A stretch of DNA of 64,000 bases, from contig BSYQ01000001.1 of NCBI GenBank assembly GCA_030272585.1, positions 9,811,001 through 9,875,000 of the forward strand, read 5' to 3'. Below, piece by piece: positions 1 through 64,000 of the stretch. The stretch is from Bryopsis sp. KO-2023. Its lineage: Eukaryota; Chlorophyta; Ulvophyceae; Bryopsidales; Bryopsidaceae. How positions within the stretch are numbered: the first letter of the stretch is position 1; the number at the start of each line of letters is the position of its first letter. The notes beneath the pieces were generated by a model. That model worked only from the letters and a program-made list of their open reading frames with translations. It searched no databases and was not told the origin of the DNA. The translations under genes and the position numbers were made by a program.

Positions 1-602
1 TGGGTTTTGCATCCAGCCAAACTTGCTATGGAAGGGAATGCCCAAGATTGTTAAAGTGAAGTGAAGTTGGAACTCTTTTTTATTTCCTGTTTGGACACCT
101 GGAATTGGTGTGTCTTCCACACAAGAATTCAACTGATATGGGCGCCACACGATTTCAATGCCACCCTTGTTTTAACACGTTGTGATTCTTGGATTCACAG
201 CAACTCTCGTGTCTTCGAGAATGCCCTTCCAATGGGTCTAGAATGAACTGTAGTTTTCCTCTCATGAGATACCAAAACGAAAACCAACCACTGATGACCT
301 GCTACTTCAATGTTACAATCCCCACATCTGGGTCCATCTAAAATACCCACCATTCTCTGTTTCCTTCCCTCCCATCTTTTGACCAACAAATTTTGCATCT
401 CATTTTTTTTTTTTGGGGGGGGGGGGGTTGGTCACAGGTCACAAGGAAATCATTTCTGTTGCAACTGAATATCCCCCACCCTCCCTTTCCCGGGCTGGGA
501 CTGCATATCGAGTTTCAAATCGGGGGATGTCCGGATGTACAGATATTTTATCTCCCTCTGTGTGTCTGGATGTTCCAGGGGTAGTGCATGAGTCTGCCCT
601 GT
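1..602. other. 3' flank of the ITPK4-like gene, no gene seen
   Basis: I see no supported gene here. A T-run followed by a G-run lies at about 400-427. The open frames present do not resemble known proteins and overlap the downstream side of the minus-strand kinase gene. Confidence 0.5.
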
Positions 603-3564
603 TCAAAAAGAGCTTCGTTTGTGGGCCGAAATCCTCTCGAACATGGCTGTGCGTATCATTTTCTCCACCCCAGGGATCTTTTTGCAGCTGGGGAAAAAAT
701 TCACGTCCACCACAAAGTGGACTCCAGTCCCCTCTTGAACCACAACATCGAATCCGAAAATGGTCAAACCTAACTTATCTTTCAAAAACTTCGCAATCAC
801 CATCACGGAATGAAAATCCAACCCTGCCTGTCCACCATTCACCTCCTGGACATCGTCGATCGTCCCCACACACATCCCACCAAACGGTTCGTCGATATCC
901 AGCAGCTGTTGGTCTCTTGAGTTTTTTCCTTGATCCTCACTCGCTGCAGAGTGTGTATTTTGATTTAATTCGAAGTTCTTTTCCAACAGGGATGACTGCA
1001 GGCTTTCAAGGGTGTCGAAAAACAACACCGATTCAGATGGGGTTTGGTCTGGATGTATGTCTGGTGTCGACGGCTCAGTTCGGTGAAACACCTGCTAGGA
1101 AGTGTGAAAAAAGAAAGAAAAACGCAGCGTTGTTTAGCGAATCACAGGATTAAAGAAAGAAACGACGAAACAAATGAATCAGAAAATTGCCACGCAGGAT
1201 CTAGCCCAAATTTAATCATTCAAAAAGGACACGGAGTGCCATGGAATCTCCATCATCGAGGTTTTGGTTCATTTTACTCATCCAGCTGTCGCTTTTCTGT
1301 CTCAACCGTTTGAAAACTCAACAAGCTGATCGAGATTCATGCATCCCTCTTAACAAATGGCCATTTTTCACTTGAATCCCAACACCTACCTTTTTCCCAA
1401 CCACGTAGATCTTGTATTGAACCCCTCCATGATTGACATAGGATTGAACACACGCTGGAAGGCCATCGAACTGCAGGTTTTCCAGCCCCTCCTTGTTATA
1501 GACGATCGCATGTTTGTGAGATCCCTTGACCCCACATGCAACGCATGGCTTCATGATCACTGGGAATTCCAACCCTGCATGCAAAATCAGGTCCATCAAC
1601 ACTCACCTCCTAAGTAAAACCAAACCTGATTTTCACCGTTTTCATGCTTATTGATCCCATTTGTTCGAGCAGTAAATTTATTTTGGATGTTTCCAGGCGA
1701 GAAAAAGACTGACTTCTTTCATTGATTTTTTGCAGTGGTTGAGTTTGGGGATGACTCACCAGCAGCATGCATACTGTTGGTGAAAACATTGATATCGGAT
1801 ATGCTTTTCGCTGTGAAGTAGGGAGTTGGAGATATTCTTGAAACCACTCCAGCCCTGACCCCTGACGCTTCCATGTCTGACATCAATGCAGTGAATACGG
1901 AGCGATCCATTACCTTGAAAGCAAAAAGACTCTCAATCAAAATCTTGCCCACCATTTCCCAAAAGATTGACAAGCAGATCAACACACCACATCCAAAAAA
2001 AGAGAATTTCCACATGATATGATTAGGTTGCTTTCCACAGTCTCAGGCGATGCTTTTTATCGAATCCCTTGAAAAAACAAAAAAAAGCAAGCCAATGCTG
2101 GTTCCCTGCTCCTGGCTTCCCAAGAAACGGGATTCTGAGATTTTTTTTCACCAAAACACACCTTGCTGACAGAGTGGAATGGATCTATAACGCAGATTTC
2201 AGGCCTGGCCGCCAATTGTTCCTGGAGATCAATCATAGCCCGGGATTTGGAAGCCTTCAAAACCCCGCCTTCAGCTTCATCTTTCTGCAGGAAATCGGTG
2301 CATTTTTCCACCACAGCATCCATTTCAGAAATGGGAATGCCGCAATTCGCTGGAACAATCAAAAGACCATCGGAAGGATCCAGAGATAATACTCCTCGAC
2401 CAGCCAACTCGACATACCTGCAAAATACTTACACACTTGTTTTTCTCTCTGGATTTGCTCCAACGGCGACCTTTCGAAAGAAAGCATGAAGAAAAGGATA
2501 TGTATATATATCCTTTTTCTATATAAAAAGGCGAGGTTTGATCTAAAGAGATTTTCTCTTGCCGTCTGAATGACACCCAAAAGCAAGTGGGTTTTGATCG
2601 TCAGAAACAGGTGAGGGCAATATGGCCTTCAAAAGGGAAACTGACCTGGACTGTTTCATCGATACACCAACCAGGTAGGGTGTTGGCCTGATGCTTTCAC
2701 GAATCCTTTTCAAAAGGGTTGGAAATAAAGAATCCTGCTCGCTCTGCTACTATATCACAAGCACCACGGGTTTTCGTCGGGTCCCCCATAAATATTCAAC
2801 AAAGAAACTTGATTCTTCCAACAAAAATCAATATGCAGCAGAACATGCAAAGATGAGGGGAAGGTGGAAAGAAACCACACAAGAACAAGTGCATGAAGAT
2901 GGGGTGAGCATCACTGTCAGACAAAAAAACGCTAAGGGGGTTGTATAATTGAAAGGCAGGTGAGGGGGGATTTGCACATTGCTTCCCATTGACATGGAGA
3001 AATGCTAGGGCGCAAAGATACTGGAACAGATGATGATATGTTGATTTATTCCTCACCAGATTACCACAAGCACACAGCGGGGTCTCCAACGATTCCGCCA
3101 CCCTTTGCATTGACGTCATAAAATCGTCATTTCCGAAAGCCGTCAGGATGAAACTGTCATCGGCGGGAACAACAGCATCGATTTCGCCACGCAATAGTTC
3201 CACTGCATCGATCGCAGTCGCCGAAACGCAGCCTTCGAAAGGGAGGGAGGGGATTTGGGTTCCCTGCCAGCCGCACAACGTAGGTATTCACAGTCGTTTT
3301 GGAGAAATCCCGCTGGGCCATACAAAAGGAGTTCTTGCGACCTGTCGGCGATTCTTACGGTATTCACGAGAAACACGTGCACGGTGGCGGCGCAGCTGAC
3401 GAGTTGATCAGCAAGGCCCGCGAGGGGAGCGTTTTCTTTGCGATCTACCAGGGACCAATAGATACAGAGGTGAGGATCAAGAAAACCCACAAAAAGTTGT
3501 GCTGCGAAGGGTGTCTGTTGTCTATGATCACACCTTCAGCTGCGAGGACGATTCTGCACGTCAT
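603..3564 (-). CDS. ITPK4: ITPK4-like inositol tetrakisphosphate kinase with N-terminal HAD-like domain
   Basis: Predicted ATP-grasp inositol phosphate kinase. Eight exons on the minus strand join in frame: 3534-3564, 3359-3444, 3057-3263, 2646-2734, 2162-2417, 1760-1913, 1390-1574, 603-1091. Total coding length is 1497 nt, giving 498 residues, close to Arabidopsis ITPK4 (488). The C-terminal two thirds carry the ITPK pattern: VIDPFHSVSKVMDR, LEFPVIMKPCVACG, CVQSYVNHGG, IYVVGKK, and the metal-binding end GFDVVVQEGTG then VVDVNFFPS. The first ~150 residues correspond to the HAD-like N-terminal extension of ITPK4, rather than to a minimal ITPK. Intron phases agree at every junction and all use GT-AG. 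The first exon is only 31 nt. Family assignment is firm; whether both domains are catalytically active cannot be told, since the Arabidopsis form is divergent. No plus-strand partner lies near its start. Confidence 0.88.
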
Positions 3565-4829
3565 AATCGTCGGCAGGGGTATGAATCAGAAAATGAAATT
3601 ACCACACCCCAGGCTGCCTTTTCTCCGAACCACGTATGGGAATTTCCCTCATTTCTTCCATTTTGTTGGGGGCTGTACTTGTATGATTGATTGGTTGAGC
3701 AAGTTGGTGATCTTGGCTACTTATCATACTGGATTCAACATGTAATCATTCATTGATTGATCATACTGGATTCAGTGCCCAAGTATTACACCTACAGACC
3801 TTAGCTGTGAGAAGGCCAATGTAGGAACTGTAATGTGTTTATTATTCTGATTTCGACAGCGGTGGGGTTGAAATCTGCATGCCTGGCATCACCGACAAGT
3901 GGCAGTGTTATTGATCCAAAGCCTCATGAAGTGTTGTGGTGGATGAAACCGATGTGTTGTTTTTCTAGTTGCTTGCTTTTTTCTTAAATCTTCAATTCAG
4001 AGTTGCAAAGCTTCTGTATTGTCACCTTAAATTGACCAAAATTCACCAGTGCACACAAAAAAGCATCACCTATTTTTGCTTCGTCCACATGATTGACTTT
4101 CAAAAAATATGGTGCCACTGAGGATGTTCCTCCCAAAACTAGCAGATGATACTCAGATCAATGATCCTATAACTAAGAAAGTAGGATATTATCCAGGAGT
4201 GAGTAAAGATTGGACTTCTTCATTAGGAGTTGGGATTTCATGAACAATCAAAACTACTCCATGTCAGGGAGGAAATCGGAGATACATCCCACAAAAAACC
4301 ATCCTCCAAATGATTCTGAAGAAAACCTTCAAAGCCCACTCTAGAGTGTCCATGTCTGAAACAGCAAGCGATTTGGAAAAACTCCACAGTAGATAGCCAG
4401 TGGAATAACAATTTTGAACCATTGAAGATTGATTGATGTGAATGTGGTTTCTGGCATAATTTTGAAAGGGGTAGGTTTCATTCTTGCGAGAGTGTAGCGA
4501 ATGATTCTCAACAATAATAAAAACAATAGAAGAAAACAATAATAATTGTAAGAACATATGTCATCAACTATATTTAACACATTTGACGCGGATACAGCGA
4601 ATATCCCTGCTTCAGAACGGCACTACACTGCCAGTATCTTCCCCGACCGCTATGACATACATCCGCTAACACTGCCTCTCTGTTAAAGTAAACCAAAAGT
4701 TGGTTGTGAGTGACTTGCGAACAAGAGCGCAGTGCTTTGGAGCGACTTTACACGACAGTTACTTGAGCAAAAGACAAAACAGCAACATCCTTGCTCACTG
4801 ATTCCAGCTGCTTCCGCCGCAAGGAAACA
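3565..4829. other. intergenic, no gene seen
   Basis: About 1.26 kb upstream of the ITPK4-like gene. No coding pattern found. It contains short imperfect repeats, for example two copies of TCATACTGGATTCA at about 3724 and 3762 flanked by TGATTGAT words. Confidence 0.5.
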
Positions 4830-6379
4830 ATGAACACACAGTTTGGTCGCGCTGGGTGCTCCACAGCTCGTCCTGGTGGTGCTGCTGTGCCTGGCGACTT
4901 CAGAGGTACAGCGCCGAAATCTGGTTAAAGATTGAGGAATCGTCTGGAAGGCTGCGTTCTGTTGTCCAGTGGTTGCACCGAAAGGCTACCACACCTCTCT
5001 TCAGTTGCGCAGGGACTTGTGGGTCGTGTGGATTCCTGTGGTTTCCCGCACATCCTGGGGAAACAGAGTTGGGCAGTAACAGCGCTTCAGAGTTGTGTGT
5101 CGCGAGCTAGACGTAGCGGCTAGACGTAGCTCAGTTTCAAGTGGGAATCCTTCAGTCGTGCCTCGACCAACTTGGAATCTTGCCAGACCTTACTTCTGAC
5201 ACAAGGCTACAATCAGCGTTGAAAAATCGCGCCTGTCTTGTGGCTGTAGGTGATGCTGGTCAGTTGGGCCAGGGGGGGAATGCCATCGTCGAGCCCCGCG
5301 ACGACGATGACTTGATGGACTACACGGAGCACAGCAGGGACGCTCCAGCGCAAGGTAAGTCGTCCTGCCTGTTCTTGATCCATGGATAAATAAAAAGTAC
5401 AAATACAGTGGCCACTGTATTTCCTGGCAATATCCTGTTGCTCAATTTCTTATCCATACATGAAAGGAAAAATAAGGGCTGTGTTTTTAAGAGAATGCTC
5501 CGGGAGAACATGCTGAAAAACTCCATTGCACCTGTTGCAACAGAGCAAAATCACTATTCTGATGAATTTCCTTGCAATGGGTTACAGATAATATTGGGCA
5601 CCCCCCCTTGGGGCCTGTAGCTCGCTCACTGGCTGGGGAAGGTGATCGAATTGAGACACCTGTCTGCCCAGATGAGCTGAGCACAGTTTCCGTCCCTTCT
5701 GGACAACCCAACCTCGACGAGGTGTTCCCTGTGCTGCCAATCTTGGCCAAGGTGGGACACCCGTCTCCAGCAGCCAGTGCCGAGGGGAGCAGTCCCCACC
5801 AATTCCAGGGATGGTACTTCAGCTGTGCCTGTACACAAGCATGCAGTGCACAGCCATCCCTGGAGACGAGCAGGGGCAGCTCAAAGTACTGGACAGTACT
5901 GAGCACTGAGGCACCCCAAAGCGATACGGAGACCGATGCTGCATCTCCCATCTTGGATGATCCTGGTGAGCAATATGGATTAGTTGATTATAAATCCATA
6001 TATGAACAATATCAATTTTTTTAAATGTTAATTGATTATCTTAAACAACCTGAATGAATCAGCGATAACTTATTTTTTATTCTGCATTTTTAATTGCACT
6101 TTCTGAGCTAGGTCCTGCTTGTTGCATTCTATGCAAGCTGAGAAAACTGTGTGGTCTGGGTCTAACTTTGTGCATGATGTGCTGATCAAAAGGGTACCAG
6201 CTTTGCATCTCCCCTGATGACTTCCAGCAGCAGCCTGCAAGACCATTTGGGGAATCAGATGAACAGGACAGAGCAATGTTCTGTGGACCAGCACCACCCC
6301 AGGAACAGCAGGAGCAGCCCAACAGAAACAATGATGACTGTTCAGGTGACTGTTTGTTTTGCTTGCACGAATGTTATGC
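4830..6379 (+). CDS. tentative multi-exon gene, unknown, with in-frame TGA near the 3' end
   Basis: Not recognised. Four exons can be joined with consistent phase-1 introns: 4830-4905 (ATG start), 5142-5354, 5588-5965 and one starting at 6112. They encode a low-complexity, acidic, proline- and serine-rich protein. The last exon reads into a cysteine-rich stretch (ACCILCKLRKLC, LTLCMMC) and reaches TGA at 6183-6185. The same frame then stays open to a TAA at 6377-6379, through a Gln/Pro-rich part ending in a second cysteine cluster (CLFCLHEC). So either the protein ends at 6185 (246 residues), or an additional intron or recoding links the two parts. No homology is recognised, and coding status rests on splice phase and frame only. 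Confidence 0.38.
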
Positions 6380-7471
6380 GTAAGCTTCTTTCCCCCGCCA
6401 GCCACTGTCCTTCACATCTGGCAATACTTCATAACCTGCTCCAGATAAATTCCCAATGAGAATTAAAAAAAATAAATCTGAATTTCTCATGGAAGTCACA
6501 AACTCATGAGTAAAATTTTACTGATGAATCTGGCTGGTGTTGAAAGCCTACAACACATTTCCGTGAACGGGCTGCACTCGGCCTTATGGCCTTGTTTAAA
6601 AAACAATTGCAGTTTGATTGAAAAATTATTTCTTTTCTTTAAAAAGAGAAATCTGCTTGTAGGTGCTGGAGGAGGTGTTGGAGTAGGTTCCTTGGACGTT
6701 GAAGTGCGGGTTGGGAGAAAAAGGAGGGCAATCTTGGGTTTGGCTGGCGATTGCGGATATTGTGGTGACCTGCCCATCCTTCGACCTCGGCATGCCAAGA
6801 GGATTAGAAAAAATCCACAAAAAAAATCCATTGAAAAGCTGGGATGAAATGGGCCCATTTGAATCGATCTTGGCAAAATTTAGCTTGTTATTCGGTCGTT
6901 GTGCCGATCCAATTTTTTTTTTTAAATGTTTGATCGTTTGAATCAGGGAAAATGGGTTGTATAATTGGCTTTTGCTGATAGCAGCACATTTCTTTTTTTT
7001 TGTTGAATTGTTCCTTGAAGAGAACGATAGAGGTGGTGGATTTCTTGGCAGCGTACGAGGATCAATCGGCCAGGGAACATTGGACTGACTAAGCGTTTCA
7101 TTCAAGGGGCATCAGCAGTTCACCCAGCGATTTTCTTTTCCGCTGCAATACTGGATGCAAGACGCTTAAGACACCGAGGGAACCATAGAAGGGGGAAAAG
7201 GGTTCTTTATACGAGTGGCGTCGCCTTCTTTTTTCGACTCAAGTAGGAGAAAAACGTTCTTGGACGTTCCAACTCGATTTCTGGCCTCGGGGAGCAAAAC
7301 ATGGGAATATCTTAGCCGAACAAACTACCTGAAAGTTTGGTTTTTCAGCCTGGGACGGTCGCCAGTCATGCTGCAGTGAAACAGGAATCGTGGGCTGCCC
7401 ATTTCTGAGGCTGAGCTGTGATACTCATTTCGAAATCAAGGCCCTGGGATAGTGAAGGGGAAAAGAACACA
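6380..7471. other. upstream region of the AGC kinase, no gene seen
   Basis: No supported gene. The stretch has T-runs and short open frames on both strands without family resemblance. The part next to 7472 presumably holds the promoter and 5' leader of the kinase. Confidence 0.5.
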
Positions 7472-8374
7472 ATGGGGGACCCATGGCCTGACTATGAAAT
7501 TTTAAGAAATTTGGGTAAGGGAGGCAGCGGAATCGTGGATGAAGTGATGCTGGCTGGCAAAGCCCGACGAAAGTTAGCTTTGAAAACGGTTTCTTGGGAT
7601 GGCAAGGGGAACATCGATGTCATGAAGAGTCGGGCCCTCAAAGAAATGGCCATTTTGAAAAAGTTGCGACACCCATGTCTGCCCAAGCTGTACGGGTTCA
7701 AAACCACCCCGAACGATGCTCAAATTTTGATGACCCAAGGCGAATGTGGGGATCTGCAGCAATTGCAAGGGGTGGATGGGGGTCTGGGTTTGGACGAAAT
7801 GCAAATCAAGCTTTGTACTGCTGAGGTGCTGCTGGCGCTGGAAGCGTTGCATGCCAATGGGATCGTTTATGCCGACATGAAGCCGGAAAACGTTTTGATG
7901 AGGCCTTGTGGGCATGTCATGCTGTGCGATTTCGACATGTCCCTTTTGAAGTCTGACCTGGAGAAGATCAGGATGAGCAAGGAATTGAGCGTGCAGGCAG
8001 AAACTCGTTGTGTCGGGACGCTGGAGTTTTGTGCTCCCGAAGTTATCACTGGTGGGATGCTGGGGTATTCGGAAGCTTCCGATTTCTGGGGCTTGGGGGT
8101 GTTGGTTTACGAGCTGGCCAGCGGGAGGAATCCTTTCTCGGGGCATTCCGCAGAGCAAACGATAAACAAGATTTTGAGTTTCACCCCCAGACTTGGGGAG
8201 AGCATTGATTGTAGCCGGGATATGGCTTCGTTTGTGAATGGATTGCTGAGACATAACCCCGAACACCGGTTGGGTGCTCTCGGGGTGGATGCAATTAAAG
8301 GCCATGCTTGGTTCAGCGACTTTGATTGGGACCGACATCTCAGGGAGCTCATGAAGTGCGACATGGCAGATTGA
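7472..8374 (+). CDS. AGC-family protein kinase, AGCVIII-like (DFD motif)
   Basis: Single-exon Ser/Thr kinase domain of 300 residues starting at ATG 7472. Motifs: glycine loop GKGGSG (15-20), ATP-binding lysine K38 in LALKTV, helix-C glutamate near E58, catalytic loop YADMKPEN (133-140), DFD in place of DFG at 153-155, activation segment CVGTLEFCAPEV (180-191), and an AGC-style end with RLG and AWFSDFDW. DFD is the hallmark of plant AGCVIII kinases (phototropin, PINOID, D6PK groups). The insert between DFD and APE is only ~15 residues longer than in PKA, much shorter than in most land-plant members. The arginine before the catalytic aspartate is alanine here, so the usual phospho-loop contact is lost. 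No LOV or other N-terminal domain is present. Likely active because K38, D135 and D153 are kept. Confidence 0.85.
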   Translation: MGDPWPDYEILRNLGKGGSGIVDEVMLAGKARRKLALKTVSWDGKGNIDVMKSRALKEMAILKKLRHPCLPKLYGFKTTPNDAQILMTQGECGDLQQLQGVDGGLGLDEMQIKLCTAEVLLALEALHANGIVYADMKPENVLMRPCGHVMLCDFDMSLLKSDLEKIRMSKELSVQAETRCVGTLEFCAPEVITGGMLGYSEASDFWGLGVLVYELASGRNPFSGHSAEQTINKILSFTPRLGESIDCSRDMASFVNGLLRHNPEHRLGALGVDAIKGHAWFSDFDWDRHLRELMKCDMAD

Positions 8375-9396
8375 ATCATTATTTTCGTCGTTTTTTCAAA
8401 AAGAATTTTTGGGTTTTTTTAAAGGGGGGGGGGGCAGGGGCGATTATATCGTGCATGGGATTGGAGGGCAAATCAAAGAGGGACAGATCGGAATTTTTGC
8501 GAAAGCAGGATTGTTTTTGTTTTTTTTCATTTTCTGAGGGGTAGGTGAGTGTACTTTAGACGCATGTGTGTAAACAATTTGCATTTGTAAAGGTTTGTTT
8601 TTCTTATCTTGTTGATGCTGTGTTGAAGCTCTGAAGCGATGTGTCGCCTGTTTTTTTCCCCGACGGAGACATCCAGGATCAAAAATGTGAAAAAACGAAT
8701 ATCCTTTGTTTAGTTTCGGCTTTTTGCCAAGAAATTAGATCCAAAGGAAGCGATGTCTTTCTTCCTTTGTTGAAAGAAGTGTATGGTGTCAGGATTTTTT
8801 TCTGTTGGGGATGGATGCAAGAATTAAGCAATAAAGCACAAGTTGTTTTGAATTATCTGAATGCTGTGCGACACACTGCAATAGCCATGTCGTGTTTGGA
8901 ATTTGTACAGAAAGTGCTGCAACCCCCTTCAGCAATTCCCGTAAGGTTCAGATAGCTGCAATGGCCACTCCAGAGTGGAGTCATTTGGACAATGGGTTTT
9001 AGTGGGATGTATCTCCGATCTCTTCCCTGGCATGGAGTGGTTTCGAAATCTCAACTCCTCATGAACCGATCTGTACTCATTCTTAAAATCCTACTTGCTT
9101 TAACATTGGGTCATTGACCTGCAGTATTATTTGCTAGGTTTGGGTATTATTTTTTTAACATTGATGATGCTTCCTTGTGCAGCTTACACTGGTGAATTGG
9201 TCAATTCAATACATTCAGACGCTTTGCAACTATAAATTGAAGATTCAACAAAAAGCAAGCAATTACAAGGACAACACAAGACTTCATGGGGCTTTGCATC
9301 AAAAACACTGCTACTTGTTGGTGATGCCAGGATTCAACCCCACTGCTGCCAAAATCAGGATAATAAACAGCATACAAGGCTAAAACCACACACACA
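8375..9396. other. intergenic, no gene seen
   Basis: Between the kinase and the convergent minus-strand gene. Contains a G-run at 8426-8436 and T-rich tracts consistent with 3' flanks. An ORF at 8641-8955 has no recognisable features. Confidence 0.5.
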
Positions 9397-10441
9397 TTAC
9401 AGTTCCTCCATTGGCCTTCTCACAGCGTAAGGTCTGTACGTGTAATACTTGGGCACCGAATCCAGTCTGACATGCAGCCAATACACCCCCAGCCCGGAGG
9501 TGCTCACCCAGATGGGCTTTTCCTTCATCTCATTTAATCGATTCTCAACACTGGTGCCCACAACCCTCCAGAAATTGTGAATCTGTTCTCTGGGACCACG
9601 TCTTAGAAAATTTCCAAGATGGGAATATACGTCTGGTTTTCCATTCATGCAAGGTATGACTAACAGTGCATCCCTGCCTAAGTTCATTACGCTTTGGACA
9701 TTGTTGGTAGAGCAACCTCCATCTAGATGCTCCGAGAAGGGTTCGTAATTCGCATGAATGCTTGCAAGATGCGGGCTGTCTTTGACAATGAATTCATAAG
9801 GCTGGCTGACGGTTTTGACATTCACTGGAGGGTTCTCCCAGAAGTAGGCAGCAAAAGGGACCGAGGATAAAACCTGTTAAATGAAAAGAGGTTTGAAAGC
9901 GATCAGGGAATAGGGCAGATCTCATGGAGTTTCCAATGGCTGTGCTGCCTTTGTCAAATATCTGATAAAACATCAAACGACAACAAAGACGATACATAGA
10001 TAATTGAAATAAAATACAAATAAGGTGATTTCTTGAGCTGGAATCTCAAGGCTTCATAACATTAGTCATGTACATGGTCTAACACAGCACCCATTCCCCA
10101 CATGTGTTCAGTTCAATTATGTTTACTCCACTCTTTCCGCTAGAATAGAGGCATCACCTTACATTCGAAAAAAAATCGACGAATGTGGGATCTTCTTGCC
10201 ACAATCTGACGACCCTGTCGAAGCTTAGGACGACGTCTTCTCCTTCGGCAGACGCGATAAATCGGAATTTGATAACATCAGCCACCTCTCGGGTCTCCCT
10301 GGCGGCGTAGTTGAATCGCGTTGACGCTGTGCGTGACATATTTCCGACAGGTCTGAAGAATACCAGTCCAACGCTGATGCACCCAAAAATCGCGGCGGCG
10401 GCGGGAACGAGTGGAGAGCGTCTGAACCTCACGCTCCACAT
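9397..10441 (-). CDS. conserved uncharacterised protein (DUF6940-like), single membrane anchor
   Basis: Two exons, 10163-10441 and 9397-9873, joined by a phase-0 GT-AG intron, give 251 residues. I start at ATG 10441 because the open frame further upstream has only non-ATG starts. A hydrophobic segment at about residues 11-30 (AAAAIFGCISVGLVFF) could be a signal anchor or organelle leader. The rest has a pattern I recall from widespread bacterial and eukaryotic proteins without known function: LSFDRVVRLWQEDPTF, HLGNFLRRGPREQIHNFWR, WVSTSGLGVYWLHVRLD and KYYTYRPY at the end. The domain name is from memory and less certain than the gene itself. Function unknown. Confidence 0.72.
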
Positions 10442-10869
10442 CTCCAATTCACGCACGCATCCTTTAGACTTCTTGTAAAAATGCGTTGGTGGTGAAGCTG
10501 GACACGTTCGAAAAAACGCCCGTGGAACGGAAATGACACGCGCAGCCAAAAGGAAGCAACAATGTATTTATAAAACAGATATTCATGTGGAAACAGTAAG
10601 CCCTGCTTGCTTTGGTTTATCCAGTTTGGACCGGAGATTTTTCCCCATCGGCGAGAGCGGCTTTTTTCCGGAACGTCTAAACTGGCCAATCGCGGACGAC
10701 CCAACGGGAACCCCTCCATGGTGCGATAAAAAAAAGTGGAGATATGCACTCGAGTTTCCACTTCTTGTTGCTTTCCTTTTGCGTCCGCCAGAATCATTTT
10801 CCAGTCGTGTATTGGTTTTCCGCTTCCGAAAGTGTTGCTGAGTCTGGTTGGTTTTTACATGGCTTTCAG

Positions 10870-11680
10870 TCTGAGGGGCGGCACACTATCTTGCTGATTC
10901 AGACGACCAAATCTCGGTCGTCAAGAACGTATCTGGACTATGAAAGCGTGTCGGAGGCGATGGACGGTGAGGCTAGAGCTTGAGGTTTCGTTTCCTTGGA
11001 TCACGTTCCGCCCCTTCTCATGCCTTTCTGTGTTGGGAAGCGTGCGTGTAGATGTGGTGTTTCTTTTCTGAGGATGGGGTGGTGGTGTTCTTTTTGAGTT
11101 CTACGCTGTGGGTTTGAAGGTATCTGCGGGCTCTTCGAGAAAAAGTTAAAAGAGTCGCAACCCACCCAGAGGCTGTTGTCGTACGACGTGGAACAACTGT
11201 ATGGCTTTCTGGATGAGATGGTGAGTGACGTCTTTTGTCGACGCCTTCTTTTTTTTTTTCAATCTGCCAATTTGCTCCTTGGCAAATTTTCGAAGCAGCA
11301 GAAAACAAGCATATTTTTTTTCATTTGCAGAACATATATATATATAATATGAATTATATTAATTATTGCTCTGCAAGTTTCACCACAAGTGAATGAAGTG
11401 CTGGTGTCAAAAAATCAGATTTCCATCTGTTTGTTGGATAGCTAAAGAAAGCGAGAAAGGACATCAGTGTTTTGAATTGCTTGAGGCTGGTCGGGACTGA
11501 CTTTTGAGTGTGTGTGATTTTTTTGCCTGCGCCAGGTGGATATCAGCGCTCTAGTGTAAGTGTGTATGAAACACCATAGAAGTATTTCTGTTGGTTGCTC
11601 CAGGAGGCTATTCTGTTTTGTTTTGTTTTGTTTTGTTTTGTTTTGTTTTGTTTTGTTTTGTTTTGTTTTGTTTTGTTTTG

Positions 11681-11711
<31 letters not shown>

Positions 11712-12080
11712 CCGTTTGTGCTTAGTATATTTGGACAAGTTGAAATATATTAAAAAAAAAAAGAAAAAAGAAAAAAAAAAAATACTACTAAAAAATAATA
11801 ATCAACAAAATAAGAATAATTGAAATGAAAATAACATTAAAATGAGAGTAATCAAAATAAAATAAAAATATCAAAGTCAAGTTCAGAAGGAGAACATTTT
11901 CCAAAAACTATTTTTGTTGTTTTTATCAGTTTCACTACTATACATTCTTTTACACCAATCACTCTTTTTGTTTTTTCGGTTTTTTTCTCCAGGTATGAAG
12001 GTGGAATGTACCAACCTCATCCCAAATCATGGATAAAAAAACGATGCTATATGCATTTGAGACGCCAGGCATCGAAATAG
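10870..12080 (+). CDS. ERH: ERH, enhancer of rudimentary homolog (start exon unresolved)
   Basis: ERH is a small conserved nuclear protein acting with splicing and mRNA surveillance factors. Clear exons: 10870-10966 (HTILLIQTTKSRSSRTYLDY), 11120-11220 (LLSYDVEQLYGFLDEM), 11536-11555 (20-nt microexon encoding VDISALV with its neighbour) and 11993-12080 (MYQPHPKSWIKKR, ending LRRQASK then TAG). Phases agree at all three junctions. The start codon is not settled: the first exon's frame stays open upstream to ATG 10744, but that would add about 40 residues not found in ERH, so a short upstream exon is more likely. The last intron contains an 18-copy TTTTG array. The fit to the ~104-residue family is close, including the tail. 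Confidence 0.9.
11616..11705 (+). repeat. (TTTTG)18 pentanucleotide microsatellite
   Basis: Eighteen perfect copies of TTTTG inside the last ERH intron, 60 bases after the 20-nt microexon. It is followed by an A-rich tract (11751-11870). The long open frames over it on both strands are by-products of the repeat. Confidence 0.97.
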
Positions 12081-13615
12081 AGATAAAAACACACTCGTCG
12101 TTCTGTGGTGCAAAAATTGATTTTCTTTTTTTAGTTTTTTTGGTCCTTACGTTCTCGGCTTGATAGGAGATATAAAAATGCAAACAGTTGGGGGATTATG
12201 AAAAAAAAAACTTCAGATAGTTTGGCAGGAGGTGTCAGACTTGTCTGACTGGTAGATTAGATTAGATGCGTATGGGTTGTGTGTGGGTTTTTCATCGCTC
12301 GAATTGTCGTGCACAATATAGCGGTAGAGTTGCTGCTGACCAACAATTTAGTAATAGGACATGTCGGCATTGGAAACAATCCATGTCTTGTTTGTGAAAA
12401 CGAACAGAAATCAAAAACCAAAGACACCTGGACCGTGTGTTTTTTGACGAAAAGTCTTGTTGTGGGGCGCTTATTTTTGGATCTTCCACAAGGGGGTTGA
12501 AACCTTGGTGCAGATTCTGAAATCACTACAGGAGCCATTTTTTCACCTTTCTTTTAAGTTAATGTTCCGAGGGAAGTAGAGTGTCAATCGATGCCAGCCA
12601 TGACAGACATATACGATCAGTGTGGAAGCAGGATCTGACCAACTGCAGCCCAAGTTGAGCCCTTGAAACAGACAGATAACACAGACTGTGTGCAGTATTC
12701 CTTGGGAAAAATTATGCCCAGCTGGGAAATCATAGCTCATAAGGAAACTAGAGATCCAGGATACTCATCATTCATAGTGGACAAGGGTCCAGCGACAGGC
12801 TCTTGATGGACCGTTCACTCTAACACTGTTGATGTGCCCATTTCCATGTTTATGGATAAAAATAGAAAAATAAAACGTATACAACATCTGTATGAGACCA
12901 CTTTTTTGTAAGCTCTTGATCTTCTCGAGAAGCAGCTGTGCGAAACATCTAACTGTAGAAACATCTCACTTCAAAAACACCCAGCAGCTTGGTTTCCTTG
13001 TTGAATGAATCGAGTAAAAAAAGGCAAACCATCCTTAGAAGAGAACACCCTGGTAAAACATCAACGATTTTAAAAAGGTGACCGAAACTTGTTTTTCTAT
13101 CATCACAGGGGAAGAAGGGATGCTACATTAGATCTTTCAACGAATTTGTACTGCAGAGCACTATTTACACAGCCAATATTTCTACACCTGCTGAGGCCCC
13201 TGTGTGAGCAAAAAACTACAGGAACCATCAATGGTCTCGACATTACCCATATGACTGAACGATTGCCTGCCCCTATCCAGAAAAATAGTACGATATGTCA
13301 CGTAATAAGCTGTATCCGAATCTTAAACATCATCCCTTATTTCGATCGACTCTCTGAAATTCCTCGCCATCAAAAGCCTCACTCCATTCTGACCGAGATG
13401 TGAAAGCCATCAAAAATCCTCACTCTGTTCTGACCCCAAATGAAAAGTAGTACATCGTGTGTCGAAAACCCGCGATCGATGAACATAGAAAAATGCCCCT
13501 CACCCCCACCCCCTTTCCCCCCCTCCCCATGGTTTCATTAGTCTCTATGACGATTCTTTACTACACAGATACATACATTTATATACAATCGATGTGATGG
13601 GTTTTTGACTCTCTC
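12081..13615. other. intergenic between convergent genes, no gene seen
   Basis: 1.5 kb between the ERH stop and the F-box gene stop. No coding pattern recognised. C-rich run at about 13500-13530. Confidence 0.5.
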
Positions 13616-15434
13616 TCAAACCCACCATTGCCTCGATAGGTTGATCTCGATGCCGTTTTCAGCCAACATCCTACATACATTGTTCGACAGCACGCCATGG
13701 CTGAGACGCACGTTTTCTAACTTGGCCATGTCTTTCAATACAAATGCCGACGCGTCGCTCAACTGGTAGCAATACACCAGAACTAGCTCTCTGAGGCCTA
13801 CTAAATTCCTCGCAACCACGGCAATCCCCTCATCAGTCACGTTCGTACAGCCCTTCAATGATAAATACTCCGTTTGACTCACACTGGACACAAAATCTCT
13901 CAGCCCGTCGTCTGTGATGCCCTCGCAATGGCCGAGGGACAAACACCGCAGATTAGTCAGCTTGCAGAGCTGCCTGAGCCCCAGATCAGAAATCGATGGA
14001 TGGCATCCTGATATGTCCAAAGCTTTCAGCCCTGGTGCCGATCGTGATAACCCCAAGAGCCCCAAATCCGATATGTTACAGAACGAGGCATTCAAGCTGG
14101 TGAGTCTCGGACTCACATCGAATGCGAAGCAAGTGGCATCGATGATGTTTGGACAATGGGATACGTTCAGGTGTTCCAGCATCAGGAAGCTGGAGAGAAA
14201 CTGGCACACCAGCCGGTGGGAGATCATAGTGTAACTGATCGTGAGGGATTTCAGGTGTCTGAGCTCCAGGAGATGGCGTAGCCCAGAATCATCCACGAGG
14301 CTGTCGTGCAGCTCCAGTTCTTCCATCAAAAATTCAGACAGTGGACCTGGAATGGAGAGATCCAGTGCCGTCACGCTGTCAAGCATTGACAAAGCTTCTA
14401 CCCCCCTGAACCCCATGCAAATCGATATCAGTCCAATCTGGTTTGGAGCTTTTTTTTCATTTGGGTGGGTGAAGCCGTGCAAAAAAGCTAATTTCCACAT
14501 TTTTCTGGTTTCCTTGCTCCGCATGCAAGCTGGCGATTGGGAGAGTTTCCAAGGATGCAGTTCAGTCAAGCAAGCAATTGCAAAGGTGAAATGATGTCCA
14601 AAACGATTCCGGGGCTCGATTTGTGCACCTGTTTGAGATCCCGAAGTGGCCTGCTAGACTGATGTCCTTCAGGCTTCTCATACTGGCGATGTTCGCCACT
14701 CCCAAGTCACTGATGGAGCTCAGCTCTGCGCTGGCCGCAACATTCATGTCCAACCTTGTCAACCTGGTCAGTTTAACCACCTCTCGGCAGAATTCATCGC
14801 ACGCGGCATCCGGGATTCGAAGGCACAACGCCTCCAAGGTCGTCAGGCATCCCACCCCTCTCAAACTGACTCTGGACCCCGACAGGCACTCTTCGACGCG
14901 GAGCGCCTGGAGCTTTCTGAGCGGTTGCAAGATTTTCGCCAAGGTCGGCTCTCTGACGTCCATCATACACCTTGAGAAGCGAACCTCACGCAATTGGGAA
15001 ACTTGCTGGAGCCCAGCGCTCGAGGTGAAGCGACAGCCGCGGAGCACCAGAGCCCTCAAACGACGGATGCCCCCGAGAACGCCCAAGTCGACCAGGGGAG
15101 GTTGGCCTGTGGAGCTGACTTGCTCCAGTTCTAGGTGCTCCAACCGGCCCAGAGATGCCAATACGCCCAACCGACACAGCTGAGGCTCTTGCCCATGGAA
15201 AACAAGCTTGACGTCTACGAGGGCAGGGAATAAATCCACCAGTCGGGACACCGTGACCTGCCTTCCGATATCGAACGTGATCTTTTCGAGCAGCCTTTGG
15301 GCTTTGTATTTCCACGACGAACACACGCTGCGCACCGGCGCAACGTGGCGCCCTTGAAGCTTGTTGATAACCCCTTGAAACAAGTCGTCCAGGAGCTCAT
15401 CCCAGGGGATATCCGTTTTCGACGCCATCTCCAT
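13616..15434 (-). CDS. F-box and leucine-rich-repeat protein (FBXL type)
   Basis: Two exons, 14629-15434 and 13616-14405, joined by a phase-2 intron (donor GTGCAC), give 531 residues. An F-box lies at about residues 10-45 (DIPWDELLDDLFQGVINKL, then SVCSSWK). The remainder is leucine-rich repeats, first irregular, then the cysteine-containing type seen in FBXL and AMN1 proteins (HLNVSHCPNI, CLSLGHCEGITDDGL, YLSLKGCTNVTDEGI). Such proteins are substrate receptors of SCF ubiquitin ligases: the F-box binds SKP1 and the repeats bind the target. The ATG at 15434 is the first in frame. The target cannot be predicted. Confidence 0.85.
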
Positions 15435-16303
15435 ATCGACAGTGAGCAACGGTGCCAGAAACAAGCCACTTTCCAAGAGGTATTCGTGCAGTTCACATAA
15501 AGCCAGCCATGACACCCGGAGTTGACAAACAAGGAACGCCCCACCGTCGGGATAAACTCCGCTTCAGATTGGCAAAACGCGTCGAGGTTTCACCGTGTTC
15601 AATATCTACAAGAGAGGAGTAGCTGGACGCTCGTGGGGCCAAAGGCACTTGCCCCTTTCCTGTACAAAGAAAGTCGCGCGCGCATGGATAACGGAAAAAA
15701 TCTAAATTAAAAACTGATCGGTCACTTTAGTGTTCACATGTTGAGGAATCTTGAAACCCAAAAAAACCCCAAAATTAACCCCCCCCAAGAAACCCTTAGA
15801 AATTCGACTGGTGAGAAATCTTCCTTTCAAGAGAGGCAACATCTTGTATCAAGTGGGATAATTGGATTTTTGGTAAATGGCAAGGATATAGGCCTATGCA
15901 ACGTTGCCAGATTCACTGGTTTTGATTGACAGCTCAACCGCTTTTCAATTCTCCCTCTCTTGTAGGCACTTGAGATCCACCCTGTCTTGCTTGCAACTCC
16001 TTTATAAAAGTGACAATATATCCCATCACCCCCACCCAACCCGTAGGTATATCTGATGTCAGGACTCATCATAGCTTTCATTCGTGGAGGCTCCGCTCCA
16101 TGGCTGTTCTCTTTTCTGGCATGGTTTAGGCTTTCACACAATTCAATCCAGAACTCAACAGCAGCATTCTGGTTTCAAATACAAGATGTAATTACAGAGG
16201 TGCACACTCCCAACTTCCGGCTGCAACCCCGACCCCACAATCCCCAAAAGCTGCACTTTCAACTGTCCTGAACCATCCTTCGAAATCAATCGCACATCAC
16301 TGC
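15435..16303. other. intergenic, no gene seen
   Basis: Upstream of the F-box gene and downstream of HslU, both on the minus strand. Nothing recognisable as coding. Confidence 0.5.
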
Positions 16304-18846
16304 TCACAGAATGTACTTGGATAAATCGATCTTCTTCAGAAGATCACCGACCCTCTCAGTGACGTCTTCCTTATCCACAACATACTGGTGCTCTTTCGAT
16401 CCACCCTCCCTTGCTTTGCTGGCGAGTTCGGGTGCATTGAAGCTGATATCTTCGATGATCCTTTCTATGACTGTGTGCAGCCGCCTGGCCCCGATGTTAT
16501 CGACGTTCTTGTTCACTTCGGCCGCCACTCGAGCCACCTCATGAATTGCAGCATCAGTGAAATGCAATTGGACACCTTCAGTGGCTAGCAAAGCTTGTTG
16601 CTGTCGGATCATGTTCAGCTCGGGCTCCGTTAGAATTCTGCACGCGCAAGCATGATACGGACAATAAACGAACAAGAAAGTCCAAATGCCAGTCTCTTGA
16701 TGGCCGAGGGAGGTTCTGCATAAAAATGCTAAGGTTGCGGCTATAGTTCATGTTCCACCAACTCACTCCATCGATCAAAAAATAACCAATGCCTGAATCA
16801 AACCTGTAGAAATCGCCGCTGGTGAGTCCCTTGAGTTCAACCCGGATCGGAAGACGACCTTGCATCTCGGCCAGCATGTCCGAGGGTTTCACGTGGTGGA
16901 AAGCTCCACTGCAAATGAAGAGTATGAAATCAGTGTTTACGTTTCCATACTTAGTGCTCACGACGGATCCCTCAATGATGGGGAGCAGATCTCGCTGAAC
17001 ACCTGCAAGAAGAAGGAGATAGGGTACCCTTTACATTTGCCCCCTTTGAATCCTCTCTCAGCTCAACACGCCGCCGCCAAAGGGAGCCAGTGAAGGACCT
17101 ACCAAAAATAAAAGCCGCCGTTTCCCCCAAATTTTTGTTTTTCCACATTGCACAAGAAGTAAAACCCTAGGCATGAATCCCCCCCCCCCCTTCCACCCTG
17201 CACCCAGATCCGTCCCATTCGTTCGCCCCACAGATAGTGGCCAGCGTAAACACTGCAGGATTATTCGCAAAGCAGGAAGTGGTTCTTGGATACAAAAAAA
17301 AGGTGTTTTTGAAAGGGAAAAAAGACAAGGAGGTGGATTACACCACTGTGCAAGGATATGCCCAATGGATCCTCGGCGTATCTTTAAACTTCAAAGGACG
17401 ATTCTCTTACAGGAATTCCTCTATTCTGACCAATTATCTTGAATATCGACCTCCATGTTCTGAAACATCGCCAATTCTGTAAAAGAACTGCAGTGCCCAC
17501 CTTCCGAGCTGGCATCAGCCCCGTAATGTTGCGAAGGGTTCACCACGATCTTATCGATTTCGTCGATGAACACGATTCCATCCTGCTCCACCGCCTTTAT
17601 TGCATCCCTTTGGATGACTTCTTGCGGCAGCATTCGCTCGGACTCTTGCTCCTCAAGCAGGGGCCGGGCTTCAGAAATTTTCATTTTGCGTTTTTCTTGT
17701 CTGGTGGGTACGATTCTGTCGAACTTGACATACCAGGGCCCCTGGAGCCCTTCTTGGCCGAAGGGACCCTCCAAGGGGGATTGCCTCGAGGAAGGGGGGT
17801 CGAACTCGATTTCTAGATTGTCCAATGCTCCCTCCCTTAGACACCGCCTGAAGGGAACACCAAATCGCTTCGAAACAACGCAGGAGCATTTGCATTCAGA
17901 GAAAAAAAGCAATGCCGTCCCACTTGACATTTCAGCAGAAATTTTAGTGTTGCACCCAGTTACGAGAATGTCTTAATCCACATCCAAAACACGAAAGAAA
18001 GAAAGCCAATGTACGCATCTTCATGAAGATATTTGAACCCCCCCCCCCACCAGAGCAACTGGACACCACAGAAAAACTTAACCGTCATTTCTACTCTTTT
18101 TCCCTTCAATCGTGGATTCGATGTTGGTTTCCATCCTAATTTTAGGGGAAAAAAAGTGAACACTCATGGAAAGTAGATGTCTTCCAATTTTCAACACACC
18201 TGAAGGATTCCCGATCTCGATTGCCATACTCAGTAGGATTGACCCCCACCAATTTCTCAATGATTTTATCCTCCACAGCCTTGTCGATTTCCCCAGCGAG
18301 CTTGGTCCTGAGCGTTTGTTTCATCAAGTGCATGGCATTGTCCACTAAATCCCTGATGATTTGATCGACGTCCCGCCCATGGAAACCCACCTCGGTAAAC
18401 TTCGTAGCCTCAACTTTCACAAACGGGGAGTTCGCGAGTTTCGCCAACCGTCGGGCTATCTCCGTCTTCCCACACCCCGTCGGCCCAATCATGAGGATGT
18501 TTTTCGGCACGATTTCTTGGCTGAGCGGGGTGGCAATCTTATGCCGTCTCCAGCGGTTTCTCAACGCGATCGCCACCGCTCGCTTGGCATCCCCTTGCCC
18601 AATGATAAATCTGTCCAGCTGCTCCACGACCGCTTTGGGAGTCAAATCTTGCTCGTTGTGCGTTGCGACTTCTTGCACATACTCCGCGATGGTGTTCTCT
18701 AGATCCTGCTTGGGGAGCGCCTCGCTCGAAAGCCAGCGCCTGACGTCCGGTCGAAAGAACTCAACGTCGCGGAGGACGTGCAGCGCCGGAACGCACCCTC
18801 CGAAGCAGAGCTGCACCAGGTTGACTTTCGCTCTCGCCAACGCCAT
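16304..18846 (-). CDS. HSLU: HslU, ATPase subunit of the HslVU protease, mitochondrial type
   Basis: AAA+ unfoldase that feeds proteins into the HslV peptidase, expected in mitochondria. Four exons (18200-18846, 17501-17847, 16804-17002, 16304-16637) join in frame to 508 residues. Walker A is GPTGCGKT at 121-128, followed by [16 protein letters not shown]. The intermediate domain spans the exon 1-2 junction ([13 protein letters not shown]). Walker B is [12 protein letters not shown]. Later motifs are [30 protein letters not shown] and [11 protein letters not shown]. It ends in KYIL, the HslU-type tail that inserts into HslV. The first ~65 residues precede the bacterial-type start and are rich in R and hydrophobics, suiting a mitochondrial leader. 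Introns rule out bacterial contamination. HslV itself is not in the window. Confidence 0.95.
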
Positions 18847-19080
18847 CGTCGTTCACCAACGAATGGGCCCAAACAACAGCGCAACCGGTTTCTGGACTCC
18901 ATAAGGAAAGTCATACATCGCCACTCCCCAAACATGTCATGACGACATTGTGTCAAATGCCGATCATTCACCCTCGAAACGGTCCATTCAACGCCCACTC
19001 CGCTCCTTTTTCTTCCCAAGTCACACCATCCCTCAACCTTTTCCCCCAGCTCTTTCCGCCTTCGTCACTTGGATTCAAGA
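18847..19080. promoter_or_regulatory. presumed divergent promoter between HSLU and the ABC transporter
   Basis: Only 234 bp separate the two start codons, which face away from each other. Both promoters and leaders must fit here. No specific element was identified. Confidence 0.5.
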
Positions 19081-22000
19081 ATGCGGACGATAGGTTCGGC
19101 AAGGTTTTGCCAATGTTTCCCGGCTAGGAAAAACGCCGGGCGTTCGAGAGTCCACGGCACTGTCGGCGGACGTCACAGAAACCAGGCACCTGCTACTGTA
19201 TACGCGTGTCGGAGGAAAACCCTTCCTATCGGACGATCAAGATCAGCGTCGGGAAGGTGCTATGCTGAGAAAAACAACGGCACAGGGCCGCTCCGAGATG
19301 ACGGAGACGAGCGAGAAGGCCCAAGTGCAGACCTCGCGGTCATTTTCAGTCGGATGCAAAAGGTCTGTGGTGATTCTGGTGACTGTGGATGGGATGCCCT
19401 CGAATCCATCCCTGAGCATGATTTTCGACATTCAGTTTCCATTGCATTTCCATTGCAAGTCTGACATCCAGCATGACATGACATGAACTCGGTAGCAAAT
19501 TTGTGAAGGTGTTTGTATTGGCCTTGTGCATCTTCAGCTTGCGTTGCCTTATTGGAACGATCCTGAGAAAGCCACGGAGGCCCGATGGAGACTCGGTGGT
19601 GTGGTGGCATTGACTTTGGCAACCACTGGTGTCAGGTGATCCAAGAAAAAAAAATAAAAATAAAAAGTTTCATTTCAAAGAATAGCAAAACAGCAGCAGA
19701 AATTTTTGAAATCGATGCACCACCGGACCCACTGCCAACCAAGAATAAAATCATTGCATGATTAGTCAAAACAAAACGTGCTGGTTGAACTCTGCTGATA
19801 TCAGGCATCGGCCATCAGGAAAATAGAGAGGTTTTGAATGGGTGGATTTTTGATTGATGGAGTGCACTGGCTTGCCCCTTTATTGCAGTGTTTTGTTCAA
19901 TTTCTTGGGCCGGGACTTCTTTAATGCTCTTTCTCAACGAGATGCTGATGCATTCTACTCACAGCTTGTGAAATATCTGGGCGGATTCGCGGTCGGAATT
20001 CCAATCTTTGTGTTCAGCGGTTATTATCAGGTGTGTGTGTGTTTTAGTGGAAATGATAAAAAAAAATCTCTTACAAAGAAGTTTTTTATTGGGAAGGGGG
20101 GGGGGGGGGAAGGGGCAAGCCAGGCTCAGCATTTTTGTCAATATGTTATTGGGCTAGAAAGCGAAAAAATTGACTCGCTCCGCATGTAAACCCACTGTTG
20201 CGATGGTGAAATCCCCAGCAGCTTCCATAAGTATTGAACAAATAATTCCAAGAAACATGTAATGATGCCCAGTTTTTTTGATTCTACAGGAGAGTTTTTT
20301 TTCTTTATCGTTATTTTTTTTTTGTTGGTTGGTGTTCGCAGCGTGGTTTTCAGTTTTCTCGGTCGAGACTTTTTTAACGCTTTATCTGAGAAAGACACAA
20401 CACAGTACACGTATCAGCTGACCAAATTCCTTGGAGCGAATTGCGTGGGAATCCCTGTCTTTGTCTTCCGCAAATACTACAAGGTCTGTTTGAATCTTCA
20501 TTAAAAAGCATCCGGGAACACCATCGCAACACACTAGAGTGGAGTCTGCTTACAACATTAAGAATAGGAGGAGGGGGGGAATATATATTATATATATTAT
20601 ATTATTACATATTATATTTATTTTATTTTTGTATATAAAATTTTGTGCAGTTTGTGTGTTTGTGTGTGTGTGTTGTTTCTTCTTGATGTCGAGTCGTAAT
20701 AGCATCGTTCCGGTGCCCAAAAAATGGATGGTTATCCACAAACAATATTAGGGTTTAGGTCGCAGCTGGGGAAATCATCATCAAGTGCCTTGCTTGTTTT
20801 TTTTTTTTCTTCGGAGTCATTTTCTCAAAAATGGGTGTCTCTGTCTTGCGGTGCTGCAGAGTAAACTGTCCTTGGAGTGGCGAGAATGGATGACGAAAGA
20901 CTTCCTGTCAAATTATCTTTCGAAGCGGACGTTTTATCAGATTCAAGCCAATTCCCCTCTGGATAACCCCGATCAGCGTATTTCGGCTGATGTCAAGTAA
21001 GGGTCGAACACAATACACGCATCCTATCGGGGACATAAGAAAAAAAGATCATTGCTTGTGGATGGAAATGAAAGATAACGTCAGAACTCCCTCATCTTTT
21101 TTTTTTTTTTTTTTTTTGACTTGAAAAGTGTTGCTGAACGATGTAGCAAAGTGATGAATGTCTGCTTTGTATGGCCCAGAAAACGGAACGATATAAACAT
21201 GGTGTGGTTTAAATATATATTTTTTCTTTTTTTCCTTTCAGGGTGTTCACGGATTCTGCCCTTGGGTTTGTGTTGACCATTCTCAATGCGGTCATCGATC
21301 TGATTTCCTTCTCAGAAATATTGTTTTCCATCTATCCACCCCTGTTCATAGCTCTGGTGGTTTATTCAGTTGGGGGAACAGGAGTCTCTCTGTGGCTGGG
21401 CCGGGTAAGGTGATGCTGAATCCTTGTGGAAAAGCCAACCATGAAAAAAGTATAACAGTACAACATATTTGTACTCATATATCTATATAAACACAAGCAG
21501 TGATAGATCTATTGACTGGCAGACTGGCAGTGCAATGTTCATAACTCCCTGATGCATTTCTGGCAAGAGATATGGACCTCCACTGGCTTTTCCCTCCTTT
21601 TTTTTTTGTTTTCTACAAGATAATGATAATGCAGTGTCCCAAGAAACTCCCTGAAAAGATTTAAAGCAGTTCAAAGTGTCGTTCAGTGGTTTCCGAGTCG
21701 ATGAAGGGTAGCAGACCTTGTTTGTTGCTCCATGGTTACTGTGAAGTTATTGAGTATATTGTGTGTTTGCAGAGCTTGGTTGGGTTGAATTTCCAGCAAG
21801 AGGCACGAGAAGCTGATTTCAGGTATGGCCTGGTACGCCTCAGAGAAAATGCTGAAAGTATCGCATTCTATGGTGGCGAGAAGAAGGAAGGAAATCTGGT
21901 CATCAAGGTAAGACCCCCCTTTGATGTGCATATCCATGGGCTGACAAAAACTCCACCAGGAAAGGCAAATGTCAAGAAGCTTTGATTGTATCGATGTGGG

Positions 22001-24270
22001 GTGGAGATGTTTGCATTCTTTACACATGGCTGTTAGTAACATCAAAGACGGTGAAAGGATTCAGGGATCTTTCTTAATTTTGTTCTTTCTCAACAGAGAT
22101 TGACCGATGCGGTCGGTAACTTTGGCGATTTGCTGATCGCCTCCCGAAACCTGGAGTTCTTCACGTCGTTTTACCGTTACATGATTGCCCTTCTCCCTGC
22201 AGCCGTCATCGCTCCACTCTACTTCAAGGTACGATCAACAAGACACGTCCCCTCTCGATATCTCAATGAAACGAGAAAATACACTGCAGTTTCACGTGTT
22301 TTACGAGTTCTGGATCTGTTGGGGGTGGGGATTTTGAGATGTGCATTGTGGTGTTTGCAGGGGGAAATCGAGTTCGGTGTGGTCACACAGAGCCAGTCTG
22401 CATTTGCCCATATTCTTGGAGATGTGTCGCTTGTTGTTTACCAGGTATGTCCAGAATAAGCCTTTCAGTAAGCACTGTAATGTTCCCTCCAGCAGACATT
22501 GGATGTAAATCTTGTTGATTCACAGCTGTGGCCAAATCCATTGCACCCTAATGATATATTGCAAACTTCACATGGAGTGCTTCAGCTTCCAACACAGTGT
22601 TTGTGTTTCGACACTGATCTTTCACCGATTGCCTGATTGTGGTCTACATCATCTGTGGTTTTTTGCAGTTGGAGTCGTTGGCTGGGTTCAGTGCGGTGGT
22701 GGATCGATTAGGGCAGTTCCAAGAAGTGATGGACACTTGTCAGACAGATGAGCAGTCGAACGGAGATTTGCCCCGGATTTCCTTGGTCACAGAAACTCCT
22801 GGAACTCGTTCGACAGACCCATTGCTCATGCTGAACAATCTCACGCTTATGACTCCTGATTCTGGGTCGATGCTGATTAAAGACATCTCTTTGGAGGTAC
22901 GCGTGCACCCATTTTTCAAACATCCCCTGGTCTTCCTTTTCGCAAGTCAACAGAGGAAGAGATCTGCCTCATGAAATTTAGTCTTGGATATGTGCGTTTA
23001 TGTGATCTTTGTCGGCCACCCTCCTCCATCGTTTTCCATGGCTTGTTCGCCTCCATGGCTAAGATTTTTTCCATGGAACTCCCACATATTTTTCCGCTGA
23101 GCGATTTCTTGTCGTATGCAGGTGCTGCCACAGGAATCCTTGTTGATAATGGGCCCAAGCGGTGCTGGGAAAACATCTCTGTTGAGGGCGGTGGCTGGGC
23201 TTTGGTCATGTGGATCCGGCGAAATCACCCGCTTTGGAACCCCAGTGGGAAATGAAAAACAAGACGGAGACATAATGTTTGTTCCACAGAGGCCCTATTT
23301 GGTGCTGGGCAGTCTCAGAGATCAGATGCTGTATCCTACATGGTCAGACAGCGTCTCCACAACGGAAAACGGGGATGAGCCCACCGTTGTGGTGGAAAAC
23401 AAGAGAGGGCTGCCGACCGACTTTGATCTGGAGCAAATGATGGTGCAAGTCAGACTGGAAGGAGTATTACAGAGATGCAGAGATGGTGCGGTTGTCTTTT
23501 GCCATCCCATGGTGTGCAACGCCTTAGCATCAATGAAACTGGATAAACAGGTCATCTTTTGGAAACGCACACACAGAGGCTTAGTTTACTGGGAAATATG
23601 ATGTGGTTTGATGGGTTCTCTTGTCATTTTTCACAGCCAGCAACAAACCCCTCGATGTGATTGCGGATTGGTCCACTCAATTGTCGTTGGGTGAGCAGCA
23701 GCGTCTGGCGTTCGCCAGAGTGCTGTTATCGAAGCCCAGGCTTGTGTTGATGGATGAATCCACAAGTGCCCTGGATGTGGATAATGAGAAGAGGTTATAC
23801 GAGGTACAATGAAACTGAGGGGTCCAACAGTATGTGAATGAAATGCAATCGAGTTCGTTTTTAGACGTGAATTATGAATGCATGTTTAATTTGCATTAGG
23901 CAAACTTGCCCAACTAAGGCCGTCACGAGGTGATCTAGCCCAAGCCCTTGGGAAAAATCCAGCTCAACATTTGTTTGGATGTATACAGATGAAAAATATG
24001 TGAATTATCGTCTCGTATCGGCATTCTATGGAATAGGCTTGGAAGTGTGGGAGAGTTTGTTGATCGTGATTTCCATCGACTGTGCTTGGAACTTTTTTCT
24101 GTAATGTTTTTCAGATGCTGGATTCCTCGGGGACTACGTATGTGAGTGTTGGCCACCGGCCGACCTTGGAAAATTTCCACAAGCGAGTGTTGCAACTTCT
24201 TCCGGGGACTGACGATCAACCAGAGCCCCAGTGGAGAGTCAAACAAGCGACACCAGTCCCTTCTGGCTGA
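19081..24270 (+). CDS. ABCD2: ABCD2-like half-size ABC transporter, probably plastid, with two alternative exons
   Basis: Subfamily-D/SbmA-like half transporter: one membrane domain then one ATPase domain. Exons: 19081-19362, 19538-19635, then 19889-20030 or 20342-20483, 20860-20996, 21242-21404, 21773-21907, 22097-22228, 22361-22444, 22669-22896, 23122-23485, 23637-23803, 24115-24270. With one alternative exon this gives 2088 nt, 695 residues, all phases agreeing. The first ~90 residues are rich in Arg, Ser and Ala, like a chloroplast transit peptide. Membrane-domain marks: FLGRDFFNALS, NPDQRISADV, NFQQEAREADFRYGLVRLRE. ATPase marks: Walker A GPSGAGKTS, Q-loop VPQRPYLVLGSL, signature LSLGEQQR, Walker B LVLMDEST, H-loop SVGHRPTL. 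Closest known type is the predicted-chloroplast ABCD2 of Arabidopsis; substrate unknown. The duplicated exons are annotated separately. Confidence 0.92.
19889..20030 (+). other. alternative exon A of the ABC transporter (142 nt)
   Basis: Encodes about 47 residues of the membrane domain, beginning VLFNFLGRDFFNALS and ending VGIPIFVFSGYYQ. It starts in phase 2 after TTGCAG and ends in phase 0 before GTGTGT. Exon B has the same length, phases and a related sequence (28 of 47 residues identical by my count). Confidence 0.9.
20342..20483 (+). other. alternative exon B of the ABC transporter (142 nt)
   Basis: Encodes VVFSFLGRDFFNALS to VGIPVFVFRKYYK, the homologue of exon A, 311 nt downstream. Start phase 2 after TTCGCAG, end phase 0 before GTCTGT. 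Using A and B together, or neither, gives an early stop, so each transcript should contain exactly one. Confidence 0.9.
20578..20640. repeat. AT-rich simple repeat in an ABC transporter intron
   Basis: TATATATTATATATATTATATTATTAC-like tract followed by TTTATTTTATTTTTG. It lies just after exon B in the intron before 20860. Confidence 0.85.
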
Positions 24271-24579
24271 GAAAAAATACTTCCAAAATTCACGTTTTTG
24301 CTCCCCTTTTTTTTTAAGTATGGACTGTTGTTTTTCCTTTTTGGTTGGGGATTTTTTTCGGGCCTGTACCATCAGGAATATGTTAAAACTTGGAGATTGC
24401 CGACTTTTTTAATGTTGAATCTCTTTAAATCGATCCCAGAAAACAGCATACGTCTCATCCCGCTCGAGATTTCTCAACATTTTCGCCTTGGAAGGTCAAA
24501 GCTTGGTTAATGACTGACGCTCTTCAAATCCACTTTCAGTTGAATGGCTTTTTCCAGGAAGGCACCAAATTCGCCCCTT
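24271..24579. other. short intergenic stretch, convergent 3' flanks
   Basis: About 300 bp between the stop of the ABC transporter and the stop of the minus-strand unknown gene. Nothing else seen. Confidence 0.5.
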
Positions 24580-25042
24580 TCACGGCGATGTCTTGTGATC
24601 TCCGTACCCTGGCAAATCAGTGTTTCTCGTCTCAGCATAATCGATGCAATTCCACATTGGATCGTAGAGAACACAGAGAATTGCGAAAGGGATGATATTT
24701 TTGTGAAACCATTCTGTCAGGCACCAGTGATAACAGAATTGCCTGAGCTCATATCTTGTCATTAGCATTTGTTCGATCCAGCCCCAGAAGTCTTGGTGTT
24801 CCAACACAACAGAACAGATAATGGTCCAGCTGAGCTGGAGCACCACCATGACCACCACCATCACTACCACCAGTGGTCTGATGTCTCACCTCAGGGGCAA
24901 CATATTGCAGGAGCTCATTCCCATAGCTCATGGTATCAACCTTGTCGATCTGGGGGCCGACACAAGCCATCAAATCGAAACGAGGAAGCATGCAGGCAAC
25001 CAAACCAGCATCAACTGACGATCTGCTCAAATGGCAAATCAT
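24580..25042 (-). CDS. hypothetical protein, two exons, unknown
   Basis: Not recognised. ATG at 25042; exon 24890-25042 ends at a textbook donor (GAG then GTGAGA) and exon 24580-24834 begins after CTCCAG, both phase 0. The product would be 135 residues. It has cysteine/tryptophan-rich stretches (QFCYHWCLTEWFHKN, YDPMWNCIDYAE) and one or two hydrophobic segments (SWTIICSVV, IIPFAILCVLY). The implied intron is 55 nt and GGT-rich, shorter than others in the window, so the model is uncertain. A further upstream exon is possible. Confidence 0.4.
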
Positions 25043-25522
25043 CAAACACAGGGAATGAACTCACTGCAGGTGAAACCGTCTTCCATGAAGCATTCAACCT
25101 CTGTCTAGCCGTCGCCCTCAGAGTTTGCACTGTGAGATAGGAACACCGTTACATCATTAGCATAACGCACACATTGATGCATGCGTTGCAAAGAACGTCT
25201 CGGCAGAGTCGGTGGAAAAGGGAGGGAAACTTCGTCGAGTCCCTTTGAGAAGGAAAACTCGAGCCTCACGTTGTTCTGGTGAAATCGTGTCGCGATCCAT
25301 CTTATTTCTCTGAGCGAAAGTTTGTTTGACTTTCGGAAGACCAAGTCAATCGAGTCAAGAAACACGCCCCAACCCGCAACCCTATCCCGATTTTCATCCC
25401 CATTTCTAACGCACATCCACCAACTCCACACACAACCGAGTCGACCATCTCTTCCATACAATTTACTACAAAGAGTACAACCACCACAAACACACAGAGA
25501 GAGAGAGTCTCTGAAGGAGAAC
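25043..25522. other. intergenic, no gene seen
   Basis: Between the unknown minus-strand gene and the NDUFA6 stop. Contains a GA-repeat around 25497-25507. No coding signal recognised. Confidence 0.5.
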
Positions 25523-27283
25523 CTAGAACAGTGTATGTGGAACCCCATTCGAAGCATAGAAGTTCTTCAGAAACTCGGAGATCTTGGGGGCATCTTTTTT
25601 GGGGAGTGGTGCCTTTTCCTCGAAAACCCATTCGGTGAGCTGGCAAGATAGGACACAGCACCATCAGTCAGGCTGTGTATCAAATTTTTGCTGAATCCTT
25701 ACCGCCCCCAGGGGACCAGCAAAAAAACAAACACGACTTCTTTGGGATCCTTTTCAATAATTCCCTGCATTGCCAGAAATAAATTGTTGATATAAACCTC
25801 GTAAAAAAAAGAAAAAAAAAGATTCTGCTTACCAAATGATGCCTTTGCTTGTTTTGGGTGACGATTAGCTGTAACAGGCACAAAACAAATTCTTTCAAAA
25901 AAGCAAAAAAAAAAAAAAGCAAACCACCCACCACTCACTGAACAGATAACCCAGCAGATATGATGCAGAACTTTGCTTGACTTTCATCCACACTTCATTC
26001 TGTGATCAATCAAATAGGCAAATATGAAAATTGATTTTTCCAATGGGGCTTCTGGACAACAGTTCACGTTGCATGAATACAAGACCAGGAAAGGGGTGGG
26101 AGTTATATGGGGGGAAGAAAAAATAATAAGAAAAATTCTGCAACAGTGATCTATTCAACAAATTCTTCACCTCCAGCTCCTGACGGGCTTTGAAGTACAA
26201 TAGAGCACGGGCCTGCAGACATTCGAACAAAGTGCTAAGCTTGGGAGAATTTTGATAAGGTTTCTCAAGAAATTCAAAACAAACTTGAAGACATAAATTT
26301 ACTAGAGCAAACATGTGTGCGTCCAAAATGTGTTCGGACATCGCGCTGAAAAAGATATCTTTGGTAAAATATGACATAAAATCAGCCCCAGGACACCCTT
26401 CTGTACTTGAAATGTGCAAAAATCAAAGCGTGTGCAAATACGATTGATTTCATTTCTCCAAGAAAAAACGCTAAAATCAACAAAGCATGGTTAGGTCCTC
26501 AAGATGGGCTGAGTTAGCAAGAATTTCCCTTTATTGGGAAAAAATGAACTTACGCTGGGGTCAGACACATCCGATGTCTGTCTGAATTTCGCAGCTATCT
26601 TCTTTCGCAACACAGGGACAGTGATCAGCTCATCGAGCTGATAATTTTTGACGGCCCATGGGAGGATTCTGCAAGTCTGGAAACAACACCTTGACATGAA
26701 TGAACCCTTCCTTTTAATTCATTTTTATATTGGTTCAAAAAGTAAAATACTACTTTGGGATGGTGGGCTGAAATTTTGAGAAAACGGGTGCCAAATTCAG
26801 GCACGAGTTTTAATCCGATTTTTCCATGGTGGTGGTTTCTAAGTTGATTATTCGTTTTTGGAGAAATAACATAAAAAAACAACTGAAGTGTCTGATTTTT
26901 TTTCTCTCCACAAATCCCCACAGTGATGGAAAACACCATTTCCCCAAACGACCTGTTATTCTTCTCTGCAATATGATTGTGGTGAAACTCATCCCAACAG
27001 GAACTTAGCTTGGAAAACTTTCCTATTCTTTGTTCTTTTTGTTACAATACTTTTTTGGCCTGTGGCAGCCAAAACACACAAAAATAGACATATGCAGCTG
27101 TGATCCACGCTCCAGGCGTGCTCAACTTCAAACCAACAAATCCACAGGAAATAGAATCGAACAATCCGCCTCTACTCGCAACACCGCTACCTCCAGAAAC
27201 ACTTGCTTCGCGTCTGATCCCCCCGCAATAGCAGCAGTCGACTGAGCGGAAAATTTCTGGGCAATCTTTGCGGCAGCGGCCAT
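25523..27283 (-). CDS. NDUFA6: NDUFA6 (B14), LYR-family subunit of mitochondrial complex I
   Basis: Accessory subunit of respiratory complex I, located on the matrix side with the acyl carrier protein. Exons 27191-27283, 26554-26676, 26171-26212 (42 nt), 25833-25868 (36 nt) and 25523-25639, all phase 0, give 136 residues. Recognised by the family line-up: QVFLE / TCRILP / NYQLDELITVPVLRKKI / TSDVSDPS / LLYFKARQELE / TQNKQRHHL / EKAPLPKK, ending FLKNFY. Plant and animal homologues have an F/LYR-containing piece between the first two blocks; the joined model lacks it. A small exon in the ~500-nt first intron may carry it, but I could not place one convincingly. An extra phase-0 candidate exon at 25686-25770 was left out because the family tail follows directly without it. 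Confidence 0.82.
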
Positions 27284-27768
27284 TGTGCGAACCACCCTCT
27301 GCGTGGAGTTTCTGGGGTTCTGGTGCGAATTGTACAGTCTGTTCGTACATTCCGAATCGAGTGAGAAGCTGCTGAAACCAGAAAGGTGTGGAAATGTGGA
27401 GTGAGGAAATGCACATCTAATTGGCAATCGAGCTCATTTGGGTAGGGGAGCTCATCAGAAGAAAGTCAAAGTTTGTTGACTTTGCCAATTTTCTTGCCAC
27501 GCTGGTTCTCAATTGAATGCGCGCTGTTTTGACGCCAATTCGTCGCGATCGCAGCGATTTCCATGGAAAAGCGCCCCACACGACGTCTTATTTTCCTTGC
27601 CAGAAACACGTTGGAGAAATGCCATTATTTCTGCCAACAATTTGCCCCAGGCCAGACACGAACTGACTCCCCGCATCCCTCGCTGGGACGTTAAAAGCCG
27701 CCGCTCCACAACACTCTCTCACAGTTCGTTTAGTGTTCGTCTAGTTAAGGAGGGGTAGTCGAGTCAGG
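27284..27768. promoter_or_regulatory. 485-bp divergent intergenic region
   Basis: Separates the NDUFA6 start from the start of the degron-bearing protein on the other strand. No coding feature; presumably holds both promoters. Confidence 0.4.
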
Positions 27769-28776
27769 ATGAGTGCCGGCGAACGTAGTGATGCGGATAA
27801 GGAAAACCTGAGAGTGTTTAGCGAGCCCGCTGATTCGATTTCGGGGCTGTGCTGTCGCGTGGTGGGAACCAAGAGTAAACAGCTGAGGCGTCGACGACGC
27901 GATAGGATCCCACTGCAAGACATCACTTGGATGTTTGTGAACAAGGTGATTGATTCGCCCGCCCCACTGGTATGTCCTCTATGTTAGGTCGTAACAACGT
28001 TTCTGCTTGTTTGATTGTTATTCTCTTCCGGATGTTTCGGATGTTGAGACATTATCTCTTTCTGTAAAGGGAAGTTTGCGCGTTCTGTGGCCAATAAAGT
28101 TCGCACCCCCCTTAGGCGGGTCGCTCCTTTTGAAATGGTGCGTGTTGCATTCTTACAGGAGGAAACGTGGAGCGATAGAGAAGAGCCGAGCACGTCTGAA
28201 GTGAGCACGTCTGAGACGAGCACGTCTGAGGTACGCACGTCGACGACGTGAAGTCGATATTTGCGCGCGATAATGCTCCTTTAGTAGTTTTCGGTCCCCA
28301 AAGGACTCACTGGCTGAGGGAAGCTTCGTCTGTGAACGGAAGATTCAGGAGTTTGTTTCTCTAACACATTGGTGTCATTGGTTTCCAACGAATGAGTTCG
28401 CGCTCGCGCGAAAAAAGTGAAGTGCGGCGTTTAGTGAGTTATGACGTCTCTTGGCGAACAGTGAATTTGGCGGCTGTGAATGACAGTTTTTTCCTCTCTG
28501 TGCAGAGTAGCAACGAGTCTTCGACGAGGAGCAAACGGAAGCGCGAAGACAGTGACTCTTTCTGCTCTGGTAAGTCGACAGTTCTGGAGATTCGTTGTGC
28601 TGTAATTTAATGTTTCAGGCCAGGTGCTTTTCTGTTCGTTGATTGTTTGACCAGACCTCACCAGGGTTCTCGCCACCGCACACAATCGCTGTTTCGATAA
28701 GGATTTTCCTTCTGCAGGGTCTCCAGACGAGGATCGCAGGAAGAAAGCGAAGGCAGTTCTGAAGAAAATGCGTTGA
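27769..28776 (+). CDS. small basic protein with KEN box, D-box-like motif and Met-Arg tail, possible APC/C regulator
   Basis: Four exons (27769-27969, 28159-28230, 28506-28569, 28718-28776) join in frame to 131 residues, mostly disordered and basic. Residues 11-13 are a KEN box (ADKENLRV). Residues 46-53 read RIPLQDIT, matching the RxxLxxI destruction-box core and close to the PL-x-DI(S/T) form seen in plant cell-cycle proteins. After an STSEV/STSET repeat and a KRKRED nuclear signal, it ends LKKMR; a C-terminal Met-Arg is used by UVI4/OSD1-type APC/C inhibitors. This set also recalls PATRONUS/securin-like proteins. The family is inferred from motifs only; no domain is recognised. Gene structure is well supported by phase. 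Confidence 0.7.
28186..28230 (+). repeat. 15-bp coding tandem repeat, three copies ending at a splice donor
   Basis: Three copies of AGCACGTCTGA plus four variable bases, encoding STSEV, STSET and STSE. The third copy abuts the donor GTACGC at 28231. The first copy also ends in a donor-like GAA/GTGAGC at 28201, whose use would remove 10 codons without changing frame. Confidence 0.85.
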
Positions 28777-29370
28777 GGAGCCTTCTCAACCGTCGACTCT
28801 TCTGTGTGAAACCCCCACAGTCGAACAAGCTTGAGAGGAAACAGCTGGGAGAGGAATGTTGTCCGAATACATAGTACACAGAGAGGGAAAGAAATCATGA
28901 GCAGAGCAGAGGAAAGTGTAGATAGCACATCAACATACAAGACAAAGGGAGATGAATATAGGTGCAGGATAGAGCAGAGACTATCATCAGAGAATATATA
29001 TATAGGGCAGAGGAAATATAGGAGATAGGTTTTGATAGGAACAAGGGAATGCAGTTATCCACAAATGTAATAGACTACAATCCAATGAGCTTGTGTGAGT
29101 GACCCGACAAAGGAGGAAGACATACAAAAACAATAATTCGACTGAAAGCATCTATCATTTTCAAAACTCAGAATTCTTGTACATGTGCTCTTGTGGTACA
29201 TGAAACAAGCATTACCCCAAGGCCAATGAATTGTGAATAACTTCGTTTCCCATCATATTGCTCGGCTTCACCAAGGGAGTACAGAAAATTTCCCAGCGAG
29301 CATGATATGCTGCCCCCTAAAAAAATGGATAAAATAATAAATGTTCACTTCTCACGATGTGGACATCCTA
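28777..29370. other. intergenic, no gene seen
   Basis: A/G-rich stretch directly downstream of the plus-strand gene (AGAGCAGAGGAAAG-like words at 28890-29030). No coding pattern found. Confidence 0.5.
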
Positions 29371-29688
29371 CTATGAAGTGACTATAATCCCTTCCCCCTC
29401 AACCCCACTCCATAAAAAACCTTTTTGCTGCTCCGTGACTCCTGACCCATTCCAGTGCATGTTCCAGCACGAGGAATCATCTCCGTCCATCCCAGCATAG
29501 ACAACAATCCGGATTTCTCCATTCTTGTTCTTGGCAAATTTGCCATGTCGAAAATTAGCAATACCATTATTCGCTTCCTCAACGTAGAGCCACTTTGAAC
29601 CTCTTGTAGTCCAGCCCTGACGACTCTCCTTAAATGCAGCGAGAGGAATCAGCAGAGTATCTGTCCCATAGTTCTCCGCATGACTCAT
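29371..29688 (-). CDS. hypothetical ORF, 105 residues
   Basis: Not recognised. The frame from ATG 29688 reads like a compact globular protein or the last exon of one, with a balanced composition unlike the surrounding low-complexity DNA (GWTTRGSKWLYVEEANNGIA, GEIRIVVYAGMDGDDSS). The open frame continues a few codons upstream of the ATG without another ATG. It lies downstream of and on the same strand as the membrane protein gene. Coding status uncertain. Confidence 0.35.
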   Translation of the reverse strand: MSHAENYGTDTLLIPLAAFKESRQGWTTRGSKWLYVEEANNGIANFRHGKFAKNKNGEIRIVVYAGMDGDDSSCWNMHWNGSGVTEQQKGFLWSGVEGEGIIVTS

Positions 29689-29810
29689 TTCCAAGCAACC
29701 AAGCAAGCAATGACTCTCTTCTTGTGTGAAGATCTGGCACCCTTCCCAACATCATGGTGGCAGCATGTGATGAGGGCCATGCTTCACCATGTCTGTCGAT
29801 TATGGTATCA

Positions 29811-30779
29811 TCACAGTGGCGTTTGTGGGGCAGTGAAGCTCCTCATTTGTCCTGTGAATGACACATGTGATGGACCAGGGCTAGGAACCTCCTTCTGACG
29901 TCGCGTTGCAAGGTGGACAGCCTGATTCCTGATCAGGAGACAAAGGACGAGATGGACGAAGGTGATGAGGGCTATGATGATGGCAAACTCGTCTGCGAGA
30001 GGAATCCTTTTTCTCCCCGTCAGAGGGGCAACTGCGGGAATCTTCTTGCCTTCGCTGCGCATAGCAAGAGGGACAAACACCACGGCGAAGGCGTCCACTC
30101 CAGCCGCGAATAAGGATAGCACTCGTATTCGTCTTGTCAGCACTTCTGGACTGGGATTACAGTCGCAACCAGGCGAGTAAACGGCAGCGATCCCCAGCAC
30201 GACCCCAAGCGGGGCCAACCACAGTACCACAAGGTAACTTCCAAGCATCCTTGAGTAAGCCATTCCCGCTGGTATGTGCAGAATCACTATCACCATCGCG
30301 ACAAAGTTGAGTGCCATAACGGTCTTAGGCGTCCTCCTGTCAGTCTGTGGGCCTGCTATCCCCAGAGGATAACTTGGCACGACCCCAACCTGATCTCCAT
30401 ATGTGAACGAAGGATAGAATTCTCCGTGGCTGAAAGGCGATGGACCATGTTGTCCCAGAGAACCAGACCGCCCACTTGCAGCAACAGAAAAAGGTGCACG
30501 AATATGTTGATTTCCTTGCGGAGGAGCTGGGAAGGAAGACGAAGGGTACCGTGGCAGGGAACAGCTTCCTGTAAATGACGCTTGTGAAGCATTTTGCATG
30601 TAGTGTTGATGCGCAGGGGCCCCTTGCGGCGCAAAGGCACCTGAGTATACCATAGGCACCAGGTGCGGCTCCCAGGGATTCTGCTCCACTCTTCCCGAAT
30701 AATCGCTGTTCTGTCGCGACACGGCCCCCAAGTTGGTAACTCCCTTCTGCGCAGAAGCGCCCTTGTTGTCTTTCCACAT
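29811..30779 (-). CDS. four-helix membrane protein of unknown function
   Basis: Single exon, 322 residues, from ATG 30779. The first ~150 residues are Pro/Ser/Gln/His-rich and probably disordered. Four hydrophobic segments follow: VMALNFVAMVIVILHI, YLVVLWLAPLGVVLGIAAVY, VLSLFAAGVDAFAVVFV and IIIALITFVHLVLCLLI. A short polar tail ends the protein. The layout resembles MARVEL-type or other tetraspan proteins, but no signature is recognised and the partner and location are unknown. The loop between helices 2 and 3 has a CDCNPSPE segment. Confidence 0.6.
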   Translation of the reverse strand: MWKDNKGASAQKGVTNLGAVSRQNSDYSGRVEQNPWEPHLVPMVYSGAFAPQGAPAHQHYMQNASQASFTGSCSLPRYPSSSFPAPPQGNQHIRAPFSVAASGRSGSLGQHGPSPFSHGEFYPSFTYGDQVGVVPSYPLGIAGPQTDRRTPKTVMALNFVAMVIVILHIPAGMAYSRMLGSYLVVLWLAPLGVVLGIAAVYSPGCDCNPSPEVLTRRIRVLSLFAAGVDAFAVVFVPLAMRSEGKKIPAVAPLTGRKRIPLADEFAIIIALITFVHLVLCLLIRNQAVHLATRRQKEVPSPGPSHVSFTGQMRSFTAPQTPL

Positions 30780-33247
30780 AGCTTTCCGTGCACTAGTTGC
30801 AGGCTAAGAGGTCTTCTATCAGCAGATTTCCTCCAAAAACGGGCTCCTCGCGAGTTAGTTTGTGTGTTTTAGCTGTTGGACAGTATATTACGGCTCTGTC
30901 TCTTTGAGCACCACATCTCGTAACAAAAAGGAGTGTGCTACCATGTCCGACGAATGTGTCCTATGCCGGACCCACCCTCCCCTATGTCAAACATGGGAGC
31001 CGTCTCTTGTTGCGGAACCGTGTTTGCGGCCACGGAAGTACAATGGTAGAGTTCCAGCAGAGTAACGGAACTGTCTCCACTTGGTCGCGGCGCTGGCTCC
31101 AACAGCACAGCTGCCCCTCATCGGAAGACCAAATGTCCGTCGCTGAATCTAGCGGGAGCGGTGTCGTGAAATCCTTTTTTTTCGTCTGTATTTGCACAAA
31201 GAAATGTTGGTCTCTGGATTGTCGTCTTTCGAACTTCCTCGAGATGTTCGTCTCGACACTGGTTCGATCACGGAGGGTCCTTCTCTGTATTTTTCGTATT
31301 TTTTAATTCTATTTATATTCATTTTTTGGAATTTTGCAACTGAAGAAGTACAAAAGGGAGTGCTTTGCATCGAAGGCCACCAGCACAATCTGCAATAGGT
31401 ATCCACCACACTCTCTTCAACAACAGGGATTTTTTCTTGGACAATGAAAAAAACCCACAAAACCCAACCAAACGAAATACAAACAAACATGCACTGAAAG
31501 ATAGTGCCCCCTGTCCAACCCAAAACCATCCACATCACATAAAAAAAGAGAGGTAATAATAACGGTGATCTCAAACCCTCACAAAAAAAAACACAAGGAT
31601 ACCCTACTAATACAAAGTTACGACTTGAATACTGCACCTCAAGAACCAACAAAAAAAAAACATGGCAAAGAAAAATGAACTGAAGGTCAAGTCGGCAGAA
31701 GAACTCTTTTCCTCTTTCCTTTCTGCTCGAGACGAAATCCATCAACATATACTTTCAACATTCTATATTTCTGCATCCCACACACGCTTTCGTAAAATGT
31801 CTCCCGGAAGTTAAAAGGCATTTTCCCTCCTCGCCTTTTAAACCCCCCTTTTCCCCTCCCCCCCCCCAAAAGAGAAAAAAATCATCATGCAAACATTTCT
31901 TTTTCTGGCTTGATAAAAGCGAGCCCCTCCCTCTTCTTTCCCCCACATGCAATGTGGATTGAACGAACAAATGCTTACATAGGGACTTCGCATGGAAACT
32001 GGGAACTGCGCACACTGTACGAAATTCATACTTTCTGCTTTCTTGTGAATATATATTGTTGAAAACGGACACCACCACAAATACCAAGAATTTTTTCCAC
32101 CCCCCAATGAACCTCCTCTCCCTCTCTGATGCCACACAAAGATGTCCTTTTCCTGTTTCCCCTCCCCCCCCCCCCCCCCCGATGTCTCGTTCTCTGTTGG
32201 TTTGTTTTTTTTGCCACATCTTTCCAAGGGGGAAAAATCAGGATGAAAAAAAAAAAAAAAAAAAGAAACAATGCACGTTGAACTTATACTTGGTCAAGGC
32301 TTCTCTTTATCATATTTTTCACAGGTGTGAATTTTATCCCATCACTGCATGGTACCTCCACTTTTTTCCCCAACCATCCCCACCCCCCCAAAAAAAAGGG
32401 AAAAAGAAAATCTTTTGAGCTCGGAATCCATACACGATGAAAAAAAACAACTATCCCTCGACTTTTAAACCAAATCCAGGATGGAGTTTTCTTCTCTGTC
32501 TTCCTGTTGTTGTTGTTTTTTCCCTTCTTCTCCTCCTCCACCTTGCCGAGCCATAATGACATGCCCAATACAAATTCTACCCCACCCCCAAATAAAAACG
32601 CACACACACACACATGCACACACACACACATCGCCCCACCTACCTGGGATTTCATCCACATTTCCTTTTTCTGCCATCGAGATGCCTTTTTTCTTTCTTT
32701 TCCCTGCTTGATCATTTCAACAGACACTTTTCCCCACCCAACCCCTGTCTTCTCGAAAACACCACGATACCCCAAATATTTCTTCGGACAACATCCATAC
32801 TTGATTAAAGAATACTAGAGTCTCGGTTTTCCTCCCTCCAAATATCTTTTTCTTTTTTTCTCTCCCCCCCTACCTCACTTTCGACACCCAGCCAGGACAA
32901 AGCACTTTTTCTCTTTTTTTTTCACCCCCTTGGAAAACTTCTTTTTAGACATATTCCAAACCCCGTTTTTCTTTCTGAATTCTTTCAGTTCACTCTGGGA
33001 AACCCCCAACCCCCCCAACCACCCCCCCAAAAAAACCTGGCTCTTCAGAATCCTTACATGTACGGCAATGCAACAGGAAGCCCAGCAAGAACGACGAGTC
33101 TTGATTTTTTTTATGCCCTTTTTTTTCTTTTTTCTTTTTTTGAACCATGTCTGTGTAGAACAGAATTCTAGTTGAAAGAGATAGGTGCGAAGAAGCAGGG
33201 ACGGGGAGGGACGGGGGGGGGGGATAAAGGGCGGGAATAATGACAAA
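30780..33247. other. 2.5-kb stretch without a recognised gene, pyrimidine-rich on the plus strand
   Basis: Downstream of the minus-strand PP1 gene. From about 31500 the plus strand is dominated by C and T runs with A-runs, so the minus strand is purine-rich. It includes a C-run at 32166-32180, an A-run near 32245-32264 and a CA-repeat at about 32600-32630. The many open frames are low-complexity by-products. A small plus-strand ORF at 30942-31065 has a CVLCRTHPPLC motif but nothing else to support it. Confidence 0.55.
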
Positions 33248-35907
<2,660 letters not shown>

Positions 35908-36169
35908 ATTTTCATACCCAGACCTCCGGGTTTCTCTCGACTATGTTCTGGCGTGGACGACCCTCGTAAGGTTAAAACAAGCTGAGGGACGGTCAACGGC
36001 TGGCTTCGAGAGGGAGGTCCTGGCCAACTGCTCCGCCACTCCTTCGCATCAATCAACAATAGAGCCCCCGCGACCAACACAGGATGCTTGCTTTTTCCGG
36101 AACGCTCGCTTTGGCAATGAAACCCGCTTTGGTGAAGAGAAATGACAAGAAACACGTGATTTTGTATAG

Positions 36170-36520
36170 GCCGAGGATGAGGAAATCTATGTTGGAGGTT
36201 TTTCCCGTCTCGAATTGTGGGCACACAGAAAACCACACAACTTCAAAACCAACGAACCGGAAGTTCACGATGCATGGTCAAACACCAGAAATTTCCTCAA
36301 GGAGTGGCAAAAACAACGAAACGAGCAGAAACAAGGAGGAAACCTGGATCCCCAATATCCTCCAGACACTACCTCTCCCAAAAGAGAAGGCCCCAGTTCA
36401 ATCTCTTCTTTTCCTTCTTCAGAAAAGAAGAGATTAAAGAGAGGAGAGGGGTTGGCCCTTGGCTTTCCTCCGCAATTGCAGATTCATTTGGGATATCCGG
36501 CTTTTTTTTCTGGACATTAG
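36170..36520 (+). CDS. weak hypothetical coding exon, plus strand
   Basis: Not recognised. After the acceptor-like TTGTATAG at 36169 a frame stays open to TAG at 36518-36520. Its first half looks protein-like (EEIYVGGFSRLELWAHRKPH, NEPEVHDAWSNTRNFL), the second half is basic and low-complexity. A possible start exon at ATG 36084 would need an intron of only 38 nt, which is implausible, so the 5' end is unknown. It may be a fragment of a real gene head to head with PP1. Confidence 0.3.
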   Translation, partial: AEDEEIYVGGFSRLELWAHRKPHNFKTNEPEVHDAWSNTRNFLKEWQKQRNEQKQGGNLDPQYPPDTTSPKREGPSSISSFPSSEKKRLKRGEGLALGFPPQLQIHLGYPAFFSGH

Positions 36521-37283
36521 CCATCGATGTTTTGATAGAAAAAGTTTCTCGTGCCGGACGAGCATCGGTGACGTGTAAGGGTGGGGGTTGGTTCAGAGGA
36601 AGACCAAACATCCGTTCCAGGCTTTGTCCATAAATTCTTTCACTTCTTTCATATCGGTTGCACATACTGAAAGAACACGTCTCGAAATGCTACCCAACTG
36701 ACTACATGTTTCATGCTAGAAATGATCCAATGTCCCCCCCCCCCTCCGTGTTCCAAAGAAATCTTCTATGGCTGAGCATCAATGTCTCGGGCAAAAAGCT
36801 ATATGCTCCTGTGGGGGCTTCTCATCAACATATGACACGTCTTTGCACACCCCTTTCGGTTCACAGGCAAATCGCCACCCAATCGATCATATTTCCTTCC
36901 CCCCTGTGTTTTTGATTCTCCTTTTTTCCAGGCCGACACTGTGCTAAACCTCATGTTGTACCTCCCCAATCCCTACATACTCATCTAATATCAAATCCTA
37001 TTTTTGTTTCTCCTCCCTCATGGAGTGCTGCTATGTGTTTTTCCCTTCTGTCTTTTCCTTTTTTCCTTTTTAGCACCCCCCCACCCTCTTTTTTGTTTGT
37101 CCAATAAAAATATGTTTCCTCTCCCCAACTCCCCCGCATCAAATGTAAGAAAATCGATCAAGTCCTTGCCAAAATTTTTTCCTCAACCCGAGTGTGGATA
37201 TCTCCCAGTCTGCGGACATAACACCCCCCATCTCTTTCTTTTTTGCCTTGTGTGTGCATGCATTCCCCTCCTCGTTGTATCCA
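36521..37283. other. 3' flank of the cyclin gene, no gene seen
   Basis: Plus strand strongly C/T-rich, i.e. purine-rich on the strand of the upstream cyclin gene. No coding pattern. Confidence 0.5.
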
Positions 37284-38138
37284 CTAGATTGGACTTCCCC
37301 CCATCTCTTTAATGCTGCTGGTCTCTTCGGTCCCCTCCCCAAGGGCCAACCCATCCCTGTCGCTCCCGCACAACCCCACCTCTTGCGACATCGCCCCCGC
37401 CACCTGGGAGTTTTGATAGAGCTCCAGAAACTGCGAACAGATGTCCTCCACGGTCGGGGAGGGTATACCGGAGACGTCCAACATGAACCTCCCGTCGAAC
37501 TCCACATTCAGCAGACGTCCCGACAAAAACACCAAACTCACGGCAATCCATTCGGGGTCGTACTGAACGCTGAGTTGCGTCCGGAAACTGTCGTGGAGCA
37601 AATTGTTGGTCACATGGACCATGTCTTTATACTGACGCTCGTGCAGCATTCCCCCGACGAACATATATCGCAGGTACGTGAAGCCATACACGTACGGATG
37701 GTCCACCTTAACCACGCTCCCGCAAGCCGATATCACCTCCACCTGAATTTGCAACACTTTCTGTACCAACGCTTCGAAAAACTGCTGGTTGTATAACATC
37801 TTCAACTTGTTCGGGTCGTTGTCGTTTTTCACGTTGAAGCACACGTATATGATTCTGTTCAAAGGAATCATGTGCTGCTCCACCTGCGTTGCCAACCAAA
37901 GACAGGCCATCGACGCGGCGAAACGGTCGGTTCTAATCGGTTTCACTGTAAAAAGACGCTGACAGTAAACCAAGGAGGTCGCGATCGTCAGTTGAGGGAG
38001 ATTCAATGCCCGACCAGCGTCGAAAATGAAGCCACAAATCGCAGTTCGATAGCGCTGCTCAGTCGAGTGTTCTAAACCTGCTGCGCGGTTGGGGTTGGTC
38101 CTTTCCAGATCCTGACGGGTATAATACACCACCGGCAT
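37284..38138 (-). CDS. cyclin T/K-like transcriptional cyclin
   Basis: Single exon of 284 residues from ATG 38138. It matches the cyclin T/K/L group that activates CDK9/CDK12-type kinases for RNA polymerase II elongation. Near the start is YYTRQDLERTNPNR, then EQRYRTAICGFIFDAG, the cyclin-box core SLVYCQRLFTVKPI and ASMACLWLATQVEQ, then VDHPYVYGF, and a second-box stretch SVQYDPEWIAVSLVFLSGRL. The protein ends shortly after the second box with no His-rich or long RS tail, so it is a minimal form. Its start lies 226 bp from the EMG1 start on the other strand. Assignment between T and K types is not settled. Confidence 0.8.
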   Translation of the reverse strand: MPVVYYTRQDLERTNPNRAAGLEHSTEQRYRTAICGFIFDAGRALNLPQLTIATSLVYCQRLFTVKPIRTDRFAASMACLWLATQVEQHMIPLNRIIYVCFNVKNDNDPNKLKMLYNQQFFEALVQKVLQIQVEVISACGSVVKVDHPYVYGFTYLRYMFVGGMLHERQYKDMVHVTNNLLHDSFRTQLSVQYDPEWIAVSLVFLSGRLLNVEFDGRFMLDVSGIPSPTVEDICSQFLELYQNSQVAGAMSQEVGLCGSDRDGLALGEGTEETSSIKEMGGSPI

Positions 38139-38364
38139 TTCGATTGCGCGCGCCAGAGGGCAAAAAGCCCGCAACAAAACCAAGGAAAAGCACATCTTCC
38201 CACAATCGCAGGCAGTTTTTCTCGCTGCGATGCTTACCGTACATGCCGTACCGATTTGTACAGGACTCAATCTTAGAAAAAGCATCACGTCATCGCCCCC
38301 TCTTTGCTTTCCTTTGTTCCCTAGCTACTGGTCGCTTTTTTTTTCCAAGCGAAACGCCGGAACG
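38139..38364. promoter_or_regulatory. presumed divergent promoter between cyclin and EMG1
   Basis: 226 bp between opposite start codons. No individual element recognised apart from a T-run just before EMG1. Confidence 0.5.
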
Positions 38365-39060
38365 ATGAGAGGAGTGGGGGGGTTAAAACCACCTTCCCAA
38401 GAGGAGGAGGACGCTAAGGTGAAGAGCGCAAAGCATCACGTGATTTTCGTTCTGGAGGCGGCGTGTCTGGAGGTGGGAAAAATCGGATTCAAGCACTACC
38501 TGTTAAACAGCGACGACCACAAGACGCACCTCGCGAGCAAGCAGAAAAACATCGAAGACTTTCGGCCGGACATCTGCCACCAGTCCTTGTTGGCGATACT
38601 GGACTCCCCCCTGTGCAAGGCCGGAAAAGTGAAAACTATTTTCGTCCACACCACCGCGAACGTGCTGATAAAAATCGACGCTCAGACGAAGCTGCCCAGA
38701 ACCTTCAGGCGGTTTTCTGGCTTGCTGGTGCAATTGCTGCACAAATTCTCGATAAGATCGACAAATGGACCGGGGAAATTGCTGCAGTGTGTGAGGGGAC
38801 CGGTGACTGATCACTTCCCAGCAGAGGCACAGGTGATTGGCTTGTCCAGGGCTGCTGATCATGAATTGAAATGCCATGAACTGGCGGAGGAGCTGGAGGA
38901 CGATCGGCCAATCGTGTTTGTGGTGGGGGCGCTAGCACATGGCCACGTGAAGGTGGATTATTTAGACAAAGAAGTGTGCGTTTCGGAATTTCCGTTGAGT
39001 GCAGCTTGTTGCCTTTCGAAGCTGTCGAGTGCACTCGAGCAGAAATGGGAAATTGCTTAG
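38365..39060 (+). CDS. EMG1: EMG1/NEP1, 18S rRNA pseudouridine N1-methyltransferase
   Basis: SPOUT-class methyltransferase required in the nucleolus for small-subunit ribosome assembly. Single exon, 231 residues, from ATG 38365. Family motifs run in order: HVIFVLEAACLEVGKIG, YLLNSDDH, RPDICHQSLLAILDSPLCKAG, VFVHTTANVLIKID-like (IFVHTTANVLIKID), RTFRRFSGLLVQLLHKFSI, KLLQCVRGPVTDHFP, then the SAM-binding knot IVFVVGALAHGHV and SEFPLSAACCLSKL. Length and order match the eukaryotic family, with a normal N-terminus (RGVGGLKPPSQEEED). Nothing is missing. Confidence 0.95.
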   Translation: MRGVGGLKPPSQEEEDAKVKSAKHHVIFVLEAACLEVGKIGFKHYLLNSDDHKTHLASKQKNIEDFRPDICHQSLLAILDSPLCKAGKVKTIFVHTTANVLIKIDAQTKLPRTFRRFSGLLVQLLHKFSIRSTNGPGKLLQCVRGPVTDHFPAEAQVIGLSRAADHELKCHELAEELEDDRPIVFVVGALAHGHVKVDYLDKEVCVSEFPLSAACCLSKLSSALEQKWEIA

Positions 39061-39502
39061 AGAAGGGGAGATGGAGGAGGGGGGGTGGATGGTAGGATGG
39101 CAAGTTTTGATCTGGATATTGGGAGAAAGCCAGAACTTTGTGTTGGTTTGGGGGCCCAGTCTGGAATCTTGTTTTAGATTCATTGTAATGCTTAGAATGA
39201 TGTTCCTTTACAAAATCTGATATCTAAGATTGAATCTCGATGATGCTGGGTAATGCATCTGAACCAACACCCAGGAATTATTGCAGTATCGCTTTCCTTT
39301 CTCTCCTGCTCCAGCCCATTCTGTTACCTCTTTTTTCGTGAGGTCCTCCACAAAGAAAAGCTTGGACTACCATTTAGGCCATTTTGAAGATTTGCATGCA
39401 TGCAAGCTCCCCTGACTGTATGTGAGGAGGAAGGGTTATCTTCCTGCTGGCCTATTTCCTTGTGTGGAAAAAGGCAGAGGTCACAAGTAAAGGGAGCCTC
39501 CC
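39061..39502. other. short intergenic stretch between convergent genes
   Basis: About 440 bp between the EMG1 stop and the MED22 stop. No gene seen. Confidence 0.5.
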
Positions 39503-40012
39503 TCAGTCAGCACTTTCCGGCTTTGGAGTTTGTTGCTGTTTGGGTCTATCGCATTCCAATCCTCGTATGAAGAACTCCTCCCAAACAGCCTCCTGTCTGC
39601 GACAGTCGTCGGGCGCGTCTCGTTTATGCTTGGAGGAGTAGTACTGCTCCTCCAAGCGCATCAACGTTTCCTCGGCCTCCTTACGTATAGACGCTATGCG
39701 ATTTTCCCCAAGCTCAGCCTCCCCCTCCAGCACCCGTTTGACTGTCCTTGAATTATGCGTCAGAGCGGTGACGTCCGAGTGCATCGCGCTCTTCTTCAGT
39801 TCGCTGACGAGGTTCAGGGCGGTTTGAGCGTTGTGCAAGATCTTGGACGCGAAAACCTCAGGCAACTCGCCCGGCACGTGCGTGTTGTTCCCTTTGATCA
39901 CGTCGTCGTCTTCTTCGGGAAGCAAGGAAGAGCGCACCATGTTGCAGAAGTTATCCGTCAAGGACGCGAGCTGCTCGTCCAGTCGCTGATAAAGCGATAC
40001 ATCCACAGACAT
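39503..40012 (-). CDS. MED22: MED22 (SRB6/SURF5), Mediator head subunit
   Basis: Small helical subunit of the Mediator head module, linking activators to RNA polymerase II. Single exon, 169 residues from ATG 40012, chosen because it gives the usual N-terminus (SLYQRLDEQLASLTDNFCNM). It continues with LHNAQTALNLVSELKK, TALTHNSRTVKRVLEGE and RKEAEETLMRLEEQYYSS, matching the MED22 line-up through its acidic helix end. A Lys/Arg-rich tail of about 40 residues follows. The frame is open upstream of the ATG (APQSSG) without another ATG. It shares a 212-bp divergent promoter with the CHERP-like gene. Confidence 0.85.
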   Translation of the reverse strand: MSVDVSLYQRLDEQLASLTDNFCNMVRSSLLPEEDDDVIKGNNTHVPGELPEVFASKILHNAQTALNLVSELKKSAMHSDVTALTHNSRTVKRVLEGEAELGENRIASIRKEAEETLMRLEEQYYSSKHKRDAPDDCRRQEAVWEEFFIRGLECDRPKQQQTPKPESAD

Positions 40013-40224
40013 CCCGCTGCTTTGCGGCGCTGGCACAAACCCACTGTTCTTCCGAGAGTCTTCCGCCAACCAGCAGGCTTTCTTGGCAAAATGACGCACT
40101 CGTGTTTCCTTGACGCTTCCATCTCATCAAAAGCAAACGCTATCATTCTGGTGGAATTCCGCCAAATCGCTTTTTCAAGTGGGGAAAAAGGGTCGAACTG
40201 CATGCCAGTGGTGACGTCGGAAGA
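40013..40224. promoter_or_regulatory. presumed divergent promoter between MED22 and the CHERP-like gene
   Basis: 212 bp between opposite start codons; no individual element recognised. Confidence 0.5.
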
Positions 40225-43200
40225 ATGGATGCATCAAGCGCAGCCCAGCTGTTCGGGCCTTACGACCCCATTCCGGAATTCACTGTCCCACCTCAGGATC
40301 CCGCACTGGTGCAGAGAATTGCCAAGCTTGCCGAGTTCGTGAAGCGAGTCGGGCCTCACTTCGTCACCCTGCTGAAAAACAAACAGAAAGACAACCCTGA
40401 ATACAGTTTTCTCTTCGGTGGGGAAGGAGCTGATTACTACTGGTGGGGAATATTCTTGCAGCATGCATGCCAGGACTTCGCAGGATTTTGAATGAACTAG
40501 AATCCTACTTTTAGACTACACAAGGCACTGGATGAAAGAACCCCCCCCCCCTGATTGACCAAGAAGGAGCATGTTGCAGATGCTTTGAACAAGGCTTCAA
40601 TCATCCACTATCATTGCCGAAATGTTTGTTTTCGACATTTCTTGACTTCATGGATGCACTGAGGTAGATTCGAGATTTGGTATTTCATGGCTTCCCTCAT
40701 TTTTGACAGCAAATTCATGATCACATGCAGGTGGGTGTTATATTGCACCGTCTATGGACACTCCCCGGATCAGCCCCTGGGGGGTTCACATTTTGGATAT
40801 CAAGATACCCAGGGTCAGCCTTCACATCCAGGGCAATTCCAACAACAGCAACAGCAGCCGCCCCAGCCCCAGCCCCAGTCCCAGCAACAGATCCAGCATC
40901 CCCCACCCCACATCCAATCCATCCCCACGCAAAGTCAGACTCAGCCAGTGTACGAAGCGTCAGCAGCACCAGGGCAAAGCCATCAAGATAATGCTTCGAC
41001 TCAAGGGGGTCCAGACTTGAAAGGTCACTTGGCTGAGGGGCTGAATCTGCCGATGGAGGTCGGAGTGGGGTTTGCGCAAGTCCTTGAAGGCCTCAATGGA
41101 TCAAAGGTGATCAACGAAAGGATGCTGATTCATGATTGAAGAGGGGTTTTGGAGAATGTTGCACAATTTTTTCTTGTGTGTGTGTGTGTGTGTTTTTTCC
41201 TAGGACTCTATCAAAGCCAGCCAAAACTGGTTCATGGCTTGCAGTCAGTTTGCTGATGGACTGGCCATGATGATGGCAAGAAGGGTGCAGCAATTGGGCG
41301 ATTTCAACAGCCAGCTCCACATTGTTTACCTGGCCAATGATATCTTGTTCAAGAGGTATGGAGGGCAGCTCCTGTTTTCCCCACACAATGGTCCCCAACA
41401 CAGTAATTACTACAGGCAGCGATTCTGCTGGTGATCCTTCATTTTTTGTTGGCGGCTGTTGGCCTCCACTGCCATCAAAACTGAGCAAAGAAATACAGAA
41501 ATGATGCCACGTCAATTCAACTGAGATTTATCGGGGAGGAAACAAACGAAGAAATGTGACCATGAATGTGAAATTATGCGGATTTATTATTTATTATATT
41601 TATTTATTATTTAATTATTTTCCTCAGCCTGTCCCATCGACAGCCGGGTCAGCTGGATATTGTGGCGAATGCGTTCAAGCCTGTCTTGGGAAGTATGCTT
41701 GCAACTCCCTACATGTATGGAGGCCAATCGACAGAGGCAAGTGATCTGCAAGAAATGCTGGGACAAGCCAGGATAGGTTCACAAAAATGATCAGACAGTT
41801 ACTGCTGCAGGGGTAGCAGAACTATTTTTTCCAGAATTTGGTTAGTTTCTTTGGGTTACCTCAGGCTGTCAGATATTGTATTCGATGGCCTATGAAAGTT
41901 CACTAAGAAGGGAGAATCGTCATTTCAGAAAGAGGCCTGAGTATGTTGCTTCGTAAATCAGGCATCTGGATCCTTTTTCAATTTTCATTTTATTTTTATG
42001 AAGGGAAGAGAGGGTGGTTATTCTGGTGTTTGAATAATCAGAAGTTTAACAACAGAAGGGAAGCAAGCGGCGCTGGGTAGATGTTTCATGTGTTTTGATT
42101 TCTGGTTGGTTATTTGTGTGATATTTGTTGCAGGTGAAACAGAGGTTGATGAAGATTTTATCGTTTTGGGCAGATCGCGGCGTTTTCGATCATCAAGATA
42201 TTGTAGCCTATGAACAAGCGATGATGACAGGGAACACTACTCTGGTCGCTCATGTAAGGCTTTGCCGCATCATCATTCACCCCCCATAACAAGTCGTAAT
42301 TCTTCATGGAGTAAAAAATAAAAATAGAATATACATGCTATGCTGGAGGAATGCATCCTCCACTGACTGTGTCCAACATCACATATCCAACTCTCGCTTC
42401 AATTAGGGTTTCCGATGCCTGTGATTTCGGTCCTGTTTCGATCATCCATGCATGGAAAAACTTTATTTTTGCATCGATTTGTGTTTGCCTGGTCGAGATG
42501 GAAGGTTCACTGCATATATGTTCTTTGTAGTTTTCCCCTAGCCAAGTTTTGCCCCCAGCTTCAGGTGCGATGGGATCGGGCCCTCAAAGCGGGCAACATC
42601 AGCATCAAGAGATGCATCGAATGCCTTCGCAGGAACATCATGGCATGATGCATCCAGATGTTGTCAAAGTCGAGCAGTCAGGTTTGTGATCCTACATGCT
42701 GGCAGTCAGCAGTCTTTTTATCCATAGGCGGTCAAATCCATTGGGAGCGATGATGTATGGAGGATGCACATCATCTGTTGAAAGCGGGGGCACTGTTTGT
42801 TTTTCTGGGTGGTTGGCTCAGATCATCCAGAATCGCATCAGGGGGGTGAAATGAATTCGTGTCGTTTCCAGGTGGGCCAATGCCGTCTGCTCTCCCGTGG
42901 CAAAATCAAGGTCACCAAATGAGGGAAATGAATGTGGCACCCTCCCAAGGTCTGCCATGGCAACAAGGGACAGATCCCTCGTACAGCGGCTTCCATCATC
43001 CACCCATGGACCCCATGCATTGCTGGCCTCCAGGACAAGCACCCGCTCACCAGGTTCATCACTTGTCAAAAAGTTAACACCGAATGCTGGGTTTTTGGTC
43101 AGTGTGTCGAAAAAAAATGGAATGTCGATATGAATTCAAAGAAGAGAAAAACTGATTCTTGTTGTGTTGGATCTAATCCAGCCAGGATGGGTGCACCCCC

Positions 43201-44414
43201 TTACCAATCCCCCACCAAACATGTTCCCACCAGAACAGCCTGCAGCAGACTTCCGTCAACCTCCGGTAATCCACTCTGCATTCGATCCACCCCCCGAAAC
43301 TGCCCAAGATGGCCCGCCTGTGAATCCTATGGCATTTCCCCCGGGTTTGATACCAAAGCTGGTGCGAGATAAGGGCCGACAGTTGATGCCATACTCTCCC
43401 CTCGGCCCATTGGAAATCGATCAAGCAGGTAGTGTTCACTCGAATTCAGTATTGCTAACCAAGTGAGGTTCAATTTCCATCTAAATCACTTCGATGCGAT
43501 GCCCTTCCTGTGCTTGGCCTGTTGGTTTTTTGAAACGGCTTGGATTCTCCACTCTAATGATCTGATGAGTTCCTGGGGAAGTGGAGCGATCCGCCTGGTA
43601 CATATTTCCTGCAAGCCGTTGACATGCATGCTGTTGGGGTGCTGTACAGGACTCCCCCCTCCCCCAGATGGCAAAGATCCCTACTTGCGATCGAGACTGG
43701 AGAAGTTTTATGCCGACTTGGATGAATACCGCCCAGGGGTTGTACGATTGGACATCGAAGGAGAGCGTAGAGGAGAAGGCAGGTCATCGAGATCTGCCAG
43801 GGATGGTGAAGAGGAAGGACGTGGCCGGAGTCGAAGGAAAAAGCGATCCGGGTTCGATATGGTTGCTGACCCCACCACAAGCATGATGCCAGATGGGAGT
43901 TATGCAGGACCCGAGAGTGAGACACGATTAGTTTATTTTATTTTTATTTTTATTTATTTTTTATTAGTTTACACAATTGTATTCTTCGCATGTTGGTGTA
44001 TTGTGCAAGGGATGCACACTGTCATCTCCATGCTGTATTTCCAGAATCGATATTGGTTTCATATCAAAATGAAAGGGTGGTTCTACTGCCAGTGCTCGGG
44101 CAACCTTAGTCCATGGAGTGTGTTCATGGATGAGCAGCAGTTGTTTATAAGTAATGCAATACAGACCATCATGGAAAGCTTAGAAATTGAGTGTTAGTAA
44201 GGGATTTGGATATTAGTCATTGATGTGGTCTGGGGTTTTGTTTTGGTGTGCAGGTGGGAATTCATCGCAGTATGCGGGTCTGGGGACGAATGCCCGCAGG
44301 GAAACCAACGAGGATGATGTTTACCAGAGCTACAGGAAGATGCGGAGCGATGTCTACCATCAATCAATCACCAGAGTGGCTCCTCCACCAAGACCCGAAA
44401 GAGGAAGGGAGTGA
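40225..44414 (+). CDS. CHERP: CHERP-like splicing factor with SURP and CID domains
   Basis: Nuclear U2 snRNP-associated factor. Exons: 40225-40442, 40731-41106, 41204-41355, 41628-41736, 42134-42253, ~42559-42681, 42872-43053, 43182-43428, 43650-43916, 44254-44414. The first exon holds a SURP domain (KLAEFVKRVGPHF, KDNPEYSFLFGGEGADYY). The second encodes a Gln/Pro-rich linker. Exons 3-5 encode a CID, the domain that binds the polymerase II tail (NWFMACSQFADGLA, LHIVYLANDILFKR, MKILSFWADRGVFD). Then comes a Pro/His-rich linker, the CHERP-type FPPGLIPKLV segment, a charged RS-like region and a short tail. The exon at 41628 ends at GAG/GCAAGT, a GC-AG intron by phase. The 42253 to 42559 junction does not agree in phase, so a small exon is missed there. 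Confidence 0.85.
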
Positions 44415-45005
44415 GGGGCCAGTGTGGGGATACGTGTTTAGAGTAGTTCGTTAATGAAATCGGTTTTTTGTGGAGTGTTGGTGTTTTTAGATTTGGTTGG
44501 TGGAGCTGCGATTTGACGGGGGATGGTGACGCCTCTTGTTCGAAGTGCTGATGTGATATGGCGTCGTCGTTGATATGAACATCCTTAGTGTTGTATGCCT
44601 GTGTCGTTTTTTTGTTTCGAAATTCATTGCGTCCGAACCCCCATGAGCAAGTTGCGGGGACGTCTGGACCCCTGGACTCCGATCGCCGCCATTTTCGCCC
44701 GTTTGCCAGAAACGACGTGGATGTGTCACGCCATTGTGCCCGAAGAGAATTTCACCTCGTGTTCTCTCTCCTAGGACCTAATTCTGGCCTCACAGAAGAA
44801 ACACCTTTTGGAAAGCATTGAACCTTAAGAGCTGAAGGCCTCGCCACGCCGTCATTGTATCGTTTTTTACGTTTTTAGCGACAGGCGGTTTGCTACTTTC
44901 GGACTGTTCTCTCGGGATTGAGCTCTGGGGCGACGTCGGCCAGCCCGACGCGAGAGAAGGAGAATAGACCCGGGTGTTCGAAAAAACGAGCGTTCGGCAG
45001 CAAAA
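44415..45005. other. intergenic between two plus-strand genes
   Basis: Contains the 3' flank of the CHERP-like gene and the promoter/leader of the next one. No separate gene seen. Confidence 0.5.
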
Positions 45006-47684
45006 ATGACGCAAGCTAACGGTCGAAGGTGAGGCGATCGGTTGTGGTTAGGGTTAGGTGGAACGAGTATCACCTCACCAAGATTTCATATGTGTTTTTT
45101 TTCGGAAGATCGTCGAGACGGGCAGCTATCTTCCGCCCTTCGGACTGTGCGTGTGCTGTTCACGAACCTTGTCGGCTTCTTCGTAGTTTCCTCTGCCGCG
45201 TGGCGTCTGGGGAGTTCGTGTGTGTTTTTTCGATAAAAATGTCTTCGAACCACCTCAGCACACTGCACCCTGATTGACCCTGTTGCGCTGTAGCATTTCG
45301 CGGTCGCTGTCTATTATTCTGAGCAGATCCCCGAGCGACGAGGCAGTTGTTTCGTTTCAGTCCAGTTAACTTTCCCCCTCCGGAAGTGAGTTTCGTGGTC
45401 TTGGCGACGTCGCTGTACTGCATGGGCGTCACGGATTTTGATCCCCTGACGAATTGGTTGGTGAACGCGAAATCACGCCTTGGTTAGCTCATGATGTAAT
45501 GTATTGACCAACGCTCCGGTGAGCGCTGGACAATTCGAACGAAGGGCAGCCGCTACTCCCCAGCGATTCGCCCCTCTCAATTTTTTCCCCTTGTTCAAAG
45601 AAAATGAGGCAGTCTTTGGATGTAGGACCCATTTTCAAGTTTCTCCCCCTTTCCCTCAATCAAAACAAGCTCCTGATGGTAATCTGCATTTATAAGAAAA
45701 ATTAAAAATAGAAGTTTCTTGATGTCAAGGGGGGGTAATTACACTGTTTGAAAAAACGATGAATGGAAGGCACCTGTGGTCGAACAAGACAGGGTGTTTG
45801 AGAATTCGTTCCGTTTAAAAACCAAGAAAGGTTGTTTGAGATTTTTTTTCCGTTTAAAAACCAACCCACGCCTTCGTGTTTTATATGTGTTTTTTTGTTT
45901 CTGCTTGTTTTCCTTGTTGCAGTGTCACCTTTGCACCTTCTTTCCCAGTCAAGGCCGATAGAGTTGGAACCCTTGTGCCGCCTGAGAGGCAGGGGCCGAA
46001 GAAAACTCCGCCCAAACTACCTGTGCATGATCCTCTTAGATACAATTTCATTCCATCCCGCAGAGGGATCGTGATGCGTGAAGTTAAGGAGATGGTTGTA
46101 GTATTCGCAGAACCGGAGGACTGGGAAACTTACAGACCTACATTGTTCAAGTTGCTGAAACGAGCTGTTTTCAACGAAATCTGCCATATTGAAGGTGAGC
46201 ACGCCTCTTCCAATTTTTTTAAAGTTGAATGTCATGCGTTTGGAGTGTGTTTCGAAAAATTGTTTTGGCGGTTTTAATCAACACAAACAGAATCCAAAAA
46301 AAGGAAGAAAAAGAAAGAAAGAAGATTGAATGATTGAGCATTTCGATATTTTGGTAGAAACCTTCCAAGGTTTTTACTGCTACGTTCACCACCTTTGAAT
46401 GAATGTAATGCGGATGGATTTCACTTGAGGTGGCTGTTCTGATTGTTTCTTTCGTTTTGTTTTTGTGGTTTTCAAGGATTTGACCCTGATGTTTCTCACC
46501 ATGCCAGAGGCTTGGCAGAGGACATCACGCGTATCATGCTCATGGGCGGCACCCCAGAATTTGTAGTCGCTGGCGCCATCAGTGTGCAGAGAGTAGTGTG
46601 GCAATGCCATGATCGAATTGATGAGGGAATCTATTTAGGGGGGGATATATTCAGAGGCATTGACGAGCTGGCAGATGACCTGCTCAGGATCAAAGGGAGG
46701 TTTTGTGGGAAGGAAGACATTATTCAAGGCTCTCCAAGGTCAGCATGTGAATTCCTGATGGTAAATTCCCCCTTCTTTTCTTTTTGGCTGAATTTGTTTT
46801 TTGGAGTGAGGAGTGTGGGGCCTGTTTGGGTGAACCCTCCATGTTGTGAAAAATCAAAAATATGGTCGAAATAATGTTAAAATCTGGGGTGGAAAGCGCC
46901 ATCAGCATCCGAAGTTAGTGCCAGTGGATTGAATGCAGAATGTCTGACGGTGCGTTGCTGTTTCTGGTGCTGCAGACAATCACCCCCTCCGCAAGAAGAG
47001 GGCGAAGAATCAATTTGTACCATATACACGAGAACGAATGAACTTGTGTGCCAGAATGAAGCCAACAGTCGCCGCGGATCAAGCACCAACGAGCACTGCA
47101 CAACCGCCACCGCCACCACGGAATGCGCTTCGCTTGACGACAACCCGGACGTCAATCCAACCAGCGCGCGTATCGTAGAAGCGATCGAAAGAGGGACATC
47201 GGTCAAGGAGGACTGCACCGGGGAGGGCTCACGACAACTCCCGTCCTCAATCCCCTCGCCAGGCGCTCCTGCGTGCCAGAGGTCGTGGGGTCGTCGCAAT
47301 TTTGAAACCGTGATGGGTGGTCAATTGCCAAGTCATCCTGGCTCGCCTCCCCTTCTTCCTTGCCCTTCACAACACGGATTTAATTTCCCTGCTATCACCG
47401 CAATCGGTCCGGCGGTGCCCCCGCCAGTCGGTGGAGAAACCACCGACGAGAATACCTTGGCTAGCAATATTCTGAGGCATGGCGGAGGGTCAGTCATACA
47501 GATGCCCCCGGAATTGGGGACGGGCATCGTAGTTCCCAATGGCAGGTGTGGGAGTTCAGGGCAGATTGCTCCTGTTCAATATTTATACGGGTTGGTTCCA
47601 GTCCAGGGATATGTTTGCCATCCAGGTCAACTGCCAACTGCCATCATTGCTGGTTGGAGGTGGGCACCGCTACGACCAGTGTAA
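45006..47684 (+). CDS. unknown protein, 421 residues, four exons
   Basis: Family not recognised. Exons 45006-45028 (23 nt, MTQANGR), 45923-46194, 46477-46738 and 46976-47684 join with consistent phases. The middle two exons encode a compact region that looks folded: LRYNFIPSRRGIVMREVKE, MVVVFAEPEDWETYRPTLFK, HARGLAEDITRIMLMGGTPE and VAGAISVQRVVWQ, then GIDELADDLLRIKGRF. The last exon is long, Pro/Gly/Thr-rich and probably disordered, ending WRWAPLRPV. The only intron acceptor for the last exon fixes its frame, although another frame there is also open for a while. No targeting signal or membrane helix is seen. Function cannot be inferred from neighbours. Confidence 0.6.
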
Positions 47685-50600
47685 AAATTTCGCACCTCGA
47701 AAAAAAAGAAAGGTTCCAGCCTTTTTTTTTTTTTTCGCAGGATAAAATCATGGACCCACCACGGAGTGTTTTTCTTTATGGTTTTTTTCTTTTCTTCTTT
47801 CTTTTTAAATTCGGTCCGATTTGATGTGCGGTGTGCGGTTGTCTATTTTTCTTTCTGTTTTTTGGTTGGTTGATGGAGGTTGAGAATCGGGGTGGATGGG
47901 TATTTGGGGTGGTGCTGTGTGTGTGTTTGTGTGTTTGTGGGGTTCCTGTGTTTCGTTCAAGGATATGTGGTGTTTTTAATCGGGAAAAGGAGCAGAAACC
48001 TATGCATCCGTGTCGGAGTTTTGACAGCTATAGGTTTTTGTTAATGTAGCTTAATTCGCGGGTGGGGTGGGAAAAAAAAGATGAGTTCGAGTTTCGAGAG
48101 GGAACGCGATGGGGGTTTTCTTGTCGAAAAAAGAATGGAGAGCCTGAAAGGGAAAAAAAATGAAAAAAAAAACTGATTTTCAGCAGAGACAAAAAAAACA
48201 CGGAAGAAACAATGTGGGGCTTGAATGGATGTGTACTGGAGCCAGGGTCAATTTGAACCAAACACCACGATTTATTCTGGAAAGAAACAGGAAAATGTAT
48301 TTCCAACATTTATAACAATGTTGATAGGATGGTGGATTTCGAGAAGGAAAAAAAACCCAAAAAAAACAGAAAGTTAGTGTTGCAGCCAAAAAAAAAAAAA
48401 GATTCAGAAAGAAAGAAGACAAAAAAAAAAAGAGAAACGAGAGCCGATCCAATTTAAAAACAACCGGCTCGAAATCGTGGGTGCCTTTTCTTTTGTGTGT
48501 TAAAAAAAAAAAGAAAAAAACCCGAAGGAAAGGTCCCACGCGAATTTTTCCATTTCTTGCATTTATTCATTCTTGTGAGGAAAACAGTGTGCCTGTTTGA
48601 GTTTTTTTAAAAGCAACGGTGAAAAGGGAGGGGGAAAAGACTTACGGGAAAAAAGAAAAGCAAACAGCAAAGAAAAAGAAAGAGAGAGAAAAGGGGCGGA
48701 TGGGGTATTTGGTTGGAGGAGGATAAAGGAAGCACAGGATCTGTGAACAAGAGTGGGTCGAAATTTTGCCGGAATTTCTTTGTTTCAAAAGGGAGTCATA
48801 GCCTTGTTTTAAGGCTATGAAAAAAAGAAAAAAAAAAGTCAGGGTGTTTCTTTCCCCATTTTTTTCTGTTCGTTTTTTTTCTTTCTTTCTTGTTTTTTTG
48901 GGCACTTTTCCGGCAAGTGCTTGTTTTTTTTTTTTTTAAATGGTTACACATGGTGCGTTTGGAATTTGAAACAGAACCAGGGAAAAAAGTGTGCAGATGC
49001 TTTGCTGTTTGGTTTTTGTTTCGGAAATTGGAAAAGAGAGATGGAGCTTGGGGGGAGGGAGGGGGTGGCAAAGAGGGGTGGGGAAAAAGGGGTATGCTTG
49101 TAAAAAGGTGAGAAAAGAAATCACGATTAAGGGAAGCGAAAACAGAAAAAGAAAAAAAAAAAAAAGTTGGAACAAAAACGAAAGGGCGTGTATTTGTTTG
49201 TTTGCTTGTGTGTGTGCGTGTGTGTCACTCCCCTCTTTCTGTAAAATTTCAGAAAATGAGGCACGGAGTCTGGAAAAGGAGAGAGAGAGGGAATGGGTTT
49301 TCGAAAAAGAAAACAAAAAAAAAAGAAAAAGAAGAGAGGGGAAAAGGGTTGATTGATCGAGAGAAAAAAGAGTGAGAAAAGTGGGGCATGCACACCACCT
49401 TTTTCGTTGACTGCGAAAAACACAAGTGTGATGTTGCAAAAAAGTGTGACATTTCCTTGTCAATGTGATGTGTGCGTGTGTGTGTGTGTCTTATATTATA
49501 TAAAAAAAAGTGTATGCATCCGCTCATATGCAACAAAAAGAAAAAAAAGAGTGATATTTTTTTGCCGTTGTTGAAGTTTTGTTCGGCTAGCGGCTTCCTA
49601 AGGGGTTAACCTGTGTTATGGGATATAAGGGATTTGTAGAGGCAATTTTCCTCGGCATACAGCATAAAGTTTGGCATTTGTTCAATTTTGGAAAGAAGGA
49701 AAGAAGAGTTGGGCCCAACCCAACTGTGGGGGGAAAGAGGGTGTTGTGAAATGTGGAGCAGAGAGTCTTTTTTTGGTCAATGTCGAAAAGGAAAGAAAAA
49801 AGAAAGAAATGGGAGAAAATAAATAAAGGAAACTCAGGGGGTTGTATGTATATGCAAGCTGAGAAATCTGGATGAAAGGCGGAGGAGAGGGCTATGAATT
49901 TGTATGGGTTTTGGAGGGGGATCTTTTCTCACACTCTCTCTCACTCTTTTTTGTTTTTGCCTAGGAGCAGAACAAGGAAGAATGAGAGGAGAAAGAAACA
50001 GAAAAGAAAAAAATATCGGTTGCATATGTATGCATTCGTTTTGGGGTTTTTTTTGCACTGACCTTGAATTTTGTGGATTTTTTGAATGGATGCAGACATA
50101 TATTTTCGTTTTGTGGTGGCGGTTTCTCTTGTCCAGATTGCATTTGGGAAAAAAGGGTGGGGGAAGAAAAAAGAGGAGGAGGATTGGAGAAAGCAGCAGA
50201 AAAAAATGCAAGTTTTTGGATTTATTATTGTCTGACTTGTGGTGGGTTCGTTTTTCGGATGCTCTGGAGGAGGAGCACTGGGTGGTGGGGTTGGAAAGAC
50301 GTTTATAAAAAGACATTTCTGACAGTTTTTCTACACACTAGTCGATGCAATTTATTAGGGGGATGTTGGCGTAGCATTGACGATTTTTTTTTCCCCAAGG
50401 ATCCTGGCAGGGAGTCAAGTTGATGGCAAGAGGATATTTTCATGTACATATATATATTTGTAGGCATGCATTGGTGGGAGTGTTGTAAAAACATATCATC
50501 TCATTCGCTTTGTGTTTCATTGTGCATTATACATACAAATTCAAAGATCACCAGTGTGCTGCTGGAGGGATTGAAAACAGAATGTTCCTGAGTGAGGCTG

Positions 50601-50754
50601 TGGATCAAAATGACATGCGAAATCAAAAATTTCCTTCTGGAAAGCCTCGAACCCAGCCACTCCCAGGATGTTTTTTGTTCAAAAAAGAAGCTTGATTTCC
50701 CCACGTTTTAGCTCAAGAAGGAATCCGTATTCAGATTTTCACAGACTCCTTCTC
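47685..50754. other. 3.1-kb stretch without a recognised gene, purine-rich on the plus strand
   Basis: Follows the plus-strand unknown gene. The plus strand is dominated by A/G with long A-runs, GAAAG words and T-runs, plus a TG-repeat near 49470-49490. Open frames on both strands are low-complexity (K/E/R- or F/S/L-rich). I found no exon with a family pattern and no structured RNA. Confidence 0.55.
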
Positions 50755-53278
50755 ATGAGTCTGGAGGATCACGTTTTGAGGCGTCCCGATACTTATGTCG
50801 GCAGCTGTCAATCGCAGGAGTTGGAACTTTGGGTTCACGATGGGGAAAGCATGGTCCTCAGAACTCTTGAGATTGTGCCGGGTTTGTGCAAGGTTGTAGA
50901 CGAGATCTTGGTGAACGCCGCGGAACACAAAATCAAACATCCGAGCATGAACGAGCTCAGGGTGGATGTCGATCAGGCAAGCATGTGGGTTGAATCCTTT
51001 GTGGCCCAATTCTCGAATCGATGTAGATCGAGTGATGGTTATAGGTGGTGGTTTCTGCTGTCAGATTAACATCCAGGGTTTTGGAACATAGTCAGTTAAC
51101 ATGTAATCATAACACGAAATGTTCCACACAATGCATCCAGTTAGTTAACTAATCCCAACAAATTATCCCGTCCAAGAACCACAGCTGTATTTTCTCCACA
51201 GACATAAAACTCCAAGCACAGGGGTGGCACACAAGCAGACAAAAAGAACTCATCTTTCTAATTTAAAGTCACTCCATTTCTCTCAGGGAGGGGGGATGAG
51301 GGGAAGAAAGAAGAAACAAAATTGTTTCGCATGTGTCTTTGACACTTTAAATACCCTTGCAGATTGCTATTGCACTTAGTAATGCGAAGCTTCTCGTTCA
51401 TCATCTTGTTCATCCACGAACCCCAATAACCGGCTTTAAAGTACACGTCCTTTAAACCTGTCATTTTCCCAGGCACTGGTGGTTGTACCGTTGGGATACA
51501 GGATTGTTGACCCCATCTTGATTTGTCTGTTGCAGTCTTGCAGGAAGCTGGTTGGATCAGTGTGTGGAACAATGGGGATGGACTTCCGGTGCAAATGCAC
51601 CCCAAGCGCAATGAATATATCCCCCAGCTGCTGTTCACTGAACTCTTATCTTCCAGCGATTGTGGGACGGACGCCAAGGTGAGAAGATTTTAGCCGATCG
51701 AAAAATTGAGCAGTGGACCAAAATAACGCAAGGCGGTTTGACGACTTGTGATCAGCATTCTCTTCAAATCAAATTAAATCACAAATCAGCCGACTTGCAT
51801 TGTGAAGGTGAAAAGCAGATCTCCGTTTTTTTTTGTTTTTTTTGCTTTTTATTGTTCGACCGATGTTGGTGAGTGATCGTAGGAGAATGGATGCGGTGCA
51901 AAGTTGACAAACATATTTTCCAATGAATTTACCATTGAAAGCAGCGACCCCAAGAACATGAAAAAGTATAGGCAAACATTTGCACACAACATGACAGTAA
52001 AAAACCCACCAATCATCACAGATATCAGAAAAAAGGAGGCCTGGACGAAAGTTACGTTTGAACCCGATCTCTCCAGATTCAGTCTGACCAGATTGGACGA
52101 AGGCATGGTCGATCTGATCCGAAAACGAACGTATGATATGGCTGGAGTGCTGGGGGGTAAGAAAACTAAGGTGAGTGGATTTGGTGCCAGCGTGGCTGGG
52201 TGTGGAGCAGACAGAAATAAAAACTTTGGTTCAAATTTTCTCTTCTTGCACTGATGCTGAATGAGACTGATTATTCACCCACACCATCCATAGCCTTGCA
52301 TTCCATTCACTTCATTGAACCTTTTTGTTCAATCTTAATACCACCGCAACGCAAGACGTTGCAGCAACTTATCGAATCGCAATTTGTGTGCTGCAATGAA
52401 ACGGGCTTGTTTCCAATAATCTCCAGGTTTACTTCAATGGAGCAAGGATCAAGGTGAACAATTTTCAGGAATATCTGGATTTGTATCTGGGACCGAGAAG
52501 TCTTGACAAACCTCGGGTTTATGAGCGACTCAATGATTGTTGGGAGGTTTGTGTGGCTCCAAGTGATGGCGACACAATGCAACAGGTGGGTGGGGGTGTG
52601 TGCATGTTTTTCAAGTGTTGCTTATTTCCCAAAACACTTTGCTTCAGTGGAAAATCGACAGTGGAATGTGCCGTTTGCTTTCAGTCCAGGTGGCTTTCGT
52701 GAATTCCATTTGCACATCCAGAGGAGGAAGCCACGTGCACCATGTTCTAAAGCAAATTTCAGAGTGAGGGGACATTTAATTACCATTTACTGTAGATCTG
52801 ACTGCCTGACCAGTTGAGACTGCACCAAAGATGTATGTCTGACATGCAATATTGAATGTCTGTCTCCTTTTGGTTTCAATTCCACAGCAAACTAGTGAAG
52901 GACGCTGGGCAGACGACAAGAGAAAAAGGCTGCATCAATCCAGCCCGCATAAGAAATCGATACTGGGTGTTCTTGAACTGCTGGATCGACAACCCTTGGT
53001 TTGATTCCCAGACCAAGGATATTTTGGTCAGTCATGTGAGCACCTTTGGCTCCAGGTGTGAAATCACTGATAAGTTCATGAAGAAACTCGAAAAGAGTGG
53101 AATTTTGGATGCTGGAATTGAACCCAGGGGGAAACAAACCCCAGAGAAGACCGTTGGGAAAGCTGGGCTAGCACAGTGTTGCGAGTTCGTTTTCTCAATA
53201 TGCCCTTTCTCTTTTTTTTCATTCTTTTCTTTGGGAGTGGAGTGCACACCGGGTGCAGGGAAAGGGAAGGCTTCATGA
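50755..53278 (+). CDS. topoisomerase II ATPase-region protein lacking TOPRIM and cleavage domains
   Basis: Homologous to the N-terminal ATPase gate and transducer of eukaryotic type IIA topoisomerase. Exons 50755-50976, 51544-51678, 51883-52170, 52427-52585, 52690-52763 and 52888-53278 join in frame to about 422 residues. Seen: LEDHVLRRPDTYVGS, GHKL helix VVDEILVNAAEHK, WNNGDGLPV, the G-rich ATP lid as ENGCGAKLTNIFS (the usual GGRNGYGAK loses GGR and Tyr), FSLTRLDEGMVDLI, FVNSICTSRGGSHV, and the transducer QTK loop in NPWFDSQTKD. After KFMKKLEKSGILDAG the frame ends within ~60 unrelated residues. No TOPRIM (EGDSA) or winged-helix region follows within 2.4 kb. The first intron uses GC-AG by phase (CAG/GCAAGC). 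It may be a stand-alone gene or a truncated copy. Confidence 0.75.
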
Positions 53279-55705
53279 GTTTGGGAAAAGGGGGGGGAGC
53301 AGGAATTGCATATCATGATGTTGAAGCAGGTCGTGTGTGTGTTTGTTTAGTTTGGTGGAAATGTAGTTATAATATGCAACAAGAACAGACCATTTCCTTC
53401 TGGATTCTATCCACATGCACTACTACATGAACACCATCCTGCCCGATCATCAGCAACATATATTTCACTTTCTGCAACGTAAAAAATGAACAATCCTTCA
53501 TCTGCTCTATTTGAGAAAAGCAGATCCCACTGCCATATTTTGTCATCTCAACGAAACGTTAACATGCTGCATTTTCAGGCAGACCTGGAATTTGAACCAG
53601 TGTTATGGGACAGTGACTTTCCCCTAAATACTGACACTCCCTCAGCCAATGTTCCCTGTGGCTCTCAAAACCAAAGAAGCTAGATCTCCTTCCAAAGGGG
53701 AAAATGAAGGATCGTTGGTGTTGTGCATAGATGTGAGGATCGTGCCACAATCAAAAGCATTTGAAAATGGGATATAGTGACACTGATCAACCAGGGCACA
53801 TGAAAATATCAATTTACAAGGATGCATGCATCCAATCCCAGGGTGTCCAAAAGAAAAGAAGATGAAAAAGCCCTCCAAGAAAGGAAACAATTCAAAATAA
53901 CCACTTCGCCCAAAATGAAAAGACACAGAAAAACATGCTCAGCCCCCATGACTGACAGCAGCCAAAATGTAATCGTCTCCTAAGAACTTCAAAAAATTGC
54001 TCCATCCAAGCGAAATCGAATGGCCGAAAAACACAAACCCCCTCCAGCTTCACTCCCCCACATCTGTGAAAATTTTCCTACGGCTTTTCAATAGTACATT
54101 CTTTCTAAGGAATTGCATTCTCCTCCGGCTGAGCGCCCCTCCCTCCTCTCTCTCACAATACATTTATATAGTCCAGACCCGTTCTTTTCCATTTTCTTAC
54201 CCAGCGAAACACACACATGTTTCCATCGATAAGGTTAACTGTCACAATACCACCTTTTTCTCTTCCTTTTTTCCCTTTCTTTTTCCCTTCCTCTTTCTCT
54301 TCCGTTTTAAATTTCCTTTCTTCCCTAGCAGCCGCACCCAATGTTGCTGACTCTAAATCGATCTCATTCATTTAGTTTTCTCATTCGTTGGTTGTTTCTA
54401 CTGTACATTCCTGTGTCTATAAAATCAGGATCATTCAGTTTTCTCATTCGTTGGCCGTTTCTACTGTACATTGTTGTGTCTGTAAAATCAGGATCAATCT
54501 CCCAGAGTCCCAACACAACGCATTGTTGTTTTTGTTCTTCCTGTTCTCAAGGGCTTGTGGAAGGCAAGGGGTGGAGGGCTCAAACAAGTAATGAGTCTTT
54601 TCCATGTATAGATAACTAAATAAAAATATTCTTCCACGTGTTTGGGTGATCCAAGTGAAAGCTTTGTGACTGGAACTTAGTTATGGCCTTCGTCATTTCT
54701 TTGAACGAGTATGTCAAAAAACAAACAAACATCGAATTGTATTGTGGAATCCCAAAACAAATCAAGCCCATAACTTCAGACGACACCTTGATCCATCAAC
54801 AGGATGGTTTCCTAAAGTGATCAACATTCCAATTTCAGAGGAAGCCTTTTTTTTTCCATACATTATATCATCATCATTGAAAGCCAAGTTGTGGTAGTGT
54901 TATGTTGCTGCTTTGTTGAATCAAAATTTCAAAGTTTTGAGAAAGGGGTGTGGAGTTCTTTTGATCATCTTCATTTGTCTGGGGACCTAAATGAAAAATT
55001 GAAGATTGGAAGTGTCAAGCTCAAGTTTTCTTAATGGTTGCACCAACCAATGGCACTATCATCATTTCTCAAATGACCAAGAAATAGGGTGACATCAGTC
55101 CCACTCAATAAAGAGTCATCTTCCCTCACTCATTCCAAAATAGTTGTCTGGATACATTGTGTTCTTTTCTGTTTCTGTTTCTTGTGATGGAACTGTCCGC
55201 GATTACAAAAAGGCAGTTGCATGGATGAGTAGCAACCTCTTTCCGGTTTTCCAAGGTTTTTGCAGTTGCTTTGCAAGTGGCCTCAATGAGGATTCAAGTG
55301 ACTGCCAGACCAACTCTAGGAGAAACCTTTTGTAAATTAAAAAATGCATAAAATCTTACAGATACAGCTCTCAAGAGCTGCGTGTGCGTTCTTCTTTTGT
55401 ACAACAAAACAAAATATAATTCCAACATAGATTTAAAAAAAACAATTTCTTTTTTCCGAGAACCAAAACCATGTTGCACATCACGAATTCTTGATATTTG
55501 CCATCCCTCATCAAAAAATTAACCTCCCCAACCTGAAACACATGCAAAAAAAAAAACAGGAAATCCATCAAAACTGGCTTCACTCATAGACCTCGTATTA
55601 CTGTCAATAACACACAGGCATGAAATCCCCATCCATGCAACATATTTTTACAAAACAGTTGCATCACTCGATGCTTTTGTCAAACTGGCCATACCTGAAT
55701 TCCGA
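53279..55705. other. 2.4-kb stretch without a supported gene
   Basis: No topoisomerase exons found here. One acceptor-led frame at 53581-53682 (ADLEFEPVLWDSDFPL, to a TAG) could be a terminal exon of something, unproven. The rest is AT-rich with T-runs and C/T-rich tracts near 54240-54320, and includes a duplicated 63-bp unit. Confidence 0.5.
54368..54493. repeat. imperfect tandem duplication, 63-bp unit
   Basis: Two adjacent copies of a unit containing TCATTCGTTGG, TTTCTACTGTACATT and AAAATCAGGATCA, differing at a few positions. Intergenic. Confidence 0.85.
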
Positions 55706-57637
55706 TCAAGCCCGAGACTTTTTAGCTTGCTTGGTGCTTCCTTTGACATCGTCTCGGGACCTCTTCTTGCATCCTCTCTGTGGCTGCTTGCGGGCATCCA
55801 CCTCCAAGTTCCAGTCTTTCTTGTTTCTTGCTCCTGGAGCCAGGAATGCGGTCTGAAAACAAACACCAACCCAACTCAGAGAAGTCCCCATCGTTCCAGC
55901 AAGCCCCAGACTGAAAATATCAGCAGCTCCAGCAGAAACGGAGATATCATTCGAAATTACCCGGAGTGCTCCTCTTGCAGTGCTACGTTTTTCTGGTTTT
56001 GCATCCAGAAGTCTGATCAGCAGTCTTTTCAGTCCCACTTTTTCTCCCTCAACTTGCTCCTCCACATCATTCAGTTTTCCAGACACAAATTCATCCAAAG
56101 CACCCTGAGTTTTTGCAAGCCTCTTCTGCAACCTGCCCCGCTTAACCTCTGAAACACACACCACCACCACGTTTTCTCAACCCATTGTCAAATCACGATC
56201 ATGCGAACGGCCAGGAATTGCACTCCTCTGTTACCTTCATCTGGGAAAACGTTTTCTCCGGTCAGCATTTCAAGAATCAGAACACCCATCGCCCACATGT
56301 CGACAGCTTGCCCAGGCGTAGCGACGTCATCATTAACCTCCGGAGATCTAATTCCCAGCACAGCCGAAATATGAAAGCTTTGCACACATACCAATAAATA
56401 AAAAAGCATTTTTCCCCTTCCAGGGCTTCCCCAAAAGCTTCTATTTCTCTAGCATGCATATGCACCATTCAACACACGAATACCTGTGCTTCCCTGAAGT
56501 GGACATTGAAGGGTCCCTCAACCCCATCCCCGAAAGCTTGGCTCCATCATCTCCAAACCACACATTCACTGCCCTCACATCATTGTGAACGAGCCCATTC
56601 AAATGCAAATCGTTCAGAGCATCGAAGATGTCCTTGGCGATGGCCCGAGTCTGTCACCAAAGCCACGAGGTCAGTCATGCATCAAACAGACGCCCAGAAC
56701 GCCCACAGTCCATGAAACTCTCAGCAAATATGTACCTCGTCAATCCCCATGGGCCCATTTTCCTTCAGGTCCTTGTCCAGGTTTCCTTGGAGGCCCTCAA
56801 CCACCAAGATTCCTCCTGTGTGGCAAAGTGACAATTTTGATGCATCATTTGAAACAAAAAAACTTTACAGATGCGAATCTCCTTCACAATGTAATTCAAG
56901 GTTTGTTTGTTTGATGGGATATGCGTGTCATTAAATCAATCCATACCAATCAATCAATCAATCATTGATTACATGTTGCCTGAGGAGGCACTCTGTTCCT
57001 ATCCATACCAATATGATCGACCATCTTCATGGTGTTTTTCGGCTTGGTCTCTTCCAACAATTCTCCCTCACGCCCGACGATTTGAGAGCCTTTCAAGGTC
57101 AAAGGCACTTTCAGCAGCACCGGCTTGCCCGACTCTCCATCGTTGGCACGAATGCATTGAACCTCGCCCCGAATCGTGGACATCGTGTCCAGCAGCTCGT
57201 ATCGCTCCAGAACTCCATTCGGGAGCACATCCTCCAACTCTTCCAAAGCTGCACACAAGCCAACCGCACACCCACCCCGATAAGGTCACAACCCAATTCT
57301 GACGACCGATGCGAGCGTTGGTGTCGCTGAGAACGCCAAACAACACTGACTTGTGTTTTTTTCAAAATCGGCGGCGCGCCAGATCTATCACAACGCGAAA
57401 CCGGACCTCAAAAAAAGCCAATCAAGGGAGCCTACCACGAGTGCGCAGCCTATCGAGATCCTTCGGCGAAGGTCTCGTGTATTTCTCCCTTCTAGTCTTG
57501 CCCTTGCTCTTCCCCTCCGATCCAGTTGCGTCGGACTCTTCGCCAGATCCCGATCCCGATCCGGATCTGCCGCATGGCTCCTCATCGGCAATCTTTTTCT
57601 TGGCGGCTCCCTCGGCATTCTTTCCATCCTCGAACAT
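55706..57637 (-). CDS. degenerate protein kinase (probable pseudokinase)
   Basis: Seven exons: 57436-57637, 57009-57248, 56736-56815, 56484-56650, 56235-56347, 55961-56148, 55706-55852. All phases agree; 378 residues. The first ~70 residues are acidic/Ser-Gly-rich and probably disordered. The kinase fold is recognisable: YELLDT, a lysine in PVLLKVPL, DIFDALNDLHLNGLVHNDV, SPEVNDDVATPGQAVDMWAMG, LILEMLTGENVF and LIRLLDAKPEKRSTA. Critical parts are altered: the catalytic loop is HNDVRAVNV (lysine replaced), the DFG position reads SGMG, and the glycine loop is not evident. An insert after the helix-F region resembles those in CDC7-like kinases, but this likeness is weak. The basic tail ending KKSRA suggests a nuclear signal. 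Catalysis is unlikely; a scaffolding role is inferred. Confidence 0.75.
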
Positions 57638-58448
57638 CTACACATGCCTCAAATTTCACCACTGGAATTTCACGCAAGCCGGACTTCCCAGCAGCAGATC
57701 CCCAATACAAAAAAATTCGAACTGTGGTGTCGGCTGCAACAATATTACCTTCATTTCACAATCGATATGTAGCTTTCCGTGCACTTTTCTGTATAAATAT
57801 ATTGTCCAACGATTCGTGCACCGGGCTTTCCCGCAGCCAATGTGTTTGGAAACACGGTTATTTTTTTTTGCTAAAGTCTCTTTTGATTTATGGGGTTGGG
57901 GTTTGTGAATTTATGCTGTCCGAGGACCTCACCCGGCAGTCAGGCTGAGGTTGAGGGAGCGCTGAGAGCTAACATGTTCCGACGGCCCCATCAATTTGCT
58001 GGTCACATCTGCAAAGAAGCGATGGCGTCCTGCTGCACAAAAGCACCTCGTTCAAGGCGAATGGTCTAGATCGCTTGATGTAACACAGTGGCGGCTTGAC
58101 ACGCTCACCACCACACGTCGTTTGTTCGTTTTTTTCAGTGCATCATGTAATATTTGGTTGATTGATTTTCAATGCATCGGATGCGTCTCGCGCAAAAGTT
58201 ATGGGGAAGAAGGTTTGGAGTTCAACAAACCCAGAAAGAGTGGCCATGGGACGCACAGCGGAAAAAAACTTTCCAATAATCCACCCCTCGCTGTTAAACA
58301 ATGAGCGGAGATTCTCATGTTGATTACGTTTTGTTGGTAAATTTTTTGTACAGTCGATTAAACATCATCGATTGAGTACATTATTCCCTGACTTTCGCAG
58401 AGCACATTCACTCGATCGCTTTTTCGTTCCTTGTCTGCATTGAATTCG
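57638..58448. promoter_or_regulatory. 811-bp divergent intergenic region
   Basis: Separates the pseudokinase start from the importin-11 start on the opposite strand. No gene seen. Confidence 0.4.
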
Positions 58449-61400
58449 ATGGCGGACAGCACAGGCGCTCCTTTGGGGACTGGCGACTTGGAAAGCGTAT
58501 ACCAATGTCTTAGAGGGGCCTTGCAGCCCGCCTCGCAAAAACCAGCCGAAGCAGCACTCGAAGAACTGGCTTCACGACCTGGGTTTTGTTCCTGTCTCGT
58601 GGTGGGTGCTGAAATTTTACTTAATGGGTGGTGTTCCCCATCTGCTCATTTTTGGCTCAAAAAATCTGGTTTCTCTTTGCCATGTCTTCCGATGGGAGAT
58701 TGAAATTTACGCCAATCATGCTTCACATTGATGTTCTCAACCTTTGTTTTGGGCCTCTCCTCTTTCTGAGGCAATTTTTGGTATTGATATATTTTCTACT
58801 GGGAAAGAAGTTTGTTTTGAAATTTCTGGGAAAGTGAAATCCCATCATGTGATCGATCGTCCACCCTTACATTCGTTGCAATACTTACCCCCACATTCTC
58901 CATGGTTGCATAATTTTTCAAGTGCCATTTTTGGTTTTTTTTATATTTTTTTTGTATGACCTTGTTGCATGTGACGATTTGTATGGTTGGATGTTTTGTT
59001 TCAGGAAATCATAAAATCAAGCGATGCTGACGAAAGCTCCCGATGGCTGGCATCTGTACACCTCAAAAACACAGTGAACAAATCATGGCGAACCAGGAGG
59101 GATGACTCGTAAGGAAACCTACAGTCAGCCCAGTTTTTTTTTCCAATATTCTGTGTTTTTATGTCAAAGAATCGATACAGGAAAAGCAGCAAAATGCATT
59201 ATTTAGCACTTTTTGGTGGTGTTGGGTTATGAAGCGATTGTGCTGAGTGGTCAATGGGGGGTGTTGTCTGTGCTGTGTCAAGGGGGCTTTCAAAGTCGGA
59301 AAAGGAGTATTTGCAGCCCAAGCTGATCGAGCTGCTGGGGGAAAGAGATAAGAAGGTAGCAGTCAGACTATCCGTTGCTTTCTGAACATCGGTTGCATGG
59401 CTGATTTTAAAGTTTGATTGAATTGTCCCACCAACAATTTTTCTTTCCTTTCCAACCGCTGCCCTGCATATTTTTTGGCCCCAAACCATGTTTTTGTTTC
59501 TTTAATATTAGCATTGGTGTTTGATTTTTTGTGCTGTCCTGACCAGGTTATTGCTCAAGTTAATGTCATATTCTCGAAGATTGCTAGGTTCGATTTCCCT
59601 ACACATTGGCCCAGCTTGTTCTCTGATGTGTTTGGGACCCTGGGTCCAAAGAAAACCCCAGAGGCTGCATATCGGGTGTACTTGGTGCTCCAGCATGTGC
59701 TCAAGGAATTGTCGACAAAGAGATTACCGGCAGACCAAAAGCTGTTTGCTGAGGTGCGCTAAAATCCGACCTGTATTCAGACTTACCAAATCTAGGGCCC
59801 AACGGCTTTGTGTATTTTATGCTTCTTTACTGGTGGTGAACGTAGTGTCGAGTGTTTTCAACTTTGTTTCTAGTGAAGGTGAGTGCGTTCGATTGGGCTC
59901 CGTTTTAACTGGTTAGCCTTGTCGCGTTCAGGTGACCAGTCAATTGTACGAACCCTTTTGGCAGCAATGGTGTGCCGACAGTCAGCAGATCGTGGAAAGC
60001 CTTAAGGATGGTTTGGATAGAGTGGAGTCTGACGCACAGCTGGCTGCAACGCTGCAACGATGGCTGGTCCTTCTCAAGGTTGGTCAGATCGACTTTGCTG
60101 ACCTTGATTTATCCCCATCAGCTATTTCCCATCTAGCTTCTGCCATTCAAATCAGTGAGGCTGACACTCAGCCTGGAAACAGAACGTAATATGTGTATTG
60201 CAGGATCGAGTGCAATCTGTATAATGCTGAAGGTGGAAAGTAGCATATTGAGAGTTAATTTGCAGATATTGTGCAGGCTGTTCGACGAATGCTTGCGTTT
60301 GGATTTCCCAGTGACGCTCGCACCCTGGAGGTGTCGCCCACGGTCAGCCAGGCCCTCCCTGTGATGCTCAATTTGCTGCAAAGCTTTCTGCCGCACACAC
60401 CCAAAAACTCCGCCATAGAGTTTCAGAAATTGCTCGGGCAAGGGATGACCAAGCTTGTCAAATGCCTTAGTGGACTCCAAGAGATTCACCCCTGGTGCGA
60501 CATGGAATAAAATAGTCTGTTTGATGCCCCTCCAGTGCAATCGAGTCAATTTTTTAGGTCTAAATTTCTAAATTTCAGTCTTTTCAGATATGGTGCCTAT
60601 TTTTAAGGTGTGAATTTGGCTTCTTGAAAGACAAAGAGGGGGGTTTTCCCCCCCAAATGATGGAGCCAGATCTGCTCCTGATTGTGGCTGTTCTATGTTC
60701 AGGGCATATTGTCAGTCTGGAAGCCTCATTCCCTGCCTTCAGACTCTGACGCAAGAATTCGTCGGTGGCTCTTGTGCTGGAAATGATTTGTGTGAGGGGG
60801 TGGTCTTGCACGGTGGTTTGCTCATTCGAAACGTGTTGGACTGCAAATCGTATCGAGGATACGGAAGCCCTTTGTCGATGACAGACAACTGCAAGACACA
60901 GGTCAGCTCACCACACCCGCACCCGCATTGATCGCAATTTCACCACAGCGTTACCATCAGAATGGAGCGTTTGGGTTGCTCATGAAAGAGGGCCTTGGCA
61001 TGCAAAGGATTATGTCCTGGATGCTCGGGATTGTTTGCTTGCGCTCTGCTGATTGCTGAAATCGCTGGCTTGTTTGTTTTCTCATAGCATGTTGATTTGT
61101 GTTCTTAACGATTCAGCCTTTTGCAACAGGAGGATCAACTGAAGAATCTTGCGGAGGCTGTGAAACCAGCGGTGGCGGGTTTCTTCAAGGGTGGCCAGGC
61201 GCAAGCTCTCGCCCAAGCAATCATTGAGAAGGGTTTTAAACTTAGCGTGAGTCGATCGATTGATCTTTTTCGTCCATCATGGGCATGCATCCTGCACCTT
61301 GCACGGGCATCTTGCACCATGCACATGCACCATGGGCATTCATCCTGCATCATGTACATGCATCATGCATGATGTATTAGAATGGCATGTGATTGGGGAT

Positions 61401-64000
61401 ATTGTATTTTTTTCAGGCAGCAGATCTGCTAGAATGGTCCACAATGCCTGAAGCCTTCTATCATCAATTCGACACAGCAGCACAAACAACAGAAAACATG
61501 AGGGGGGTCATGGAAGCTCTATTCGTATCATTGCTCAAGGTGAGGAGCCTTTCAGATGGTTATATCAAACAAACAATTTGGGGTTTCCCATTGCCCCCAA
61601 ATTGCTGCCCCAACGCACTCCTGATCTCGATCGAAACGTATTGACATTGATCAAATAGGCAGCGCAAATGCTTCTCTTATGCTAGACTTTATGATGTTGT
61701 TGGAAAAAAAATAAACCTGTAAACTTTTGAATTAGTTTCCTTGACGCTGAGATTGGTTCAAAAACTCGCAGGGTTATCGAGAGTTGCTGGGTCCGACTGT
61801 TATGTCTGCATTGGAGACCGTTTCGTCTAGATGCCCTGTCGGTGTTGTGCCAACTGATCAAGCAGAAATTGGGGGTATTCCTGGGACGGTTTTGGAAAAA
61901 GAGGCAGTTTACCATGCCGTCGCAGTAGGATCATACGATTTGTATGACTACGTCAATTTCTCAAGCTGGTATAGATCCACGCTTGTGCAGGTATGTCATG
62001 CACCTCCTAGTCACCATCAGGCCATGACACTAGCCAAGGAAATATCCTCGGGTTGAACTCTAATGGAAGGATCAGATTGGGTGTTTGTTTTGACAGGAAT
62101 TGAACAATAAAAACCCCAAGCTTTGGCCTCTACGGCGACAAGCTGCCATCCTTGCTGGTGCATGGGTTTCCGAACTGAAAGATGAAGATCGGACGGTGGC
62201 ATATCGAGGATTGGCTGGACTGCTGTCGGAGGCGGACCTGTGCTTGAAATTGACTGCTGTGAGCGTCCTTCGGCTTCTAATCGACGATTGGGCTTTTCAA
62301 GAAAAGAATTTCGTGGAGTTTGCTGGGCCTGTGTTAGAATCTCTCGCCCAGGTGTTGCAGTCGGCGGAAGACTTGGAAACACAGATAAAGGTGTGAGTGC
62401 AATCAATCCTGCCACCAAGCCCCTCAAAAAAAAAAATAATAATAATAAACGGTTGAAAAAAAATCTTCGTCAGTGCAAGGCCAGTCAGCCCTTGCAACAG
62501 AAAAGTGTGATGAATCTGTTGGATTCAGAATCAAAATTTTAAACTGATCGACAACGAGCAGAAATGTGTTGAAATTTGAAATATATGTTTGTTTCTTACG
62601 TTAGCTTGGATTTTTTTTGAATTTTTTTTTTTCAGGTTTTTGGGTTGGTGAACGTGATTGTGGAGAGAATGGGGGATGAAGTGAAGCCATTGGCTGGGGG
62701 CCTCGTTCAACTGTTGCCCAGGGTGTGGAATCAAGGGGAGGGTCAGAGTCTGCTGAGAATGCAGGTCTGTCTGGCAGCATTTGTATTTATTTATTTTATA
62801 AAAGAAAAAGAAAAAGCAAACAGCGCTCCAATAGACCAACATCTTCCAAAACACGAAAAGAACCGCCTACTCTCATTTGGATGTTCATTTCTTTTACCAG
62901 TTTTTTCAAATCAGTTTATCCTTTTTCACGCCGAAGTCTCCCAGGGGGGATTTGTTTTCTGACCTAAAGTAGATTTCTGAACACCGAAAAGCGTATTTCA
63001 AAACAAAATTTCGGTCTATGAAATTGCAGCGCATTTACTGTACAGGTCTTGACAGCCTACCAGCATTTGTTGAATGCGATTGGGGCGGAATGCCCGGCCA
63101 CATTTCCCTGGTTGGTACCTGCTATTGCTTATTCCATCGATGTGGACCAGCCAGAGTCGCTGGTATTGTTGGAGGATGGACTCAACCTCTGGCTGGTGGC
63201 ACTGAGGAATACCACAGAAACTCAGGGTGGAGTGCTATTGGATTTGTTCCCCCATGTGGCCAGAATCATGGAAAGATCCACAGGTGCGAAACGTAATATT
63301 GATATGTTGAATGGATAAGATTTGTGGGTTTAGGGGTTACGTAATATTGATATGTTGAATGGATAAGATTTGTGGGTTTAGGGGTTACGTAATATGCGGT
63401 AAGGATTCTGATCTGTGGAGGGACCATACCCTTGAAGTTTTGAATTTTTTTTGGTAAGTTATATGCTTGTTGATATTGACACATTTGAAAAACTTGCCCA
63501 CATCTTCATCCATTGAAATGTTGACTCACCGACATTTCTGAAAACAGTACCTACAGCATATTTCATAGCAACTTTTTCGACGATTTTGTTCTTTACAGGT
63601 GAACTGTGGGTCTGCATGCAGATCCTTTCCAGCTGCGTGCTTTTGGGTGGAATTCCGTTCATATCCAAATTCGCTGCTAAAATTGCATCCCAATTCTCGG
63701 CACTGATCGGGGACATTCGGGATGCTGCCTACAGAGTCATTTCGCCCACGATGGAAAACATTTTGAGGGTGGCCCCGGCCGAAGGGGCGATGCTGTTGAA
63801 AGGACCTTTGGTTAAGTTGACGAAAGTATTGCTGATGCCGTCTGGAGATGCAGGGGTGGCGATGGGGGCGAACACGATCGTGTTTTCGGCAGTCACTGTG
63901 GTGTTTTCGAGGGTCATTATGTGGAATGCTATGTTTCTGGTGGAAGCGCTGCAAGAAGCTGCCAACTCCGGGGAATTTGGAGGGACGGATGGTATGGCGA
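58449..64000 (+). CDS. IPO11: importin-11 (karyopherin-beta), cut by the window end
   Basis: Nuclear import receptor; HEAT-repeat solenoid that binds cargo and RanGTP. Exons: 58449-58601, 59005-59108, 59283-59355, 59547-59753, 59932-60078, 60277-60494, 60703-60901, 61130-61246, 61417-61539, 61772-61990, 62097-62390, 62636-62764, 63046-63283 and 63599 onward. All junctions agree in phase, giving about 874 codons before the edge. IPO11-specific line-up: KPAEAALEELASRPGFCS, RWLASVHLKNTVNKSW, RFDFPTHWPSLF, ELSTKRLPADQKLF, KEAVYHAVAVGSYDLYDYV, WPLRRQAAILAGAWV and SLVLLEDGLNLWLVALRN. The junction 60494/60703 drops about 30 residues relative to animal IPO11; a small exon near 60575-60610 may be missed. 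The C-terminal part lies beyond 64000. Confidence 0.93.
61275..61375. repeat. ATGCA-rich degenerate repeat in an IPO11 intron
   Basis: Repeated words CATCCTGCA, TTGCACC, ATGCAC, CATGGGCAT and CATGCATGATG occur in close succession between the exons ending 61246 and starting 61417. Many are self-complementary, so the tract can form hairpins. Confidence 0.75.
63291..63396. repeat. 48-bp tandem duplication in an IPO11 intron
   Basis: Two perfect copies of a 48-bp unit (63291-63338 and 63339-63386), beginning ACGTAATATTGATATG and ending GTTTAGGGGTT, plus a 9-base partial third copy. It begins 8 bases inside the intron after the exon ending 63283. Confidence 0.95.

Follow-up and report, generated by a model that had tools for sequence, protein, structure and literature searches.

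Two intronic stems enclose a predicted pair of mutually exclusive exons in an ABC transporter gene of a green alga

Transporter gene and its tandem exon pair

The window, i.e., the whole 64-kb stretch of DNA analysed here, contains on its forward strand a transporter gene that was reconstructed as 13 exons, 12 of which would be used at once to give a protein of 695 residues with either of two alternative exons, A and B (Table 1). Exon junctions were placed by eye and by reading frame, and the start codon was inferred; as laid out, all 12 introns are GT-AG.

The product is predicted to be an ABC subfamily D-like half transporter. As a single chain, isoform A matches both PF06472 (ABC_membrane_2; 174.6 bits) and PF00005 (ABC_tran; 73.1 bits), a combination shared with PDB entries 9wfg, 6tqe, and 6jbj, which represent ABC subfamily D and related half transporters. 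The best PDB sequence matches include 9wfg (ABC transporter D family member 1), 6tqe (listed as an ABC transporter ATP-binding protein/permease, and presumably mycobacterial Rv1819c), as well as ABCD4 and ABCD3, with 6jbj also named; the score against TIGR00954 (peroxisomal fatty-acyl transporter), at 258.5 bits, is far below the cut-off of 918.9 bits. Compared with half transporters of subfamily D, the gene is distinguished by a basic presequence and by an alternative membrane segment. The first 60 residues contain 14 K/R and no D/E, a composition that is compatible with, and no proof of, a transit peptide. The protein is probably targeted to the plastid, and the designation "plastid-type" in a preliminary description of this DNA is plausible, its one basis being this basic, acid-free N terminus.

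Table 1. Exons, stem arms, and an additional pairing partner of the transporter gene, in window coordinates
Feature	Position	Strand	Details
Exon 1	19081..19362	+	Candidate ATG and basic N-terminal presequence; start and junction that yield the 695-aa frame
Exon 2, common, 5′ of the alternative pair	19538..19635	+	Matched at 9830538-9830636 of contig 1
Stem A, 5′ arm CTGGCTTGCCCCTT	19867..19880	+	Positions -22 to -9 of the exon A acceptor
Alternative exon A	19889..20030	+	Residues 128-174 of isoform A; splice sites, frame, family match, codon analysis
Stem A, 3′ arm AAGGGGCAAGCCAG	20110..20123	+	Within the A-B intron
Stem B, 5′ arm TGTTGCGATGGTG	20196..20208	+	Within the A-B intron
Alternative exon B	20342..20483	+	Residues 128-174 of isoform B; splice sites, frame, family match, codon analysis
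Stem B, 3′ arm CACCATCGCAACA	20519..20531	+	First base is position 36 of the intron that follows B
Weak alternative partner of 20202-20222	20762..20782	+	17/21 pairs; competes with stem B and likewise loops out B
Exon 4, common, 3′ of the alternative pair	20860..20996	+	Gene reconstruction
Eight further common exons	21242..24270	+	Remaining membrane domain and ATP-binding domain; gene reconstruction, domain matches
First four of these eight exons	21242-21404, 21773-21907, 22097-22228, 22361-22444	+	
Last four of these eight exons	22669-22896, 23122-23485, 23637-23803, 24115-24270	+	

Exons A and B have the same length (142 nt) and the same phase, lie 311 nt apart, and are bounded by the acceptor and donor sequences GCAG/TG and CAG/GTGTGT (A) and GCAG/CG and AAG/GTCTGT (B), at coordinates that the preliminary description had given exactly to the base. 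Inclusion of either exon alone yields 2088 nt, corresponding to 695 amino acids and a stop codon, whereas joining of A to B leads to TAA as the 12th codon of B (product of 185 residues) and skipping of both leads to TGA (product of 137 residues). At these splice sites, the frame is preserved solely by one-at-a-time use, as had been claimed. The accompanying statement that inclusion of both exons is out of frame holds for the same sites, but not for 65 alternative combinations of a GT/GC donor (sought at 19960-20099) and an AG acceptor (sought at 20250-20419), which are candidate dinucleotides only and keep the frame through parts of A and B. Mutual exclusion of exons A and B is very probable, as a strong prediction from the sequence.

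The two exons are identical at 28 of 47 residues and at 81 of 142 nucleotides (57%). In a self-comparison of 21 stretches totaling 264 kb (the window and twenty 10-kb pieces), which returned 177 matches, the A-B pair (E = 7.7e-19) was the sole match of the window among the matches listed, and those listed outside the window were mostly minisatellites or repeats. Codons of A and B differ at 31 of 47 third positions, at 16 first positions, and at 13 second positions, and 18 of the 28 shared residues are specified by different codons. The dN was estimated as 0.37 (NG86) or 0.35 (maximum likelihood); the dS was not computable by NG86 and was 19.6 by maximum likelihood, i.e., saturated. Neutral simulations at the same nucleotide distance (n = 5000) retained at most 22 identical residues, versus the 28 observed, and introduced a stop codon in 4269 of the 5000 runs. 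The assemblies of exons 2-A-4 and 2-B-4 both score above the PF06472 cut-off (55.0 and 55.9 bits, respectively), in agreement with the proposed location of the swapped segment in the membrane domain, and the 40-nt intronic flanks of the two exons match at 15/40 and 18/40 positions. Saturated dS, residue identity beyond that of the simulations, and equal family fit together show that the duplication is old and that both copies have been retained as coding sequence. Tandem duplication had already been put forward in the preliminary description, and it is consistent with the equal length and phase of the exons, their shared residues, and the match of both to PF06472; the pair is, on this evidence, an old tandem duplication, each copy of which is under purifying selection.

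A search of the genome (91.09 Mb, 28 contigs) with the exons 2-A-4 segment produced five matches at E values up to 1, namely both alternative exons and the two neighbouring exons, plus a distant one (31% identity) on contig 6. The family search located three more PF06472 loci in the genome, two on contig 6 and one on contig 1. Bacterial relatives were represented by two loci, one of which spans the alternative segment and is 36% identical to isoform A over the aligned stretch.

The interchangeable residues comprise the end of the first hydrophobic segment, a loop, and the second hydrophobic segment. The motif FLGRDFFNALS is identical in A and B, and 19 of the 47 residues differ between them; A contains 3 K/R and 3 D/E (net charge 0), while B contains 6 K/R and 3 D/E (net +3). 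The second segment of A exceeds the threshold of 1.4 in a simple hydropathy scan over 19 residues (value, 1.59) and that of B does not, indicating that this segment is more polar in B. Since the isoforms differ in hydrophobic segments, loop, and net charge, transport or gating could differ between them.

Intronic stems around exons A and B

A repeat search identified two perfect exon-enclosing stems that are new here, being absent from the preliminary description. Stem A (14 bp) encloses exon A and covers its pyrimidine tract, stem B (13 bp) encloses exon B, and the two arm pairs have no sequence in common. With simple sequence excluded, they exceed in length every other perfect inverted repeat of the 64-kb window (arms up to 700 nt apart); of 14 perfect repeats in the window that measure 13 bp or longer, the simple-sequence filter removed 12, and the stem search was made after the exons had been seen. 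The 14-mer has two occurrences in 91 Mb, both of them here and in opposite orientation, and the 13-mer has eight occurrences in the genome, including two here in opposite orientation.

Several comparisons were used to gauge how readily such an arrangement arises by chance. When the flanking introns were resampled 250 times under a first-order Markov model, neither pair ever reached 13 bp (longest, 12 bp). Random placement of the same geometry within 264 kb, with the A/B locus excluded, yielded a counterpart of the first stem in 497 of 197,739 placements and of the second in 583, and never both. For the other 9 of the 11 internal exons of the gene, pairing between adjacent introns amounts to 10 bp or less, and a 12-bp pairing exists in one pair of non-adjacent introns of the gene (10 and 12). 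With respect to number, the window has two inverted repeats of 13 bp or more, compared with a mean of 1.0 in 20 simulated windows; 11 such repeats, including apparent repeat elements with arms of up to 67 bp, were present in twenty other 10-kb pieces, taken at round coordinates of contigs 1-11. The number of stems is not excessive; their placement alone is improbable.

In predicted folding, with a program unable to draw pseudoknots, the pairing probability of stem A was at least 0.99 at all seven transcript ends tested. Stem B varied with context: its probability was 0.96-0.97 when the transcript was shorter, 0.59 for the 1281-nt region, 0.93 when the flanks were extended, and 0.13 when intron 1 had been taken out. 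Both stems were present in 610 of 1000 sampled folds, stem A only in 390, and stem B only in none. The arms follow one another in the order a-A-a′-b-B-b′, an arrangement in which the stems neither overlap nor form a pseudoknot; lying one after the other along the transcript, they are therefore able to form together. Their predicted coexistence counts against structure alone enforcing a choice of one of the two exons, and coexisting stems would by themselves favour skipping of both.

Weaker pairings were also observed. The imperfect pairing between 20202-20222 and 20762-20782 (Table 1) uses some of the same nucleotides as the 5′ arm of stem B and, without intron 1, replaces stem B in the predicted fold; its 17/21 pairs were equaled in 4 of 200 resamplings, and it is therefore regarded as suggestive. 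A hand-over model, according to which excision of intron 1 would free an arm and alter the accessibility of exon B, was rejected: the unpaired probabilities of the B splice sites changed from 0.32 to 0.33 and from 0.42 to 0.43. Another imperfect pairing (16 nt, 88%) links 19735-19750, in the intron before A, with 20317-20332, within the pyrimidine-rich sequence that precedes B. It is weak (16 matches in the best 21-nt window), and its arms would be interleaved with those of stem B. An RNA duplex scan across whole introns left nearly everything paired and was uninformative.

Proposed mechanism and alternative explanations

The main reading, to which a probability of about 0.8 is assigned, is that A and B are mutually exclusive tandem exons, both of them used, in a predicted ABC subfamily D-like half transporter, probably plastid-targeted, of Bryopsis or a close relative. 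Very short intervening introns and mixtures of U2 and U12 splice sites are mechanisms of such exclusion. Steric crowding is unlikely here, since the A-B intron is ordinary in size (311 nt, within the 132-376 nt of the gene), and a U2/U12 clash is unlikely, since all 12 donors are GT and none has a U12-like context, as judged by eye against the U12 consensus. The donors of A and B are ordinary, with U1 pairing energies (-9.6 and -5.4, respectively) inside the range of the 12 donors of the gene (-4.6 to -10.8).

The working model is kinetic, in that stem A would hide the acceptor of exon A unless this acceptor is used early or the stem is opened. By burying the pyrimidine tract of A and drawing the exon 2 donor nearer to B, stem A would cause A to be skipped and B to be used; with the acceptor hidden and the distance from exon 2 to B shortened, B is proposed to be the default choice. 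If the A acceptor were recognised before the arm at 20110 is transcribed, or if the stem were opened by a factor, exon 2 would be joined to A, after which stem B could loop out exon B and bring the donor of A nearer to exon 4. Products with both exons or with neither would reach early stops and be discarded. Gene anatomy, selection on both copies, and the non-random placement of the stems are established here, whereas stem formation in cells, its effect on splice choice, the removal of wrong products, and the difference between the proteins are the inferred steps of this model; a guiding role of the stems in choosing between A and B is given about even odds. A broader interpretation, offered tentatively, is that the locus represents a new topology in the green lineage: each exon would be caged by its own unrelated, non-pseudoknotted stem, and the choice would be made through the kinetics of transcription and splicing or through melting of stem A by a factor or by temperature, rather than by docking-site competition. 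Such an arrangement would have originated independently of animals and would switch a loop and a membrane segment of a plastid transporter.

The role assigned to the stems, but not the exclusion of the exons, is contested by the possibility that protein factors, or splice-site competition together with nonsense-mediated decay, select the exons and that the stems are incidental. The ordinary donors of both exons, the early stops reached by A+B and by neither, and the coexistence of the predicted stems, which do not themselves enforce one-of-two use, are all in keeping with this explanation; stems around exactly A and B are nevertheless improbable by chance, and the 14-mer is restricted to the locus, such that the explanation is plausible but judged to fall short of even odds. 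The early termination of both joint outcomes would likewise suit an unproductive-splicing switch, in which joint inclusion or joint skipping turns the gene off and the difference between isoforms is secondary. Folds containing both stems would promote double skipping, but a switch of this kind leaves the distinct, family-fitting protein sequence of both copies unexplained and is considered unlikely.

The remaining alternatives concern the exon pair itself. The near-complete formation predicted for stem A might silence exon A, which would suit the view that one exon alone is used and that the other is a relict, silent or seldom spliced in. An unused copy should have decayed, however, whereas both copies still have their splice sites, match in phase and length, and fit the family despite synonymous saturation, making a relict quite improbable. 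An artefact of assembly or gene modelling, arising from collapsed alleles or a misjoined paralogue, has no observation in its favour and is highly improbable: the nucleotide identity (81/142) is far below the allelic level, the five matches of the genome search comprised the locus and one distant match at 31%, and the flanking exons are present as one set. If the mutually exclusive use of A and B under the guidance of their stems is true, the locus, in a siphonous, giant-celled green alga, would test whether structure-guided exclusion arose more than once and whether competing structures are required for exclusion, and it would provide an organelle transporter with a membrane segment swapped through splicing. 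The stems are short and perfect and can be mutated and restored, making the mechanism directly testable.

Known systems and further features of the window and genome

Tandem swappable exons are well known in animals and rarely documented in algae. The earlier remark that such pairs are rarely described in green algae was borne out, in that one case verified by RT-PCR was found, cyn23 of Volvox carteri; according to the available part of its report (PMC4378016), exons 4 and 5 (106 nt each) are arranged in tandem, used one at a time, and differ at 13 positions, with both variants verified by RT-PCR. Like the Bryopsis pair, these are two tandem exons of equal length in a green alga. The cyn23 gene is cyclophilin-related, whereas the Bryopsis gene is a predicted transporter in which 19/47 residues of a membrane-domain segment differ; moreover, stems flank both Bryopsis exons, whereas no RNA structure is reported for cyn23 in that part of the text (PMC4378016). 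In Arabidopsis, the Kassiopeia resource, as excerpted (PMC3923563), lists 99 candidate mutually exclusive exons and states that, when it was written, genes with such exons were "not described at all" in A. thaliana. This set resembles the present pair in its similar criteria, its tandem homologous exons, and its position in the green lineage, and consists of predictions only.

In the literature covered here, models in which RNA structure governs mutually exclusive exons are based on animals, insects above all; PMC6071210 gives an overview of them. In the bidirectional pairing described there for exon 4 of srp, the two alternative exons are flanked by complementary intronic sequences that form two pairings, and a pseudoknot hinders these pairings from forming at the same time (PMC6071210). 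The Bryopsis locus resembles this layout in that complementary pairs of 14 and 13 bp enclose exons A and B, respectively. Unlike in srp, the arm order gives no pseudoknot and both stems appear in 610/1000 sampled folds. Since its strong stems form no pseudoknot, the locus, as modelled, is not srp-type on these features. Competition between docking site and selectors is described in the same excerpt for Dscam exon 6, 14-3-3zeta, and Mhc (PMC6071210). Long-range intronic pairing beside tandem-duplicated exons is common to these systems and the Bryopsis pair, but the strong Bryopsis stems have no common arm. Between the outer introns (before A and after B), the best perfect pairing is 7 bp, and imperfect A/T-rich pairings reach 16/21 between the intron that precedes A and the A-B intron, and 15/21 between the outer introns. 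A docking-site/selector model is thus unsupported by the strong stems, although the weaker imperfect pairings might still provide for one. Among the matches listed in full-text literature that included few subscription journals, no report of the Bryopsis exon pair and no structure-guided mutually exclusive exons in algae were found; the literature covered included parts of a microalgal review (PMC12702839) and of a Chlamydomonas paper (PMC7534427).

Elsewhere in the window, a divergent gene on the reverse strand (17500-18846) adjoins the transporter and resembles, by eye, an HslU/ClpY-type protease ATPase. Two overlapping divergent frames, at 37284-38288 (reverse strand) and 38230-39060 (forward strand), appear by eye to be cyclin-like and Nep1/EMG1-type rRNA methyltransferase-like, respectively. 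The segment at 48001-50000 has the highest GC skew (0.394) and AT skew (0.158) of the 32 two-kb bins, and short tandem repeats occur at 54368-54496 (63 bp) and 63291-63395 (48 bp).

In the wider genome, a piece of contig 7 (1000001-1010000) contains a tandem duplication with a period of about 2,690 bp, signs of a third partial copy, and translated matches that are 100% identical among the matches listed. The light-harvesting family is large, with 107 exon-level PF00504 matches genome-wide. One light-harvesting fragment is identical at 103/104 residues to Bry-Lhcb1 of PDB 8hlv, which is taken to be from Bryopsis corticulans, and equally to chains of 9k7v and 9jzr; two repeat-bearing chains of 9vfj outrank 8hlv for this fragment by summed score only. 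Chlorarachniophyte polyubiquitin carries an insertion between its units; in the polyubiquitin repeats of the present genome, the units are joined without insertion. On this ground and on that of the Bry-Lhcb1 match, a chlorarachniophyte origin, to which genome size and intron richness had pointed, was rejected, and the organism is taken to be Bryopsis or a very near relative; the genome of Bryopsis sp. KO-2023 has the accession GCA_030272585.1 (PMC12509668). Contig 17 contains, within about 63 kb (134903-198226), ten diverged ubiquitin-like matches that have 38-65% identity to ubiquitin and lie in open frames of 145-355 aa.
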